Shown: in pieces, positions 1-64,000 of the stretch | How the letters are laid out: each line of letters begins with the position of its first letter | Numbering within the stretch: the stretch's first letter is position 1 | Assembly (NCBI RefSeq): GCF_000024345.1 | Contig: NC_013729.1 | Span: forward strand, 6,572,001-6,636,000 | DNA length: 64,000 nt | Direction of reading: 5' to 3' | Source of the DNA: Kribbella flavida DSM 17836 | Lineage (GTDB): Bacteria > Actinomycetota > Actinomycetes > Propionibacteriales > Kribbellaceae | Notes under the pieces: generated by a model | The model's input: the letters and a program-made list of their open reading frames with translations, nothing else | Told to the model about the DNA's origin: nothing | The model's database searches: none | Made by a program: the position numbers and the translations under genes

Positions 1-260
1 ACACGGCCGCCACGCACGAGCACGATCGAGTGCTCCTGCAGGTTGTGGCCGACACCCGGGATGTAGGCGGTGACCTCGATGCCGCTGGTGAGGCGGACAC
101 GCGCGACCTTGCGAAGCGCCGAGTTCGGCTTCTTCGGTGTGGTCGTGTAGACGCGCGTGCACACACCACGACGCTGAGGGGAACCCTTCAGGGCCGGCGT
201 CTTGTTCTTGGACACCTTGTCCTGGCGGCCCTTGCGGACCAGCTGCTGAATGGTGGGCAC
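1..260 (-). CDS. rpsL: 30S ribosomal protein S12, cut by the window edge
   Basis: Ribosomal protein S12 of the decoding centre. The readable 86 codons begin [15 protein letters not shown] and contain the conserved [11 protein letters not shown] segment, with Lys43 (the classical streptomycin-resistance position) in its wild-type form, followed by the [11 protein letters not shown] segment. The C-terminus lies beyond the left edge. The start is GTG at 258-260, which places the universal MPTIQQL N-terminus first; the Shine-Dalgarno is weak. It is read leftward and is the last visible member of the scattered ribosomal/RNA polymerase backbone, separated from rpoC by 7.5 kb of accessory genes. A strong promoter lies about 190 bases upstream. 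Confidence 0.97.
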
Positions 261-712
261 CGCGTAGGTCTCTTTCTGTCGTCCGGTCGGTTGCTGCGCG
301 CCCGACCCCCGCAGTCGGGTGTGTCGCGTGCGCACGGGTGTACCGGAGCCGTAATCTCTGACTGTCGGCAGATGTCCCGTGCCACGCGCGCTGACCCGTG
401 GAGCGAGGGGCACGCATGACGGCCCAGGATGACCCGGGCACGATCGTTAAGACTAGCGGCTGCCCCAAGCACGGTCAAAACAGAACACCGTGAGTACGAC
501 GGGACGCGGCCGCACCGCCAGTCTACCGGACTTGCCGCCGCACTCACGCCACACCGGGCCCGGGCCATCACGAACGTGAATGTGTGATCGCGGTAAATCT
601 CCGGCCCGGACCGTTGGGGCCGCGCGGCCGCTGCGGCATAGTCACGCCCATCGGGAGTAACGACTCGATAACGGGGAGCCTGTCGTACCGCGTCACGCTC
701 GGGAGCACCTTC
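261..712. other. Intergenic region between divergent rpsL and the DUF1800 gene
   Basis: A 450-base gap holding the rpsL promoter and leader on the minus strand and the upstream region of the DUF1800 gene on the plus strand. I see no convincing gene here. The long minus-strand frames crossing it are shadows of the DUF1800 gene. Confidence 0.6.
443..478 (-). promoter_or_regulatory. Probable rpsL promoter
   Basis: On the minus strand there is a -35 box TTGACC (473-478), a 17-base spacer and a -10 box TAGTCT (450-455), close to the housekeeping sigma consensus. Transcription would start near 443 and give rpsL a leader of about 180 bases. Confidence 0.7.
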
Positions 713-2545
713 GTGGATCACCCCCCTGTCCCCCGTCCCCCTCGACATCGCGCCGTTGCCAGGTCCGGCCCGCCCGGCCCGCCGCCGGAGGACCCGAAGT
801 CTCCGGTGACCCGCCGGGCCGCGGTCGGCGCGGTGGCCGGCGTACTGGCTGCCGGCGGAACGGCCGTGGAACTCCTGTCCCGGCCGGACAGCCTCGCGAA
901 CCGGGTCGCCGCCGCCCCTGGCGCTCCGCTTCGCCCCAGTACGCCGACCAGCCGCGCGGCGGTCGCCCAGCGGCCCGGGCTCGCGGCGCCCGACGACGAC
1001 CGCGACTCCAGCTTCGTCGCCGGTGAGAAGCGTCGGCCCAAGACGACCACGGCCAAGTCCGGCGTCACCCGCGACTACGCCGGATTCGCCCAGGCGGCCA
1101 AGGCCGGGCGCACCGAACCGGGCCTGCTCGTCGCCAAGGCGGGACCGCTCAGCACCGCCCAGGCCCAGCGGCACCTGCTCAACCGGGTCACCTTCGGCCC
1201 TCGGCCGGCCGACGTGGAGAGCCTGCGTGAGCTCGGCGTCGATCGCTGGCTCGCCGCCCAGCTGTCACCGACGGCGAAGGACCCGTCGGGAGACCAGGCC
1301 TGGCGGGCGTTCAAGCTGGCGGGCGCCGACCCGGGCACGATCCAGCGCTCGATCACGAAGTACTCGTGGGACGCGATGTTCCAGACCGGCTTCGGCACGC
1401 TGGGCCGGCAGGTGTTCGGCCGCCGGCAGCTGTTCGAGGTCGTCGTGGACGTGTTCGCCAACCACCTGCACGTCGCGACGCCGTCGGACCGCGGCTGGGA
1501 CGTCGCCCCCGGCTACGCGACCGACGTGATCCGCAAGCACGCCTTCGGCCGGTACGCCGACATGCTGAAGGCGGCGATGCGGCACCCGGCGATGCTGCGC
1601 TACCTCGACAACGACGCGTCGACCCGCGAGAGCGTCAACGAGAACCTCGGCCGGGAACTGCTCGAGCTGCACACCGTCGGGGTCTCCTCCGGCTACACCG
1701 AGAAGGACATGCGCAGCAGCGCGTACGTCCTGAGCGGGCGCGGCGCGAACGAGCAGGGCCGGTTCGAGTACAAGCCGGAGCGGCACCGGACCGGCCGGGT
1801 GAAGGTGCTCGACTGGTCCGCCGCGAACACCTCCGGCAAGGACGGTCTGCGGATGGGCGACCGGTACCTCGACTACCTCGCCAAGCACCCGGCCACCGCC
1901 CGGACGATCGCCCGCAAACTGGTGGTCCGCTTCGTCGACGACGTCCCGCCGCCGGCCCTGGTGGCCCGGCTGGCCGACGTCTACCTGCGCAGCGACACCG
2001 CGATCCTGCCGGTGCTGACCGCGCTGTTCCGCAGCGGGGAGTTCTGGAACTCGCTCGGCTGCAAGACCAAGCGCCCGCTGGAGGACGTGGTCTCGACCGC
2101 CCGCGCGCTCGACCTGCCCTTCGGTCCGAGTACCGGCAAGGGCCTGGAAGCCATGTACTGGCAACTCAACAACCTCGGCCACGCTCCGCTGGCCTGGCCG
2201 TCGCCGAACGGCTATCCCGACGTGGCGCCCGCCTGGTCGTCGGCGGGCCAGATGCTGGAGCGCTGGTCGAGCCACCGGGCGCTGTCGCACGGTTGGTGGG
2301 AGGGCCTGAAGCGGGAGAAGCTCCCGGCCGAGCTCCGTCCCCGCCCGGGTGACACCTACCGGGCGTGGTTCGACCGGCTCGGCGAACGTCTGATCGGCCA
2401 GCGCCCGAACGCCCGGCAGCGCAGCGCACTCGCCACCTTCGTCGGCGCCAAGACCAGTGCGCGGGTCGACCAGGGCCGGATGCAGTGGCAGGCCGGGCAC
2501 GTCGTCGCTCTGGTCCTCGACTCGCCGCAGTTCCTGGCCCGCTGA
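713..2545 (+). CDS. DUF1800 family exported protein
   Basis: About 610 residues. The family is of unknown function and is often encoded next to a DUF1501 partner, as here. The N-terminal part has an arginine pair and hydrophobic stretch (TRRAAVGAVAGVLAAGG, residues about 38-54) resembling a Tat signal, then a Pro/Ala-rich linker. The DUF1800 domain begins at the characteristic LLNRVTFGPRPADVESL segment and runs to the C-terminus. I chose GTG at 713 because GGGAG lies at the right distance upstream; an in-frame GTG at 584 has no ribosome site. The DUF1501 gene follows after 75 bases, so the two are probably co-transcribed. Export is inferred from the signal-like N-terminus. Confidence 0.85.
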   Translation: MDHPPVPRPPRHRAVARSGPPGPPPEDPKSPVTRRAAVGAVAGVLAAGGTAVELLSRPDSLANRVAAAPGAPLRPSTPTSRAAVAQRPGLAAPDDDRDSSFVAGEKRRPKTTTAKSGVTRDYAGFAQAAKAGRTEPGLLVAKAGPLSTAQAQRHLLNRVTFGPRPADVESLRELGVDRWLAAQLSPTAKDPSGDQAWRAFKLAGADPGTIQRSITKYSWDAMFQTGFGTLGRQVFGRRQLFEVVVDVFANHLHVATPSDRGWDVAPGYATDVIRKHAFGRYADMLKAAMRHPAMLRYLDNDASTRESVNENLGRELLELHTVGVSSGYTEKDMRSSAYVLSGRGANEQGRFEYKPERHRTGRVKVLDWSAANTSGKDGLRMGDRYLDYLAKHPATARTIARKLVVRFVDDVPPPALVARLADVYLRSDTAILPVLTALFRSGEFWNSLGCKTKRPLEDVVSTARALDLPFGPSTGKGLEAMYWQLNNLGHAPLAWPSPNGYPDVAPAWSSAGQMLERWSSHRALSHGWWEGLKREKLPAELRPRPGDTYRAWFDRLGERLIGQRPNARQRSALATFVGAKTSARVDQGRMQWQAGHVVALVLDSPQFLAR

Positions 2546-2620
2546 CGCGTCGCCACCGAATCCACTCCGGCCGGTGACCCGGCCGATCCCCTCGCACTAC
2601 CGGCAGGAGTTCCCGCGAAC

Positions 2621-3994
2621 ATGAACCGCCCCGATCAGGACGTCCTCTCCTCCCTGCACCCCGACTGCCCCGATTGGCAACGGCTCGGACCGACCGCCGC
2701 CGATGCGGCCGTCCGGGCCGAGGCCGCCGCTGTGGCGACCGAGACCGACGACCGCCAGGAGCGGTGGAGCCACGGCTTCACCCGGCGCCGGCTGCTCGCC
2801 GGCGGCCTCGGAGTCGGCGTCGCCGCGGTGGCCGGCCAGCTGGTGACGACCCGCATCTCCTGGGCCGCGCCGGGAGCCGATCCGACCGGGACGCTGGTGG
2901 TGATCTTCCTGCGCGGCGGCATGGACGGGTTGTCCGTCCTGGTTCCGGCCGACGACCCGGAGCTGCTGAAGGCGCGGCCGGGCATCGCCGTCCGGGCGTC
3001 GTCGCTGATCACGTTCGGCCGCGACTTCGGGCTGCACCCGTCGTTGGCTCCGTTGACGCCGCTGATCACCTCGGGCCGGCTGGCCGCCGTACCGGCGGTG
3101 TCCACGCCGGACCTGTCCCGCAGTCACTTCCAGGCGCAGGACTGTCTGGAACGTGGCGGCGCCGCGCGGTCGTCGGTGCAGTCCGGCTGGCTCGACCGGG
3201 TGCTGAGCCAGCTAGGTCCCGGTACGACGTTCCGCGGGCTGGGGGTCGGCGCGCGGATGACCCGTTCGCTGCTCGGGCCGACGAACCCGATCATGCTGAC
3301 GTCGCTGAAGGACTTCACCGTCAAGGGCATCGACGGTGTCGCACCGCAGACGCTCGCCGCGCTGGAGACCCTCTACACCGGGATCGACCATCCGCTCGGC
3401 GTGCAAGGGCTCGCGGCCCTGCAGGCGTCGGCGAAGGCGCAGAGCTACCACCAGGAGTCCCAGGGACAGCCCAAGGATCGCGGCTATCCCGAGGGGGACT
3501 TCGGGTCGGCGCTGGCCACGCTCGCCCAGCTGATCAAGAACAAGGCCGGCGTCCGGGTCGCGGCGGTGGACCTGGGCGGCTGGGACATGCACACCGACAT
3601 CGGCACAGTCGACAACGGTGACCTGACCCGGTCGCTGAAGACCGTGGCGGAAGGGCTCGCGGCGTTCACCGCCGAGCTCGGGCCGGAGCTCGACAACACC
3701 ACGGTGGTGACGATGAGCGAGTTCGGTCGGCGAGTGGAGCAGAACGGGAACAGCGGCGCGGACCACGGCCACGGCGGCGTGGCGCTGGTGCTCGGCGGCA
3801 AGGTGAAGGGCGGCGTGCACGGGCGCTGGGAAGGGCTCGCCCCGAAGGTCCTGGACCAGGGCGACGTGCCGGGCACCAACGACTACCGCGACGTGCTGTC
3901 CGAGGTCGTGATGAGCCGGCTCGGGCTCAGCCAGGCGCAGGCCGGCAAGGTCTTCCCGGGCTGGAAGCCCACTCCGCTGGGCGTGATGGCCTAG
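2621..3994 (+). CDS. DUF1501 family Tat-exported protein
   Basis: A 457-residue protein of the DUF1501 family, a sulfatase-like fold group of unknown function. A Tat-type signal (TRRRLLAGGLGVGVAAVAG) sits unusually deep, at about residues 50-70, after a charged leader. The mature part starts with LVVIFLRGGMDGLSVLVP, the typical family opening, and contains VDLGGWDMHTD and VVTMSEFGRRVEQNG, both family hallmarks. ATG at 2621 follows AGGAG. Downstream of the DUF1800 gene in a two-gene unit, it presumably works with it at or outside the membrane. It ends 7 bases before the stop of the convergent gene. Confidence 0.87.
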   Translation: MNRPDQDVLSSLHPDCPDWQRLGPTAADAAVRAEAAAVATETDDRQERWSHGFTRRRLLAGGLGVGVAAVAGQLVTTRISWAAPGADPTGTLVVIFLRGGMDGLSVLVPADDPELLKARPGIAVRASSLITFGRDFGLHPSLAPLTPLITSGRLAAVPAVSTPDLSRSHFQAQDCLERGGAARSSVQSGWLDRVLSQLGPGTTFRGLGVGARMTRSLLGPTNPIMLTSLKDFTVKGIDGVAPQTLAALETLYTGIDHPLGVQGLAALQASAKAQSYHQESQGQPKDRGYPEGDFGSALATLAQLIKNKAGVRVAAVDLGGWDMHTDIGTVDNGDLTRSLKTVAEGLAAFTAELGPELDNTTVVTMSEFGRRVEQNGNSGADHGHGGVALVLGGKVKGGVHGRWEGLAPKVLDQGDVPGTNDYRDVLSEVVMSRLGLSQAQAGKVFPGWKPTPLGVMA

Positions 3995-4001
3995 GTCTCC
4001 G

Positions 4002-4751
4002 CTAGGAGGTCGAGCGTTCGGCGAGGAAACGAGCCGCGACCTGCGCATCGCCCTCGACGGTCAGCCGCTCGGTCGGCAGGCGCTTCCAGAGGCAGAGCAG
4101 AAGCTCCGCAGCCGTGCCGGTCAGCACCGCCTCCCCGTCGGCTCGGCCTCGCTCGACCTTCGGCGGCTCGCTGTCGCCGGCCGGCGCCAGTGACCACGCG
4201 TCCCCGGTGTCCACCGCCCGTACGCCGATCGGCCGGGTGACCGCCGGCGCGAAGCCGCGGGCCAGCAGCCGGGGCAGGAACACCCCGAAAACCTCGTCGA
4301 CGCCGTCCGCCGCGACCGGGGCAGGTATCACTTCCAGACCAGTGTCCGGCCCGGTCTGCGGTCCGACGGCGGCCTGGACCGCGTCGACCAGGTGCACGGC
4401 GGTCTCGTGCAGCCGCCGCCGGACCCAAAAGCCCGCGCGCTGCTCGACCGGGGCGAAGTTCCAGCACGGTTCGTCCGGATCGACGGCCCGGATGGCGGCG
4501 ACCAGCGCCGCGGTCGTGCCGGCGTACCAGTCGGACCAGGAGATGGTCGTCCGCAGGACGTCGGGACGGCGCTGCTCGACGCCGCTGAGCAGGATGGCGG
4601 CGGACCAGCGCTGACCGGCGCCGATGTGCAGGGCCAGATCGGCGACCGTCCACCCGGGGCAGCTCGGCACCGCGGCGGACGGGTCGACGGTGTCGAGCAC
4701 CGTCGCCAGTTCCGCCGCGGTGCGGTCGAGCTCCGCCAGGTAGTCGAGCAT
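4002..4751 (-). CDS. Maleylpyruvate isomerase-family mycothiol-dependent protein
   Basis: About 249 residues. The N-terminal half (LDYLAELDRTAAEL, then CPGWTVADLALHIGAGQRW) is the DinB-like MDMPI domain found in actinobacterial mycothiol-dependent enzymes; the His in LALHIG is a predicted metal ligand. The C-terminal half resembles the MDMPI C-domain (GDGEAVLTGTAAELLLCLWKR-like region). The substrate cannot be read from sequence. ATG at 4751 is used; an upstream TTG at 4766 is in frame and would overlap the preceding gene by 8 bases. Neither start has a clear ribosome site, which fits translational coupling to the hydrolase gene upstream. Confidence 0.8.
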   Translation of the reverse strand: MLDYLAELDRTAAELATVLDTVDPSAAVPSCPGWTVADLALHIGAGQRWSAAILLSGVEQRRPDVLRTTISWSDWYAGTTAALVAAIRAVDPDEPCWNFAPVEQRAGFWVRRRLHETAVHLVDAVQAAVGPQTGPDTGLEVIPAPVAADGVDEVFGVFLPRLLARGFAPAVTRPIGVRAVDTGDAWSLAPAGDSEPPKVERGRADGEAVLTGTAAELLLCLWKRLPTERLTVEGDAQVAARFLAERSTS

Positions 4752-4758
4752 CGGGCGG

Positions 4759-6138
4759 TCAGGCAAGGAAACGGACCTCGACGACCAGGCCGTCCTGGAC
4801 GCGGTACAGCACGATCGTCGGCACCGGCCCCTGGTCGGAGTCGTGCCGGATCGACTGCTCCACCACCCAGTCGCCGAGCGTCATCCGCTGCTGCAGCTCG
4901 GTCTTGCACCGGCCGGCCTCGAACTGCGGCCGGTAGTGCTCGCGCAGCGACCGGCGGCCCCGCAGTACCGCGCCGTCGGCCAGCTGCAGCTGAGCGGTCG
5001 GCGAGTAGAGCGCGAGGAAGGCCTCCAGGTCGTGCGCCGCGTACATCGCGTGCTCGCGGTCGACCACTCGCGACGCGGGGGTCTCGGCGGCGAACGCGGC
5101 GGCGACGGCGGCCGTCAGGTCCGCCACCGCGGCCGGCAGCGGCGCCGGCTCCGCGGGTGCAGTGGAGTCGGCGGCAGCCGGCGTTGCTGTTACGGCTTCC
5201 GTCGGCTGATCGGCAGGTGCCGACATGGTGGAAGCCGGCTCGGCGCGCTTCGCCGGCGAGCCGGCGGACGTCGCCGGACGGGCCGGGGTGGAAGTCGAAG
5301 GAGTGGAGGTAGAGGGTCGGGGAGGCAGGGTGCTGGTGGCGGTCGCGGCAGAGGCGGCCGGGAGAGGAAGCTGGCCGGCGGGTTCCTCACCCAGGTGCGC
5401 GATGGCCCAGTCCAGCGCCTTGGTCACCGCGGCGCGGGATTCTTCGGTGTGGTCGAGCATGTCGAAGCCGTGTTGCCCTTTCGGAACGTCGATGATGTCC
5501 AGTGCGGCGCCGCCGGCGGAGACGAACTCCGCCACCGGACCGGCGAGCTCGGCGCGCTCGCGGCCGACCCTCGTCAGCAGCACCGGCAGGTCTGTAGGTG
5601 AAACCTTTCCCATCCCACCGGCCCGGTCGTGTCTGCCGATCACTTCGGCAGCGTTGACCAGCTCGTCGACACCGGGCGGGGTGGCGAGTTGGGGATAGGT
5701 CAGCAGCAGGCAGCGCAGCCAGTCCGGCCGGCTGTCCAGCCACTCCCCCGCGAGCAGGCCGGCCCCGGAGAAGAACCAGAGCGCGACGCGCCCCGGATCC
5801 ACCCGCGGATCGGCCCGCAGTACACCGACGGCGGCCTCCACGTCGTCGGCTGCGGTGGACAGCTGGTCGAAGCCACGGATCAACCCGTGGTCCACGACCG
5901 CGGCCACCAGACCGCGCTGGGCGGCGACGGTCGCGTACCCGGTGAAGACCGGCCAGTCCCGAGGACTCACCTCGAGGCCGTCCGGGCCCGGACCCCCGTG
6001 CACGAAGAGGATCGCGCCCGTCCTGGCGGTGCCGGCCGGGTGGTACAGGTCGACGTGGCCGACCCTTTCCACCCGCACCTGTCCGGCGTCCTCGACCGGT
6101 AGCACGAACGGTCGCAGGGAGGGCGGGAGATCCGTCAT
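4759..6138 (-). CDS. Alpha/beta hydrolase fused to a SnoaL-like domain
   Basis: A 459-residue two-domain protein. Residues about 1-255 form an alpha/beta hydrolase of the dienelactone hydrolase/esterase type: FVHGGPGPDG oxyanion-region motif, ALWFFSGAGLL (nucleophile-elbow position, here FSGAG) and GQHGFD with the late His. A linker of about 90 residues rich in Pro, Ser, Thr and Ala follows. The last 120 residues (VDREHAMYAAHDLEAFLALYSPTAQLQ onward) are a SnoaL/NTF2-like fold ending in VVEVRFLA. ATG at 6138 opens the hydrolase domain. The combination is unusual; the SnoaL part could be a separate catalytic or binding unit. Its stop lies just upstream of the MDMPI gene start. Confidence 0.82.
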   Translation of the reverse strand: MTDLPPSLRPFVLPVEDAGQVRVERVGHVDLYHPAGTARTGAILFVHGGPGPDGLEVSPRDWPVFTGYATVAAQRGLVAAVVDHGLIRGFDQLSTAADDVEAAVGVLRADPRVDPGRVALWFFSGAGLLAGEWLDSRPDWLRCLLLTYPQLATPPGVDELVNAAEVIGRHDRAGGMGKVSPTDLPVLLTRVGRERAELAGPVAEFVSAGGAALDIIDVPKGQHGFDMLDHTEESRAAVTKALDWAIAHLGEEPAGQLPLPAASAATATSTLPPRPSTSTPSTSTPARPATSAGSPAKRAEPASTMSAPADQPTEAVTATPAAADSTAPAEPAPLPAAVADLTAAVAAAFAAETPASRVVDREHAMYAAHDLEAFLALYSPTAQLQLADGAVLRGRRSLREHYRPQFEAGRCKTELQQRMTLGDWVVEQSIRHDSDQGPVPTIVLYRVQDGLVVEVRFLA

Positions 6139-6242
6139 GGAGCAATCTTGGCCTATCCCGGGGACACTTGCAGCCGCCACCCCGCGCCACGTCCCGAGAC
6201 TGTCCGTCACAACGCACATTCCCTACCCACCAAGCGTTTGAA

Positions 6243-6288
6243 CCACCCCACCCACCCGCGCCACACCCCCCGCCCCACCCCCACGCCA
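6243..6288 (-). other. G-rich tract, potential G-quadruplex
   Basis: The plus strand is almost pure C with A here. On the minus strand, upstream of the hydrolase gene, this gives several runs of 3-6 G separated by 1-8 bases, which satisfies the usual four-run quadruplex pattern. It lies about 105-150 bases before the hydrolase start codon. A role is inferred only. Confidence 0.5.
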
Positions 6289-6293
6289 TTCCG

Positions 6294-6368
6294 GGGGATA
6301 ACCCGCCAAATGCTGGGTTCTCCCACCGCATACGGACGGGTAGACCCAGCATTTGGCGGGTTATCCCC
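6294..6368. repeat. Large palindromic element 1 (25-bp perfect arms)
   Basis: The left arm 6294-6318 and right arm 6344-6368 are exact reverse complements (25 of 25). They enclose a 25-base interior that is itself partly self-complementary. The arm starts GGGGATAACCC and contains CCCGCCAAATGCTGGG. No T-run follows on either strand, so it is not an ordinary intrinsic terminator. Its core resembles the element at 53933-54019. Confidence 0.8.
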
Positions 6369-6398
6369 TGAAAAGGCAGGGGGGTGCGGGTTCGGGGG

Positions 6399-6938
6399 TT
6401 AGGCGGGGGCTTTGGTGTACGACAGGGAGACGACGCCGTTGGGCCGGTGGCTGACCTCGGCCAGGTCCAGCCGGCTGGAGATGCCCGATCGGAACACCGG
6501 AGTACCGCTGCCGGCGACGACCGGGTGCAGCCAGAAGTTGAGCTCGTCGACCAGGTCGTGCTCGAGCAGGGTCTGCGCGAGCCGGCCGAAGCCGTAGATC
6601 ACCAGGTCCCCGTCGCCCTGCGTCTTCAACTCCGCCACGCTCTTCACCGGATCGGCCGCGACGACGGTCGCGTTGCTCCAGTCGGTGCCGGCCAGCGTCG
6701 AGGAGAACACGTACTTCGCGATCGCGTTGACCCGTTCGGCGTACGGGCCGGGGGTGTTCGGCCAGGCGGGGGCGAAGTACTCGTAGGTGTGGCGGCCCAT
6801 CAGCATCGCGTCCGCGCGCCGAAGCTCCGCCAACGACTCGGCCGCCGCCTCGTCGTCGAAGTACGAGCCGACCCAGGAGCGCGGCTCCCCGTGGATCCCG
6901 TCGACCGAGAGCAGAGCACCGACCTTGAGCTTGCGCAT
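6399..6938 (-). CDS. Dihydrofolate reductase family protein (RibD C-terminal type)
   Basis: A 179-residue protein of the DHFR/RibD-C fold (MRKLKVGALLSVDGI at the start, then MGRHTYEYF and GDLVIYGFGRLAQTLLEHDLVDELNFWLHPVVAGSGTPVF). Family members reduce NADPH-dependent pterin- or deaminoflavin-like substrates, but most single-domain actinobacterial versions have no assigned substrate. ATG at 6938 follows a good GGAGG site; the longer in-frame extension has none. It stands alone, with palindromic element 1 downstream of its stop. Confidence 0.9.
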   Translation of the reverse strand: MRKLKVGALLSVDGIHGEPRSWVGSYFDDEAAAESLAELRRADAMLMGRHTYEYFAPAWPNTPGPYAERVNAIAKYVFSSTLAGTDWSNATVVAADPVKSVAELKTQGDGDLVIYGFGRLAQTLLEHDLVDELNFWLHPVVAGSGTPVFRSGISSRLDLAEVSHRPNGVVSLSYTKAPA

Positions 6939-7095
6939 GCGTTCCTCCAGAGAACCGGGTTTACCCGAACAGACCCCGGCCACCGGCAGAAGGAATCGGT
7001 CACCCGCTCTTCAACCTCGACCGTGGGCAGGTACGAAGTGGCCAGTTCCTGCCAGCGGTGCGCGATGGTCCGGCCGAGCGGCCAGACTGCACACA

Positions 7096-7790
7096 GTGGC
7101 CCACGAACTGCCCGACACCGATTGGGTCTCCTTCGAAGCCGCCGCTGCTGAACGCTACGAGCGTGCCGGGCTGGCGTGGCCGGGGGTGGTGGTGCGGGTT
7201 CGCTCGCCGATGGCCGGTGCGCTCGCTGCTCCGATCGCAGCCGAAGTCCTGGCCGGCCGGCGATCCGGCGAAAGCCTGGCACAACTGCGCGACCGGATGG
7301 ACGAGTGCCTGTCGGTCAACCTGAGACTGTCGGTCGACGGACCCGCCGACGAGGCGATCACTATCGCGGTCCGGCAGGCCGTCGGCCTCGACAGGACGCC
7401 CGCTGAGCCGTCCCCCCGGCCCTTGACCAAGCTGCTCGTCAGGAGCCGAACGACCTGGGGCGACGACGACCCCATGGCGTACCTGCTGATCGGCAGTACT
7501 GCGGCCGGGGTCAGCCTCGTTGGCGGACTGCTGGGCTGGTTTCCAGTCGGGCGCGGCACTGCTCGGTGGGCCATGGTGTTTGCGGTGGCGGGCATAGTGC
7601 TGGCAACGGTTGTTGGCTTCGTGGTTCGGCAGTGCGCGCTCGCCGTACGACGGCGACTGTGCCGACGTCCCCGGTTTTTGGCGCAGCAGCTCGGTGGTGC
7701 CGGCGAGTTGTCCCACGCCAGGACCCGCCGGAACGCCGCGAGGGCGGCACCCCGGGTAGGGGTGCCGCCCTCGGCGGATGGAGCTTCGGG

Positions 7791-7803
<13 letters not shown>
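7096..7803 (+). CDS. Hypothetical membrane protein, possibly DUF6745-related N-terminus
   Basis: About 235 residues from GTG 7096; the start is uncertain because no ribosome site is clear. Residues 10-60 ([33 protein letters not shown] in part) resemble, from memory, the opening of DUF6745-type actinobacterial proteins. Two hydrophobic segments follow, about residues 128-150 and 158-182 (the second containing [16 protein letters not shown]), so a two-helix membrane protein is likely. The frame continues through the rpoC terminator stem and its stop lies inside the end of rpoC on the other strand. That overlap suggests the real C-terminus may be an accident of drift. Function unknown. Confidence 0.5.
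7739..7773 (-). terminator. rpoC terminator hairpin
   Basis: Perfect 15-bp stem (7739-7753 with 7759-7773) and a 5-base loop, starting 18 bases after the rpoC stop on the minus strand. There is no strong T-run, as is usual in GC-rich actinobacteria. Confidence 0.8.
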
Positions 7804-11651
<3,848 letters not shown>

Positions 11652-11719
11652 GATGTGTTATCTCCTGAAAGTTGAAGCTGTCTGAGTGAGTTGGCTGTTG
11701 ATCTCAAGCGGCAACCCGC

Positions 11720-15202
<3,483 letters not shown>

Positions 15203-15318
15203 GGGGCGTCCTTCCACGGGCTCGCAGAAATCACTTCGGTGCTGGGAGCGCACGCCGAACCACCCTAGTCAAGTCTTGACCTGAGCCAGGGTGAAGAGTA
15301 AAGGCAGCGCAAAGCAAT

Positions 15319-15348
15319 AGGTTACCCGATCAGGGCAAGGCTGTCCAA
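15319..15348 (-). promoter_or_regulatory. Probable rpoBC promoter
   Basis: Minus strand TTGGAC (15343-15348), 18-base spacer, TAACCT (15319-15324), about 115 bases before the rpoB start. A second TTGACT lies further upstream near 15384-15389 with a poorer -10. The 260-base gap between the last mce gene and rpoB holds no gene that I can see. Confidence 0.55.
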
Positions 15349-15462
15349 TGGGGTCCAACACTATGCCGTCGGACCACCCACTCAGTCAAGGACCGACCCG
15401 GGGTCTCAAGCGGGAAACACCCGCGAGGTGCCCGGCACATCCTGTCGTAAGTCACCAGCAGA

Positions 15463-16128
15463 CTACAGTCCGACGATCTCCTGGACCAGCCATCGCGCGC
15501 CGAAGCGGGCCATCGTGAAGCGGGTCCGGTTCAGGTCGACCCGGGGCTTACCCTGCGTGATCGTGCTGGTGGTCGTCTGGTTGACGAAGATGACCAGGGT
15601 GACCCGGTCGGTGTCGCCGTCGCGGACGCCGACCTCGCGGACCTCCGCCCGCACGGTGGCCTTGGTCTTGGTCGCCAGCTCGCCGGCCACCTTGGCGGTC
15701 TCGTCGAACGTGGCCGCGAACTCCGGCGTCATCGTGGCGCGCGCGTCGGCGAAGCTCTTGTCGAGCGTCCGGTAGTCGTAGCTCAGCGCCGTCTCCGCCG
15801 CCTTCCGCCCGGCCGCCGCCGCCTCGGCCCGAGCCTCCTCGGCCTGCTGCCCGCGGTAGGCCTTGACTCCCAGCACTCCGGCCAGCCCGAGCACGAGCAC
15901 GATCAGCACCGCGAGCGACGCCGTCAGCACCAGATTGACCCGGCTCGTGCGCGCCGGTGGCGCGGTGTCTTCAGCACTTTCTGTCACCGCCGGCTCGGGT
16001 TCAGGCTCGGCGACCGGCTCTTCGAGGACGTCGGTTGTGGCGGGAGTCACCTTCTCGGTGACTCCGGTGTCCTCGTCGCGGCGGCGCTGGCCGGCGATCC
16101 GGGGGCGGCTGCGTGGGCGGTCCGGCAT
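15463..16128 (-). CDS. Mce-associated membrane protein, second copy
   Basis: 221 residues. A polar N-terminus of about 85 residues, rich in Pro, Glu and Thr, precedes one transmembrane helix (VLTASLAVLIVLVLGLAGVL) and an extracytoplasmic domain of Mas type: ALSYDYRTLDKSFADARATMTPEFA, ending FGARWLVQEIVGL. Such proteins are encoded at the 3' end of actinobacterial mce operons and are thought to stabilise or localise the Mce complex. The start ATG at 16128 shares one base with the upstream stop (TGATG). It is the last gene of the mce operon, 260 bases before rpoB. Confidence 0.88.
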   Translation of the reverse strand: MPDRPRSRPRIAGQRRRDEDTGVTEKVTPATTDVLEEPVAEPEPEPAVTESAEDTAPPARTSRVNLVLTASLAVLIVLVLGLAGVLGVKAYRGQQAEEARAEAAAAGRKAAETALSYDYRTLDKSFADARATMTPEFAATFDETAKVAGELATKTKATVRAEVREVGVRDGDTDRVTLVIFVNQTTTSTITQGKPRVDLNRTRFTMARFGARWLVQEIVGL

Positions 16129-16658
16129 CAGCCCACCACCTGGAGGTCGGCGGTCAGCCAGCGGTCCTGCTCGCGGACCAGGTCGAGCTTGATCCGGTAC
16201 CGGCGCTCGACGCCGTCCTTGGCCGCGGTGTTGGTGACGACGGCGTTCACGATCACCAGCACCTGCGCCGAGTCCTTGTCGTTCGACACCACCGCGGCCT
16301 CCTTCACGTCGCCCCGGGAGGTCGCCTTGTTCGCCACCACCTCGGTCTTGACCGAGTTCGCCCCCGACTGGAACTCCTCCTTGAACTGCCCGGTGGAGTC
16401 GTCCAGCACCCGCTGCGCGTCGGCGTCCCAGGAGTCGTACTTGTACGTCGTGAAGTCCAGCGCCAGCTGCCGGGCGGCCTGCATCGCGCCGGTCCGGTCC
16501 TCGGCCCGGACGTCCTGCCGGCGCAGCGCGAGGATCGACACCGTGGCGGCCGCCAGCGCGACGACCAGCAGCACGCTGAGCGCCCAGGCCAGCGCCACGG
16601 GCCCCCGGCCGGGCCGGGCCGCGGCGGAGTCCTTGGTCGTACGGGAGAACGAGATCAC
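16128..16658 (-). CDS. Mce-associated membrane protein, first copy
   Basis: 176 residues with a short cytoplasmic N-terminus, one helix (ALSVLLVVALAAATVSIL) and an extracytoplasmic part with the family pattern ALDFTTYKYDSWDADAQRVLDDSTGQF in pieces, then KTEVVANKATSRGDVKEAAVV. It is homologous in layout to the next gene. The GTG start at 16658 overlaps the mceF stop as GTGA, so it is translationally coupled. Inferred role: accessory factor of the lipid-import machine. Confidence 0.88.
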   Translation of the reverse strand: MISFSRTTKDSAAARPGRGPVALAWALSVLLVVALAAATVSILALRRQDVRAEDRTGAMQAARQLALDFTTYKYDSWDADAQRVLDDSTGQFKEEFQSGANSVKTEVVANKATSRGDVKEAAVVSNDKDSAQVLVIVNAVVTNTAAKDGVERRYRIKLDLVREQDRWLTADLQVVG

Positions 16659-17950
16659 TTGCCGGTCACCGGTCCGAGGATGAGGGCTTTCCAGGAGTCC
16701 TTGCCGAGCAGGTCGGCCTGCCCGCCGGTCGAGCCGAGCACCAGCTCGGGCATCCCGCCGGAGCCGCCGGCCTGGCCGGTCGCGGGGTCGTAGCCGACAC
16801 CGTACCCGGTGCGGTTCAGGTCCTTGCGTGCGGACGGGGCCGGCTTGTTCTGCGCGCCACGGACGTTGACGCCGCTGCCCGGTCCGGCCGTGCAGGAGGC
16901 CTTGGTGTTGGCCTGCTGGTCGGTGGTGTCCTGCGGGACCCGCTTGCCGGTGCTGCCGTAGCCCGCCCGGCAGGCCGGCGGCGAGAAGCCGAGCACCAGG
17001 CCGAAGTGCGCGTCGTAGTGCCCGGTCCCCTCGTCCTTGCCCGGTACGACGTACCCGCCCATCGACACCGCGGGGTAGACCACCAGCAGCTGCTCGACGG
17101 CGTCCAGGCGGACGGCGGTCAGCTCGTTCACCGTCAGCAGGTTGCCGAGCAGGACGGCGATGTCGGCGCGGTTCTCCGCGATCAGCCCGGTCAGCTGCTG
17201 GGAGGCGCCCGAGCCCTGGTCGATCACCGTGCGCAGGTCCGTGTCGGAGCCGGCCAGGGTGTCGGACAGCAGGGCCAGGTTCTTCGCCCAGGTGCGGATC
17301 GCGTCGCCGCTGGCGACCTGGGTGGCCAGCACGGTGTTGCCGTCGTTGATCAGCTTGACCGTCTGCACGATGTTCGCGTCCGCGTCGTCGATCAGCAGGC
17401 CGGAGCTGTCGATGATGCGCTGCAGGTCGCTGCCCTTGCCGCGCAGCGCGTCGCCGAGCTCCTTGACCGTGGTGCGCAGGCTGTCCTTGTCGACCGAGTT
17501 CACCAGCTGGTCGAGGTTGAGCAGCAGCTCGGTGGTGTCGATCGGCACCGCGGTGTCGGCCCGGGCGATCGTCGACCGGTCCTGCAGGTAGGGCCCGGTG
17601 TCGCGGCGTGGCTGCAGGTCGACGTACTGCTCGCCGATCGCGGACCGGTTGGCGACGACCGCGACCAGGTCGTTCGGGATCTTCACCTCCTGGTCGATGT
17701 CCAGGTCGACCTGGACGCCGTCGTCGAGCAGCCGCAGCTCGCCGACCCGGCCGACCGGCTGGCCGCGGTAGGTCACCTCGGCGCCGGAGAAGATACCGCC
17801 GGACTCGGCGAAGCTGGCGCTGACGGTGTAGTCGTCGTCGAACAGCAACTTGTCGATCTGGGCGTACTTGCCGCCGACGTACGCGATGCCGACGACGGTG
17901 ATCAGCAGGAACACCATCAGCTGGATCCGGACGGTTCTGGTGATGATCAC
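16655..17950 (-). CDS. MCE family protein MceF
   Basis: 431 residues: a single N-terminal anchor (VRIQLMVFLLITVVGIAYVG), the MlaD/MCE domain at about residues 38-120 (YTVSASFAESGGIFSGAEVTYRG in part), then a long helical region to about 320 that in Mce complexes forms the hydrophobic tube. The C-terminal tail is Gly/Pro-rich. The GTG start overlaps the mceE stop (GTGA). It is the sixth MCE-domain subunit; six different Mce proteins make a heterohexamer that carries lipids or sterols to the YrbE permease. Confidence 0.93.
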   Translation of the reverse strand: MIITRTVRIQLMVFLLITVVGIAYVGGKYAQIDKLLFDDDYTVSASFAESGGIFSGAEVTYRGQPVGRVGELRLLDDGVQVDLDIDQEVKIPNDLVAVVANRSAIGEQYVDLQPRRDTGPYLQDRSTIARADTAVPIDTTELLLNLDQLVNSVDKDSLRTTVKELGDALRGKGSDLQRIIDSSGLLIDDADANIVQTVKLINDGNTVLATQVASGDAIRTWAKNLALLSDTLAGSDTDLRTVIDQGSGASQQLTGLIAENRADIAVLLGNLLTVNELTAVRLDAVEQLLVVYPAVSMGGYVVPGKDEGTGHYDAHFGLVLGFSPPACRAGYGSTGKRVPQDTTDQQANTKASCTAGPGSGVNVRGAQNKPAPSARKDLNRTGYGVGYDPATGQAGGSGGMPELVLGSTGGQADLLGKDSWKALILGPVTGK

Positions 17951-19194
17951 TTGGCCACCCCCGGCATCAGCACCTTGGCCAGTTCGGGGTCGAACCCGGG
18001 CCGGTTCAGCGTCGGCGTGCAGACCGGAAGGCCGAGCACCGTGACGCAGGTGGTCGCCGTCCCGGTGGGTAGCGGCAGCGGCGGCAGGCCCGGCGACTTC
18101 GGTGGGAACTTCGGCGAGTTGTGCACCGGCAGGCTGAGGTTGGCCGTCGGCAGCGCGGTCGGGCCGACGGTCGGCAGGTCGAGCTGGAGCAGTCCCTGCA
18201 GCGCCTTCTGCGTGTTCACGTCCAGCGTGATCACCAGGTTGGTGAAGTCACCCTGTACGGCGTCCGCGGCGGCGTCGGGGAACGGATAGGTGAGCAGCAG
18301 CTCGAGCGACTTCGGCAGGTTCTCCCCCGCCTCGGCCAGCTTGGTCAGCACCGGGTAGAGCGACCGCAGGTTGGCGACCAGGTCCTTCTGCGAGGCGGTG
18401 ATCACCCGGGTCGCGGTGTTGCCGAGGGTGGCCAGCGCCTGCAGCGTCTTCACCAGGGCGGCGCGCTGCTGGTCCAGCGTCTTGATCGACTTCGGCAGCG
18501 AGTCGATCGCGGTCGCCAGCGTCGCCTTCTGCGCGTTCAGCTTCTTCGCCAGCGCGTCGACGGCGGTGATCGCGGTGACGATCTTCTGCTTGTTCGCGTC
18601 CAGCGTGCCGACGAACGTGTTCAGCTGGGTGAGCACGCTGCGGATGGCCGGTTCGTTGCCGGTCAGCGCTTTGTTCAGCTCCTGGGTGATGATCTGCAGC
18701 TGCGCCACCCCGCCGCCGTTCAGCAGCAGCGACAGCGCCGACAGCACCTGTTCGACCTCGACGTTGCTGGTGGTCCGCGACAGCGGGATCAGCTCGCCGT
18801 TCTCCAGCCGGCCGCGCGGCTTCTCCGCGCCGGCCGGCGGCGCCAGCGAGACGAACTTCTCGCCGAGCAGGCTGGTCTGCCGGATCGTCGCCCGGGCGTT
18901 GTCCGGCAGCTCCAGGCTCTTCGGCAGCTTGACCTTGACCTTCGCGACGTACCCGTCGAGCCAGACCTTCTCGACCGTGCCGACGGTGACGTCGTCCACC
19001 TTCACGGTCGACTTCGGCACCAGGTCGAGCACGTCGGTGAACTCCACCGTGACCGTGTACGACGGGCCCTTGATCTTCGCGCCGCCGGGCAGCGGCAGCG
19101 AGTAGACGCTGAAGTCGCAGCCGGACACCAGGGTGGCCAGCGCGACCACCCCGGCCACGATCGCCGTCCGGCTGAGCCTTGTCACAGGCCTCAT
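17947..19194 (-). CDS. MCE family lipoprotein MceE
   Basis: 415 residues. The signal peptide ends in a clear lipobox, LVSGC with Cys26 as the lipidated residue, so this is the lipoprotein (LprK-like) subunit normally found in fifth place. The MCE domain follows (YTVTVEFTDVLDLVPKSTVKVD), then a helical region with repeated Leu/Ala heptads and a Pro-rich tail (FPPKSPGLPPLPLP). The start ATG at 19194 overlaps the upstream stop as ATGA. Anchoring on the outer face of the membrane is inferred from the lipobox. Confidence 0.94.
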   Translation of the reverse strand: MRPVTRLSRTAIVAGVVALATLVSGCDFSVYSLPLPGGAKIKGPSYTVTVEFTDVLDLVPKSTVKVDDVTVGTVEKVWLDGYVAKVKVKLPKSLELPDNARATIRQTSLLGEKFVSLAPPAGAEKPRGRLENGELIPLSRTTSNVEVEQVLSALSLLLNGGGVAQLQIITQELNKALTGNEPAIRSVLTQLNTFVGTLDANKQKIVTAITAVDALAKKLNAQKATLATAIDSLPKSIKTLDQQRAALVKTLQALATLGNTATRVITASQKDLVANLRSLYPVLTKLAEAGENLPKSLELLLTYPFPDAAADAVQGDFTNLVITLDVNTQKALQGLLQLDLPTVGPTALPTANLSLPVHNSPKFPPKSPGLPPLPLPTGTATTCVTVLGLPVCTPTLNRPGFDPELAKVLMPGVAK

Positions 19195-20423
19195 CGGGTC
19201 CCTCCCGGGAAGAGGCCACCCAGGGTCGGGTCGACCGGGTCGGGGGTCGGCAGCTTCGGCGCCGGCGCGGGCGCCCACGGCGTACCGGCCGGACCTCCGC
19301 CGGCCGGAGCGCCGCCGGTGAGCTGGCTGAGCAGCGGCAGCTTCGGCAGGGCGTCGAAGACCGGCTTGAGCGCCGAGCACGCGGACAGCGGCTGGTTCGC
19401 CTGGATGAGCAGCGAGCAGATGAAGGTGGCCGGATCGTCCAGCTGGGCGAGGTTGATCCGCTGGTCCAGCGTGCCGAACTGCGGGTTGTAGACCCGGGCC
19501 AGGTTGCCCAGGCCGAGCGGTGCGGTGTCCATGATCTCGGCCAGCGCCGCCTTCTCCTTGACCAGGATCTGCGACAGGTCGGTCGCACTGGCCACGGTCG
19601 TCTTCAGCAGCGCCCGGTTGTCCTTCACGAACGAGGACACCTCGGCGAGCGCGGTGGCCAGCAGCTTCAGCGCGGCGGCCAGGTCCTTGCGCTCGCCGGC
19701 CAAGGTGGTCGAGGTGGCGGCGAAGTTGGTGTTGAACTGCTTGACCAGCCGGTCGTTCGCCGCCAGCGCGGACACGAACGTCTGCAGCTGGCGCACGGTG
19801 GCGAACAGGCTCTTCGAGTTGCCGGCGAGCGTCTGGGTCAGGGTGGAGACGTCGGTGATGGTCTGGTTCAGCTTCGCGCCCTGGCCGTTCAGGTTCGCCG
19901 CGGAGACGTCCAGCAGCCGCGACAGCGCGCCCTGGTCGTTGGCGCCCTTCGGGCCGAGCGCGACGGACAGGTCGTTCAGGCTCTGGTAGATCTGGTCGAG
20001 CTCCAGCGGTACCGCCGTCCGCTCGACCGGGATCTCGGCGCCGTCGGCCATCACCGCGCCCTGCGAGTACGCCGGGGTCAGCTGGATGTAGCGGTCGGCA
20101 ACGACCGACGGCGACGCGATCACCGCCTTGGCCCCGGCCGGCACCTTGTGCTCGGCGTCCCACCAGAACTTCACCCGGACGGTCCGCCCGGCCGGCGTCA
20201 CGCTCTCGATCTCGCCGACCTTGATGCCGAGGATCCGGACGTCGGAGCCGGGGTAAACGCTGATCGCGCGCGGGAAGTACGCCGTGGCGCTGACCCGCTC
20301 GGGGTTCGGCCACAGCGAGACGACGCTGACCGCGAGCACGACCAGCACCACACCGATCGCGATCATCCTGGACCACGCAGCCAACTGGATACTTTCCCCG
20401 CCCCACCGCCCCGGTCGCTTCAC
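19191..20423 (-). CDS. MCE family protein MceD
   Basis: 410 residues: N-terminal anchor helix (MIAIGVVLVVLAVSVVSLW), MCE domain at about 45-125 (VYPGSDVRILGIKVGEIESV), helical tube segment, then a Pro/Gly-rich C-terminal tail ending TLGGLFPGGTR. GTG at 20423 is chosen because it overlaps the upstream stop as GTGA, the pattern of most junctions in this operon; a longer in-frame start at 20522 would lie deep inside mceC. Subunit of the Mce hexamer. Confidence 0.92.
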   Translation of the reverse strand: MKRPGRWGGESIQLAAWSRMIAIGVVLVVLAVSVVSLWPNPERVSATAYFPRAISVYPGSDVRILGIKVGEIESVTPAGRTVRVKFWWDAEHKVPAGAKAVIASPSVVADRYIQLTPAYSQGAVMADGAEIPVERTAVPLELDQIYQSLNDLSVALGPKGANDQGALSRLLDVSAANLNGQGAKLNQTITDVSTLTQTLAGNSKSLFATVRQLQTFVSALAANDRLVKQFNTNFAATSTTLAGERKDLAAALKLLATALAEVSSFVKDNRALLKTTVASATDLSQILVKEKAALAEIMDTAPLGLGNLARVYNPQFGTLDQRINLAQLDDPATFICSLLIQANQPLSACSALKPVFDALPKLPLLSQLTGGAPAGGGPAGTPWAPAPAPKLPTPDPVDPTLGGLFPGGTR

Positions 20424-21433
20424 CGGCCCGCACCCCCCAGGATCGGCGGCAGCCCGGGCAGGAGCGGCGGCAGCGGGATCTCCGGCACGGGCACCAGGTT
20501 CTGCACGTAGGTGTCGAACCACGGGCCGGTGCCGAGCGTGTTGGTGAACACCCGCGCGTACGGCGCCAGGCCGCGGATGCTGGCGTCCAGGGACTTCTGG
20601 TTCTGCAGCAGGATCGCGAGCACCGCGTTCACCTTCTGCAGGGTCGGCGCCAGGTCCTTGCGGTTCTCCCGGACCAGCGCGGTCACCTGGGCGGACAGCT
20701 TCTGGGTCGAGACCAGCAGTTGGTGGATCAGCGCCCGGCGGGCCTGCACCGCCTGCAGCACGGTGTTGCCGTCCTTCATCAGCGTGATCAGCTGCTGGTT
20801 GCGGTCGGCCAGGATCTTGGTCACGGTGTCGGAGTGCTGGAGCAGCTTCTTCAGCTCCTCGTCGCGCTTGGCCACGTTCCGGGACAGCCGGGACAGGCCG
20901 GTCAGCGACGCCTTCACCTCGTCCGGGGTGTTCTTGAACGTGGTGGACAGCGTGTCCAGCGCCCGGGCCAGCTGGGCGGTGTCGATCCGCTCGGTGGTGG
21001 TGGCGAGGTCGGTGAACGCGTCGACCACGTCGTAGGCCGAGACCGTGCGCTCCAGCGGGATCTGCGCGCCCTCCTTGAGCTCGCCGCCGCCGGCCGGGGT
21101 GAGCTTGAGGTACTTCTGCCCGAGCAGCGTCTTGATCTTCATCTCGGCGCCGGTCCGCTCGCCCAGCTTCACGCCGCGGTCGACGACGAAGTCGACCCGG
21201 ACGTGCGTGCCCTCCAGCTCGACCGCCCGGACCTGGCCGACCCGCACCCCGGCGACCCGGATCTCGTCGTTCTTCTTCAGCCCGCCGGCCTCGGAGAACT
21301 GCGCGGAGTACTTCGTGCCACCGCCGATCAACGGCAGGTCCTGGGCCTTGAACGCGGCCAGCATGATCAGCCCGATCACGGTCAGGCCGACGACGCCGAT
21401 CGTCAACTGGTTCTGCTCGCGGAAGGGTTTCAC
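20420..21433 (-). CDS. MCE family protein MceC
   Basis: 337 residues: short cytoplasmic start, anchor helix (LTIGVVGLTVIGLIMLAAF), MCE domain (YSAQFSEAGGLKKNDEIRVAG, then VRVGQVRAVEL), and a helical segment ending in a Pro-rich tail. GTG at 21433 overlaps the mceB stop as GTGA; an alternative GTG at 21445 would add four residues. The protein is among the shorter Mce subunits, without the long extension seen in MceA or MceF. Confidence 0.92.
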   Translation of the reverse strand: MKPFREQNQLTIGVVGLTVIGLIMLAAFKAQDLPLIGGGTKYSAQFSEAGGLKKNDEIRVAGVRVGQVRAVELEGTHVRVDFVVDRGVKLGERTGAEMKIKTLLGQKYLKLTPAGGGELKEGAQIPLERTVSAYDVVDAFTDLATTTERIDTAQLARALDTLSTTFKNTPDEVKASLTGLSRLSRNVAKRDEELKKLLQHSDTVTKILADRNQQLITLMKDGNTVLQAVQARRALIHQLLVSTQKLSAQVTALVRENRKDLAPTLQKVNAVLAILLQNQKSLDASIRGLAPYARVFTNTLGTGPWFDTYVQNLVPVPEIPLPPLLPGLPPILGGAGR

Positions 21434-22464
21434 GAGTGGTGACACCTCGCCGAGTTGTTGTCGTAGGAGATCGGGATCCGGGTGCCGAGCGGCAGGGTGA
21501 CGTTGCCGTCGAAGCCGCAGAGGAAGAAGTTGAACCAGGAGCCGTACGACGCGGTCCGGGTCATCGTGTTCAGCTTGTCCGGCATCTTCTGCAGGGTCTT
21601 CACCCAGATCGCCTGGGTGTCGTCGAGCGTGCTGGAGACCTGCCGGAGCCGGTCCAGGTCGGCCTTGATCGGCACCCGGGTCTGCTGCAGCAGGCCGGCC
21701 GTCTTGCCGTTCAGCGAGTTGATCGAGCCGAGCGAGCCGAGGATCGGCTGGATGTCCTTGCTCAGGCCGGTGATGAACTGCTGCAGGTTGACCAGCAGCT
21801 GGGAGAAGTTCTGCTGCCGCTGCGAGACGATCTGCAGCGTCGAGGTCAGGTTGGTGATCAGGTCGCCGACCACCTGGTCGGCGTCGGCCAGCGTGGTGGT
21901 CAGCGACGCGGTCCGGGCCAGCAGGCTCTCGATCGTGCCGCCCTCGCCCTGCAGCACCTTGATCACCTCGAACGCGAACTGGTTCACGTCCGCCGGGGTG
22001 AGCGCGGTGAACAGCGGCTTGAACCCGTTGAACAGCACCGACAGGTCCAGCGCCGGTGCGGTCCGGTCCTGGCCGATGACGTCGTTCTCCTTCATCCGCT
22101 CGCCGCCGCCGACGCCTTCGGTGAGCGCGATGTAACGGTTGCCGACCAGGTTCCGGTAGCGCAGGGTGGCCCGGGTCGCGGTGTCCAGGACCTGCTGGGA
22201 TTCGACGCTGAAGGTGACCATCGCCAGCGTGTCGTCGTGCAGCGCGATCTTGTCCACCTGGCCGACCCGGACACCGGCGATCCGGATGTCGTCGCCCTGG
22301 TTCAGCCCGACCACGTCGGTGAAGACCGCCTTGTACTTCGTGGTCGGCGTGAAGCTGATGTTGCCGATGGTGACCGCCAGCAACGCGGTCGCGATCGTGG
22401 TGACGACCACGAAGATCGCCAGCCGGACGCTGTCGAACGACGTCTTCTTGTCGAGCAGCTTCAT
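21430..22464 (-). CDS. MCE family protein MceB
   Basis: 344 residues: anchor helix (VRLAIFVVVTTIATALLAVTI), MCE domain (YKAVFTDVVGLNQGDDIRIAG, VRVGQVDKIAL), helical region, and a C-terminal stretch with two cysteines (FLCGFDG and ARCHHS) that may form an extracytoplasmic disulfide, as is common at the end of this subunit. ATG at 22464 overlaps the mceA stop (ATGA). Confidence 0.93.
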   Translation of the reverse strand: MKLLDKKTSFDSVRLAIFVVVTTIATALLAVTIGNISFTPTTKYKAVFTDVVGLNQGDDIRIAGVRVGQVDKIALHDDTLAMVTFSVESQQVLDTATRATLRYRNLVGNRYIALTEGVGGGERMKENDVIGQDRTAPALDLSVLFNGFKPLFTALTPADVNQFAFEVIKVLQGEGGTIESLLARTASLTTTLADADQVVGDLITNLTSTLQIVSQRQQNFSQLLVNLQQFITGLSKDIQPILGSLGSINSLNGKTAGLLQQTRVPIKADLDRLRQVSSTLDDTQAIWVKTLQKMPDKLNTMTRTASYGSWFNFFLCGFDGNVTLPLGTRIPISYDNNSARCHHS

Positions 22465-23780
22465 CTGAGGTTCACCTGACCTCCGCGCATCAGGGGGCCG
22501 ACCATCAGCGTGGTCAGGTCCGGCACGTCGCCGGGCGCCACACCCATCACCGGCCCGACCACAGACCTGACGACCGCCTGCTCCGCCGGGCTGCCGGCCG
22601 AGCCGGCGTCGACGGCGAAGCCGGGAGCCGAGCGGTTCAGCTGCAGGTTCAGCGGGAAGCGCTCAGACTTGTTGTGGTCACCGGCCGTGCCGTCCTCCGC
22701 CACGACGTACGGCGCCGGGTTGTCCTGGCTGTACGGGCCCGGGTGCGCACCCGGGTGGCTGTAGTTCTTGCCGACACAGGTCGGTCCGCGCTTGTCCAGG
22801 TACTTCGGCGTCTCGTGCGGCTGGTACGGCGTGGGCTGGTTGGTGATCAGCTCCAGGTTGATGTGCAGCGCGCCGTCGCGGAACGTGTCGTTGAGGATCG
22901 GCGCGGTGTCGGTCAGCACCTTGAGGAAGCAGGGGAACTCCGGCGAGTACCGCTCCAGCAGGTCGAGAATCGGCCGGCTGACCTCGCCGAGCCGGATCAC
23001 CCGGTCCTCGTTCTCGCGGAGGAAGCCGTTCGCCGTACCGGACAGGGTGGAGACGTCGGTGAAGAACCGCTGCAACTGCTGCTCCTTCTCCACCACCGTG
23101 TTGCCGGTGACGGTCAGGTTGCGCAGCGCGCGGACCAGGTCGGGCGTCACATCGCCGTACAGCCGGGAGACCTGGGTCAGCCGGGTCAGCGCGGCCATCA
23201 GCTTCGGCACGCTCGGGTTCAGCTTCTTCAGGTAGCCGTCCAGCTGGGTGAGCGTCTCGGCGATGTCGGTGCCGCGGCCCTCCAGCGCGGTGGCCAGCGT
23301 GTTCAGCGTCGCGTTCAGGTCGGCCGGGTCGACCGCCTGCAGCAGCGGCAGCGCGTCGTTGAGCACCTTCTCGATCTCGATGCCGACCGCGGTCTTGTCC
23401 CGGGCGATCACGTCGCCGGCCCGGATCGGCCGGCCGGACTGGCCGGACGGCGGCGGCACCAGCGCGACGTACTTCTCGCCGAACAGCGTCTTGGGCAGGA
23501 TCCGGGCACTGACCCCGCTGGAGATCTGCTGGACCTGCTCGGGCTTGAGCGACAGCTCGACGGTCGCCTCCTCGCCGTCGGTGGAGACCGCGCGGACCTC
23601 GCCGACGATGATGCCGCGCAGCTTGACGTCGGCGTGCCGGTTCAGCTGCAGGCCGATGTGGCTGGTCTTCAGCTGCACGTCGACGGTGTCGGTGAACACC
23701 TTCGCGTAGAAGGCGTAGGTCAGCCACAGCAGGAAACAGAGAAAGCCGATGAAGGCGACCCCGAGAACACGTCTGGTCAT
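22461..23780 (-). CDS. MCE family protein MceA
   Basis: 439 residues: anchor helix at the very start (VAFIGFLCFLLWLTYAFYA), MCE domain with the region ADVKLRGIIVGEVRAVSTDG, a helical segment with FPCFLKVLTDT, and a long C-terminal domain (ITNQPTPYQP onward) typical of the A subunit. It is the first mce gene after the two yrbE permeases, 7 bases behind yrbEB. Start ATG at 23780. Confidence 0.93.
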   Translation of the reverse strand: MTRRVLGVAFIGFLCFLLWLTYAFYAKVFTDTVDVQLKTSHIGLQLNRHADVKLRGIIVGEVRAVSTDGEEATVELSLKPEQVQQISSGVSARILPKTLFGEKYVALVPPPSGQSGRPIRAGDVIARDKTAVGIEIEKVLNDALPLLQAVDPADLNATLNTLATALEGRGTDIAETLTQLDGYLKKLNPSVPKLMAALTRLTQVSRLYGDVTPDLVRALRNLTVTGNTVVEKEQQLQRFFTDVSTLSGTANGFLRENEDRVIRLGEVSRPILDLLERYSPEFPCFLKVLTDTAPILNDTFRDGALHINLELITNQPTPYQPHETPKYLDKRGPTCVGKNYSHPGAHPGPYSQDNPAPYVVAEDGTAGDHNKSERFPLNLQLNRSAPGFAVDAGSAGSPAEQAVVRSVVGPVMGVAPGDVPDLTTLMVGPLMRGGQVNLR

Positions 23781-23787
23781 GGTGTCG

Positions 23788-24615
23788 TCACCCCGCCAGC
23801 CGGACTGTGGTCGTCGTACCCCAGATCGCCATCGAGAGCAGCAGGTCCACGACGTTGATCACCACGATCGAGGTCCGGACCGCGCGACCGACCGCGACAC
23901 CGACGCCGGCCGGGCCGCCGCTGGCGTGGTAGCCGTGGTAGCAGTGCACCAGGATCACCAGCACGGCGAAGACCAGCACCTTGCCGAAGGACCAGAGCAC
24001 GTCACCCGGTGGCAGGAACAGATGGAAGTAGTGGTCGTACGTGCCGGTGCTCTGGCCGTAGAACGTGGTCACCGTCAGCCGGGTGGCGAAGTACGACGAC
24101 AGCAGGCCGACGACGTACAGCGGCACCACGGCAATCAGGCCGGCGATGATCCGGGTGGTGACCAGGAACGGCAGCGACGGGATCGCCATCACCTCGAGCG
24201 CGTCGATCTCCTCGCTGATCCGCATGGCGCCGAGCTGTGCGGTGAAGCCGCAGCCGACGGTCGCGGCGAGCGCGATCCCGGCGATCAGCGGGCCGATCTC
24301 GCGGGTGTTGATGTAGGCGGAGACGAAGCCGGCGAACGCCGAGGTGCCGATCTGGTTCAGCGCCGAGTACCCCTGCAGGCCGACCTCGGTGCCGGTGAAG
24401 AACGCCAGGAAGGTGATCACGCCGACGGTGCCGCCGATCACCGCGAGCGCGCCGGTGCCGAGCGTCACCTCGGCCAGCAGCCGGAGGATCTCCTTGCGGT
24501 AGCGGGTGACCGAGCGGCCCGACCAGGCCAGCGCCTTGAGGTAGAAGGCCAACTGCTCGCCGAGCCGGTCCAGCGAGTTCAGCGGCTTCTTCACCAGGAC
24601 GTCCAGGGCGGCCAT
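23788..24615 (-). CDS. YrbE/MlaE-type permease, second copy (YrbEB)
   Basis: 275 residues, MlaE family inner-membrane permease of the Mce transporter. Five to six hydrophobic helices are visible; the central EEIDALEVMAIPSLPFLVTTRIIAG segment is the family signature that contacts the ATPase. ATG at 24615 lies two bases after the stop of the first permease gene. With YrbEA it forms the heterodimeric channel that receives lipids from the Mce tube. Confidence 0.94.
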   Translation of the reverse strand: MAALDVLVKKPLNSLDRLGEQLAFYLKALAWSGRSVTRYRKEILRLLAEVTLGTGALAVIGGTVGVITFLAFFTGTEVGLQGYSALNQIGTSAFAGFVSAYINTREIGPLIAGIALAATVGCGFTAQLGAMRISEEIDALEVMAIPSLPFLVTTRIIAGLIAVVPLYVVGLLSSYFATRLTVTTFYGQSTGTYDHYFHLFLPPGDVLWSFGKVLVFAVLVILVHCYHGYHASGGPAGVGVAVGRAVRTSIVVINVVDLLLSMAIWGTTTTVRLAG

Positions 24616-24617
24616 CG

Positions 24618-25391
24618 TCAGGCCCCCTTCGGCGGGACGAGCTGGAAGTAGATCGCGGTCATCGAGAAGTTCGCGACGAACAGCAGCATGAACGTGATCA
24701 CCACCGACTGGTTCACCGCGTCGCCGACCCCCTTCGGGCCGCCGCCGGCGTTCACGCCCTTGTACGACGCGACGACCGCGGCGATGAAGCCGAAGACCAG
24801 CGCCTTGGCCTGGCCCTGCCACAGGTCGGGCAGGTGGGCGAGCGCGGTGAACGAGGCGATGTACGCGCCGGGCGTGCCGTCCTGCAGCACCACGTTGAAG
24901 ACGTAGCCGCCCATCACGCCGACCACGCTGACGAACCCGTTCAGGAAGAACGCGACCAGCATCGTGGCCAGCACCCGCGGCACCACCAGCCGATGGATCG
25001 GGTCGATGCCGAGCACCATCATCGCGTCGAGCTCCTCGCGGATCTTGCGCGAGCCGAGATCGGCGCAGATCGCCGAGCCGCCGGCACCGGCGATCAGCAG
25101 CGCGGTGGCGATCGGCGAGGCCTCCCGGACCACCGCCAGCACGGCCGCCGAGCCGGTGAACGCCTGCGCACCGAACTGCTGGATCAGGCCGCCGACCTGC
25201 AGCGCGATCACCGCGCCGAACGGAATCGCCACCAGCGCGGTCGGAATGATCGTCACGCTGGCCACGAACCAGGCCTGCTGGAGGAACTCCCGCAGCTGGA
25301 ACGGCCGGCGTACCGAGGCCCGGGCGGTGTCCAGGGCGAAGGCGAACAGCGAACCGGCGTGTTTGAGCGGGGCAGTAGCTGACACAGTCAC
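24618..25391 (-). CDS. YrbE/MlaE-type permease, first copy (YrbEA)
   Basis: 257 residues, MlaE family. The signature SRKIREELDAMMVLGIDPIHRLVVPRVLA (in pieces) lies near the middle, flanked by hydrophobic helices, and the C-terminus ends FQLVPPKGA. GTG at 25391 follows AGGAGG at good spacing. It is separated from the upstream ATPase by 157 bases that contain a large hairpin, the only long gap in the operon; everything downstream is tightly coupled. Confidence 0.94.
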   Translation of the reverse strand: MTVSATAPLKHAGSLFAFALDTARASVRRPFQLREFLQQAWFVASVTIIPTALVAIPFGAVIALQVGGLIQQFGAQAFTGSAAVLAVVREASPIATALLIAGAGGSAICADLGSRKIREELDAMMVLGIDPIHRLVVPRVLATMLVAFFLNGFVSVVGVMGGYVFNVVLQDGTPGAYIASFTALAHLPDLWQGQAKALVFGFIAAVVASYKGVNAGGGPKGVGDAVNQSVVITFMLLFVANFSMTAIYFQLVPPKGA

Positions 25392-25426
25392 GAGGCCTCC
25401 TGGTCCCGATCGAGCAGCACCCCGAA

Positions 25427-25517
25427 GGTCGTGGGGCCTCCCGGTCTGGACTGAGGAGTGGAGGGAGCGAAGCGACCGGAGCGACGAGGGAAGACCGGGA
25501 GTTCAAGCCCCACGACC
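25427..25517 (-). repeat. Bulged 21-bp hairpin inside the mce operon
   Basis: 25427-25447 pairs with 25492-25517: 10 and 11 base pairs separated by a 5-base bulge on one arm only. The 44-base loop contains GAGCGAAGCGACCGGAGCGA, purine-rich and partly repetitive. It sits between the ATPase stop and the yrbEA ribosome site on the minus strand. It could lower readthrough, stabilise the downstream mRNA, or be a small dispersed repeat. Confidence 0.7.
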
Positions 25518-25548
25518 CGCCGTGCCGGAGGCGCGGCCAAAAGCACGG

Positions 25549-26496
25549 TCACGTGGCCCCCACGACATCCGAGGCGAAGGAGCCCGGAGGCGGAGTCACC
25601 CCGTTCTGCTCGCACCACTCGCCCGGCGGACGCTGGGTCGGCCGGATCACGCCGCTGCTCGGCAGCTGCTGCAGCGGGATCGGCGGCAGGGGCGGCAGTT
25701 CCTGGTCGGCCTCGCGGGCCAGCTCGTCGGCGTCCTTCTCCTCGGACATGCCGATCGGGCCGACGCGCTGGGCGTTCAGGAACTGGCGGACCACCGGCTC
25801 CTCGCTGGACAGCAGCATCTCGCGCGGACCGAACATCGCCAGGTGCCGGTGGTACAGCAGGCCGATGTTGTCCGGCACCGTCCGGGCGGTGTTGATGTCG
25901 TGGGTGACGATCAGGCAGGTCGCCTGGGTCATCTCGTTCAGGTCGATGATCAGCTGGTTCAGGAACGCCGTCCGGACCGGGTCGAGCCCGGAGTCGGGCT
26001 CGTCGAAGAGCAGGATCTCCGGCTCCAGCACCAGCGCGCGGGCCAGCCCGGCCCGCTTGCGCATCCCGCCGGAGATCTCGCCGGGCAGCTTCTTCTCCGC
26101 ACCGACCAGGCCGACCATCTCCATCTTCTCCATCACGATGGAACGGATCTCGGACTCGGACTTGCGGGTGTGCTCGCGCAGCGGGAAGGCGACGTTGTCG
26201 TACAGGTTCATCGAGCCGAACATCGCGCCGTCCTGGAACAGCACGCCGAACAGCTTGCGCACCTCGTACAGCTGCCGCTCGGAGCAGGTGGCGATGTCGG
26301 TGCCCTCGATGTGCACGTGGCCCTGGTCGGGCTTGAGCAGGCCGATCAGCGTCTTGAGGAAAACGGACTTCCCGGTACCGGAAGGGCCCAGCATCACGCA
26401 GATCTCGCCGGCCGGCAGGGTGAGCGACACGTCGCCCCAGATCAGCTGCTTGCCGAAGGACTTCGTCAGTCCCTCGACGCGAACTTCGACGCCCAC
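25549..26496 (-). CDS. ABC transporter ATP-binding protein of the Mce system (MlaF/Mkl-like)
   Basis: 315 residues. Walker A GPSGTGKS is at 37-44, the signature ISGGMRKRAGLARAL near 145, Walker B ILLFDEPDSGLD near 165 and the switch His in IVTHD after it. The extra 60-residue Pro-rich C-terminal tail is typical of the Mkl group and is absent from proteobacterial MlaF. It powers lipid uptake through the YrbE pair. GTG at 26496 follows GAGGAGGA. It is first in the operon; from memory, the mkl gene of mycobacteria lies in the same rplL-rpoB interval, so its presence here is probably ancestral. Confidence 0.95.
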   Translation of the reverse strand: MGVEVRVEGLTKSFGKQLIWGDVSLTLPAGEICVMLGPSGTGKSVFLKTLIGLLKPDQGHVHIEGTDIATCSERQLYEVRKLFGVLFQDGAMFGSMNLYDNVAFPLREHTRKSESEIRSIVMEKMEMVGLVGAEKKLPGEISGGMRKRAGLARALVLEPEILLFDEPDSGLDPVRTAFLNQLIIDLNEMTQATCLIVTHDINTARTVPDNIGLLYHRHLAMFGPREMLLSSEEPVVRQFLNAQRVGPIGMSEEKDADELAREADQELPPLPPIPLQQLPSSGVIRPTQRPPGEWCEQNGVTPPPGSFASDVVGAT

Positions 26497-26570
26497 CGGT
26501 CCTCCTCACGGGTTTGTCAGGCAGCCCCGACCGACGACGTTCACCGGTGCAACGAGGGCGCGAGGCCCTA

Positions 26571-26617
26571 GGTTACGCACGAGTCACTTATTACGTAACC
26601 CCCGTATGTCAAGTGAT
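26571..26617. promoter_or_regulatory. Interlocked inverted repeats in the mce/acyltransferase promoter region
   Basis: GGTTACG (26571-26577) pairs with CGTAACC (26594-26600), and TCACTT (26584-26589), inside the first loop, pairs with AAGTGA (26611-26616), outside it. The centre TTACGTAA is a perfect palindrome. On the minus strand a consensus TTGACA lies at 26607-26612, with only a weak -10 (TAAGTG, 16-base spacer). The segment is AT-rich for this genome and lies 75-120 bases before the mce operon. Confidence 0.55.
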
Positions 26618-26756
26618 GAAACACCGCAGAGTCACGCTTCGGTCACACCTCGTGGGCAGGTCACGCTGCGCGGTGCCCGGGCCGGACAGGCCCGGTCGGG
26701 TACAGTCCTGGCGTCGCCCTGCGAGGTGACGAAGAGTCCAGTCGCCGGAGGAACTT

Positions 26757-28001
26757 GTGCCGCGGTCAGCTACTTGGTTGAGCCGACTGCGGGTCCGGCC
26801 GCCCCAAGGCCTCACCTCGCCGCAGCACGGGGACCAGCTCCCCCACCCGCGCTCGGAGATCCTGGCGCTGACCGGCGTCCGGGCCGCCGCAGCACTCGCG
26901 GTCGTGCTGCACCACATCGGCGTACCGGCCTCGGCGCCGGAGCCGCTGCGCAACCTGGTCCAGTCCGGCTACATCGGCGTACCGCTGTTCTTCATGCTCT
27001 CCGGGCTGGTGCTGGCCTGGAACTACTCGACCTTGACGGTCACCTCGGGCAGCCGGCTGTGGCGGTTCTACATCGCCCGGATCGCGCGCGTGATGCCGTT
27101 GTACTGGGTCGTCCTGCTGTACCTGGTCGCCCAGCGCGCCGCGCACGGCGTACCGCAGGACTCGCTGTGGCGGCACCTGCTCGGGATCCAGGCCTGGTCG
27201 GGCGACTACGCGATCGGCCAGGGCAGCTACAACCCGCCCGGCTGGTCGATCTGCGTCGAACTCTTCCTGTACGCCGTGTTCCCGTTGCTGATCCCGGTGA
27301 TCGTGCTGGTCTCCAAGCGGTTCGGGGCCGCCGGGCTGGTCGGCGTGATCGCCGTCGCGTTCGCGGTGCAGGTGTTCCTGGTCGCGCTGTTCACCGCCGA
27401 GGGATGGGCGTTCCTGTCGGTGAAGGACCCGTCCTCGGGGCACCGCTGGTTGTACCGCAATCCGCTGCCGCGACTGTCGGAGTTCGTGATCGGGATGTCG
27501 CTGGCGCTCCTGCTGCTGCGCGGGTTCAAGCTGCGCGTTCGGGTCGCCGGCTGGGTGCAGGCCGGGTGCGTGACGGTGGTGCTGGTGCTCGCCGCGCTCG
27601 GGCCGAGCCACGCCCGGTGGATGCTGCCCGCGTTCTACGGCGCGATCTGGACCGTGCCGTTCGCCGTTCTGCTGCTGGCGCTGGCCGCGGCGCCGGCCGC
27701 CTGGTTGTCGCGGTTCTTCGCGACCCGGGTGCTGGTCACGCTGGGGACCGCCAGCTACGCCGTCTATCTGACCCATCGGCCGTTGCTGTCGTTCCTCGGC
27801 AAGGACCGCGGCAGCATGGTCGCGGACCCGGCCGGCTGGGCGCCGTACGCCGGGGTGGTGGTGGTCGCCGGGCTGTGCCTGCTGATCGGCGAAGGCGCCC
27901 ACCGGCTGATCGAGGTCCCGGCGCGCCGGCTGGTCCTGCGGCTGGTCCCGAAACCGCCTCCCGTGATCACGGAGCGTGCCCGCACGGAGGTGTCGGCGTG
28001 A
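26757..28001 (+). CDS. Acyltransferase family 3 membrane protein
   Basis: 414 residues, integral membrane O-acyltransferase (OafA/NodX type) that transfers acetyl or other acyl groups to cell-surface sugars or lipids. The opening RSEILALTGVRAAAALAVVLHH carries Arg42 and His52/His53, matching the family's catalytic Arg-(x9-10)-His. About ten hydrophobic helices follow, with the conserved PPGWSICVELFLYAVFP segment in the middle. GTG at 26757 follows GGAGG. It overlaps a second, shorter homologue downstream. The acceptor substrate is unknown. Confidence 0.88.
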   Translation: MPRSATWLSRLRVRPPQGLTSPQHGDQLPHPRSEILALTGVRAAAALAVVLHHIGVPASAPEPLRNLVQSGYIGVPLFFMLSGLVLAWNYSTLTVTSGSRLWRFYIARIARVMPLYWVVLLYLVAQRAAHGVPQDSLWRHLLGIQAWSGDYAIGQGSYNPPGWSICVELFLYAVFPLLIPVIVLVSKRFGAAGLVGVIAVAFAVQVFLVALFTAEGWAFLSVKDPSSGHRWLYRNPLPRLSEFVIGMSLALLLLRGFKLRVRVAGWVQAGCVTVVLVLAALGPSHARWMLPAFYGAIWTVPFAVLLLALAAAPAAWLSRFFATRVLVTLGTASYAVYLTHRPLLSFLGKDRGSMVADPAGWAPYAGVVVVAGLCLLIGEGAHRLIEVPARRLVLRLVPKPPPVITERARTEVSA

Positions 28002-28873
28002 GCGGTCTCACATCGGTCTCCGAGGGCGCGGCGCTGTCCCATCCCCGGCCGGAGGTTCTGGCCTTGACCGGTCTGCGCGGACTGGCCGGCCTCGCGGTGG
28101 TCGCGTCGTCGGTCGGGATGTGGCGGGGGGCACCGTGGTACCTGAACGACCTGATGGACGCGGTCGCGGTCACGCTTCCGTTCTTTTTCCTGCTGTCCGG
28201 ATTCGTGCTGGCCTACAACTACCCCGGGCTCGGCTTCGGCTCCGGGCGCCGGGTACTCGGTCGGTACGCGATGGCACGCATCGCCCGGATCGTGCCGCTG
28301 TTCGTGGTCGTCGGAGTGGCCGTACTGCTGCTGGGTGAGCTGAACGGGGGCGACTGGGTCCATGACGTGTACGCCGAGCAGACCTGGTTCGTCGGCACGC
28401 TGGCTCTCTGCTACCTGGTCTATCCACTGCTGGCCCGGCCGATCGCCGCGTCCCCCGCGATCGCGGCCGGCTGCGCGCTGGTGATTGCCACGATCCTGCT
28501 GGGCCTGCACCTGAGCACCGAGACCGACTTCGGCCGCGTCCCGTTCAGCTGGTTGCCGGTCTTCGTGCTCGGGATGGCGTTGGCCTCCCGGCCCCCCGGC
28601 CTGCTCACGGCGGCGCCCACTCGCTGGCTGACTGCCCCGATCCTGGTGCGGCTCGGCGTGATCGGGTATCCGCTGTACCTGCTGCAGGCGCTGGTCGTGC
28701 ACGGCTTCGGTGGGGTCCACGCGGGCACGGTGTCGAACGCCCTGCTCGCCCTCGGCTGGATCGGCCTGACGGTCCTGGCCGCGGACGGCGCTCACCGCTA
28801 CGTCGGCGTACCGGCTCGGCGTGCGGTGCTCGACCTGGCCCGCCGCGCCGACCGCCGGACGGCGCGGCGGTGA
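27998..28873 (+). CDS. Acyltransferase-3-like protein lacking the catalytic histidine
   Basis: 291 residues, coupled to the previous gene by a GTGA overlap with GGAGG upstream. It is plainly a paralogue: PRPEVLALTGLRGLAGLAVVAS aligns with the same region of the upstream protein, but the two catalytic-position histidines are replaced by Ser37-Ser38. It is about 120 residues shorter and lacks the PPGWSICVE segment. The rest still has eight or so membrane helices and is in frame without stops. A non-catalytic partner subunit of the upstream enzyme is a reasonable inference; decay after duplication is the alternative. Confidence 0.82.
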   Translation: MSGLTSVSEGAALSHPRPEVLALTGLRGLAGLAVVASSVGMWRGAPWYLNDLMDAVAVTLPFFFLLSGFVLAYNYPGLGFGSGRRVLGRYAMARIARIVPLFVVVGVAVLLLGELNGGDWVHDVYAEQTWFVGTLALCYLVYPLLARPIAASPAIAAGCALVIATILLGLHLSTETDFGRVPFSWLPVFVLGMALASRPPGLLTAAPTRWLTAPILVRLGVIGYPLYLLQALVVHGFGGVHAGTVSNALLALGWIGLTVLAADGAHRYVGVPARRAVLDLARRADRRTARR

Positions 28874-28878
28874 CATGA

Positions 28879-28910
28879 CGAAGGGCGGCCCCTGACGGGA
28901 CCGCCCTTCG
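28879..28910. terminator. Bidirectional terminator hairpin between the acyltransferases and rplL
   Basis: Ten-bp perfect stem CGAAGGGCGG (28879-28888) with 28901-28910, lying between the convergent stops of the acyltransferase pair (28873) and rplL (28946). Confidence 0.75.
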
Positions 28911-28945
28911 GCGTACTGCTGGGTGTGCGGCTCACGCCGCACAGG

Positions 28946-29332
28946 TCACTTGAGGGTGACGGTGGCGCCGGCGCCCTCGAGGGCCTCCTTGGCCTTCTCC
29001 GCGGCGGCCTTGTCGACCTTCTCGAGGATGGCCTTCGGCGCGCTCTCGACGAGGTCCTTGGCCTCCTTCAGGCCGAGGCTCGTGAGGCCACGCACCTCCT
29101 TGATGACCTGGATCTTCTTCTCGCCGGCCGACTCGAGAACGACGTCGAACTCGTCCTGCTCGACAGCCTCTTCGGCCGGGGCGCCGGGGGCGCCCGGGGC
29201 GGCGGCGACGGCGACGGGAGCGGCGGCGGTCACGCCGAACTCCTCCTCGAACGCCTTCACGAACTCGGAGAGCTCGAGCAGGGTCAGTTCCTTGAACTGG
29301 CCGAGCAGCTCTTCGGTGCTGAGCTTCGCCAT
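28946..29332 (-). CDS. rplL: 50S ribosomal protein L7/L12
   Basis: 128 residues. N-terminal dimerisation domain ([21 protein letters not shown]), Ala/Gly-rich hinge (about residues 38-56) and the C-terminal factor-binding domain with [24 protein letters not shown]. It forms the stalk multimer with L10 and recruits translation GTPases. ATG at 29332 is preceded by AAGGA; it follows rplJ by 67 bases. Confidence 0.98.
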
Positions 29333-29399
29333 GGTGGCGGTCCTTCCTGAACGTCTGACTTGATGATCACTGAATGGGGTGTTGCGTGAGTCGAACGGG

Positions 29400-30023
29400 T
29401 CAGCTGTCAGCCGACGCGGTCTCCTCGGTGCTCGCCTCGGCAGGTGCGTCGGCGGGTGCGTCCTGCACCGCTTCCGCAGCCGGAGCCTCGGCCGCCGCGG
29501 GGGCGTCCTCGGCCGGCAGCTTGTCCTGCAGCGCCGCGAACAGGCGCGCGGCCTGCGACAGCGGAGCAGCGAACAACGACACCGCCTGCTGCGGAGCCGC
29601 CTTCATCGCACCTGCGAGCTTCGCGAGGAGAACCTCACGCGACTCCAGGTCAGCGAGCTTGTTGATCTCGTCGGAGCCGAGTGCCTTTCCGTCCAGCACA
29701 CCGCCCTTGATGACGAGAAGGGGATTGGCCTTGGCGAAGTCACGCAGCCCCTTGGCCGCGACCACCGGGTCGCCCTTGATGAAGGCGATGGCCGACGGAC
29801 CCTGCAGGAGCGAGTCGAAGGACTCCACCCCGGCGTCCTTGGCCGCGATCTTGGTCAGCGTGTTCTTCACCACGGCGTAGTTCACGTCGTCACCGAGCGT
29901 AGTGCGGAGCTGCCGCAGCTGCGCCACGGTGAGTCCGCGGTACTCGGTCAGCACGGCGCCGTTGGAGTTCCTGAAGTTCTCAGTGAGCTCTGCGACGTCG
30001 GCGGCCTTGTCCGGCCTCGCCAT
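29400..30023 (-). CDS. rplJ: 50S ribosomal protein L10
   Basis: 207 residues. The N-terminal rRNA-binding part ([33 protein letters not shown] in pieces) is followed by [13 protein letters not shown] and the helix that binds L12 dimers. The last 40 residues form an Ala/Glu-rich acidic tail, longer than in E. coli but usual for actinobacteria. ATG at 30023 follows GGAAGGAG. Expression is probably controlled by the leader directly upstream. Confidence 0.98.
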
Positions 30024-30087
30024 GGGTCTCCTTCCGCCCTGTCTTCCGACAGAGTTGGACTTGTCTGCCACACCGCCGACCCACACA

Positions 30088-30119
30088 ACAAAAACGCCCC
30101 TGCGCAGGCGCAAGGGCGT
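30088..30119 (-). terminator. Attenuator terminator after the L10 leader
   Basis: A stem of 11-12 bp (30094-30119 folds on itself) is followed on the minus strand by TTTTGTTGTG, one of the few textbook intrinsic terminators in the window. It lies between the L10 leader and rplJ, as expected for transcriptional attenuation. Confidence 0.8.
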
Positions 30120-30226
30120 GAACATGTCGAACTGTTTCACTTCCAAGTCACCTGCGCGGGCCGCCCACTCTGTGGGACCTTCAGTCACCTGGCTCACACC
30201 AGGACGACAACCAGCGGTCTTCGGCA
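30120..30226 (-). ncRNA. Ribosomal protein L10 leader
   Basis: Minus-strand RNA beginning near 30226 contains CCGAAGACCGCTGGTTGTC, the kink-turn-like opening known from L10 leaders, with the matching CGCGCAGGTG-type partner further on. In known examples the L10(L12)4 complex binds here and represses its own operon. The assignment rests on recognised sequence and position, not a covariance search. Confidence 0.75.
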
Positions 30227-30232
30227 AGGTCA

Positions 30233-30261
30233 AGAGTAACCGCCGCCACCGGTCCCACCAA
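30233..30261 (-). promoter_or_regulatory. Probable rplJL promoter
   Basis: Minus strand TTGGTG (30256-30261), 17-base spacer, TACTCT (30233-30238), immediately before the L10 leader, with a start predicted near 30226. It lies just upstream of the leader and close to the end of the MFS gene. Confidence 0.6.
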
Positions 30262-30266
30262 ATCGG

Positions 30267-31454
30267 TCACTCCACCGGTCGTGGCCGGGCGGGGATCCAG
30301 CGGTTCATGGCGAGCGCCGCGGCCCAGCCGGTCAGGCCCATCACCAGGATCGCCGGGCCCAGCGCCGTGGCCGCGGTGACCGCCGACAGCAGGAACGGCC
30401 CGCCCGCGCTGCCGGAGTCCGCGAACAGCCGGAAAGCGCCGAGGAACTGCGCCCGGCCGGCCGGTGGAGAGGCGTCCGCGCCGAGCGTCATGATCACGCC
30501 GGCGCCGAGGCCGTTGCCCAGACCCATCAGCAGGGCGACCGCGGTCAGCGTGGTCCCGGAGTGCGTGAGCGGCAGGAGCAGGTGGGCCAGGCCGAGGACG
30601 AGCATGGACGGTACGGCGACCCACTTGCGGCCGAAGCGGTCCATCACCGAGCCGGCCGGATAGAAGAGCAGCATGTCGACCGCGCCGGACAGGCCGAAGA
30701 TGATGCTGGTCGTCTGCGGGTCCAGGCCGATGTGCTCGGCCCAGAGCGGGATCACCACCTGGCGGGACGCCCGGACGGCGCCGACCAGCAGGGCGCCGAC
30801 GCCGAGGGTCCGCAGCACGGGGAGATGCTCGCGGATCACCGCGCGGGTGGACTGCATGACGACCGGCCGGGCCCGGCGGTTGCGGCGTACGGACTCGAGG
30901 TCGGGCAGGCTCAGCAGGACGACGCAGGCCAGGGCAGCGGCGACCAGGTGCACCCAGTAGGCGCCGTCGGTGCCGAGGAAGCGCATCACGAAGGCGCCGA
31001 TGAACGGGCCGAGGAACGACCCGATCCGCTGCACGCCGCCGAGCGTGGACAGCGCCCGGGCCCGCAGTTCGAGCGGGACGGCCTCGCTCAGGTACGCCTG
31101 CCGGGCGAGCCCCCAGACCGAGGCGGCCAGGCCGGTCGCACCGATGGCGATGGCCAGACCCCAGACCGTCGGCACCAGCAGGCAGGCGGCCAGGGCGACG
31201 GAGACCAGGCCGGTCGCCAGCAGCATCGCGCGGCGTTCGCCGATCCTCGCGGTCAGCGTGCCGGCCGGGATGTCGCCGAGGACCTGGCCGACGCCGGCCG
31301 CTGCGACGACCAGCCCGGCCACCGCGAACGACGCGCCGAGGTCACGGGCCGACAGGGCGACCACGGGAGCGATCGCCCCCTGACCGATGCCGTAGAGCAA
31401 CGCCGGCAGGTAGACCGAGGGCGCGATCTTCCACAGACTGACCGGGGCATCCAT
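30267..31454 (-). CDS. MFS transporter of the KDG/D-amino acid locus
   Basis: 395 residues with about twelve hydrophobic helices; the loop DIPAGTLTARIGERRAM after helix 2 is the MFS A-motif and VMDRFGRKWVAVPSM is its repeat in the second half. It is the last gene of the minus-strand operon kinase-IclR-RidA-MFS, 42 bases after the ridA-like gene. Its position suggests it imports the substrate of this locus (perhaps an acylated amino-aldonic acid), but the substrate is not readable from sequence and an exporter is possible. Confidence 0.85.
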   Translation of the reverse strand: MDAPVSLWKIAPSVYLPALLYGIGQGAIAPVVALSARDLGASFAVAGLVVAAAGVGQVLGDIPAGTLTARIGERRAMLLATGLVSVALAACLLVPTVWGLAIAIGATGLAASVWGLARQAYLSEAVPLELRARALSTLGGVQRIGSFLGPFIGAFVMRFLGTDGAYWVHLVAAALACVVLLSLPDLESVRRNRRARPVVMQSTRAVIREHLPVLRTLGVGALLVGAVRASRQVVIPLWAEHIGLDPQTTSIIFGLSGAVDMLLFYPAGSVMDRFGRKWVAVPSMLVLGLAHLLLPLTHSGTTLTAVALLMGLGNGLGAGVIMTLGADASPPAGRAQFLGAFRLFADSGSAGGPFLLSAVTAATALGPAILVMGLTGWAAALAMNRWIPARPRPVE

Positions 31455-31496
31455 CCCGGCTATCGTCCCATCCTCAACTACCTGGGACGACGGCGG

Positions 31497-31901
31497 TCAG
31501 GACAGGACGGCGAGGGCGTCGATCTCGACCAGCATCTGCTCCAGCGGCAGGCCGGTGAACACGGTGGTCCGCGACGGCAGCACACCGCTGGGGGTGCGGG
31601 CGCCGACGAACTCGGCGTACGCCTCGTTCATCGGGCCGAACAGGTCGCGCGAGGGCAGGTAGACACGCAGCATCAGCACGTCGTCGAAGCTCGCGCCACC
31701 GGCCTCGAGAATCGCCTCGACGTTCTGCAGGACCCGGGTGGTCTGCGCCTTCACGTCCCCGGCGAAGACGAACTCGCCGCTGGCCGGGTCGACCGAGCCC
31801 TGGCCCGACACCTGCAGGAGGTTGCCCTTGCGCACTCCCTGGGAGAAGACAGGCATCGGCGCGGGGGCATCGGGGGTGGAGACGGCAGTCTTGTCGGACA
31901 T
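31497..31901 (-). CDS. RidA family enamine/imine deaminase
   Basis: 134 residues of the YjgF/YER057c/UK114 family, with FSQGVRKGNLLQVSGQGSVDP at the start, the conserved Arg in VLMLRVYLP and the C-terminal LPLEQMLVEIDALAVL. RidA proteins hydrolyse reactive enamines and imines released by PLP-dependent dehydratases. Since a PLP-dependent dehydratase gene lies across the divergent promoter, its job here is probably to speed release of the 2-oxo product. ATG at 31901 follows GAGAGGA; 16 bases behind the regulator gene. Confidence 0.92.
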   Translation of the reverse strand: MSDKTAVSTPDAPAPMPVFSQGVRKGNLLQVSGQGSVDPASGEFVFAGDVKAQTTRVLQNVEAILEAGGASFDDVLMLRVYLPSRDLFGPMNEAYAEFVGARTPSGVLPSRTTVFTGLPLEQMLVEIDALAVLS

Positions 31902-31917
31902 TCGGGGTTCCTCTCGG

Positions 31918-32655
31918 TCAGTGGTCGTAGTCGGCGCCGATGGCGGCGGTGGTAGCCAGCAGTTCCGGCAGCAGCTCCAGGACCTGCTCGTAGTTCAGCA
32001 GCACGTCCGGCACCGAGATCGAGACGGCGCCGACCACCCGGCCGGAGCGCTCGGTGATCGGCGCGCCGATGCAGTTGATGAACGACTCGTGCTCGGCCCG
32101 GTCCTGCGCCCAGCCCTGGGCCCGGACCTTGTCCAGCTCGTCGCGCAGCTCGTCCGGCCCGGGGATCGTGTTCGGCGTGAACCGGTGGTACTCGATCGAC
32201 GCCAGCAACGCCTCCCGCTGCCGCTTCGGCTGCGCGGCCAGCAGCACCTTGCCGACCGCCGTACAGTGCAGGGCCGCCGGGACGCCGACCTGCGAGTACA
32301 TCCGCACCGACTGCACGCTGTCGAGCTTGTCGATGTAGATGACCTGCCCGTTCTCGTACGCCGCCAGGTGCACGGTCTGCCCGGTCCGCTGGTTCAGCTG
32401 CCGCAGATGCGGGGCCGCCACGCCCCGTACGACGTGCTGCTCGCGCGCCGCGTCGGCCAGGGAGAACAGCCGCGAGCCCAGCCGGTAGCGGTGCGACTCG
32501 TCGCGCCGGACGAACCGCTCGGCCTCCATCGTGCGCAGCAGCCGCAGCACTGTCGTCTTGTGCACGTCGAGCTCGGTCGCGAGCTGGTCCAGCGACCGAT
32601 CGCCCTCCCCCAGGCTCACCAGAATCTGCAGGGCTCTGCCCAAGCTCTGACTCAC
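31918..32655 (-). CDS. IclR family transcriptional regulator
   Basis: 245 residues: winged helix-turn-helix at about residues 3-65 (SLGRALQILVSLGEGDRSLDQLATELDVHKTTVLRLLRTME in pieces) and the IclR effector domain (LNQRTGQTVHLAAYENGQVIYIDKLDS, then ALHCTAVGKVLLA). GTG at 32655 is chosen because it overlaps the kinase stop as GTGA, with GGGAGG upstream. It likely controls both divergent operons through the repeats at 33729-33757, with KDG, KDPG or the starting amino acid as effector (inference). Confidence 0.92.
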   Translation of the reverse strand: MSQSLGRALQILVSLGEGDRSLDQLATELDVHKTTVLRLLRTMEAERFVRRDESHRYRLGSRLFSLADAAREQHVVRGVAAPHLRQLNQRTGQTVHLAAYENGQVIYIDKLDSVQSVRMYSQVGVPAALHCTAVGKVLLAAQPKRQREALLASIEYHRFTPNTIPGPDELRDELDKVRAQGWAQDRAEHESFINCIGAPITERSGRVVGAVSISVPDVLLNYEQVLELLPELLATTAAIGADYDH

Positions 32656-33665
32656 GCCGGGCCTCCCACCGCGACGCCGTCGGGGCCCACTCTCGTCCCG
32701 GCCCACTGCTCATCCGTGCAGCTCAGCAAGACCTGCCGGACGGCACCGGGCGGCGGCTCAGCATGGTCCTCCGGCACGGCGAGCACAGTGGCCGCGCTCA
32801 AGTGTCCCGACCGCAACCGCTGCTCCATCGGCAGCCCCTGCAGCGTCGCGGCGAGGTACCCGGCCGCAAAAGCGTCCCCCGCGCCGACGGGCTCGACGAC
32901 GTCCACCGTCAGCGCCGGCACCTCCGTACGCCGGCCGTCGGGCTCCAGCGCGAGTGCCACGTGCGCATCCGACTTGAGCACGATCGTCGCCCGCGGGCCC
33001 AGCAACTCCCGCAGTTGCGCCGGGTCGCTCGTCCCGGCGAACAGCATCGCTTCGTCAGCTCCGACCAGTACGACGTCCGCCGCGCGCAGCAAGCGCCACA
33101 GCGGCGCCGGGTCCTGGTCACGCCACAACGCGGGTCGCCAGTTGAGGTCGACGCTCAACGAGAAGCCCAGCGTGTCCCGGCGCAGCGCCAACTGGTCCAG
33201 CATCTCCGCAGCCGTGGCGGAGATCGCCGCGGTGATCCCGGTGGTGTGCACGAGCTCAGCACCGGCCAGCCGGTCCCGCACAGCCGGGCGGTCGAGGAAG
33301 GAGACGTCCATGGCGGCAGCAGCCGAGCCGGTGCGGTAGTAGTGCATCCGCGTCCGTCCGCCGGCCGTGTGCTTCACGTAGAGGCCGGTCGGCCGCAGCG
33401 GATCCTGCTCGACGCCGCCGACGTCGACGCCGCGTCGCTCCAGGTCACGCAGGACGTGGCGGCCGAAGCCGTCCGCGCCGACCCGGGACAGCCAGCCGGT
33501 CGGGATGCCGAGGCCGGCCACTCCGCCCGCGACGTTGCACTCGGCACCGCCGACGGACCGCCGGAACGTCTCGACGTCCTCGAGCGGCGCACCGGTGCCG
33601 GCGGCGAGCATGATCATCGCCTCACCGACGCAGACCACACGACAGGTGGCGTGCAGCTGCGGCAT
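32652..33665 (-). CDS. PfkB family kinase, probable 2-keto-3-deoxygluconate kinase
   Basis: 337 residues. N-terminal VVCVGEAMIMLAAGTGAPLEDV and GGAECNVAGGVAGLG open the ribokinase fold; YYRTGSAAAAMD and SVDLNWRPALWRD are strongly reminiscent of KDG kinases; the catalytic loop is EPVGAGDAFAAGY. It would phosphorylate KDG to KDPG, which the aldolase encoded across the promoter cleaves. ATG at 33665 follows GAGGGGA. It is first in the minus-strand operon and coupled to the regulator gene. Confidence 0.87.
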   Translation of the reverse strand: MPQLHATCRVVCVGEAMIMLAAGTGAPLEDVETFRRSVGGAECNVAGGVAGLGIPTGWLSRVGADGFGRHVLRDLERRGVDVGGVEQDPLRPTGLYVKHTAGGRTRMHYYRTGSAAAAMDVSFLDRPAVRDRLAGAELVHTTGITAAISATAAEMLDQLALRRDTLGFSLSVDLNWRPALWRDQDPAPLWRLLRAADVVLVGADEAMLFAGTSDPAQLRELLGPRATIVLKSDAHVALALEPDGRRTEVPALTVDVVEPVGAGDAFAAGYLAATLQGLPMEQRLRSGHLSAATVLAVPEDHAEPPPGAVRQVLLSCTDEQWAGTRVGPDGVAVGGPA

Positions 33666-33686
33666 CGTGAGTCCCCTCGCAGTGCG

Positions 33687-33716
33687 TTGACGGACGATCT
33701 GGCGCGATGCTACAAC
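33687..33716 (+). promoter_or_regulatory. Promoter of the dehydratase-deacylase-aldolase operon
   Basis: Plus strand TTGACG (33687-33692), 18-base spacer, TACAAC (33711-33716); start predicted near 33723. Its -10 box overlaps that of the opposite promoter. Confidence 0.6.
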
Positions 33717-33736
33717 CGACAAGTCAGAATGCGCAA
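33707..33736 (-). promoter_or_regulatory. Promoter of the kinase-IclR-RidA-MFS operon
   Basis: Minus strand TTGCGC (33731-33736), 18-base spacer, TAGCAT (33707-33712). The -35 box lies inside the first operator repeat. Confidence 0.55.
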
Positions 33737-33757
33737 CGAGAGTTGCAGTATGCGCAA
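33729..33757. promoter_or_regulatory. Probable IclR operator
   Basis: Two identical ATGCGCAA units at 33729-33736 and 33750-33757, 21 bases (two helical turns) apart, with a dyad GCAAC-GAGA-GTTGC (33733-33746) between them. The site covers the -35 of the leftward promoter and the first transcribed bases of the rightward one, so one bound regulator could repress both. Confidence 0.65.
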
Positions 33758-33779
33758 TTTCCAGCTCAGGGAGCTCGGC

Positions 33780-35093
33780 ATGCCCGTCCCGTACGACGCC
33801 GCCACGGTCGCGGCACTCGCCGACCGGCAGGTCACCTGGCAGGACAAGGCCCTGCCGCCTGCGTGGTGGGGCCGCACCGTCCGCGAGATCGTGGCGGAGC
33901 GCCCTCGGCTGTCCGAGCTGCCGACTCCCCTGCTCACGCTGTCAGCCGCCGGGATGCGGCACAACCTCGACGCGATGGCCCGGTGGTGCCGTGACCACGG
34001 CGTCGACCTCGCTCCGCACGGCAAGACGACGATGGCGCCGACGCTGTGGGCAGCTCAGCTCGACGCCGGCGCGTGGGCGATCACGCTCGCCAACACCTTC
34101 CAGCTCGGCGTCGCCCGGGCGTTCGGCGTCCGCCGGGTGATGGTGGCGAACTCGGTCATCTCCCCGCTGCAGCTGCGCTGGATCGCGGACCAGTTGGCCG
34201 CCGACGAGACCTTCGAGGTCATGGTCTGGGCCGACTCGGTGCGGACCGTCGAGCAGCTCGAGGCCGCCCGCGCGCCGTACGTCGACCCCGGAGCCCGGCC
34301 CCTCGACGTCCTGGTGGAGATCGGCGGTGCGAACGGCCGGACCGGCGCCCGGGACGCGGACACCGCGCTGGCCGTCGCGGACGCGATCGGCCGGTCGTCG
34401 ACGCTGCGGCTCGCGGGCGTCGCGGGGTACGAGGGCGCGATCGCGCACGGCGCCGACGAGGCGGGGCTGGAACACGTTCGGGCGTACCTGCGCGAGCTGG
34501 CCGGCGTCCACACCCGGCTGCAGAAGGACGGCCGGTACGACGACGGCCTGGTCCCGGTGGTCAGCGCGGGCGGCAGTGCGTACTTCGAGCAGGTGGCGGA
34601 GGTCCTTGCCCCGCTCGGCCGGTCCGGGGCGCGGGTGGTCCTGCGGTCCGGCGCGTACATCACCCACGACGACGGCTACTACCGGCAGGTCTCCCCGCTG
34701 GGTTCGGCGCCGCGGACGGACGGCGAGCGGCTCGTCACCGCCATGCACGGCTGGGTCCGGATCACCTCGCAACCCGAGCCGGGCCTGGCGATCTTCGACG
34801 CGGGCAAGCGCGACCTGCCGTACGACGAGGGCCTGCCGGAACCGCAGCTGCTGCGTCCCCGGCGCGAGGGTGAGTCGCCGGTCCCGCTGACCGGGATGAC
34901 GGTGAGCAAGCTGAACGACCAGCACGGGTTCCTGCGGTTCGACGGCGACGCGCCGGTGGTCGTCGGCGACGAGCTGCGGGTCGGGCTGTCGCACCCGTGC
35001 ACGGCCTTCGACAAGTGGGGGCTGATTCCGGTGATCGACGACCCCGACGGCGCTGATCCGGTCGTGGTCGACCTGGTCCGGACCTTCTTCTGA
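33780..35093 (+). CDS. PLP-dependent D-amino acid dehydratase (DSD1-like)
   Basis: 437 residues, fold-type III PLP enzyme with an alanine-racemase-like N-terminal barrel and the D-serine dehydratase-like C-terminal domain. The PLP lysine is in LAPHGKTTMAP; the C-terminal LSHPCTAFDKW holds the His-x-Cys pair that binds zinc in D-serine dehydratases. Family members act on D-serine, D-threonine and beta-hydroxy-D-amino acids, releasing ammonia and a 2-oxo acid. D-glucosaminate (to KDG) is the substrate suggested by the neighbours. ATG at 33780 has AGGGAG at good spacing; an in-frame ATG at 33750 lies in the operator. The next gene overlaps by one base. Confidence 0.88.
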   Translation: MPVPYDAATVAALADRQVTWQDKALPPAWWGRTVREIVAERPRLSELPTPLLTLSAAGMRHNLDAMARWCRDHGVDLAPHGKTTMAPTLWAAQLDAGAWAITLANTFQLGVARAFGVRRVMVANSVISPLQLRWIADQLAADETFEVMVWADSVRTVEQLEAARAPYVDPGARPLDVLVEIGGANGRTGARDADTALAVADAIGRSSTLRLAGVAGYEGAIAHGADEAGLEHVRAYLRELAGVHTRLQKDGRYDDGLVPVVSAGGSAYFEQVAEVLAPLGRSGARVVLRSGAYITHDDGYYRQVSPLGSAPRTDGERLVTAMHGWVRITSQPEPGLAIFDAGKRDLPYDEGLPEPQLLRPRREGESPVPLTGMTVSKLNDQHGFLRFDGDAPVVVGDELRVGLSHPCTAFDKWGLIPVIDDPDGADPVVVDLVRTFF

Positions 35094-36685
35094 TGGTCGA
35101 TCTGCTGATCACCGGCGGCACCGTGCTCGACGGCACGGGCGCTGCCGGCTACGTCGCCGACGTGGCGGTCGACGCCGGCCATATCGTTGCCATCGGCGAC
35201 CACCTGCCCGCCGCCGCGCGCACGATCGACGCGGACGGGCTGGTGCTGGCGCCCGGGTTCATCGACATGCACGCGCACTCCGACCTGCAGATCCTGGCGA
35301 ACCCCGAGCACACGGCGAAGGTCAGCCAGGGCGTCACGCTGGAGGTGCTCGGCCAGGACGGTCTCTCGTTCGCGCCGGTCGACACGCCGACCCGGGCCGC
35401 GATCCGCCGCCAGATCGCCGGCTGGAACGGCGAACCGGACGACTTCGACTTCTCCTGGTCCGACGTCGCCGGGTACCTGGACCGGCTCGACCAGGGCATC
35501 GCCTGCAACGCGGCGTACCTGGTGCCGCAGGGCACGCTGCGGATGATGGTCGTCGGCACCGAGAACCGCCCGGCCACCGACACCGAGCTGTCCGAGATGA
35601 AGCGGCTGCTCGCCGAGGGCCTGGAGCAGGGGGCGGTGGGGATGAGCAGCGGCCTCACGTACACCCCGGGCATGTTCGCCACCACCGAGGAACTCGTCGA
35701 GCTGTGCACGGTCGTCGCCCGGTACGGCGGCTACTACAGCCCGCACCAGCGCTCGTACGGCAAGGGCGCGCTGGACGCGTACGGCGAGATGGTGGAGGTC
35801 GCGCGCCGGTCCGGGTGCGCGCTGCACCTCACCCACGCGACGATGAACTTCGAGCCGAACCGCGGCCGCGGCGGTGACCTGCTCGCGATGATCGACCAAG
35901 CCTTGGCCGACGGTGTCGACCTCACCACCGACACCTACCCGTACTTGCCGGGGGCAACCACGCTCGCCGCGATCCTGCCGAGCTGGACGGCCGAGGGCGG
36001 GCCGGACGCGCTGCTGGCCCGGCTGCGGGACCCGGCCGACCGGGAACAAATCACCTACGAGCTCGAACAGGTCGGCACCGACGGCTGCCACGGCTGCGTC
36101 ACCGACTGGCGCACGATCGAGATCGGTGGCGTCAAGAACCCTGCCCTGGAAGGGGCTGTCGGCAACACCGTGGCCCAGATCGCCGCCGACCTCGGCAAGC
36201 CGCCGGCCTGGGTGTTCTTCGACCTGCTGCTCCGCGACGACCTGGCCAGCACGATCCTGCAGCACGTCGGCCACGAGGAGAACGTGCGCGCGATCATGCA
36301 GCACCCCACCCACACCGGCGGTTCGGACGGCATCCTGGTCGGCAGCAAGCCGCACCCGCGCGGGTGGGGCACGTTCCCCCGGTACCTCGCGCACTACGTC
36401 CGGGAACTGGGCGTGCTGGAGCTGGCCGACTGCGTGCACCACCTGACCGGTCGCCCCGCGCGCCGGCTCCGGCTGACCGACCGCGGCCTGGTCCGCACCG
36501 GGTACCACGCCGACCTGGTCCTGTTCGACGCCGCCACCGTGCGGGACGCCGCCACCTTCGCGAACCCCCGGCAGCAGGCCGAAGGCATCCCGTGGGTCCT
36601 GGTCGGCGGCGTGCCGGTGATCGAGAACGGTGACCGTACCGACGCCCTGCCGGGACGCGCCGTCCGGCGTACCCCCACCCAGTGA
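35093..36685 (+). CDS. N-acyl-D-amino acid deacylase-type amidohydrolase
   Basis: 530 residues, D-aminoacylase family of the amidohydrolase superfamily. The metal motif is DMHAHSDLQ near residues 58-66; HQRSYGKG and HLTHATMN follow, and the catalytic-Asp region is GGSDGILVG. In the best-studied D-aminoacylases a Cys metal ligand sits in a GNCG motif; the corresponding stretch here reads EVLGQDGLSFAP, without Cys, so this is a different subgroup with possibly different substrate. In this locus it would remove the acetyl group from N-acetyl-D-glucosaminate or another N-acyl-D-amino acid. The start overlaps the previous stop (TGATG). Confidence 0.88.
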   Translation: MVDLLITGGTVLDGTGAAGYVADVAVDAGHIVAIGDHLPAAARTIDADGLVLAPGFIDMHAHSDLQILANPEHTAKVSQGVTLEVLGQDGLSFAPVDTPTRAAIRRQIAGWNGEPDDFDFSWSDVAGYLDRLDQGIACNAAYLVPQGTLRMMVVGTENRPATDTELSEMKRLLAEGLEQGAVGMSSGLTYTPGMFATTEELVELCTVVARYGGYYSPHQRSYGKGALDAYGEMVEVARRSGCALHLTHATMNFEPNRGRGGDLLAMIDQALADGVDLTTDTYPYLPGATTLAAILPSWTAEGGPDALLARLRDPADREQITYELEQVGTDGCHGCVTDWRTIEIGGVKNPALEGAVGNTVAQIAADLGKPPAWVFFDLLLRDDLASTILQHVGHEENVRAIMQHPTHTGGSDGILVGSKPHPRGWGTFPRYLAHYVRELGVLELADCVHHLTGRPARRLRLTDRGLVRTGYHADLVLFDAATVRDAATFANPRQQAEGIPWVLVGGVPVIENGDRTDALPGRAVRRTPTQ

Positions 36686-36696
36686 GAGGACCCCGC

Positions 36697-37326
36697 ATGA
36701 ACACCTTGGACCTGCTGCGCGCCGACCGGGTGCTGAGCGTCGTCCGGGCGCCGGAGATCGGCGACGCGCGCGACCTGTGCGCGGCTCTCGTGGCCGGCGG
36801 CATTCACGTGATCGAGCTGACGTTCACCACCCCGGACCTGCCGCGGCACCTGGAACGGGCCGCGTCCGGTGACACCGGGGCCGTGGTCGGCGCCGGGACC
36901 GTGCAGACCGCCGACCAAGCCCGGACCGCGGTCGCGGCCGGGGCTCAGTTCCTGGTCACGCCCGGCCAGGGACCGGAGGCGGCCGAGGTGGTGGGCGCGG
37001 CGCACGGCGCCGGCGTACCGATCGTGCTCGGCGCGCTGACGCCGTCGGAGGTGATGACGGCGGTCGCGCTCGGAGCGGACGCGGTGAAGATCTTCCCGGC
37101 GCACCAGTTCGGGCCGAAGTACTTCAAGGACCTGGGCGGGCCGTTCCCCGGCGTACCGCTGATTCCCTCCGGCGGGGTGAACGCCGGCAACGCCCGTGCC
37201 TTTCTCGACGCGGGCGCGCTCGCGGTCAGCGCCGGCACCGACGTCGTCTCCCCCGCCGACGTCGCGGCCGGCCGCTGGTCCGGCATCACCGCCAAGGCCC
37301 AGGCGTTCTGCGCGGCCCTGGACTAG
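36697..37326 (+). CDS. KDPG/KHG aldolase
   Basis: 209 residues, class I 2-keto-3-deoxy-6-phosphogluconate aldolase (Eda type). Features: LLRADRVLSVVRAPE at the start, GGIHVIELTFTTP with the catalytic Glu, VVGAGTV, and the Schiff-base lysine in DAVKIFPAHQFGPKYFKDL; PSGGVNAGNARAFLDAGALAVSAG closes the barrel. It splits KDPG into pyruvate and glyceraldehyde 3-phosphate. ATG at 36697 follows GAGAGGA. It is the last gene of the rightward operon and its stop shares the four bases CTAG with the convergent PheRS-like gene. Confidence 0.93.
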   Translation: MNTLDLLRADRVLSVVRAPEIGDARDLCAALVAGGIHVIELTFTTPDLPRHLERAASGDTGAVVGAGTVQTADQARTAVAAGAQFLVTPGQGPEAAEVVGAAHGAGVPIVLGALTPSEVMTAVALGADAVKIFPAHQFGPKYFKDLGGPFPGVPLIPSGGVNAGNARAFLDAGALAVSAGTDVVSPADVAAGRWSGITAKAQAFCAALD

Positions 37327-38441
37327 GTGATCAGTTCCAGGACCGGGCCTTCGTGCACGGCCTTGTAGACCTTGTCCCGCAGCTGGTTCGCCTCCGGATC
37401 GGTCAGCGTTCGATCGACCGACCGGAGGACCAGCCTGATCAGCACGTTGCGCTGCCCCGGACTCAGCTGGAGGCGGTCCCGGGCCGCCTCCGGCAGTTCG
37501 TCGTACGCCGTTTCGCCGCGCACTTCGACGGACTCGGCCACCTCCTCGTCCGGCCCGAGCGCTTGCCGGACCCGGTCGCCCAGCAGCTCGGGAGACAGAT
37601 CGGTGTCCGGCCCGACGACGACCGACAGGTCACGGCGTACGGCGGGCATCGCGGAAACCTCCTTGTAGGGCAGCAGATCCAGCATCTGACCGGCCACCCG
37701 CGGATCGGTGGACCGGAGCAGGCGGATGTCGCGGATGCCCTTGCGCAGCATCAGCAGCCGGTCGAGGCCGGGGCCCATCGCGAGCCCGGTCCAGCGCTCG
37801 TCGAGGCCCGCTCGGCGCAGGACGTGCGGCGCCGCCACACCGCACTCGCCGATCTCGATCCAGTCGTCGCCGAGCCGGACGTCGATCTGCCGGCCGTGGG
37901 TCGTGTACGGGTGGACGGCGGGCACCGTCCGGTACGTCTGACCCGGTAGCACCGTTTCGACCAGGTGCGCGATCATCGCCTCCAGTTCGGGCTCGCCGAG
38001 GGTGATGTCGCGGCTGATCCGCCAGAGGTCGAGCTGGTGCGGGGTGCCGGTGTGCTGCCAGTCGACCGAGTCGCGGCGGTAGCAGATCCCCGCGCAGACC
38101 ATCAGGACGTCGGTCGAGCCGGAGGCCGCCAGCTCGCGCAGCGCCGGCGGGATCATCGCGGACGTGTGGCTGCGCAGCACCTCACCGGCCGAGGCGTAGC
38201 GGGTGTAGCGCGCGTCCCGGGTGACCGCGTCGGCGGCGTACCCGAGGTTGTCGTAGTTGTCGGCGAGCGGCACGACCGGGTGGTCGCGCCGGGTCCAGAT
38301 CTCCGTGTACGGCCAGGCCTGGCCGAGCGTCGTACGGAGCGAGTCGACGATCAGCTGCAGGGCGTGCGGGCCCTGGGCCGGATCGGTGAGGTCGCGCAGG
38401 GACAGCGCGGCGTGCAGTTCCGGGGTGCTGAGAACAGCCAT
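37323..38441 (-). CDS. Single-chain phenylalanyl-tRNA synthetase-like protein
   Basis: 372 residues. Residues about 1-260 are a class II synthetase core of PheS type: LRSHTSAMIP (motif 1 region), CYRRDSVDWQHTGTPHQLDLW (motif 2) and GLAMGPGLDRLLMLRKGI (motif 3). Residues about 265-372 are an FDX-ACB domain (MPAVRRDLSVVVGPDTDL), which in bacteria normally ends PheT. The fusion has the layout of mitochondrial PheRS, with no coiled coil and no B3/B4 parts. Pocket residues differ from PheS: GFAFGMG is GLAMGPG and HQxEG is HQLDL, so phenylalanine specificity is doubtful. ATG at 38441 follows AGGAG; a possible attenuator lies upstream. Confidence 0.82.
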   Translation of the reverse strand: MAVLSTPELHAALSLRDLTDPAQGPHALQLIVDSLRTTLGQAWPYTEIWTRRDHPVVPLADNYDNLGYAADAVTRDARYTRYASAGEVLRSHTSAMIPPALRELAASGSTDVLMVCAGICYRRDSVDWQHTGTPHQLDLWRISRDITLGEPELEAMIAHLVETVLPGQTYRTVPAVHPYTTHGRQIDVRLGDDWIEIGECGVAAPHVLRRAGLDERWTGLAMGPGLDRLLMLRKGIRDIRLLRSTDPRVAGQMLDLLPYKEVSAMPAVRRDLSVVVGPDTDLSPELLGDRVRQALGPDEEVAESVEVRGETAYDELPEAARDRLQLSPGQRNVLIRLVLRSVDRTLTDPEANQLRDKVYKAVHEGPVLELIT

Positions 38442-38447
38442 CGGGAA

Positions 38448-38512
38448 TCTCCTGAGATGAGCAGGTGCGGGGAGCCAGAACACCCCGACCGGTCGTGGTC
38501 ACCTCAGGGAGA
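38448..38512 (-). promoter_or_regulatory. Possible translational attenuator of the PheRS-like gene
   Basis: In the minus-strand RNA, TCTCCCTGAG (38512-38503) can pair with CTCAGGAGA (38456-38448) through nine base pairs and one bulged C. The second strand contains the AGGAG ribosome site of the synthetase gene; the first is the last few codons of the leader frame. A ribosome on the leader stop would open the pairing. Confidence 0.5.
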
Positions 38513-38588
38513 GAACGCGGCAGCGATCCACCCCGTCGGCACCACTGTGCCGGCCGGGGCGCGGAAATCGCTGCCCGTGCTGCTGCAT
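38499..38588 (-). CDS. Putative 29-residue leader peptide before the PheRS-like gene
   Basis: A leaderless-type small reading frame: a -10 box TACAGT (38596-38601 on the minus strand) lies exactly seven bases before its ATG. The peptide reads MQQHGQRFPRPGRHSGADG then VDRCRVLSLR and uses rare codons CGA and TTT at residues 7-8. It ends 57 bases before the PheRS-like start. Its final codons (38503-38512) can pair with the downstream ribosome site (38448-38456). The call rests on position, promoter spacing and pairing; there is no homology evidence. Confidence 0.45.
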   Translation of the reverse strand: MQQHGQRFPRPGRHSGADGVDRCRVLSLR

Positions 38589-38655
38589 GCGACCTACTGT
38601 ACCCGGCGCGCGCAGCGCCGTCCGGAGATTTCCCCAGGGTGCGAGGATCGGCCTC

Positions 38656-39696
38656 ATGCGATGGATCGACGGGTTGGAAGCGACCGCGGCGGAGAGACTG
38701 CCCGCGGCGGTGCACCGGTACTTCCGGCAGGGGTCGGCGGGCGGCATCAGCGCGGGCGAGGCGGTCACCGCCTGGTCGTCGTACCGGTTCCGGCCGCGGG
38801 TGCTGACCGACGTGTCGACGGTCGGTACCAGTACGACGGTGCTCGGCACGCCCGTCGACGGGCCGGTGCTGGTCGCCCCGACCACCTTGCAGCGCCTGGC
38901 CGATCCCGGCGGTGAGGCGGCGATGGCCGCCGGCGTCGCGACGGCCCGGTCGCTGCTCGGCGTGTCCAGCAACGCCGGTACGACGTACGCCGAGATCGGC
39001 GCGACCGGGGCGCCGTGGTGGCTGCAGATCTACCTGACCCGCAACCGCGACATCACCGTGCGCATGCTCGACGCGGCGGTCGCCGCCGGCGCGCGCGCCG
39101 TCGTTCTGACCGCCGACACCCCGGTCGTCGGACGCAAGGAAGACGACGGGCCGACGGTCTGGCAAGCCGTCGGCCCTGGCGACCTGCGGGCGAACCTCGA
39201 CGCGGAGCTGTACTCCGACGAGGATCTGGCGAAGGCCGACGACCTGACCCCGGACGTGATCGGCTGGCTCGGCGAACGCACCGGGCTTCCCGTGGTGGTC
39301 AAGGGCGTGCTGCGCGGCGACGACGCCCAGCGCTGCGTCGCGGCGGGCGCGGCCGGCCTGATCGTGTCGAACCACGGCGGCCGGCAGCTCGACGGCGCGA
39401 TCGCCAGCGCGCACGCGCTGCCCGAGGTCGTCGAGGCGGTCGCCGGCACCGGCACCGAGGTCTACGTCGACGGCGGTATCCGCCGCGGCGAGCACGTGCT
39501 GGCCGCGCTGGCCCTCGGCGCCCGCGCCGTCTTCGTCGGCCGCCCGGCCCTGTGGGCGCTGACCGCCGACAGCTCCGCCGGCGTCACCCGCCTGCTCACC
39601 GACCTGTACGCCGAACTCGCGCACGCCCTCACCCTTGTCGGCGTCCCCCACCCCGACGACCTCACCCCCGACCTCGTGGTCCCGTCCCCTCTTTGA
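38656..39696 (+). CDS. FMN-dependent alpha-hydroxy-acid oxidizing protein
   Basis: 346 residues of the glycolate oxidase/lactate oxidase/mandelate dehydrogenase family. The FMN-barrel signature is SNHGGRQLDG, containing the active-site His and Arg, with VVLTADTPVVGRKE and EVYVDGGIRRGEHVLAALALGARAVFVGRP as further family blocks. It oxidises a 2-hydroxy acid to a 2-oxo acid; the substrate is not fixed by sequence. ATG at 38656 has AGGA upstream; the longer in-frame N-terminus is unsupported. It diverges from the PheRS-like gene. Confidence 0.9.
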   Translation: MRWIDGLEATAAERLPAAVHRYFRQGSAGGISAGEAVTAWSSYRFRPRVLTDVSTVGTSTTVLGTPVDGPVLVAPTTLQRLADPGGEAAMAAGVATARSLLGVSSNAGTTYAEIGATGAPWWLQIYLTRNRDITVRMLDAAVAAGARAVVLTADTPVVGRKEDDGPTVWQAVGPGDLRANLDAELYSDEDLAKADDLTPDVIGWLGERTGLPVVVKGVLRGDDAQRCVAAGAAGLIVSNHGGRQLDGAIASAHALPEVVEAVAGTGTEVYVDGGIRRGEHVLAALALGARAVFVGRPALWALTADSSAGVTRLLTDLYAELAHALTLVGVPHPDDLTPDLVVPSPL

Positions 39697-39766
39697 GCAC
39701 CCACCAGTCACCAACCGCCGCGGAGAACGGCTGGACGGTGCTCAAGGTCGCACACCGGGCAACGCA

Positions 39767-39796
39767 AAAGGCCCCGGTCTGCCGACCGGGGCCTTT
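39767..39796. terminator. Terminator hairpin between rplA and the FMN oxidase
   Basis: Thirteen-bp perfect stem (39767-39779 with 39784-39796), loop of four, between the convergent stops at 39696 and 39824. The arms start AAAGGCCCCGG, so each side ends in a short T-run. Confidence 0.85.
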
Positions 39797-39823
39797 CGGT
39801 GCTGCGTGAACCGGAGCCGAGGC

Positions 39824-40546
39824 TCAGGCGTCGCTGCCGTCCTCGAGCAGGTTGCGGGTGATGTTGGGGTCCACCTGGACGCCCGGACCCATCGTGGTCG
39901 AGAAGACGGCCTTCCTGATGTAGCGGCCCTTCGAGCTGGAGGGCTTCAGCCGGAGAATCTCCTCCAGGGCGGCGCCGTAGTTCTCCACCAGCTGCGCCTC
40001 GTCGAACGACGCCTTGCCGATGATGAAGTGCAGGTTCGCGTGCCGGTCGACCCGGAACTCGATCTTGCCGCCCTTGATGTCGGTGACGGCCTTGGTGACG
40101 TCCGGGGTGACGGTGCCGGTCTTCGGGTTCGGCATCAGACCACGCGGGCCGAGCACGCGACCCAGCCGGCCGACCTTGCCCATCATGTCCGGGGTCGCGA
40201 CGACGGCGTCGAAGTCGAGCCAGCCGTCGGTCACCTTCTTGATCATGTCGTCGTCGCCGACGTAGTCGGCGCCGGCGGCCTTGGCGGCCTCGGCCTTCTC
40301 ACCGGTGGCGAAGACGAGGACCCGTGCCGTCTTGCCGGTGCCGTGCGGAAGGTTGACGGTGCCGCGCACCATCTGGTCGGCCTTGCGGGGGTCGACCCCG
40401 AGCCGCATCGCGACGTCGACCGTCGAGTTGAACTTCTTGCTGCCGGCCGCCTCTTTGGCGAGCTTGATCGCCTCGAGCGGGGTGTACAGCTTGTCGAAGT
40501 CGATCTTCTCCGCGATGGAGCGGTAGGCCTTGCTGCGCTGTGCCAT
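39824..40546 (-). CDS. rplA: 50S ribosomal protein L1
   Basis: 240 residues. [21 protein letters not shown] opens the protein; [22 protein letters not shown] is the L1 signature. L1 forms the E-site stalk and in many bacteria binds its own mRNA to repress rplK-rplA. ATG at 40546 follows AGGAGA; a longer frame upstream is unsupported. It lies 115 bases after rplK. Confidence 0.98.
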
Positions 40547-40661
40547 TGCTTTTCTCCTGTGTGCGGACGATGGCTCATCGTCCGTTGTGGTTATGGCGGA
40601 CAGCTCGCGCTGCCCTTCCACAACTGCCTGAGTTCTGAGTACTACGCGTGCGCCGGACGGC

Positions 40662-41093
40662 TCACTTGTCGACGGTGACGCCCATCGAACGGGCGGTGCC
40701 CTCGATGATCTTCATCGCGGCGTCGATGTCGCGGGCGTTCAGGTCCGGCATCTTGGTGGTGGCGATCTCGCGGACCTGGTCCTTGGTGATCTTGCCGACC
40801 TTGTCCTTGTGCGGGACCGGCGAGCCCTTCTGCAGACCGGCGGCCTTCTTGATCATCTCCGGCGCCGGCGGCGTCTTGGTGACGAAGGTGAAGGACCGGT
40901 CTTCGTAGATGGTGATCTCGACCGGGACGACGTTGCCACGCATGGACTCTGTCTGCGCGTTGTACGCCTTGCAGAACTCCATGATGTTGACGCCGTGCGG
41001 ACCGAGCGCGGTACCGACCGGCGGGGCCGGCGTCGCGGCACCTGCGTTGAGCTGCACCTTGACCAGGGCAGCGATCTTCTTCTTGGGAGGCAT
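40662..41093 (-). CDS. rplK: 50S ribosomal protein L11
   Basis: 143 residues, with [39 protein letters not shown] in pieces as the N-terminal proline-rich domain (site of thiostrepton-resistance mutations) and [27 protein letters not shown] as the rRNA-binding C-terminus. ATG at 41093, nine bases after nusG; co-transcription with nusG and secE is the usual arrangement. Confidence 0.98.
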
Positions 41094-41102
41094 TTCGGGT
41101 CC

Positions 41103-42305
41103 TTAGACTTTCTGGATCTGGCTGAAGCTGAGTTCCACCGGGGTCTCCCGGCCGAAGATCTCGACCAGCGCCTTGATCCGCTGGGCGTCGGCGTTGATCT
41201 CCGTGATCGTGGCGTGCAGGGTCGCGAACGGCCCGTCGACGACCATGACCGAGTCGCCCACACCGAAGTCGGCGACCTCGACCTTCTTCTTGGCCGCGGT
41301 CTTGGTGGGTGCGGCACCGGTCTCGGCTGCCGCCGCCTCGGCCGCCGCCACGACGGCCGGAGCGAGCATCTTCTCGACCTCTTCGAGGCTGAGCGGTACT
41401 GGCTTCTGGCTGTTGCCGACGAAGCCGGTCACCGACGGCGTGTGCCGCACGGTCGACCAGGACTCGTCGGTCAGGTCCATCCGGACCAGCACGTAGCCGG
41501 GGAGCACGGTGCGCTTCACCATCCGGCGCTGCCCGTTCTTGATCTCGGCGACCTCTTCGGTCGGCACGACGATCTCGAAGATGTAGTCCTCCATGTTCAG
41601 GGAGTTGATCCGGTTCTCCAGGTTGCCCTTGACCCGGTTCTCCATCCCTGAGTACGTGTGCACCACGTACCAGTCGCCGATCTGCGAGCGCAGCGTGCTG
41701 CGCAGCTCCTCCAGCGGGTCGCCCGGCTCCTCCGGCTCGGCCTCTGGCTCGGCCTCGTCGGTGGTGTCGTCGTCGGTCGCGGCGGAGGCGGTCGCGGCGG
41801 AGGCGGCGGCGGTCGCCGCGAAGGCGTCCATGTCCGCGTCGTCGGCCTCGTCCTCGTCGTCGTCCTCGTCGTCCGGCGCGTCCACGTCCGCGGCGGCGAC
41901 GGTCTCGTCCTCGTCGGCCTGCTCGTCGGCCTGCTCGTCGGCGGACTCCGGGGCGTCGGCGGCGAGCTCGTCGGTGGTGTCCTCGACGTCGGTGGTGGTG
42001 ACCACCTCGTCGTCCTCGGCGGCGTTGGCCGCCGCGACGATCACGACCGGCTCGTCGTCGGAGTCGTCCGCGTCCTCGGCACCGTCCTCGGCCTCGTCGT
42101 CGGCGGAGTACTCCGCCTCGGCGGCGACGTCCACGAACGGGTCGTCGTCGTCGGCGACGAACAGGTCGTCGTCGTCCTCGGTGCTGTCGTCGAGGTCGAG
42201 GTCCAGGTCGAGCTCGACGTCGTCGTCGGCGTCAGCGGACAAGTCGAAGTCGTCCTCGAAGTCGAGGACCTCGTCGTCACGCTCGGACACGTTGTACTCC
42301 GTCAT
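41103..42305 (-). CDS. nusG: Transcription antitermination factor NusG with a long acidic extension
   Basis: 400 residues. The NusG core begins at about residue 208 ([22 protein letters not shown]), with [10 protein letters not shown] and the C-terminal KOW domain [23 protein letters not shown]. Between NGN and KOW there is an Ala/Glu-rich insertion of about 30 residues. Residues 1-205 are an extremely acidic region of Asp, Glu, Ala and Val with no recognisable domain, much longer than the 50-90 residue extensions I know from other actinobacteria. ATG at 42305 is used; an in-frame TTG at 42326 is possible and neither has a clear ribosome site. Confidence 0.93.
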
Positions 42306-42381
42306 CTGTGCATCGGGTGTTGTCAACAGCGGTCAGGTCGTCGACCCGGGACCGCGGCCGTGGATCGCCTCGGCGGCGGCG

Positions 42382-42624
42382 TCAGCCGAAGATCTTGAAC
42401 ATCGCCCAGCCGAAGGCCAGGTCGAGCACCGACACGAACGCGATGACGAACACCACGAAGGTCAGCACGACCACGAAGTAGGTGGACAGCTGCTTGCGGG
42501 TCGGCCAGACGACCTTGCGGAGCTCGGCCACCACCTGGCGGTAGAAGCGCAGCAGGCGGTTGCCCGACCTGCTCTCCGCAGGCTTGCCGGCGCCGGACGG
42601 TGCCGGGGTGCGCGTCTCCGTCAC
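42382..42624 (-). CDS. secE: Protein translocase subunit SecE
   Basis: 80 residues: a polar N-terminus, the amphipathic FYRQVVAELRKVVWPTRKQL segment and one transmembrane helix (FVVVLTFVVFVIAFVSVLDL). It is the single-helix bacterial form that clamps SecY. GTG at 42624 follows AGAGG. Located between tRNA-Trp and nusG as in most actinobacteria. Confidence 0.96.
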   Translation of the reverse strand: MTETRTPAPSGAGKPAESRSGNRLLRFYRQVVAELRKVVWPTRKQLSTYFVVVLTFVVFVIAFVSVLDLAFGWAMFKIFG

Positions 42625-42679
42625 GACCTACCTCTTTCGCTAGCGGCGGCCTGACCGGCCCTGCGCCGGTCAGGAGTTG

Positions 42680-42752
42680 CAGGGCACGAGGGACTTGAAC
42701 CCCCAACCTTCGGTTTTGGAGACCGATGCTCTGCCAGTTGAGCTAGTGCCCT
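42680..42752 (-). tRNA. tRNA-Trp (anticodon CCA)
   Basis: Seventy-three bases with acceptor stem AGGGCAC/GTGCCCT, D-loop AGCTCAACTGGCAGAGC, anticodon loop containing CCA and T-arm GGGGGTTCAAGTCCC. The CCA end is not encoded. It is immediately upstream of secE, the conserved actinobacterial position. Confidence 0.97.
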
Positions 42753-42827
42753 CTGCAATCTCTCCCGGACGCCGCTGACCTGATCTCGGGCATGCCGGAT
42801 CAGGGCCATCTACGCCCGGACTAGAAG

Positions 42828-42857
42828 AGTGTACGGGGTGGAAGCCACCTGGTCGAA
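42828..42857 (-). promoter_or_regulatory. Probable promoter of tRNA-Trp-secE-nusG
   Basis: Minus strand TTCGAC (42852-42857), 18-base spacer, TACACT (42828-42833), 76 bases before the tRNA. The rest of the 360-base gap to the aminotransferase holds no gene that I can see. Confidence 0.5.
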
Positions 42858-43111
42858 CTGAGGCCTGCCCCGCCACGACCCCCACCGGGCGCCGTACCGC
42901 GAGCAGAACCATACAGCCTTCACCGGGTACGAACGCCACACACCCCCCGATCGTTCCCGTCACACCCCGGCACCGTGAACACGAAGCCGGCATCCTGAAC
43001 AGCGCGGAACCTGTCGTCGGAGACCGCAAGTTGTTCATGGTCCGGGAGCACGCGGTGTCAGCAACCGATACCGAGATGTCACCCGCGCGGTGGTGGTGCC
43101 AGGATGGGGGC

Positions 43112-44305
43112 ATGGCTTCCCGCATCTCTGCACGGATTGGTGCAATCTCCGAATCGGCCACGCTCGCGGTCGACGCGAAGGCGAAGGCGCTGAAGGCGGC
43201 CGGGCGCCCGGTGATCGGCTTCGGCGCCGGTGAACCGGACTTCCCGACGCCCGACTACATCGTGGAGGCGGCCGTCGCGGCCGCCCGCGATCCGAAGAAC
43301 CACCGCTACAGCCCGGCCGGTGGTCTGCCCGAGCTCAAGCAGGCGATCGTCGAGAAGACCAAGCGGGACTCCGGCTACGAGATCGAGGCGGCCCAGGTCC
43401 TGGTGACCAACGGCGGCAAGCACGCGGTCTACAACACGTTCGCGACGCTGCTCGACCCGGGCGACGAGGTGCTGCTGCCGGCGCCGTACTGGACGACGTA
43501 CCCGGAGACCATCCAGCTGGCCGGCGGTGTCCCGGTCGAGGTGCTCGCCGACGAGAGCCAGAACTACCTGGTCACGGTCGAGCAACTGGAGGCGGCCCGG
43601 ACCGAGAAGACCAAGGCCCTGCTGTTCTGCTCGCCGTCGAACCCGACCGGCGCGGTGGACAGCCCGGAGGCGATCGAGGCGATCGGCCGCTGGGCGCTGG
43701 AGCACGGCATCTGGGTGATCACCGACGAGATCTACGAGCACCTCACCTACGGCGGCACGAAGTTCACCTCGCTGCCGGTGGCCGTGCCCGAGATCGCCGA
43801 CCAGACCGTCGTGCTGAACGGCGTCGCCAAGACCTACGCGATGACCGGTTGGCGGGTGGGCTGGATGATCGGCCCCAAGGACGTCATCAAGGCCGCGACC
43901 AACCTGCAGTCGCACCAGACCTCGAACGTGAACAACGTCGCCCAGCGCGCCGCGATCGCCGCCCTGGCCGGCGACCTGAGCGCGGTCGACGAGATGAAGG
44001 TCGCGTTCGACCGGCGCCGCAAGCTGATGGTGCAGATGCTGAACGACATCCCCGGCGTCGAGTGCCCGGAACCGACCGGCGCGTTCTACGCGTACCCGTC
44101 GGTCAAGGGCGTGCTCGGCAAGGAGATCAACGGCCGGACGCCGACCACCTCGGCCGAGCTGGCCGAGATCATCCTGGACGAGGCCGAGGTGGCCGTCGTA
44201 CCGGGTGAGGCGTTCGGCGCCCCCGGCTACCTGCGGCTGTCGTACGCCCTCGGTGACGACGACCTGACCGAAGGCGTCTCCCGGATCGCCAAGCTGCTCG
44301 GCTGA
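43112..44305 (+). CDS. Pyridoxal phosphate-dependent aspartate-type aminotransferase
   Basis: 397 residues, class I fold-type I aminotransferase of the AspC Ib subgroup. [15 protein letters not shown] opens the small domain; SPSNPTGAV carries the conserved Asn; the PLP lysine is in [17 protein letters not shown] near residue 241; LRLSYAL near the end holds the carboxylate-binding Arg. It probably converts aspartate and 2-oxoglutarate to oxaloacetate and glutamate. ATG at 43112 follows AGGATGGGGG. From memory, an aspartate aminotransferase near secE-nusG is common in actinobacteria. Confidence 0.92.
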
Positions 44306-44326
44306 TCCCCTCCTGCTCCGTCGAGA

Positions 44327-44360
44327 CGAACGGCTCACCGGTCCTCCGGTGAGCCGTTCG
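44327..44360 (+). terminator. Terminator after the aminotransferase gene
   Basis: Perfect 15-bp stem (44327-44341 with 44346-44360), loop TCCT, 22 bases after the stop codon. Confidence 0.85.
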
Positions 44361-44458
44361 CCGTCGGTGGGCTGTTCGTTGCCGGGACGGTTGGTGGTCG
44401 GTGGCGGACCGTTCCCGGCGGCCGTGACTTCCCGGCGGCCCCAGGGCGTCCCTAGGGC

Positions 44459-47400
44459 ATGAGCCCTTTCCCTCTGCAGCTCCGGGCGGCCGGCATCGGT
44501 CTGGTTGCCGTCGCGCTGACCGTCGCCGCGCTGCCGACCGCCCAGGGCGGCCCGCCCACGTCCTCCGCCGTACCACCCACCGCCGGCACAGCTCCGCCGG
44601 CTCCGCCCACCGCCGCCGGCCGTTCGGTGACGCTGATCACCGGCGACCGGGTCCGGATTCTCGGGGACCAGCGGGTCCAGCCTGAGCCCGGCCCCGGCCG
44701 CACCGTCACGTTCAGCATCCACCGCACCGGCGGTCACGTCTCGGTCATCCCGTCCGACGCGCTCGCGCTGCTCGGCACCGGCCGGCTCGACCCGCGCCTG
44801 TTCGACGTCACCGAACTGGTCGCCGCCGGCTACGACGACACCCGCCGCAAGGACCTTCCGCTGATCATCACGTACGACGGTGCGCCGACGACCGCGCGAG
44901 CCGCCCTGCAGGAGTCCGGAGCCACGGCCCAGCGGGACCTGCCCGCCGTGAACGGCCGTGCCGCGCACCTGCCGAAGGCCGAGTTGTCCTCGTTCTTCGC
45001 GGATCTGGTGCCCACCGGTCCTGGACGCCGGTCCACCGCCGGCATCGCCAAGGTCTGGCTCGACGGGAAGCGCACGCTGCGGCTCGACCACAGCGTCCCG
45101 CAGATCGGGGCACCGGCCGCTTGGGCGGCGGGCGCAACCGGCCGCGGGGTGAAGGTCGCCGTCCTGGACAGCGGTGTCGACGCCACCCACCCGGACTTCG
45201 CCGGCCGGCTGCAGGCGGCCAACTTCAGCCCCGAAGGACCGGAGGACGCGAACGGGCACGCCACCCACGTCGCGTCGATCGTGGCCGGATCGGGGGCCGC
45301 GTCGAACGGCCGGTACAAGGGAGTCGCACCGGACGCGGAACTGCTGTCCGGCAAGGTCTGCGTCGCCGACGGCTGCGCCGACTCCTGGATCCTGGCCGGG
45401 ATGGATTGGGCCGTCCAGCAAGGCGCGAAGGTGGTCAATATCAGCCTCGGCGGGTACGACGCCCCTGGGCTGGACCCGCTGGAGCAGGCGGTGAACACCT
45501 TGACCGCGCGGTCCGGTGCCTTGTTCGTCGTCGCGGCAGGCAACAGCGGGCCCAGCGAGCGCACGATCGACTCCCCGGGCAGCGCGGCGGCGGCACTCAC
45601 CGTCGGCGCGGTCGACCGGGACGACCAGTTGGCCGACTTCTCCAGCCGTGGCCCGACGGTCGACGACGGCGCTCCCAAGCCCGATCTCACCGCGCCGGGC
45701 GTCGACATCGTCGCGGCGAAGGCGGCCGGCAGCCAGATCGGCGAGCCGGTCGGCACGGAGTACCTGCGGCTCAGCGGTACGTCGATGGCGACGCCGCACG
45801 TCGCCGGCGTCGCCGCGCTGCTGGCCCAGCGACACCCCGACTGGAAGGCCGACCGGCTGAAGGCCGCGCTGATGGGATCGGCCGCGCGCGACACCGGCGT
45901 ACGGGTGCAGGCGCAGGGTTCTGGGCGGGTGGACGCGGCCAAGGCCGTCCAGCTGCCGGTCACCGCAGATGCCGGGGTACTGGCGTTCGGGATGCAGCGC
46001 TGGCCGCGCACCGATGATGTTGCCGAGAGCAAGGACATCACTTACACCAACACCGGCGCGACCCCACTCGCCCTCGAGCTGTCGGCCGCCTTCACCGCAC
46101 CGGACGGTCAACCGGCGCCCGCGAGCGCCGTACGGCTGAGCGCCTCGACGGTCACCATCCCGGCACGGGGCACCGCCACGGTCACGGTGACGTCCGACAC
46201 CCGGCACGACGGACCCGACGGCCGGTACGTCGGAGAGCTCGTCGCCACGGCCGGCACGACCACGTTCCGTACGACGCTGTCGGTCCACCGCGAGCAGGAG
46301 AGCTACGACCTCACCGTCAAGCACCTCGACCGCGCCGGTGCCGCGACGGCGGACTACCTGGACATCCTGGTCAACCGGGACGCCGGCGAGCTGGACATGC
46401 CGCTGTTCCTGAGCGAGGAGGACGGCACCACCAACATCCGGTTGCCGAAGGGCCGGTACCTGCTCGACTCCACCATCGGGACCGAGCGGGACCGCACTGA
46501 GGCCGCACTGCTGGTCCAGCCGCAGCTCAACCTCACCAGGGATCAGGTCGTCACCATGGACGCCCGGCAGGCCCGGCCCGTCTCGGTCAGCACACCAGAA
46601 CCGACTGCACGCAATGTCTTCACCGCAGTCGAGTACGAACTGGGCACTCCGGCCTATGCCTGGTCGGGCGGGCTCCTGGCCAGCTCGCGCGAGCAGTTGT
46701 CCACCGCCCAGGTCGGCCAGTCAGTGCCGGAGCTGAGCAGCGTCGCCACCTCGCAGTGGGCCCGGCCCGACCCGAACGGTGGCGAGTTCTTCAACGACAC
46801 CCCGTACCTCTACGCTCTCGCGTGGCCGAAGCAGGACGGTTGGTTCACCGGGCTCAGCAAGACGGTCCGGCCGGGTGAGCTCGCCACCATCCGGCCGACG
46901 ATCGCGCGGCACGCAGCAGGCACTACCGCGGTGTGGACCAGCTGGGCGACGACGCCGACCATCGGCGGCGGCTTCGGCTACGGCTACCCGTACGAGGAAC
47001 TGCCGGCCGGGCCCGTCGTGCACGTCACCACCCAGGGCGTCGAGTGGGCCGGGATGGCGATCCTGCGCCGCGGCGACGCCACCGCGTTCATCAACGACCG
47101 TCCTGCTGCGGTGCGGCCTGGCCGGACCCACCGCCAGGACTGGGCGAAGGCAGTGCTCGGACCAGGCTTTCCCCGCAACGGCTCCGACTCCCACTGGGCC
47201 TCGCGGAGCGACGACGTGATGGAGCTCGCGCCGCCACAGTCGGACAGCGATGGCCACTACGGCCAGGGCATCACCGGCAGCGGGACGATCACGGTGTCCC
47301 GCGACGGCGAGAAGGTCGGCGTCCTGCCCTATCCGTTCCAGGGGCCGGCTGACACACGGCTGGACGTTCCCCCTGGCCGGGGCCGGTACCAGGTCGACGT

Positions 47401-47821
47401 GGAGACGGCCGGCACCGGTCTGAGCGAGCTGTCGACGGCCGTCCGCACGTCGTGGACGTTCGAGTCCGGCACCGAACTGGAGGGCGTGCGGGCGCTGCCG
47501 TTGTGGGCGCTCCGGTTCACCCCTGCGGTGGACGACCACAACGTCCTGCGGACCGGGCGGACACACCTGGTGCCGGTCGTTGCCCAGGCACAGAGTGGTT
47601 CGGCCGTCGGCACGCTGCGCGCTCCTTCCGTGCAGGCGTCCACCGACGACGGCAAGACCTGGCGAACCGCCTCCGTACGGTCCACCGGCGCCGGCCGGTA
47701 CGTCGCCGTGGTCACCGTGCCGCAAGCAGCGTCGTACGTGTCGCTGCGGGCACGCGCCGCGGACTCCCGCGGCAACACGGTCGAGCAGGAGATCACCCGG
47801 GCCTACAAGACCGGCCGCTGA
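44459..47821 (+). CDS. Secreted S8 family serine peptidase (subtilase)
   Basis: 1120 residues. Signal peptide about 1-29 (LRAAGIGLVAVALTVAALPTAQG). The catalytic domain runs about residues 225-500, with Asp in AVLDSGVDATHP, His in GHATHVASIVAG, the oxyanion Asn in VVAAGNSGPS and the Ser in LSGTSMATPHVAGVAAL. The N-terminal 190 residues look like a propeptide; the 600-residue C-terminal part is beta-rich and unassigned. It resembles the large extracellular subtilases of Streptomyces and Kribbella. ATG at 44459 opens a good signal peptide. It stands alone between two terminators. Confidence 0.93.
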   Translation: MSPFPLQLRAAGIGLVAVALTVAALPTAQGGPPTSSAVPPTAGTAPPAPPTAAGRSVTLITGDRVRILGDQRVQPEPGPGRTVTFSIHRTGGHVSVIPSDALALLGTGRLDPRLFDVTELVAAGYDDTRRKDLPLIITYDGAPTTARAALQESGATAQRDLPAVNGRAAHLPKAELSSFFADLVPTGPGRRSTAGIAKVWLDGKRTLRLDHSVPQIGAPAAWAAGATGRGVKVAVLDSGVDATHPDFAGRLQAANFSPEGPEDANGHATHVASIVAGSGAASNGRYKGVAPDAELLSGKVCVADGCADSWILAGMDWAVQQGAKVVNISLGGYDAPGLDPLEQAVNTLTARSGALFVVAAGNSGPSERTIDSPGSAAAALTVGAVDRDDQLADFSSRGPTVDDGAPKPDLTAPGVDIVAAKAAGSQIGEPVGTEYLRLSGTSMATPHVAGVAALLAQRHPDWKADRLKAALMGSAARDTGVRVQAQGSGRVDAAKAVQLPVTADAGVLAFGMQRWPRTDDVAESKDITYTNTGATPLALELSAAFTAPDGQPAPASAVRLSASTVTIPARGTATVTVTSDTRHDGPDGRYVGELVATAGTTTFRTTLSVHREQESYDLTVKHLDRAGAATADYLDILVNRDAGELDMPLFLSEEDGTTNIRLPKGRYLLDSTIGTERDRTEAALLVQPQLNLTRDQVVTMDARQARPVSVSTPEPTARNVFTAVEYELGTPAYAWSGGLLASSREQLSTAQVGQSVPELSSVATSQWARPDPNGGEFFNDTPYLYALAWPKQDGWFTGLSKTVRPGELATIRPTIARHAAGTTAVWTSWATTPTIGGGFGYGYPYEELPAGPVVHVTTQGVEWAGMAILRRGDATAFINDRPAAVRPGRTHRQDWAKAVLGPGFPRNGSDSHWASRSDDVMELAPPQSDSDGHYGQGITGSGTITVSRDGEKVGVLPYPFQGPADTRLDVPPGRGRYQVDVETAGTGLSELSTAVRTSWTFESGTELEGVRALPLWALRFTPAVDDHNVLRTGRTHLVPVVAQAQSGSAVGTLRAPSVQASTDDGKTWRTASVRSTGAGRYVAVVTVPQAASYVSLRARAADSRGNTVEQEITRAYKTGR

Positions 47822-47827
47822 GCCGGT

Positions 47828-47864
47828 GACAGACCGCCCGGTTTCCTCCGCCGGGCGGTCTGTC
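47828..47864 (+). terminator. Terminator after the subtilase gene
   Basis: Perfect 14-bp stem (47828-47841 with 47851-47864), nine-base loop, beginning 7 bases after the subtilase stop. The next gene's -10 box starts only two bases after the stem. Confidence 0.85.
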
Positions 47865-47866
47865 GG

Positions 47867-47878
47867 TAACCTTCTGTA
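47867..47878 (+). promoter_or_regulatory. Leaderless promoter element of the adenosine deaminase gene
   Basis: TAACCT (47867-47872) followed by six bases and the ATG, so transcription would begin at the start codon. No clear -35 box; the expected position lies in the terminator loop. Confidence 0.45.
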
Positions 47879-48934
47879 ATGGCGCAACGCGACCTGCGGC
47901 TCTTGCCGAAGACCCATCTGCACCTGCATTTCTCCGGGTCGATGCGGCACCTCACCCTGGTCGAGCTCGCCGACAAGCACGGTGTGCGGCTGCCGGACGC
48001 GCTGCGCACGGACTGGCCGCCGGACCTGTCGGCCGCTGACGAGCGGGGCTGGTTCCGGTTCCAGCGGTTGTACGACATCGCCAGGTCCGTGCTGCGCACC
48101 GAGGACGACGTCCGCCGGCTGGTCCGTGAGGCGGCCGAGGACGACAAGGCCGACGGGTCACGCTGGCTGGAGATCCAGGTCGACCCGTCCGGCTACGCGA
48201 ACCGCTTCCACGGCATCACCGAGTTCACCGACCTGGTGCTGGACGCGGCCCGCGACGCGGCCGCCTCGACCGGGATCGACGTCCAGGTGGTGATCGCCGC
48301 CAACCGGACCAGGCATCCGCTCGACGCGCGGACGCTGGCCCGGCTGGCCACGCAGTACGTCGGCCGCGGGGTCGTCGGCTTCGGCCTGTCCAACGACGAA
48401 CGGCGCGGCACCACGTCGGAGTTCGCTCCCGCCTTCCGGATCGCGCGCAACGCCGGCCTGCTGGCGGTCCCGCACGGCGGCGAGCTGTGCGGCCCGGCAA
48501 CGGTGCGGACGTGCCTGGACGAGCTCGGCGCCGGCCGGATCGGGCACGGCGTCCGCTCGGTCGAGGACCCGGAGCTGCTGAAGCGTGTGGTCGACGCGCA
48601 GGTCGCGCTGGAGGTCTGCCCGGCGTCCAACGTGTCGCTGGGCGTCTACCAGCGTCCGGAGGACGTGCCGCTGCGGCAGCTGTACGAGGCGGGCGCGCGG
48701 ATCGCGCTGGGCGCCGACGACCCGCTGCTGTTCGGTTCGAGGCTTGCGGAGCAGTACGAGGCGGCCCGCGCGGTGCACGGCTTCACCGACGAGGAGCTGG
48801 CCGGGCTGGCCCGCGGTTCGGTGCTCGCGTCGACCGCGCCGGAGGACGTCCGCAAGCGACTGCTGGCGGAGATCGACGAGTGGCTCGGCGTGGGCCAGCA
48901 GGTGCTCACCCCGGCCACCGCCCCGGCGTACTAG
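47879..48934 (+). CDS. Adenosine deaminase
   Basis: 351 residues, metal-dependent adenosine/adenine deaminase family. The zinc motif KTHLHLHFSGS has His15 and His17; later HGGE carries the catalytic Glu, IGHGVRSVED the next metal His, and LGADDPLLF the metal Asp pair. It hydrolyses adenosine to inosine and ammonia. Two variations, GADDPLLF for the usual NTDDP and VPHGGELCG, place it in the shorter actinobacterial group (adenosine versus adenine not settled). It has no ribosome site: the ATG is probably the first transcribed codon. Confidence 0.9.
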   Translation: MAQRDLRLLPKTHLHLHFSGSMRHLTLVELADKHGVRLPDALRTDWPPDLSAADERGWFRFQRLYDIARSVLRTEDDVRRLVREAAEDDKADGSRWLEIQVDPSGYANRFHGITEFTDLVLDAARDAAASTGIDVQVVIAANRTRHPLDARTLARLATQYVGRGVVGFGLSNDERRGTTSEFAPAFRIARNAGLLAVPHGGELCGPATVRTCLDELGAGRIGHGVRSVEDPELLKRVVDAQVALEVCPASNVSLGVYQRPEDVPLRQLYEAGARIALGADDPLLFGSRLAEQYEAARAVHGFTDEELAGLARGSVLASTAPEDVRKRLLAEIDEWLGVGQQVLTPATAPAY

Positions 48935-49021
48935 CAGCTTCGCGGGGGCGTACCCGGGGCTTGCGGAGGCGGGCCGCTGGGTACCGCGTGGACGACCCGA
49001 CCACCCCGCGAGGAGAAGCTG

Positions 49022-49600
49022 ATGAACGCCAGCCAGCCCGACACCGCCCACGACGTGATCGACGTCCTGACCGCGGACCACCGGGAGTTCGAGCAGCTGA
49101 TCGTGCAGATCACCGACGGCCCCACGCCGACCGCGCGGCGGGAGACGGCCGATGTGCTGATCGCCGAGCTGGTCCGGCACGCGGTGGCCGAGGAGATGTT
49201 CGTCTACCCCGCGATCCGCGAGCACCTGCCGAACGGCGACCAGGTGGTCGAGCACGACAAGCAGGAGCACCACGAGCTCGAGGTGCTGATGAAGAGGCTG
49301 GAAGGCCTGGACGCCGCGGACCCGAAGTTCCTGGTGGTCGTCGGCGAGCTGGAGGGTGTGCTGCGCGACCACGTGCTGGACGAGGAGGGCGAGCAGTTCC
49401 CGTTGCTGCGCGCGAACATCCCCGCCGACCGGCTCGTCAGCCTCAAGGACAGGGTGGAGACGGCGAAGAAGGCGGCTCCCACGCGGCCGCACCCGGGCGC
49501 ACCGAACTCGAAGCTGTTCCACCTGGTCGCCGGCCCGGGCGTCGGCATGGTCGACCGGCTCCGGGACCGGCTCAGCGGACGGTCGACCTCGACCGACTGA
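49022..49600 (+). CDS. Hemerythrin HHE domain protein
   Basis: 192 residues. The four-helix bundle carries the metal ligands in order: LTADHREFEQ, LVRHAVAEEMFVYP, EHDKQEHHELEVL and LRDHVLDEEGEQFP, each with the expected His or Glu. Such proteins bind a di-iron centre and are linked to oxygen, NO or oxidative-stress handling in actinobacteria. The C-terminal 50 residues (APNSKLFHLVAGPGVGMVDRLRDRL) are family-typical and may touch the membrane. ATG at 49022 follows GAGGAGA. Confidence 0.9.
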   Translation: MNASQPDTAHDVIDVLTADHREFEQLIVQITDGPTPTARRETADVLIAELVRHAVAEEMFVYPAIREHLPNGDQVVEHDKQEHHELEVLMKRLEGLDAADPKFLVVVGELEGVLRDHVLDEEGEQFPLLRANIPADRLVSLKDRVETAKKAAPTRPHPGAPNSKLFHLVAGPGVGMVDRLRDRLSGRSTSTD

Positions 49601-49670
49601 CCGGTCGGCTTCGCTGCGCCCCGCTCGGCGGGGTGCGCTGAAAGTGCGTCCTCGGTTCGTTCGCAGTGCA

Positions 49671-49705
49671 TTGCCGGGAACCCCACGCGGGCCTAGTTTT
49701 GCTGC
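49671..49705 (+). promoter_or_regulatory. Leaderless promoter of the TrpB2 gene
   Basis: TTGCCG (49671-49676), 17-base spacer, TAGTTT (49694-49699), six bases, then the ATG at 49706: an almost ideal leaderless arrangement. Confidence 0.65.
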
Positions 49706-51079
49706 ATGACGACGCCGACGAAGATCCTGCTGCCCGAGGACGAGCTGCCCACCCGCTGGTACAACGTGCTGCACGATCTGCCGACGCCCCCGCCGCCGGT
49801 GCTGCACCCGGGCACCGGGCAGCCGGTCGGGCCGGACGACCTGGCGCCGCTGTTCCCGATGGACCTGATCCTGCAGGAGGTCTCGCAGGACCAGTACGTC
49901 GACATCCCGGGCGAGGTGCTCGACGTGTACCGGCTCTGGCGGCCGAGCCCGCTCTACCGGGCGCACCGGCTGGAGAAGGCGCTCGACACCCCGGCCCGGA
50001 TCTACTACAAGTACGAAGGCGTCTCCCCCGCCGGGTCGCACAAACCGAACACGGCCGTGCCGCAGGCCTACTACAACGCCAAGGCCGGGATCCGGAAGCT
50101 GACCACCGAGACCGGCGCCGGCCAGTGGGGCACGGCGCTGGCGTTCGCGTGCGCGCAGTACGGGCTGGAGTGCGAGGTCTGGCAGGTGCGGGCGTCGTAC
50201 GACCAGAAGCCCTACCGGCGGGCGATGATGAAGGTGTTCGGCGCGACCGTGCACGCGAGCCCGTCGGAGCTGACCGAGGCCGGCCGCAAGATCCTGGCCG
50301 AGAACCCCGGTTCCACCGGCTCGCTCGGCATCGCGATCAGCGAGGCGGTCGAGATGGCGGTCCAGGACGAGACGGTGCACTACGCGCTCGGCTCGGTGCT
50401 CAACCACGTGCTGATGCACCAGACGGTCATCGGCGAAGAGGCGTTGATGCAGCTCGCAATGGTCGGCGAGACCCCGGACCTGATCGTCGGCTGCACCGGC
50501 GGCGGCTCGAACTTCGGCGGTCTGGCCTTCCCGTTCCTGCGGGAGAAGTGGGCCGGCCGGCAGTCGCCGGTGGTGCGCGCGGTCGAGCCGGAGGCGTGCC
50601 CGTCGCTCACCCAGGGCACCTACGCCTACGACTTCGGCGACACCGCCGGCATGACGCCACTGATGAAGATGCACACGCTCGGCCACGACTTCGTGCCGGA
50701 CCCGATCCATTCCGGCGGCCTGCGGTACCACGGCATGAGCCCGCTGATCAGCCACCTGTACGAGACCGGCGAGATCGAGGCGATCGCCAAGCCGCAGTCG
50801 GAGTGCTTCGCGGCCGGCGTGCTGTTCGCCCGGACCGAGGGCATCGTGCCGGCGCCGGAGCCGACGCATGCGCTGGCCGCCGCGATCGACGAGGCGCAGC
50901 GGTGCAAGGAGTCGGGCGAGGAGAAGGTGATCCTGACCGCGCTGTGCGGCCACGGCCACCTCGACCTGGCCGCGTACGACGCCTACCTGTCCGGCGCGAT
51001 CACCGATCGGGCCTGGGACGACGCCGAGCTGCAGGCCTCGGTCGCCCGCGCGCTCGAGCGGCTGCCCGCCGTCCACTAA
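49706..51079 (+). CDS. TrpB2-type tryptophan synthase beta-like enzyme
   Basis: 457 residues, PLP fold-type II. The longer TrpB2 form is recognised by its 60-residue N-terminal extension ([19 protein letters not shown]), the PLP-lysine motif [18 protein letters not shown] and [28 protein letters not shown] is the phosphate loop. TrpB2 enzymes can make tryptophan from indole and serine and are thought to work without TrpA, perhaps salvaging indole or using O-phosphoserine. No other trp gene is near, which fits a salvage or side role. Confidence 0.93.
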
Positions 51080-51098
51080 GAGCTGGTGCGGCCCGGAG

Positions 51099-51129
51099 CT
51101 GGCCGCGGCAAAGGGGCTGCCGCGGCCAG
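51099..51129. terminator. Terminator between TrpB2 and a convergent gene
   Basis: Perfect 12-bp stem (51099-51110 with 51118-51129), loop of seven, between the stops at 51079 and 51149. Confidence 0.8.
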
Positions 51130-51148
51130 GGGAAGCTGCGGCTGGGAG

Positions 51149-51664
51149 CTAGCTGCGGCCGCGTTTCCACCACGGCTTCGGCTGTTTCGGGACCGCGGCC
51201 AGCCAGTCCTCCGGGATCTGCCAGCGCTTCGCCGACAACGTCGCGAAGTACTGCTCCTTGAGACTGTCCGGCAGCCAGTACGTCGCTCGGGCCCGGTGGG
51301 CGACCTCGAAGTACGTGGTCCGGCTGCCGGGGCTCCACACCGTCGCCAGGTTCGAGCAGTAGGCCAGCCGGGTGAAGTCCCAGCGGGCCTGCGGCTCCGC
51401 CAGGTCGTACGCGCGTTCGGTGACGGCCAGCAGTCGTCGCGCCGGTGATCGCGGCTCGCGTTCGATCTCCTCGATCAGGCCCTGCACGACCGCGCGGTCC
51501 TCGGTCATCTCGTCCGGCAGTACCAGGGCCTCCGGGTCGAGCACGGCCGAGCCGAGCCATGGGCCCGCCACCTCGAGAAACGTCTCCAGCAGCGCGAACG
51601 CGACCTCCGCCCGCTCGAAGCGATCCAGCTCTGCCCGCAGCGTCGTGACTGCTTCTTCTGCCAC
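51149..51664 (-). CDS. Conserved hypothetical protein
   Basis: 171 residues, no recognised domain. Mostly helical and acidic at the start (TTLRAELDRFERAEVAFALLETFLEVAG), Trp-rich and basic at the end (ATYWLPDSLKEQYFATLS, PKQPKPWWKRGRS). No signal or membrane segment. GTG at 51664 is chosen because TACAGT (51672-51677 on the minus strand) lies seven bases upstream, the leaderless spacing seen elsewhere here. It is divergent from the next gene by 36 bases and convergent with TrpB2. Function unknown. Confidence 0.65.
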   Translation of the reverse strand: MAEEAVTTLRAELDRFERAEVAFALLETFLEVAGPWLGSAVLDPEALVLPDEMTEDRAVVQGLIEEIEREPRSPARRLLAVTERAYDLAEPQARWDFTRLAYCSNLATVWSPGSRTTYFEVAHRARATYWLPDSLKEQYFATLSAKRWQIPEDWLAAVPKQPKPWWKRGRS

Positions 51665-51700
51665 GGTTCTCACTGTAGTGGCCCGGGTACCGGGGGCCGC

Positions 51701-52123
51701 ATGGAAGAGAAGCCATCCCCACGTCCCCGCCCGGAGGGCGTCACCGACGAGACCGTGCAGGCGATCGGCCGGCTCACCCACGCGATGGAGACGGTGATCC
51801 GCGCCCGTGGCTACCTGTACGGCTTCCACGAGCTGACCGGCCGCGCCGACAACGAGCTGGACGAGGTGGTCGAGCTGTTCCGCACGGCGGGTCACGAGCA
51901 GTTCGCCGCCACCATCGAGCGCGAGCTGCTCGGCCGGAACGTGATCGACCGGCACTGGACGTTCCAGATCGTCGACGACTACGACGAGAACTACTTCGAC
52001 CTGTTCGTCTCGCTCGAACGCCGGGCCCGCGAGGAGCTGGCCGACGGCGTGAAACACCTGCGCGAGGCGGAGATGAAACGAGACCGGACCACCTCCGGCA
52101 AGCCCGGTCACGAGCTGCTCTGA
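51701..52123 (+). CDS. Conserved hypothetical protein
   Basis: 140 residues, no assigned domain. From memory similar proteins occur widely in Streptomyces and relatives, with the pattern RLTHAMETVIRARGYLYGFHELTG and ELLGRNVIDRHWTFQIVDDYDENY preserved. Helical, acidic, with several aromatic residues and histidines, likely cytoplasmic. ATG at 51701 has only a weak G-rich site. The downstream 130 bases contain the repeats before the XRE-TPR gene. Function unknown. Confidence 0.7.
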   Translation: MEEKPSPRPRPEGVTDETVQAIGRLTHAMETVIRARGYLYGFHELTGRADNELDEVVELFRTAGHEQFAATIERELLGRNVIDRHWTFQIVDDYDENYFDLFVSLERRAREELADGVKHLREAEMKRDRTTSGKPGHELL

Positions 52124-52143
52124 CCCCGCGCGGGCCGCCGATC

Positions 52144-52196
52144 GGGGCAGATCGGTGGGGCATCCCGGGGCATTCCGGGGCATCGCGGGGCAGTTC
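52144..52196 (+). repeat. Phased GGGGCA repeats upstream of the XRE-TPR gene
   Basis: Four consecutive 10-base units beginning GGGGCA at 52157, 52167, 52177 and 52187 (tails TCCC, TTCC, TCGC, GTTC), plus a fifth GGGGCA at 52144, 13 bases earlier. The 10-base period puts all on nearly one face of the helix. They end 46 bases before the -10 box of the regulator gene. Confidence 0.75.
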
Positions 52197-52241
52197 GTCC
52201 ACAGCGGCGGTTTTCCCGGCTGCGGAGCGTGTTCGCACACC

Positions 52242-52254
52242 TACAGTTACCGGC
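52242..52254 (+). promoter_or_regulatory. Leaderless -10 element of the XRE-TPR gene
   Basis: TACAGT (52242-52247) then seven bases and the ATG. No recognisable -35 box, so the repeats upstream may act in its place. Confidence 0.5.
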
Positions 52255-53583
52255 ATGCCAGAGCCCAACGAGTTGCTCCGCGCCGCCCGGGAGCGGACCC
52301 CGTCAGTACGCGCCCCGGGTGAGCACATGTCCCGCAGCGAGCTCGCCGAGCGGGTGTGCGCGTGGTTGTGGGAGACCACCCACGTCAAGTACGACCTGGA
52401 CGGCCACTACCTCGCCAAGCTGGAACGCGGTGCCGTGCGGTGGCCGGGGCCGGCGTACCGATCCGGTCTGCGGCACGTACTGAACGTTGCCACCGACATC
52501 GAACTCGGTTTCAGCCCGAGCAACGAGCCGGCCCAGTTCGACCTCGAGCCGGCGCCGCCGCCCGCGGTCGGGCTGGACGACGACCTGATCGACGCCGGCG
52601 ACGAGTCGGTGTCGCTGCTGATGCTGGCCGAGGAGTCGAACGTCGGCGAGCTCACCGTCGAGCAGCTGCACGCCGACATCCACCGGATCGCGCAGAGCTA
52701 CCTGAAGGTGCCGACCCGGCCGTTGTTCCTGCGCAGCAAGGCGATCCGCGACCGCGCGTTCAAGCTGCTGGCCGGCCGGCAGCCACCGAAGCAGACCCGC
52801 GAGCTGTACGCCGTCGCCGGGTGGTCGCTCACCACGCTGGCCTGGATGTCGGTGGACCTCGGCCGACCCGACGTTGCCGAGAGCCACACCCGGACGGCGT
52901 GGGCCTGCGCCGACGCCGCCGACCACGACGAGCTGCGAGCATGGGTCCGGGCGACCCAGCACACCGCGGCGTTCTGGCAGGACGACTTCGTCGGCGCGGC
53001 GGAGTTCGCGCGCGACGGGTTGCGGTACGCAGAGGGTTCGTCGGTGCTGTTCCTGTCGGGGGTCCTGGTGGTCGACCTGGCCCGCTCCGGCCGCACGACC
53101 GAGGCCCGCGACGCGCTGTCGACGGCGAAGAACCGCACGGGCTCGCCGTGGACGCCGGAGATCGGCGGTCCGTTCCTCTGCACACCGGAACGCACGCAGG
53201 GGATCTGGTCCGACGCCCATCTCGCTCTCGGCCAGCCGGAGCTCACGCTGGAGCTCGCCGAGCAGAGCCTCCAGCAGTTCGCCAAGACACCGCATGCCCA
53301 GCGCAACTACGGCTCCGAGCGCATGGTCCAGCTGCAGCTCGCCAAGGCGCACCTCGAACTGGGCCAGCTCGACGGCGCCACCGCCGCCGTCGAGCCGGTC
53401 CTCGCCGTGCCCGCGGAGTACCGCGTCCGTCCGCTGCTGCACCGCATCACCGAGGTCGCCGCCCAGGTCCGCAGCGGCCCCTACGGCAGCACCCCGGAAG
53501 CCAAACACCTCTACGACGCCATCCGCGACTACGTCCGGCGCCCCACCCCCCGCCGCCGGCGCAAACCCGCCACCACGCACTGA
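52255..53583 (+). CDS. XRE-type regulator with tetratricopeptide-like domain
   Basis: 442 residues. Residues about 1-75 are a helix-turn-helix of the actinobacterial XRE type (NELLRAARERTPS, then SRSELAERVCAWLWETT and YLAKLERGAVRWPGPAYR). The remaining 360 residues are helical repeats of TPR type (AAFWQDDFVGAAEFARDGLRYA, ARSGRTTEARDALSTA, AKAHLELGQLDGATAAVEPVL), ending in a basic tail. Such proteins often bind peptides or partner proteins and control development or secondary metabolism in Streptomyces. It is preceded by phased repeats that could be its own binding site. Confidence 0.85.
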   Translation: MPEPNELLRAARERTPSVRAPGEHMSRSELAERVCAWLWETTHVKYDLDGHYLAKLERGAVRWPGPAYRSGLRHVLNVATDIELGFSPSNEPAQFDLEPAPPPAVGLDDDLIDAGDESVSLLMLAEESNVGELTVEQLHADIHRIAQSYLKVPTRPLFLRSKAIRDRAFKLLAGRQPPKQTRELYAVAGWSLTTLAWMSVDLGRPDVAESHTRTAWACADAADHDELRAWVRATQHTAAFWQDDFVGAAEFARDGLRYAEGSSVLFLSGVLVVDLARSGRTTEARDALSTAKNRTGSPWTPEIGGPFLCTPERTQGIWSDAHLALGQPELTLELAEQSLQQFAKTPHAQRNYGSERMVQLQLAKAHLELGQLDGATAAVEPVLAVPAEYRVRPLLHRITEVAAQVRSGPYGSTPEAKHLYDAIRDYVRRPTPRRRRKPATTH

Positions 53584-53932
53584 CGCAGCCGGCCCGAGGT
53601 CGATCCCTTCCCCAGGAATCCCCGGCCAGGCACCGAACCACCCCTTCGCAAGTCCAGCTGATCCTTCGGCTCGCCGTCCCAAGCGGCCGATGCGCGCCGT
53701 CGCCCTCGCTCGTAGCGTCCGCGAACAGCCATCGGCTTTCGCCGGCTGCGCCGCCGTTCAGCACCCTCGGATTTCCGCGGCGCTCCACCACTCTGCAGGC
53801 GAGGGCTTGATGACCGCAGGCCGTGGCAACGCACCCGGGGGCGAGCCGCTGCCACCGGCCCTTTGCCCATCCGCGGCGATGCGCCAGCACGGCTGCCGAA
53901 CCGCTGAGAACGTACGAACCAGCACACCCGTG
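53584..53932. other. Intergenic region without recognisable genes
   Basis: About 350 bases between the XRE-TPR stop and the large palindrome. Open frames here are extensions of shadows in several frames; none has a start site or recognisable product. I see nothing else. Confidence 0.5.
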
Positions 53933-54019
53933 CTCTGAGGGGTTAACCCATCAGAGCCATGGTTGGCCCACCAAATTCTGATGGGCCAACCGTTCACCTG
54001 GTGGGTTAACCCCTCAGAG
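53933..54019. repeat. Large nested palindromic element 2
   Basis: The outer arms 53933-53950 and 54002-54019 match perfectly (18 of 18, CTCTGAGGGGTTAACCCA). Inside is a second stem, 53961-53970 with 53982-53991 (GGTTGGCCCA). Its core CCCACCAAATTCTGATGGG resembles CCCGCCAAATGCTGGG of the element at 6294-6368. It lies between convergent genes and lacks a T-run on either side. Confidence 0.8.
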
Positions 54020-54090
54020 TGGCCGCAGGCGCCTGGGGGAAGAGCGGCAGCGGCAGCCGGCCGCGGCAAGGGGGCTGTTGCTGCGGGCAA

Positions 54091-55683
54091 TCAGTTGCTG
54101 ACTTCGGCGACGCCGGGGCGGCCGGACTCGACGGTGACTGAGGCGCGGGTGATCACGGGGCCGCCGGGGGTGGTGACGTTGGGGACCACCCGGTAGTCGG
54201 TGCGCCAGTGGGTGGGGGTGACGACGCAGCGCTGGTAGCCGCGCTGGCTGTTGTGGAAGCGCATGTGCGGGTTCTCCGCGAGCCAGGTGTGGCCGAGGGC
54301 GTCGGTGTCGGTTCCGTTGCCGCCGGAGCTGATCGACGTGCCGAGGAACTCGGTGCCGACGGTGCGGGACGACGGGTCGGCGAAGTTCAGTTTCAGGTCG
54401 GCGGCGACACTGCGGTGGGCGTCGCCGGTGATCATCACGAAGTTGTCGACGCGCCGTTCGACCACCCCGTCGAACAACCGCTGCCGGGCGGCGGCGTAGC
54501 CGTCCCAGGTGTCCATGCCGAACCGTTCCGACGGGCCCGCGTCGTGGTCGGCCTCGAAGGCGAAGATCTGGTTGCCGAGCGCGTTCCACCGGGCGTCCGA
54601 GCGGCCGAGTCCGTCCAGCAGCCAGCGTTCCTGCTCGGCGCCGAGCATCGTGCGGGCCGGGTCGAACCGGTCGTCGCAGCCCCGCACACACTCCAGCTGG
54701 TCGGTCCGGAACCGCCGGGTGTCCAGCACGTTCAGCTGCAGCAGGTTGCCGAAGGTCAGACGCCGGAACACCTGCATCTCCGGCCCGCGCGGCATCGACG
54801 TACGGCGCAGCGGCAGGTTCTCGTAGTACGCCTGGTACGCCGCCGCCCGCCGCTGCCGGAACACGGCGGGATCCTGGTCGGGCTCGTTGTCGAGCTGCGA
54901 GATGTCGCCGGCCCAGTTGTTCTCCACGTCGTGGTCGTCCGGGGCCACCACCCAGGGCGCGGCGGCGTGAGCGGCCTGCAGGTCCGGGTCCGACTTGTAC
55001 TGCCCGTAGCGCACCCGGTAGTCGGCCAGGCTGAACGTCTCCGCGACCGGCAGGTGCCCGCGCCCGATCGTGCCCTGCGAATTGCCTTCGTAGATGTAGT
55101 CGCCGAGGTGCACGACCAGGTCCAGGTCGTCCTGCGCCATGTGCCGGTACGCCGTGAAGAACCCCTCGTGGTACGCCTGGCAGCTGGCGAACGCGAAGGT
55201 CAGCTCGTTGAGCCGCCGGTACGCCGCGGGCGCCGTCCGGGTCCGCCCGACCGGGCTGAGCTGGTGACCGACCGCGAACCGGTACCAGTACTCGCGGTCC
55301 GGCCGCAGCCCACGGACCTCCGCGTGCACCGAGTGCCCCCACGCCGGTACGGCGTGCTCGACGCCGCGGCGGACCACCTTGCCGAACCGCGGGTCCTCCG
55401 CGACCTCCCAGCGAACCGCGACCCGCTTGTCCGGCATGCCACCCTTGCCGTCGGCCGCGAGCGGCTCGGGCGCGAGCCGGGTCCAGAGCACCACCCCGTC
55501 CGGGTGCGGGTCGCCCGAGGCGACGCCGAGCGTGAACACGTCACCGAGCGGGCGGCTCGCCTCGGCCGGCACCTCCGTACCGAGCGTGCCGACCGCACCG
55601 ACGACCGTCGCGGCGCCGGCCAGACCGAGAAAGTGCCGGCGCCCGAGCGCGCCGGAAACCTGAGGCGTGGAGACCTTAGGCAT
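54091..55683 (-). CDS. Alkaline phosphatase D (PhoD) family protein
   Basis: 530 residues. Tat signal GRRHFLGLAGAATVVGAVG at about 12-30, then the PhoD N-terminal domain (FTLGVASGDPHPDGVVLWTRLAPEPL in pieces) and the metallophosphatase core: LTFAFASCQAYHEGFF, VVHLGDYIYEG, PDDHDVENNWAGD and MITGDAHRS, with the expected Asp, Cys, Asn and His metal ligands for Fe/Ca. It is an exported phosphodiesterase/monoesterase for scavenging phosphate. ATG at 55683 follows TTGGAGG. PHO-box-type sites upstream were not evident in the 80-base gap to murB. Confidence 0.93.
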   Translation of the reverse strand: MPKVSTPQVSGALGRRHFLGLAGAATVVGAVGTLGTEVPAEASRPLGDVFTLGVASGDPHPDGVVLWTRLAPEPLAADGKGGMPDKRVAVRWEVAEDPRFGKVVRRGVEHAVPAWGHSVHAEVRGLRPDREYWYRFAVGHQLSPVGRTRTAPAAYRRLNELTFAFASCQAYHEGFFTAYRHMAQDDLDLVVHLGDYIYEGNSQGTIGRGHLPVAETFSLADYRVRYGQYKSDPDLQAAHAAAPWVVAPDDHDVENNWAGDISQLDNEPDQDPAVFRQRRAAAYQAYYENLPLRRTSMPRGPEMQVFRRLTFGNLLQLNVLDTRRFRTDQLECVRGCDDRFDPARTMLGAEQERWLLDGLGRSDARWNALGNQIFAFEADHDAGPSERFGMDTWDGYAAARQRLFDGVVERRVDNFVMITGDAHRSVAADLKLNFADPSSRTVGTEFLGTSISSGGNGTDTDALGHTWLAENPHMRFHNSQRGYQRCVVTPTHWRTDYRVVPNVTTPGGPVITRASVTVESGRPGVAEVSN

Positions 55684-55765
55684 GAAACCTCCAAGAAGAC
55701 GGCGGAAGCCGTCATTCATTCACATCCGGCCGTCCGAGGACAGAAGCGGAAGCGAACAGAAGGTG

Positions 55766-56854
55766 TCAGAGGCTGCAGTTCACCAGCACGGGTTCGTTCA
55801 CCAGCGTGATGCCGAAGGCCTGGCTCACCTGACCGCGGACGTGCCCGGCCAGGGCCAGCAGTTCCTTGGCCGTGGCGTTGCCGCGGTTGGTGAGCGCCAG
55901 CGTGTGCTTCGACGAGACGGCCGCGTTGCCGATCGCGAAGCCCTTCGAGATGCCGGCGTGCTCGATCAACCAGGCGGCACTCGTCTTCACCCGCCCGTCG
56001 GGCTGCGGCCACTGCGGCGCCCCGGCCGGGACCTCGGCGGCGGCGTCGAGAATCGGGTTGGTGAAGAAGGACCCGGCGCTCCAGGTGTCGGGGTCGGCGT
56101 CATCGAGCACCATGCCCTTGCTGCGGCGCAGGCCGAGCACGGCCTCGCGGACCTCGGTCATCGGCGCCCGCGCGCCGGGCTCGACGCCGAGCACCCGCGC
56201 CAGCTCGGCGTACTCGACCGGGGCGGAGAGGTCGCCGAGCCGGAGCTGGAAGGCGACCTCGAGCACGACGTACCGGCTGGGGTCGGCCTTGAAGCGCGAC
56301 GTGCGGTAGGCGAACCCGCAGTCGGCGGCGAAGATCGTGCGGACCGCGTTCTCCGTCCGGTCCCAGACGCGGACCGAGGCGATCGTCTCGGCGACCTCGT
56401 GACCGTAGGCGCCGACGTTCTGGACCGGGGTGGAGCCGGTGAGGCCGGGAATGCCGGACATCGACTCCAGACCGCTCCACTGCTCGGCGATCGCGCGCTG
56501 CACGACCGCGTCCCAGTCCTCGCCGGCGGCGACGTGGACCATCGCGCCCGAGCAGGCGTCGGCGTCGACCCGGATGCCGGTGGTGGCGATCTTCACGACG
56601 GTGCCACGGAAGCCCTCGTCGCCGATCACCACGTTGCTGCCGCCGCTGAGCAGCAGCACGGGCTGCTTGGCCGCGTCGGCGTCCCGGACCGTCTCGATCA
56701 GCTCGGCCTCGGTGGTCACCTCGACCAGCGTGTCGGCCGGTCCGCCGATCCGCAGCGTGGTCAGCTCGGCCAGCCGTACGTCGGTCCGCGCGGCGACGCC
56801 GGACCGGGTGACGGCCGATCCCTGCGACGACGAGACGTCCGGACTGCTCATCAT
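55766..56854 (-). CDS. murB: UDP-N-acetylmuramate dehydrogenase
   Basis: 362 residues, type I MurB. FAD-binding motifs LRIGGPADTLVEV and LLLSGGSNVVIGDEGFRG; SGIPGLTGSTPVQNVGAYGHEV; catalytic-region YRTSRFK; DTWSAGSFFTNP holds the active-site Ser; AAWLIEHAGISKG closes the substrate domain. It reduces the enolpyruvyl group of UDP-GlcNAc-enolpyruvate in peptidoglycan synthesis. ATG at 56854 (or 56851) overlaps the stop of the MaoC gene, so the three genes form one unit. Confidence 0.96.
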   Translation of the reverse strand: MMSSPDVSSSQGSAVTRSGVAARTDVRLAELTTLRIGGPADTLVEVTTEAELIETVRDADAAKQPVLLLSGGSNVVIGDEGFRGTVVKIATTGIRVDADACSGAMVHVAAGEDWDAVVQRAIAEQWSGLESMSGIPGLTGSTPVQNVGAYGHEVAETIASVRVWDRTENAVRTIFAADCGFAYRTSRFKADPSRYVVLEVAFQLRLGDLSAPVEYAELARVLGVEPGARAPMTEVREAVLGLRRSKGMVLDDADPDTWSAGSFFTNPILDAAAEVPAGAPQWPQPDGRVKTSAAWLIEHAGISKGFAIGNAAVSSKHTLALTNRGNATAKELLALAGHVRGQVSQAFGITLVNEPVLVNCSL

Positions 56855-57258
56855 CGGACCCGCACGGTCGCCCGAGCCCGGCCGAGGACCTTCTGCTCGC
56901 CGGCCAGCGCGGTGATGTCGATCTCCGCGAGACCGTCGGCGACCTTGTCCACCGTCGCGGAGAAGGTGACGGTCACGCCCTGGTCGTCGTCCGGGACCAC
57001 GACCGGCTTGGTGAACCGGACGCCGTACTCGACCAGGTCGGCCGGGTCCTCGATCCAGTCGGTGACGACCCGCGCGGCCGAGGCCATCGTCAGCATGCCG
57101 TGCGCGATCACGCCGGGCAGGCCGAGCGCCGCGGCCATCCGGTCGCTCCAGTGGATCGGGTTGAAGTCGCCACTGGCCCCGGCGTACCGGACCAGGTCGT
57201 CGCGGCGCAGCGTGACGGTCAGCGCCGGCAGCTCGAGCCCCGCCTCGACGGTGCTCAT
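56851..57258 (-). CDS. MaoC-like dehydratase (HadB-like)
   Basis: 135 residues, single hot-dog domain with the hydratase-2 motif YAGASGDFNPIHWSDRMAAALGLPGVIAHGML, containing the catalytic Asp and His. It would form a heterodimer with the preceding, non-catalytic subunit and dehydrate beta-hydroxyacyl-ACP or -CoA. In mycobacteria hadA-hadB lie between rpmG and the secE-nusG operon, and the same order is kept here although murB and other genes intervene. ATG overlaps the previous stop (ATGA). Confidence 0.9.
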   Translation of the reverse strand: MSTVEAGLELPALTVTLRRDDLVRYAGASGDFNPIHWSDRMAAALGLPGVIAHGMLTMASAARVVTDWIEDPADLVEYGVRFTKPVVVPDDDQGVTVTFSATVDKVADGLAEIDITALAGEQKVLGRARATVRVR

Positions 57259-57677
57259 GCGTCCGCCCGGTTGTGCGAGATGGTCGACGTGGAGGTGGCG
57301 ATCGGCTCACCGGCGACGCTGGTCAGCGCGGTCTCGTACATGATCACCTCGACGTCACCGGCCTTGCGCACGGTGGTGATGGTGGCGGTCGCGGCGATCT
57401 CGTCGCCGGCCTTGATCGGGCGGGTCCAGCTGAACTTCTGCGCGCCGTGCACGATCCGGTCCAGCCGCAGGCCGAGCTCGGGGTCGCCGAGCAGCTGCTC
57501 GAGCGCCCGGCTGCCGAGCACGAACGCGAACGTCGGCGGAGCGACCGCGTCGTCACCGGTGTACGCCGGGTTGGGGTCGCCGATCGCGGCGGCGAACTCC
57601 CGGATCTTCTCCCGGCCGACCTGGTAGGTCTCGGCGGCCGTGTAGCTCCGGCCGACCATCGTGGCGTCGATCGTCAT
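57255..57677 (-). CDS. MaoC N-terminal-type dehydratase subunit (HadA-like)
   Basis: 140 residues, hot-dog fold of the FAS1/HadA type (YQVGREKIREFAAAIGDPNPAYTGDDA, then APPTFAFVLGS, and GAQKFSWTRPIKAGDEIAATATI). It lacks the catalytic Asp/His of its partner, as HadA proteins do, and supplies the substrate channel. ATG at 57677: TAGGGT (57686-57691 on the minus strand) lies eight bases upstream, close to leaderless spacing. First gene of the MaoC-MaoC-murB unit. Confidence 0.9.
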   Translation of the reverse strand: MTIDATMVGRSYTAAETYQVGREKIREFAAAIGDPNPAYTGDDAVAPPTFAFVLGSRALEQLLGDPELGLRLDRIVHGAQKFSWTRPIKAGDEIAATATITTVRKAGDVEVIMYETALTSVAGEPIATSTSTISHNRADA

Positions 57678-57769
57678 GTCCAGTAACCCTACTGGCAGGA
57701 TGGGCAGCCGAGTGCCGCCACCCACTCCGCCGAGATCACTGGGGGATCCACGCAGGAAGGGCAGGACTT

Positions 57770-58528
57770 GTGACGGCAGAACGCACGGGAGTGGCCGCTC
57801 TCAGCCGGTACGCACCTCGTTACGCGGTGCAGATCGGCGTACCGAGCGGCTCGGAGTGGTTGCGGGCCGATCACCTCCTGGAGCCGGACGGCCCTGCGCT
57901 GACCGAGTTGCTCAAACGCGACCACGACGCGAGCGGACACACGTCGGCGCACGCGAACGCGCTCAGCCTGATCTCCTTCTACGCCGGGCGCGCCCCCGCG
58001 GCAGCACTGCTGCTCTGGGCCCTCGAAGGCCGCGTGCTCGACGTCCGCCCGCACAACCTCTGGGTGAAACCGAACGACGGCCACGGCCTCGCCGCGATCG
58101 CCATCCGCTCCGCCCGCTTCCTGCCCGGCGGCCTGCGCACCCTGTACGACGTGGTGCTCACGGACCACCTGCTCCCCCTCGCCGCCGAGCTCCACCGCCG
58201 GACCCGCGCGGGTGTCCGTCAGCTGCACGGCGGAGTCGCGGCTGGTTGCGCGATGGGATTCTGCGCCGCCAGCCGCGAACAGGAGACGGTCCCGCTTCGC
58301 CATCTGCTGGAGCGGTGGCAGACCTTCGTCGCCCAGGCGCCCGGCGGCCTCGCACGCCTGGGCGAGGTCGCCGAGGCCGGCGGCAAACTCGTCTACCTCC
58401 GCAACACCTGCTGTCTCTACTACTCCAGCACCAACGGCGCGAACACGCTGTGCGGCTCCTGCTGCCTGACGCCGCGGGAGGAACGGCTGGCGGCGTACGA
58501 GGCGGGCCGGCCGATCCTCACCGTCTGA
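57770..58528 (+). CDS. FhuF-like [2Fe-2S] ferric iron reductase
   Basis: 252 residues. The C-terminus has the cysteine pattern of ferric-siderophore reductases: CCLYYSSTNGANTLCGSC near residues 213-230, a CC-(x12)-C-(x2)-C version of the usual spacing. The rest is helical, as in FhuF. It probably reduces ferric iron of siderophores in the cytoplasm, though no siderophore or transport gene lies nearby. GTG at 57770 has GCAGGA upstream. It is divergent from the MaoC pair by 92 bases. Confidence 0.82.
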   Translation: MTAERTGVAALSRYAPRYAVQIGVPSGSEWLRADHLLEPDGPALTELLKRDHDASGHTSAHANALSLISFYAGRAPAAALLLWALEGRVLDVRPHNLWVKPNDGHGLAAIAIRSARFLPGGLRTLYDVVLTDHLLPLAAELHRRTRAGVRQLHGGVAAGCAMGFCAASREQETVPLRHLLERWQTFVAQAPGGLARLGEVAEAGGKLVYLRNTCCLYYSSTNGANTLCGSCCLTPREERLAAYEAGRPILTV

Positions 58529-58533
58529 GGAAC

Positions 58534-59388
58534 TCAGCCTTCGGCGTCGCCCATCACCAAGCCTTCGATGGTGTGCTTCTGCGTGATCGGCGTCAGCTCC
58601 GGAACGACCGGGCAGTGCAGGTGCTCGCGCACGACCGCGGGCAGCTCCTCCCAGTACGCCTCGGTGACGGCGAGATCGTGTCGCTCCGCGTTGCCGGCGC
58701 CCGGCGCGTCCAGCCCGAGCACAAGGACCGGCCGGGACAACTGCGACCGGTTCTCGGTGCCGCGGTGAATGGTCAGGGCCGAGCGGATCGAGATGTCGCC
58801 CATCTTCGGGTACTTGCGCACGGCGAGCTCGCGGTACCGCTCGTACTCCGACTTCGGCGGGAACATCTCGTGCTCGAAGCTGTCGCCGGGCTCCCACTGC
58901 GTGCCCGGCGCGATCTCGAACGGGCCCATCTCGTCGGTGGTGTCCACCGTGGTGACGTTGATCGCCAGCGAGGTGAGCCGCTGCTGCGTCCGGGTCTCCT
59001 CCGGCATCGGGAAGTCCCGGTGCCACGGCTGGTACAACGCCCCCGGCTGCGGCACGTCGAACCCGACCTCGACAATCTCGTACTCCGGCCCGAGCACCGC
59101 CTCGGCGACCGCGGTGATCCACGGGTGCCCGGCCAGCTCGGCAAAGCCGCGCAGCTGCTCGGGGTGGATCTCGACGTAGTACCGCTGCGGACCGCGGCCG
59201 ACCGCCCCACCGGGGCGGGCGAGTGCCTCCTGGAAGGCGATCTCGACGTCCTCGCCGAGCTGCCGCACCCAGTCGCGGGAGAACGCGCTCTGGAACCCGA
59301 CGATGCCGTCGGTGTGGATCTGCTCGACCGCCGCGGCCCGCTGCTCGTCCGTCAGCGGTGCCGGCGTGACCGTGGTTTCGTTGCTCAT
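58534..59388 (-). CDS. Phytanoyl-CoA dioxygenase family protein
   Basis: 284 residues, Fe(II)/2-oxoglutarate oxygenase of the PhyH type. The HxD metal motif is in QPWHRDFPMP and the distal His in LTIHRGTENRS, followed by the 2-oxoglutarate-binding Arg region. Actinobacterial members hydroxylate natural products or fatty acyl compounds; the substrate here is not known. ATG at 59388 follows GGGAGG. It stands alone, its stop 5 bases from the convergent FhuF-like gene. Confidence 0.88.
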   Translation of the reverse strand: MSNETTVTPAPLTDEQRAAAVEQIHTDGIVGFQSAFSRDWVRQLGEDVEIAFQEALARPGGAVGRGPQRYYVEIHPEQLRGFAELAGHPWITAVAEAVLGPEYEIVEVGFDVPQPGALYQPWHRDFPMPEETRTQQRLTSLAINVTTVDTTDEMGPFEIAPGTQWEPGDSFEHEMFPPKSEYERYRELAVRKYPKMGDISIRSALTIHRGTENRSQLSRPVLVLGLDAPGAGNAERHDLAVTEAYWEELPAVVREHLHCPVVPELTPITQKHTIEGLVMGDAEG

Positions 59389-59504
59389 CCGGGACCTCCC
59401 TGGTTCGTCCGCGCCAGTCTGACCACCGCTTCTACAACGATGCAACAACTGGGCCCGCACGAGTTTCGCCGGGCGCGGGTCCACACCGGTCCCGGGCACA
59501 GCGA

Positions 59505-59535
59505 AAGGGCCGCTTCGACGTGCGAAGCGGCCCTT
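59505..59535 (-). terminator. rpmG terminator
   Basis: Perfect 13-bp stem (59505-59517 with 59523-59535), starting 18 bases after the rpmG stop on the minus strand, followed by TTCGC. Confidence 0.8.
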
Positions 59536-59553
59536 CCGGGAAGTCTGCTGAGG

Positions 59554-59721
59554 TCAGCGGGTCTCGCGGTGGTCGGTGTGGTCGTTGCAGCGAGCGCAGT
59601 ACTTCTTCATCTCCAGGCGGTCCGGGTCGTTGCGCCGGTTCTTCTTGGTGATGTAGTTGCGCTCTTTGCAGACGGTGCACGCCAGCGTGATCTTCGGGCG
59701 GATGTCCGTTGACTTGGCCAC
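59554..59721 (-). CDS. rpmG: 50S ribosomal protein L33
   Basis: 55 residues: [19 protein letters not shown], then [20 protein letters not shown] and [13 protein letters not shown]. The two CxxC pairs (CTVC and CARC) bind zinc, so this is the C+ form. GTG at 59721 has AGAGG upstream. It sits downstream of tRNA-Met and tRNA-Thr, as in mycobacteria (trnT-trnM-rpmG). Confidence 0.96.
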
Positions 59722-59784
59722 TGCTGCCTCTTCTTGTCAGGAGCGTGCTGGGTGACGCACGCTCTCGAATTGCTGGTTGGTGGG

Positions 59785-59858
59785 TAGCGGGGGCGGGAGT
59801 CGAACCCGCGACACCACGATTATGAGCCGTGTGCTCTAACCACCTGAGCTACCCCGCC
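59785..59858 (-). tRNA. tRNA-Met (anticodon CAT)
   Basis: Seventy-four bases, acceptor GGCGGGG/CCCCGCT (terminal G-U), D-arm GTAGCTCAGGTGGTTAGAGC, anticodon CAT, T-arm GCGGGTTCGACTCCCGC. The paired first base marks it as an elongator rather than an initiator tRNA. CCA is not encoded. Confidence 0.95.
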
Positions 59859-59909
59859 ACGAGAGTCCGGCACCCCACCCGGCGGACCGGGTGGGACATC
59901 GTTTCTCAG

Positions 59910-59982
59910 AGCCCCTTTACGGAATCGAACCGTAGACCTTCTCCTTACCATGGAGACGCTCTGCCGACTGAGCTAAAGGGGC
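59910..59982 (-). tRNA. tRNA-Thr (anticodon GGT)
   Basis: Seventy-three bases, acceptor GCCCCTT/AAGGGGC, D-arm TAGCTCAGTCGGCAGAGC, anticodon GGT, T-arm TACGGTTCGATTCCGTA. CCA not encoded. It lies 51 bases upstream of tRNA-Met on the same strand. Confidence 0.95.
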
Positions 59983-60195
59983 GGGCCGAGGAGAGAGATT
60001 ACACGGTCCCTCGCCCCGATGTGAAATCGAGGCTCCGGGCGGTGCTGCCCCCTCTGTCCGACCAGAGAAGCATACCGGTTCCGGCGAGTGCTTCCGACCA
60101 GATTTCGGCTCCCCATCGGACTGGGCCGGCACCACCTTCAGCCGCGTCTCGGCGCGCTATAGCGCTTCGTCGGGGCCGTTTTCGGCCACGACGCA

Positions 60196-60211
60196 CGTGA
60201 TACCGATCACA
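60196..60211. promoter_or_regulatory. CRP-like binding site
   Basis: CGTGATACCGATCACA matches TGTGA-N6-TCACA at nine of ten positions. It lies about 145 bases before the predicted transcription start of the M23 peptidase gene; in mycobacteria CRP controls the wall-remodelling gene rpfA. Confidence 0.4.
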
Positions 60212-60318
60212 GTGATATTCAATTACTCGTCGGTCACGTTTACGCCTGAGCCGCCACGACACGCCAGAGAATCATCACGTTCCGTGACCGGATTTCGGGT
60301 CTGTGTTCGCAAACCGGG

Positions 60319-60349
60319 TTTGAGGCATTCGTGACCTCGTCGTTATGGT
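60319..60349 (+). promoter_or_regulatory. Possible promoter of the M23 peptidase gene
   Basis: TTGAGG (60319-60324), 19-base spacer, TATGGT (60344-60349), 55 bases before the GTG start. Confidence 0.4.
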
Positions 60350-60403
60350 CGGTTGGCCGCTGCGGAGGACCGCGGCGGCGACTCGACTTTCGGAAGGTCC
60401 CCT

Positions 60404-61390
60404 GTGTCCCCTCACCATGACGTGCCGGAGGCAGAACGGCCGGCACTTCGTCGCTCGGCTGCTCCCCGTCGGGTGGCCAAGCACCGTTCCCCCCGGCGAA
60501 GTCCGGTTCGCGGGCTGCACCTCGTCGGCCTGACCGCCGCGCTGGCCGCCGCGGCAGGCACCACCACCGTCGGTCTCACCACCCAGAACACCGAGGCCAC
60601 GGCCGGCACGTCGCTCAGCGCGAGCCAGGCCGAGGCCCTGACCGCGGCTCGCGTCGAGCGGCGCGACCTGGCGTCGCGGGACCTGTCCCGGTTCGAGCTC
60701 TCGCTGGCCGCGTCGCAGAAGGCAGCCCTCGAGGCGAAGGCCGCGCAGGCTGCCAAGGCCCGGGCCGCCCAGCTGGCCGCGAATGCCACTCTGACCCAGC
60801 GCCGCGCGCTGGCGCTCGCCGCGGCCAAGGAGGCCGCCGCGAAGAAGGCCGCCGCCGCTGCCAGGGCAGCTGCCGCCGCGAAGGCCGCCGCGCTCGCCAA
60901 GGCGAAGGCCGAGGCCAAGGCCGAAGCGGAGGCAGCAGCGCAGGCGAAGGCCCGTGCAGCCAAGGCCGTCGCCGCGGAGCGGGCCGCCACGCCGCGGGTC
61001 GTCCTGCCGACCACCGGGTACCGCCTGACCGCGCACTTCGGCCAGGGCGGCAGCCGCTGGGCCCGCAACCACACCGGCCTGGACTTCGCCGCCCCGATCG
61101 GTACGCCGATCCGCTCGGTGCTGTCCGGCGAGGTGATCCAGGCCGAGTTCGCCGGCGCGTACGGGCGTCAGGTCAAGGTCCGGCACGCGGACGGCACCGT
61201 CACGTCGTACAGCCACATGTCGTCGTTCTCGGTCAACGTCGGCGACACGGTCGAGGCCGGCGCCGAGGTCGGCGCGATCGGCGTGACCGGCAACACCACC
61301 GGCCCGCACCTGCACTTCGAGGTCCTGCTCGGCGGCAGCACCCAGGTCAACCCCGAGCCGTGGCTGCGCGACCACGGGGTCAGCGCCTAG
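60404..61390 (+). CDS. M23 family peptidase (LytM domain)
   Basis: 328 residues. A basic cytoplasmic start and one hydrophobic helix (LHLVGLTAALAAAAGTTTVGL, near residues 38-58) export it; an Ala/Lys/Glu-rich segment of about 120 residues is predicted coiled coil; the LytM domain at about 205-325 has HTGLDFAAPIGTPI with its zinc His and Asp, SYSHMSS, and GPHLHFEV with the second HxH. It cleaves peptidoglycan cross-bridges or activates other hydrolases. GTG at 60404 follows GGAAGG. Its stop shares CTAG with the convergent GNAT gene. Confidence 0.9.
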   Translation: MSPHHDVPEAERPALRRSAAPRRVAKHRSPRRSPVRGLHLVGLTAALAAAAGTTTVGLTTQNTEATAGTSLSASQAEALTAARVERRDLASRDLSRFELSLAASQKAALEAKAAQAAKARAAQLAANATLTQRRALALAAAKEAAAKKAAAAARAAAAAKAAALAKAKAEAKAEAEAAAQAKARAAKAVAAERAATPRVVLPTTGYRLTAHFGQGGSRWARNHTGLDFAAPIGTPIRSVLSGEVIQAEFAGAYGRQVKVRHADGTVTSYSHMSSFSVNVGDTVEAGAEVGAIGVTGNTTGPHLHFEVLLGGSTQVNPEPWLRDHGVSA

Positions 61391-61887
61391 ACGTCCAGGT
61401 ACAAGGCCAGGTCGACCGCGTCGACGTACTGGCCGTCGATGAGGAACTCTCGTGGGTGGGTTCCTTCGACGACATAGCCGTGGCGCTCGTAGAGCCGCCT
61501 TGCGACGGTGTTCACACCGTGCACGTGCAAGGCGATCTTGCGGGCGCCACGGCGTTGTGCTTCCGCGGTGACGGCGTCCAGCAGGACCGACCCGATGCCC
61601 CGTCCGCGGGCGTCGACCGCGACGGCCAGCCCGTTCACGGCCAGCACCCCGGCGCCCTCCTCGAACGGGTACTTGTCCTGCAGCCGGATGTAGCCCACCA
61701 GCCGGCCGTCCTGCTCGGCGACCAGATGGGCGGCCGGACCACTGCGCTCGGTGAAGAAGTTCGTCCGGCCGCCCGCGGTCAGGGACGGAAAGCCGGACGT
61801 CGCGTCCCAGGCGGTCAGCTCGATCTCGAGCAGGGCGGGTTCGTCGGAGTCGACCGCCCGGCGGACGGTCACGCGGTTGTCGCTCAC
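61387..61887 (-). CDS. GNAT family N-acetyltransferase
   Basis: 166 residues. The acetyl-CoA site is LAVAVDARGRGIGSVLLDAVTAEA, followed by ARKIALHVHGVNTVARRLYERHGYVVEG. Substrate unknown. GTG at 61887 is preceded by GATGGAGAG. It follows another acetyltransferase gene by 25 bases, so the two are probably co-transcribed. Confidence 0.88.
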   Translation of the reverse strand: MSDNRVTVRRAVDSDEPALLEIELTAWDATSGFPSLTAGGRTNFFTERSGPAAHLVAEQDGRLVGYIRLQDKYPFEEGAGVLAVNGLAVAVDARGRGIGSVLLDAVTAEAQRRGARKIALHVHGVNTVARRLYERHGYVVEGTHPREFLIDGQYVDAVDLALYLDV

Positions 61888-61912
61888 CTCTCCATCCTCG
61901 TCCGCTGAGAGG

Positions 61913-62449
61913 TCAGCGGGGCTCGGTGGGTGGGTCGTCGCCGGTGGCGAGAGCACGCTGGGCCCAGGCCACGTCGTGCCAGGCGTTGTGCTTCCAGCCG
62001 ATCCGGCGGTAGGTGCCGATCGGCTCGAAACCCAAGGCGCGGTGCAGGCCCACGCTGGCGTCGTTCGGCAGCGTCATCCCGGCGATCGCCGTTCGGTATC
62101 CCCGCTCGGCCAACCGCTCGAAGAGCGCCTCGTACAGCAGCCGCCCGCCACCCGTCCGCCGTCGCCCGGACTCCAGGTAGACGCTCACCTCGCAGGACCA
62201 CCGGTACGCCGCCCGGGCCTTCATCGGCCCGCCGTACGCATACCCGACGACTCGTCCGGCATCCTCCAGCACCAGCCACGCGTGAGTGCTCTGCGCGGCG
62301 GTGATCCGCTCCGCCATCTCGGCCGGCGTCGGCGGCTCGAGCTCGAAGCTGATCGCGGTCTCCCGGACGTACGGCGCGTAGATCGCCGCACAGGCGGCCG
62401 CGTCCAGCTCCGGCATCGCATCCCGGATCAGCAGGTCCTTCGTCAACAT
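61913..62449 (-). CDS. Phosphinothricin-type N-acetyltransferase
   Basis: 178 residues resembling the Pat/Bar/MddA group: IRDAMPELDAAACAAIYAPYVRETAISFELEPPT in pieces, RRTGGGRLLYEALFERLAERGYRTAIAGMTLPNDASVGLHRALGFEPIGTYRRIGWKHNAWHD likewise. Such enzymes acetylate phosphinothricin or methionine sulfoximine/sulfone. ATG at 62449 has TACTAT (62456-62461 on the minus strand) six bases upstream, a leaderless arrangement. It diverges from the XRE-cupin gene by 39 bases. Confidence 0.88.
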   Translation of the reverse strand: MLTKDLLIRDAMPELDAAACAAIYAPYVRETAISFELEPPTPAEMAERITAAQSTHAWLVLEDAGRVVGYAYGGPMKARAAYRWSCEVSVYLESGRRRTGGGRLLYEALFERLAERGYRTAIAGMTLPNDASVGLHRALGFEPIGTYRRIGWKHNAWHDVAWAQRALATGDDPPTEPR

Positions 62450-62488
62450 GTCACGATAGTAGTCACACCGAGCGCTATAGTGGCAAGC
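62450..62488. promoter_or_regulatory. Compact divergent leaderless promoter pair
   Basis: In 39 bases lie two -10 boxes: TACTAT on the minus strand (62456-62461, six bases before the acetyltransferase ATG) and TATAGT on the plus strand (62476-62481, seven bases before the regulator ATG). The stretch is an imperfect palindrome (CATGtcACgATAG against CTATaGTggcaagCATG), a plausible operator for the XRE-cupin protein. Confidence 0.55.
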
Positions 62489-63094
62489 ATGTCCGACTCG
62501 CTCTCCGTCTCGCTCGCCGCGACGCTGCAGGCCGCCCGGGTGGACCGGAACCTCTCGATCAACGCGTTGGCCGAGCGCTCCGGCGTCTCCCGCGCGATGA
62601 TCAGCAAGATCGAGCGCGGCGAGGCCCAGCCGACCGCCGTACTGCTGGGCCGGCTGTCGGGCGCTCTCGGCCTCACCCTGTCGGAGCTGGTCGCCCGGGC
62701 CGAGCAGGCCGACGGCACGGTCGAGCTGCTGCGCAGGGCCGAGGACCAGCCGCTCTGGACGGACCCGGCGACGGGCTATCGCCGGCGCGCGGTCTCCCCC
62801 GCGGCCGGCGGTCCGCTGGAGCTGGTCGAGGTCGAACTGCCGCCCGGCGCGTCGGTGTCGTACCCGGCCGACGCCTACATCTTCAAGTACCAGCAGCTGT
62901 GGATCCTGGCCGGGCAGCTGCGCTTCCACGAGGGCGACCAGGTCCACGAGCTCGCGACCGGCGACTGTCTGCAGCTCGGACCGCCCTCGCCGACCACGTT
63001 TCACAACCCCTCCGGTACGCCCTGTCGCTATCTGGTTGCGCTGGTCAAGGAACCTTTCGAGATGCGGCGACACGGCGGGTTTTCGCGTGATTGA
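62489..63094 (+). CDS. XRE-cupin transcriptional regulator
   Basis: 201 residues: helix-turn-helix at about 10-65 (LQAARVDRNLSINALAERSGVSRAMISKIERGEAQPT in pieces) and a C-terminal cupin at about 105-185 (LELVEVELPPGASVSYPAD, FKYQQLWILAGQLRFHEGDQVHELATGDCLQL). The cupin is the likely ligand sensor. It diverges from an acetyltransferase gene across an overlapping promoter and probably controls it and itself. The ATG appears leaderless. Confidence 0.9.
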   Translation: MSDSLSVSLAATLQAARVDRNLSINALAERSGVSRAMISKIERGEAQPTAVLLGRLSGALGLTLSELVARAEQADGTVELLRRAEDQPLWTDPATGYRRRAVSPAAGGPLELVEVELPPGASVSYPADAYIFKYQQLWILAGQLRFHEGDQVHELATGDCLQLGPPSPTTFHNPSGTPCRYLVALVKEPFEMRRHGGFSRD

Positions 63095-63140
63095 GTAGGC
63101 CCGGCCGCCCGCCGACCACTCCCGAGGGGACTCAGGACGC

Positions 63141-64000
63141 ATGGACGTATCACCGCTGGTCTGGACGCTGACGATCCTCGGCATCCTGGGCCTGCTGGCG
63201 TTCGACTACTTCTTCCACGTCCGCCGCGCGCACGTGCCGCAACTGCGCGAGGCGGCGATCTGGTCCAGCGTGTACGTCGGGCTGGCGCTGCTGTTCGGTG
63301 TCGGCACGCTGATCTTCGGCGGCGGCGCGATGGGCTCGGAGTACTTCGCCGGCTACGTCACCGAGAAGGCGCTGTCGGTCGACAACCTGTTCGTGTTCCT
63401 GATCATCATGACCAGCTTCCGGGTGCCGCGGGAGGACCAGCAGAAGGTGCTGCTGTTCGGCATCATGTTCTCGCTGGTCGCCCGGACCGGGTTCATCCTG
63501 CTCGGCTCGGCGCTGATCAACACCTTCGCCTGGGTCTTCTACCTGTTCGGCCTGGTGCTGCTGATCACCGCGGGCAACATGCTGCGGCCGCAGACCGAGG
63601 AAGCGCACTCGGCGCAGAACGTGGTGGTCCGGCTGAGCCGCCGGCTGTTCCGAACCACCGACAACTACGACGGCGACAAGCTGTTCACCGTCCAGAACGG
63701 CCGCCGGGTGATGACGCCGATGCTGCTGGTGATGGTGGCGATCGCCGGCACCGACCTGATGTTCGCGCTGGACTCGATCCCGGCGATCTTCGGCCTGACC
63801 CAGAACGTGTTCGTGGTGTTCACCGCGACGGCGTTCAGCCTGCTCGGTCTGCGCCAGCTGTACTTCCTGCTGGACGGGCTGCTGGACCGGCTGATCTACC
63901 TCTCCTTCGGACTGGCCGCGATCCTCGGCTTCATCGGCGTGAAGCTGGTGCTGCACGCGCTGCACGAGAACAACGTGCCGTTCATCAACGACGGCGAACA
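63141..64000 (+). CDS. TerC family integral membrane protein, cut by the window edge
   Basis: 286 codons are visible with no stop before the right edge. MDVSPLVWTLTILGILGLLAFDYFF opens the first helix; GYVTEKALSVDNLFVFLIIM and GTDLMFALDSIPAIFGLTQN are the two acidic TerC/Alx motifs (the Asp in each helix is implicated in metal transport); about eight helices in all. Family members export manganese or calcium or load metal onto exported enzymes. ATG at 63141, 46 bases after the XRE-cupin stop, with GAGGGGA upstream. The missing C-terminus prevents finer assignment. Confidence 0.9.
   Translation, partial: MDVSPLVWTLTILGILGLLAFDYFFHVRRAHVPQLREAAIWSSVYVGLALLFGVGTLIFGGGAMGSEYFAGYVTEKALSVDNLFVFLIIMTSFRVPREDQQKVLLFGIMFSLVARTGFILLGSALINTFAWVFYLFGLVLLITAGNMLRPQTEEAHSAQNVVVRLSRRLFRTTDNYDGDKLFTVQNGRRVMTPMLLVMVAIAGTDLMFALDSIPAIFGLTQNVFVVFTATAFSLLGLRQLYFLLDGLLDRLIYLSFGLAAILGFIGVKLVLHALHENNVPFINDGE

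Follow-up and report, generated by a model that had tools for sequence, protein, structure and literature searches.

A probable ribosome-mediated translational attenuator with a single phenylalanine codon upstream of a PheRS-like gene in Kribbella flavida and its relatives

The E. coli pheST attenuator combines several Phe codons in a leader with a transcription terminator, and serves the housekeeping PheRS. The erm translational attenuators utilize a leader ORF and a Shine–Dalgarno (SD) sequence hidden in a helix, which is opened by the position of the ribosome; sensing is by a drug-dependent arrest peptide. In Streptomyces coelicolor, an auxiliary antibiotic-resistant TrpRS gene is reportedly under ribosome-mediated attenuation, as described by Vecchione and Sello. 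In Actinobacteria, the LEU element upstream of leuA comprises a leader peptide, a predicted pseudoknot, an SD-holding base stem and alternative structures (Seliverstov et al. 2005, PMC1262725), and its run of Leu codons is itself paired with the leuA SD (PMC1262725). The translational T-box of actinobacterial ileS also belongs to a synthetase gene and acts by SD sequestration (PMC1262725). For phenylalanine genes, the same study reports no element conserved among Actinobacteria.

The locus described here lies in a 64,000-nucleotide stretch of the Kribbella flavida DSM 17836 genome (NC_013729.1, 6,572,001 to 6,636,000), referred to as the window, in which all positions are counted. The region upstream of srmL likely attenuates translation of an auxiliary PheRS-like enzyme through the position of ribosomes on the leader, with induction when Phe-tRNA(Phe) is scarce. 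Its gene, leader and promoter features are as follows.

38596..38601, minus strand: -10-like hexamer TACAGT, 7 nt (AGGTCGC) 5' of the leader ATG, which implies a leaderless transcript.
38499..38588, minus strand: leader ORF of 29 codons, MQQHGQRFPRPGRHSGADGVDRCRVLSLR; a homologous ORF lies 5' of SrmL in nearly all relatives.
38588-38586 and 38501-38499, minus strand: leader ATG and leader stop TGA, respectively, as read in the sequence.
38565..38570, minus strand: CGA-TTT, encoding Arg7-Phe8, the putative sensing codons (CGA 38570-38568, TTT 38567-38565).
37323..38441, minus strand: srmL, encoding a PheS-related mystery ligase of 372 aa without Phe; start ATG at 38441.

The srmL product matches NF051887 with 512.8 bits (cut-off 300). 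It possesses a class II PheRS-like core and an FDX-ACB domain (PF01409, PF03147), the architecture of mitochondrial PheRS, and human mitochondrial PheRS provides its nearest solved structures both by sequence and by fold (structure model with mean pLDDT 81.5 and pTM 0.69). The YRRD of motif 2 and the arginines of motif 3 are invariant among SrmLs, as is the pocket motif HPYT. The corresponding motif in PheS is FPFT; given this difference, the substrate of SrmL may not be Phe. Judged from these sequences, the reading of SrmL as a functioning PheRS is somewhat favoured, in which case it would charge tRNA(Phe). The composition of the protein is distinctive. Phe accounts for 0.10% of 31,658 SrmL residues, with no such depletion of Tyr (2.4%) or Trp (1.6%), and 70 of 85 proteins are entirely Phe-free; the few with 2-4 Phe belong to the Arthrobacter group. 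The window genes would lead one to expect about 8 Phe per SrmL, and the canonical PheS encoded elsewhere in the K. flavida genome contains 19 in 370 residues. SrmL occurs sporadically, in 26 of 395 class-level genomes; no tRNA-Phe gene was found near srmL at the loci tested, and a literature search yielded no paper naming the SrmL ligase or an auxiliary bacterial PheRS. A minus-strand cluster at 39824-42624, identified as secE-nusG-rplK-rplA from ORF translations only, is situated near the gene. Transcribed divergently from srmL is a gene for an FMN-dependent alpha-hydroxy-acid dehydrogenase (about 38656-39696, plus strand), the two start regions being only ~70 bp apart.

An earlier, sequence-only reading had placed TACAGT seven bases before a 29-codon frame, and this is confirmed: a TANNNT hexamer is spaced 6-9 nt from the leader start codon at 61 of 82 SrmL loci, so that the leader transcript presumably has a leaderless start. 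The same reading had called the CGA-TTT pair rare, which is borne out by the codon-usage controls, namely eight window genes and the SrmL genes. TTT makes up 1 of 54 Phe codons in the former and 1 of 28 in the latter; CGA makes up 3 of 180 Arg codons (1.7%) and 6.6%, respectively. In K. flavida, the leader UUU is the sole Phe codon of the whole leader–srmL message. The leader peptides match no NCBIfam or Pfam family.

A strict-pattern leader is present at 44 of 46 loci examined from Kribbella and a sister family, and one of the two misses, Actinopolymorpha pittospori, carries a variant leader. At the class level, SrmL loci contain short leaderless ORFs that are divergent in sequence and share an R-x-F in which Phe is encoded by TTT, with a C-run behind it. 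When GTDB contigs were scanned, 80 named loci were obtained in Actinomycetota and Myxococcota, including Arthrobacter, Nocardia and Amycolatopsis. Among the 82 SrmL loci of these two phyla, 81 have TTT as the leader Phe codon and one has TTC, and the hexamer CGATTT occurs in 72; the frame, for which conservation among relatives had been proposed as a check, is conserved. Its start codon, reading frame and stop are preserved in nearly every lineage, and the C-run begins two codons past TTT at essentially all loci. In predicted folds, the TTT is largely unpaired (mean paired 0.24) versus a paired segment 1 directly behind it (0.91), hence pairing does not explain the conservation of the codon. 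At the level of sequence, this conservation is decisive in placing the leader beyond chance, and the UUU codon is very probably the sensor. When the 395 class-level genomes were pattern-searched for a Kribbella-type leader outside SrmL loci, the sole exact match was the site in the window itself, the other matches being scattered with one mismatch each; the element thus appears to be tied to SrmL. A second Kribbella SrmL copy (L038, G036:C50) retains the anti-SD region and has lost the UUU leader, and upstream of one copy from Arthrobacter (L163) a leader could not be recognised.

Between the UUU codon and the srmL start, five strands are arranged in the order segment 1, segment 2, anti-SD, segment D and SD, the geometry of an attenuator, with the C-rich segment 1 just past UUU and the G-rich segment D between the anti-SD and the SD.

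38550..38561, minus strand: segment 1, CGCCCCGGCCGG, which has two alternative partners, segment 2 (forming hairpin P1, as predicted for the fold of minimum energy) and segment D.
38529..38543, minus strand: segment 2, GGTGCCGACGGGGTG, the partner of segment 1 in hairpin P1 of the minimum-energy fold.
38499..38512, minus strand: anti-Shine-Dalgarno strand, TCTCCCTGAGGTGA, consisting of the final leader codons and the stop.
38481..38492, minus strand: segment D, CCGGTCGGGGTG, which is complementary to segment 1 or else folds into hairpin P3 (about 38490-38465).
38448..38460, minus strand: SD-bearing strand, TCATCTCAGGAGA, which pairs with the anti-SD strand.
38453-38449, minus strand: AGGAG, 45 nt past the leader stop.

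The strand TCTCC-C-TGAGGTGA (38512-38499) pairs with the SD-bearing strand (38460-38448) through 13 base pairs, including one G.U, around one bulged C. The pairing and the bulge had been recognised earlier, with the helix taken to be nine base pairs, which is too short. This duplex has an energy of -18.9 kcal/mol compared with -10.4 +/- 2.0 when the upstream region is shuffled by dinucleotides; 4 in 2000 such shuffles are as good, and the combined shuffle test for SD sequestration gives p 1e-9. The sequences involved vary by lineage (CCCTTCGCGG with CCGCGAAAGG in the Jiangella family, GTCCTCGCG with CGCGAGGAC in Pseudonocardia), and yet the pairing is kept among relatives: over 40 clusters, the own partner beats 82% of the foreign ones. 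For segment 2 as the partner of segment 1, the same own-versus-foreign test gives 0.73 as a cluster average and 0.52 within Kribbella. Segment 1 also pairs more strongly with its own partner than with foreign ones. In a test of segment 1 with segment D, anchored on the C-run and the G-run only, in which six flanking bases were scored, 4.51 of the 6 are paired versus 3.41 +/- 0.17 after shuffling; none of 20000 shuffles, which ignore phylogeny, reaches this value, and several of the changes lie in unrelated lineages (L124, L132, L145, L155, L174 and L180). The pairs in this helix are of the GC, TA, AT and CG types. Because the anti-SD:SD and segment 1:segment D helices cross, they would form a pseudoknot if both are present. 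As computed from sequence, the region has alternative, mutually exclusive RNA structures, one of which hides the SD, and a leader with an SD switch is almost certainly real.

Such strong covariation could also be expected of an RNA element without a regulatory peptide, such as a riboswitch or a protein-binding pseudoknot, in which the ORF would be incidental. This is a very remote prospect, since the start, frame and stop are kept nearly everywhere, the -10 element stands at leaderless spacing in most loci, and conservation among the unpaired bases is highest in codons, CGATTT. Nor does the region match an Rfam family: a scan for a T-box or any other family returned chance hits only, with E 0.64 and 9.2. 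A T-box or another Rfam leader was accordingly rejected for want of a covariance-model match, and a LEU element was rejected as well, there being no run of Leu codons and the gene being srmL.

SrmL genes on plasmids, found after the main analysis, serve as an independent check. Those of the gammaproteobacterium Azotobacter chroococcum and of Glutamicibacter nicotianae both have the UUU leader, as predicted, and their products contain one Phe and none, respectively. The Glutamicibacter gene (L187:3980-5098) adjoins a gene for the chloramphenicol exporter Cmx, a plasmid of Corynebacterium diphtheriae carries a truncated copy (L188:3001-3645) flanked by erm(X) and tet(65), and the Azotobacter gene (L186:3989-5101) is surrounded by transposases. 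A resistance role for SrmL fits these plasmid neighbours and is not proven by them; the plasmid copies carry no flag from resistance-gene predictors. About 30-75 nt 5' of the Azotobacter SrmL start, the segment-D hairpin resembles an intrinsic terminator, GCCCCTGG...CCAGGGGC followed by TTTTCTTTT, and this lineage may consequently have switched to transcription attenuation.

The neighbourhood of cmx, erm(X) and tet genes would also suit control by an arrest peptide of the erm or TnaC kind, whereby the nascent R-x-F-x-x-P, still in the exit tunnel, would sense a drug or metabolite by binding it, and the resulting stall would open the SD. The motif R(x)F-x-x-P is indeed common to the leader peptides of two phyla. 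However, the conserved residues past Phe fall in the pairing bases of segments 1 and 2, so that RNA pairing accounts for their conservation, the C-terminal residues of the leader differ between lineages, and it is the codon, not the residue alone, that is preserved. An arrest peptide is accordingly improbable. The sequence-only reading had compared the locus with erm-type attenuators; it was right in kind, in that control would lie with the translating ribosome, with the UUU codon as the probable sensor in place of an arrest peptide or the stop.

The mechanism proposed for the attenuator builds on the conserved ORF, its UUU codon, the spacing from UUU to segment 1, SD sequestration, the covariation of segments 1 and D, and the Phe-poor protein. 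The transcript would begin at the leader start codon, where a 70S ribosome would initiate without a Shine-Dalgarno sequence. By default, or during unhindered translation of the leader, segment 1 would be paired within P1 or in the long-range helix with segment D, and the anti-SD would hold the SD, keeping srmL off. When Phe-tRNA(Phe) is scarce, for instance owing to inhibition of the housekeeping PheRS or shortage of Phe, the ribosome would pause while UUU awaits decoding in the A site, the P site being occupied by CGA. The front of the ribosome would then lie on segment 1, leaving segment 2 free to compete for the anti-SD and thereby exposing the SD. SrmL itself, being almost or entirely free of Phe, could be synthesized at full speed despite the shortage of Phe-tRNA(Phe). 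We infer the stalling at UUU, the on-direction and the exact rearrangement that frees the SD; for the on-direction, the near-absence of Phe from SrmL is the main ground, and it is also the best evidence for what is sensed. Induction by a shortage of Phe-tRNA is, on these sequences, probable. Counting against an attenuator is that the leader has one Phe codon only, unlike the several of classical attenuators, and that the attenuator logic does not account for the segment 1:segment D helix.

The cost of opening the SD was computed on nested folds with the ribosome footprint masked, across lineages that are not fully independent. The mean cost of 6.3 kcal/mol changes by -1.1 with the ribosome at UUU and by +0.6 nine codons later (paired p 0.0009); along the leader, the profile drops with UUU in the A site, rises ~nine codons on and drops again near the stop. 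The contrast between UUU and the position nine codons on is -1.69 kcal/mol in native sequences (p 0.0009) versus -0.36 (p 0.09) in chimeras joining the leader from one lineage to the downstream part from another, and native and chimeric contrasts differ with p 0.008. In these nested, masked folds, no SD release at UUU is found in Kribbella itself, and a universal release across lineages is likewise not found, the average effect being modest. In the modelling, exposure of the SD by a stalled ribosome is supported on average rather than demonstrated.

The same folds bear on the opposite direction of control, in which reading through the leader would turn srmL on and a stall at UUU, by covering segment 1, would turn it off. 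A ribosome on segment 2 or at the stop would free segment 1 for segment D, and when bound at the stop it would cover the anti-SD. Segment 1:segment D is the best covarying helix, the stop commonly lies 17 codons past UUU, and in 16-18 of 37 lineages a ribosome bound there makes opening of the SD cheaper by >1 kcal/mol, clearly so in Kribbella (8.0 to 4.2). However, opening in the average folds is as favoured with the ribosome at UUU as at most later codons, the Phe-free protein and the choice of the rare UUU would be left without a reason, and several lineages lack any overlap of stop and anti-SD, all of which make this direction unlikely. The last point also bears on the earlier suggestion that a ribosome reaching the leader stop would melt the SD helix. 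The stop lies inside the anti-SD in Kribbella and Arthrobacter, as that suggestion supposes, but in Actinopolymorpha, Amycolatopsis and several Myxococcota ~70-150 nt separate it from the SD, so that melting by a stop-bound ribosome is not a universal step.

In its widest form, the preferred reading, induction by a stall at UUU, extends to SrmL as a mobile, inducible, inhibitor-resistant PheRS purged of Phe, which could be translated once Phe-tRNA(Phe) is exhausted, with a single sensor Phe codon in a leaderless ORF and a pseudoknotted SD switch, the cassette spreading as a unit among Actinomycetota, Myxococcota and a gammaproteobacterium, which has it on a plasmid. This extended picture has about an even chance of being right. 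It gives the NCBI 'mystery ligase' family a testable role, emergency phenylalanyl-tRNA synthesis. If true, the condition under which the gene must be expressed would have shaped its coding content in an unusually clean way, the protein avoiding its own amino acid and the sensor being a single codon. The existence of natural PheRS inhibitors would also be suggested, and possibly that of a mobile resistance gene. Similar avoidance of the own amino acid could be sought among other auxiliary synthetases.

The srmL switch is an RNA regulatory family absent from Rfam. Compared with the pheST attenuator of E. coli, it likewise places Phe coding in a leader ahead of a PheRS or PheRS-like gene, but the terminator and the several codons are found only in pheST. 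The erm attenuators and the srmL leader have a leader ORF and a hidden SD in common; the arrest-peptide motif is not needed in srmL. In the ileS T-box, the RNA reads the tRNA directly, without a leader ORF, whereas the srmL leader has no T-box match. By architecture, the LEU element is nearest, being alike in leader peptide, pseudoknot and SD stem, while srmL differs in having a single UUU outside the SD helix and a PheRS-like ligase as the gene. By logic, the nearest is the TrpRS gene of S. coelicolor, also an auxiliary synthetase-like gene with a stall at codons for its own amino acid; there, however, attenuation is transcriptional and depends on Trp codons, whereas srmL utilizes a different RNA, SD sequestration, a single UUU and a Phe-poor protein.

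Follow-up and report, generated by a model that had tools for sequence, protein, structure and literature searches.

A dispersed family of ~87-bp palindromic repeats at gene ends in Kribbella

What are the two long palindromes that stand in non-coding DNA of one segment of the Kribbella flavida chromosome? The segment, here called the window, is 64,000 nucleotides long and corresponds to positions 6572001-6636000 of the 7,579,488-bp chromosome (genome G000). Its two longest inverted repeats lie at 53933-54019 and 6294-6368, and we term them the A and B elements. An earlier note, made from the sequence alone, had taken them for related, highly symmetrical members of a dispersed family, whether small mobile palindromes, transposase-dependent repeats or binding sites for a chromosome-organising protein. 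The elements, their parts and the neighbouring genes are given below with the basis of each assignment in brackets; elements and boxes carry no strand.

53933-54019: family A element, a long imperfect palindrome (stems, fold, 48 family A rows in fetched loci of the genome)
53940-53949: A box 1, GGGTTAACCC (four-box pattern match 53940-54012)
53960-53969: A box 2, TGGTTGGCCC (four-box match; alignment A1)
53970-53982: A central 13 bp, ACCAAATTCTGAT (stem analysis; alignment A1)
53983-53992: A box 3, GGGCCAACCG (four-box match; alignment A1)
54003-54012: A box 4, GGGTTAACCC (four-box match)
52255-53583, + strand: gene left of the A element, TPR match only, PF13428 (3′ end toward the A element)
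54091-55719, - strand: PhoD-like phosphatase gene right of the A element, PF09423 (3′ end toward the A element)
6294-6368: family B element, a long palindrome and second window copy (stem, fold, 31 family B rows, ~3 of them shifted placements)
6295-6304: B box 1, GGGATAACCC (exact four-box match 6295-6367)
6315-6324: B box 2, GGGTTCTCCC (four-box match)
6338-6347: B box 3, GGGTAGACCC (four-box match)
6358-6367: B box 4, GGGTTATCCC (four-box match)
6399-6983, - strand: RibD_C-domain gene (3′ end 31 bp from the B element)
4759-6219, - strand: gene downstream of the B element, SnoaL_2 match (gene call and Pfam)

Inverted-repeat and fold analysis bears out the stems described earlier for the A element, an outer one that is perfect over 18 bp (CTCTGAGGGGTTAACCCA / TGGGTTAACCCCTCAGAG) and an inner one of 10 bp (GGTTGGCCCA / TGGGCCAACC), with a folding energy of -69.5 kcal/mol (z -8.8) that none of 200 shuffled sequences equalled. 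The B element has a perfect 25-bp stem and folds at -74.8 kcal/mol (z -12.5). The two are indeed related, and it is their layout that they share: four GGG-N4-CCC boxes with spacers of 10, 13 and 10 bp (10/13/10) form a 73-bp core within the hairpin. In the window this layout is matched at B and A only (0 and 2 mismatches; shuffles 0.00). The earlier note had placed the likeness in a common inner core, and we rejected this as the homologous part of the two elements because it occupies a different position in each. CCCACCAAATTCTGATGGG is the hairpin centre of A, between boxes 2 and 3, and CCCGCCAAATGCTGGG is the outer spacer of B, between boxes 1 and 2. The resemblance of the inner cores is a coincidence, and the boxes are the common part. 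Neither element matches Rfam at the gathering score, and A gave microRNA-hairpin matches only, all sub-threshold. Elsewhere in the window, positions 30028-30054 on the - strand match the L31-Firmicutes ribosomal protein leader above the gathering score, in an actinobacterium.

The proposal of a dispersed family is strongly supported, with copies of both types found genome-wide and further copies in relatives, contrary to the outcome that the earlier note had named as refuting it, a lack of other copies. The genome-wide search that had been suggested returned 68 copies of the four-box layout in K. flavida at up to two mismatches, and 0 for a reversed-pattern control. BLAST with the A element and then with the B element gave two families, and the 10/13/10 layout is found in both although neither query used it. 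Family A has boxes GGGTTAACCC / GGTTGGCCC / GGGCCAACC / GGGTTAACCC (48 rows in the fetched loci), and family B has GGGATAACCC / GGGTTCTCCC / GGGTGGACCC / GGGTTATCCC (31 rows, ~3 shifted). Alignments A1 and A2 hold 44 of the 48 A rows and 22 of the 31 B rows, the remainder being tandem repeats and shifted or divergent hits, and their consensus sequences span ~87-91 bp. Spacing is exactly 10/13/10 in 65 of 132 fuzzy regular-expression rows, a list that includes shifted and chance placements. Copies within the genome mostly share 75-85% identity over ~85 bp, spacers included. In an unselected 400 kb there are 13 palindromes with 36-bp arms; eight have the layout, two lie between tandem copies and three are unrelated. 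The 66 sites tested for a bias in chromosome position leave a largest empty arc of 716 kb (P 0.10). At 1363149-1363284, as at some other loci, the layout is extended by whole units, here to a seven-box array. Higher-order arrays in which neighbours have an outer box in common, with a 63-bp period, are seen at L034:3150-3285, L046:3390-3588 and L153:6554-6752, and L064:9911-10368 (chromosome ~7195300-7195750) has three copies within a longer repeat.

The family is Kribbella-specific. Of 38 Kribbella genomes, 29 have the layout at up to two mismatches, with 340 copies summed by hand (control 1) and from 0 to 68 per genome; the exact layout occurs in 10 of the 38 and in none of 353 other genomes of the order. 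The pattern fixes GGG/CCC and 10/13/10 and so overlooks variants, the 10/12/10 copies of genome G034 among them; low counts may therefore understate, and a few of the low-count matches listed (e.g. G027) are unlike the family. A broad contig scan gave 28 stretches, 11 of them on contigs of Kribbella or 'Streptomyces sp. SID13031'. The other 17 were rejected as members, 14 being 21-bp tandem GC palindromes in MAGs and three low-complexity or unconvincing. The A element had no match among plasmids and phages, and viral contigs gave 0 exact matches to a narrower pattern that, with TT/AA fixed in the inner boxes, would miss variants. The tandem short GGGG..CCCC palindromes with a ~21-bp period (two helical turns) in MAGs of Spirochaetaceae, Treponema, Oscillospiraceae, Bacteroidetes and Verrucomicrobiaceae (L228:6072-6240, L230, L237, L238, L241, L242, L246) are unrelated to the Kribbella family. 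In draft Kribbella assemblies (G015, G022, G036; L279) many elements lie no more than a few hundred bases from a contig end, for example C54:8 and C300:37 of G022 and C317:24 and C506:27 of G015, and the hairpin may perhaps break sequencing or assembly.

Copies lie mostly at gene 3′ ends, as emerged when their orientation relative to genes was checked as the earlier note had proposed. By the calls of a home-made codon-score script, the 71 places in K. flavida comprise 39 convergent, 28 tandem and 3 divergent gaps and 1 inside a called gene, against 18/84/46 convergent/tandem/divergent for background gaps of at least 90 bp in the unselected 400 kb. Convergent gaps are enriched (odds ratio 9.1, p 4e-11) and divergent gaps depleted (odds ratio 0.10, p 3e-6) by Fisher tests that leave out the 1 of 71 places inside a called gene. 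In tandem gaps 19 of 28 copies are closer to the 3′ end of the upstream gene (hand count), and relatives give 24/16/1 (also by hand, excluding G000 and any row that was shifted or at an edge). The flanks of the copies are C-rich on the left and G-rich on the right, beyond what is seen in 16 element-free convergent gaps. The T-runs that the earlier note had found missing are indeed missing, with 0 of 158 strand-wise tails carrying 5 T in 8 after the stem, and a terminator scan of 53500-54500 around the A element found none. A stem lacking a T-run is not a canonical intrinsic terminator.

From this placement, taken with the pairing of the arms and the replacement of copies by ordinary hairpins described below, we infer a function at transcript ends. 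It is on balance probable that the elements form a family of ~87-bp intergenic palindromic repeats with a REP/BIME-like distribution, lying outside the RAYT-mobilised REPs and serving as a two-way transcript-end hairpin. On transcription from either side, the element would fold as an RNA hairpin of 30-45 bp, and this hairpin would end, stabilise or punctuate the transcripts of the flanking genes. If it acts on transcripts in this way, the element would be tolerated or kept only at 3′ ends. Spread and overwriting might depend on a trans-acting route by which the hairpin is recognised and its dimensions are fixed, and loss of elements by deletion would be frequent. Mean fold energies are -61.6 kcal/mol for 44 A copies and -56.4 kcal/mol for 22 B copies, compared with about -30 for shuffles. 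An alternative fold into two local hairpins (box 1 with box 2, box 3 with box 4) was rejected: it reaches about -26 kcal/mol, the long hairpin about -60.

Several observations count against this account. The stem has no T-run after it, neither a mobilising gene nor a target duplication was found, a hairpin alone leaves the near-fixed 10/13/10 unexplained, and arm covariation in K. flavida is weak. The near-fixed dimensions suggest that a protein measures the element, or else that copies have descended with no indels; given the 10/12/10 variant in G034 they are not absolute. We give some tentative credence to a bolder possibility, that ruler-like machinery recognising the 10/13/10 four-box hairpin mobilises this lineage-specific family independently of Y1, that copies replace each other (A giving way to B or to variants particular to a species) as well as ordinary terminators at the same gene ends, and that a mobile element has in this way taken over transcript punctuation genus-wide.

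The regular spacing also invites the reading that the elements are four-dyad binding-site arrays for a chromosome-organising or regulatory protein, with the hairpin a by-product of symmetric sites. We think this unlikely, and keep the earlier note's protein-site proposal as a rival only. Such an array would have centres spaced 20/23/20 bp, 63 bp in total or six helical turns. In its favour, GGG-N4-CCC recurs in all four boxes with hardly any variation in spacing, some loci are lengthened by whole units to seven boxes for example, and within a genome the arms are closer to the column consensus than to each other. Arm pairing in K. flavida exceeds shuffles weakly (80.7% against 79.4% for A, 75.1% against 73.5% for B), and we take this small excess to mean that the copies drift around a symmetric consensus. 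Mutual information along the hairpin axis within K. flavida has a mean z of 1.2 (A) and 0.8 (B) and the local dyads lie around zero, with mean z between -0.21 and 0.28 for those of A. Between species, however, covariation follows the hairpin axis. Forty cores, picked by hand from the listed matches of the layout in 15 genomes (1-6 per genome), were compared with shuffles that leave relatedness in. The variable N4 of boxes 1 and 4 are paired along the hairpin at 71% versus 51% (z 7.4), those of boxes 2 and 3 at 90% versus 75% (z 7.7) and the spacers at 62% versus 44% (z 9.3). Eight between-species tests for covariation inside single boxes found none. The bases thus differ between species while arm pairing is maintained by compensatory change, and the inner boxes vary by lineage jointly with their partners (GGGTTGGCCC/GGGCCAACCC, GGGTTGCCCC/GGGGCAACCC, GGGTTCACCC/GGGTGAACCC, GGGTTCCCCC/GGGGGAACCC). 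The variation of box sequence between species and the avoidance of promoters also argue against protein-site arrays.

The hairpins might instead be ordinary two-way terminators that evolved in place and came to look alike through selection for strong GC hairpins at convergent ends. The strong 3′-end bias fits this, as do the unrelated perfect hairpins that other species have at the same sites. At the site of L071, compared across the genus with loci from 30 of 38 genomes (as for L274) and G001 unjudgeable, elements were seen in G000, G006, G033, G010 and G034 among the 29 judged loci; G035, G017 and G004 have unrelated perfect stems of 17-19 bp, that of G004 flagged by pairing alone and, with a box score of 14/24, counted as an ordinary stem. 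At the L274 site (30 loci) G009, G007, G010 and G034 have elements, and several other genomes have perfect stems measuring 11-19 bp. The other loci at both sites have neither element nor perfect stem. One and the same site can bear A, B, a different variant or a hairpin of unrelated sequence. Unrelated long perfect stems (12-19 bp) also recur at one gene end in several species at L305, L318, L342, L354 and others, and such stems suggest that terminator-like hairpins in general may be exchanged fast.

Evolution in place is nevertheless improbable as an account of the family itself, to much the same degree as the protein-site arrays. Its copies are alike over ~85 bp including the spacers, the layout is limited to the genus, 8 of the 13 palindromes with 36-bp arms fit it and only 3 are unrelated, and copies are present or absent at ~95% identity. 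This last comparison is of G009 with G021 (~95% identical; matched pieces 91-98% for 12 query pieces), in which 14 of 15 fetched G009 loci were compared and 13 judged, L276 lacking a right flank. The strain check that had been suggested finds 5 of 13 assessable sites in common and 8 not, which may reflect insertion or deletion; one of the eight (L280/L287) is a deletion remnant, and the cleanest presence/absence pair (L274/L292) has 100 bp against 1 bp, with no duplication. Over a syntenic 400 kb of ~84% identity, G000 has 10 layout copies and G033 has 1, of type A, at a place where G000 has three tandem B copies. A second site (L152/L071) likewise differs in type, with A for G033 and B for G000. 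The counterpart in G033 of the B copy that G000 has at 6748051 is an ordinary stem of 11 bp, and opposite the A copy of G000 at 6497055 the aligned flanks in G033 enclose a ~75-bp gap lacking an element. Judged from these alignments, turnover of the family is fast. An orthology comparison at PhoD was uninformative, as all six loci read lacked both the element and a shared intergenic region.

How copies move bears on two further explanations. The first, that the element is a MITE belonging to a conventional DD(E/D) transposon and is mobilised by a transposase whose terminal repeats match, would account for the terminal inverted repeats and the dispersal, and we consider it quite unlikely. No target-site duplication rose above expectation for k of 2-8 and offsets of 0-24 in the 48 A and 31 B rows, the best excess being 4 observed against 0.35 expected among thousands of combinations, with no consistent offset. 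No split or long partner with the element's ends appeared among the BLAST matches of A and B, and the L274/L292 pair, again, shows no duplication. Of 132 called neighbour genes 128 were scanned (one taken as a longer ORF than called), and the 25 families listed of 180 are ordinary and varied and include no transposase. The idea of a small mobile palindrome is plausible in view of presence/absence in close relatives and lineage-specific sequence families, though no target duplication was found. MITEs such as Correia/NEMIS are short, non-coding and have inverted-repeat ends. The Kribbella element resembles them in these features and differs in that no target-site duplication was detected and no partner transposon was seen among the BLAST matches.

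A true REP family, once mobilised by a RAYT (Y1) transposase that most species have since lost, is very improbable: the 3′-end distribution is that of GTAG/CGTC REPs as described in the available part of PMC3733652, but PF01797 has no match in K. flavida at E 1 (10 of 14 control genomes do have one) and, of the 38 Kribbella genomes, is present in G032 alone, which has only 3 layout copies, the element is ~87 bp against 20-40 bp, and neither the A nor the B consensus has a GTAG/CGTC tag. RAYT/Y1 mobilisation in K. flavida was accordingly rejected, and the earlier suggestions of transposase-dependent (REP) repeats and an adjacent REP-type transposase are not supported, none being found here and PF01797 missing from 37 of 38 Kribbella genomes.

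The available part of PMC3733652 places REPs mainly between convergent and unidirectional genes, and the preference for convergent and tandem over divergent gaps holds here (39/28/3, plus one inside a called gene). Like the REP/BIME described there (GTAG, CGTC), the Kribbella elements are dispersed intergenic palindromes at convergent and tandem ends, occur as singletons and clusters, and differ in abundance between relatives. They are unlike them in size, in having no such tag, in the four-box layout and in the lack of RAYT/Y1. As the tag, size and RAYT all fail, we call the family REP-like and not a REP. ERIC sequences are long single imperfect palindromes of ~127 bp in transcribed intergenic regions, and we know of no transposase and no four-box layout for them; both they and the Kribbella element are long single imperfect palindromes of the order of 100 bp, unrelated in sequence and host group. 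With bidirectional intrinsic terminators the element has in common a strong hairpin between convergent genes, and it differs in having no T-run on either side and in forming a repeated sequence family and not independent hairpins. We found no prior description of a Kribbella repeat family in the literature, and the K. flavida genome paper (PMC3035274), in its available part, mentions CRISPR as the only repeats.

Such repeat families are best known with RAYT or MITE machinery, and this one has no visible mobiliser. It is genus-wide and turns over fast; its layout has been measured, its structure covaries, and replacement at the same site is seen. With pairs of close species that are unlike at known positions, it offers a tractable case for learning how repeats move, and whether they work as transcript ends where bacterial terminators have no T-runs.

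At one locus a 377-aa ORF (L038:3005-4138) lies between two A elements ~1.2 kb apart (463481 and 464737). Its product may be AbiEi/VSR-like from its appearance, but it has no match in Pfam. G033 carries a matching pair of elements, at L151:6037 and 7215.
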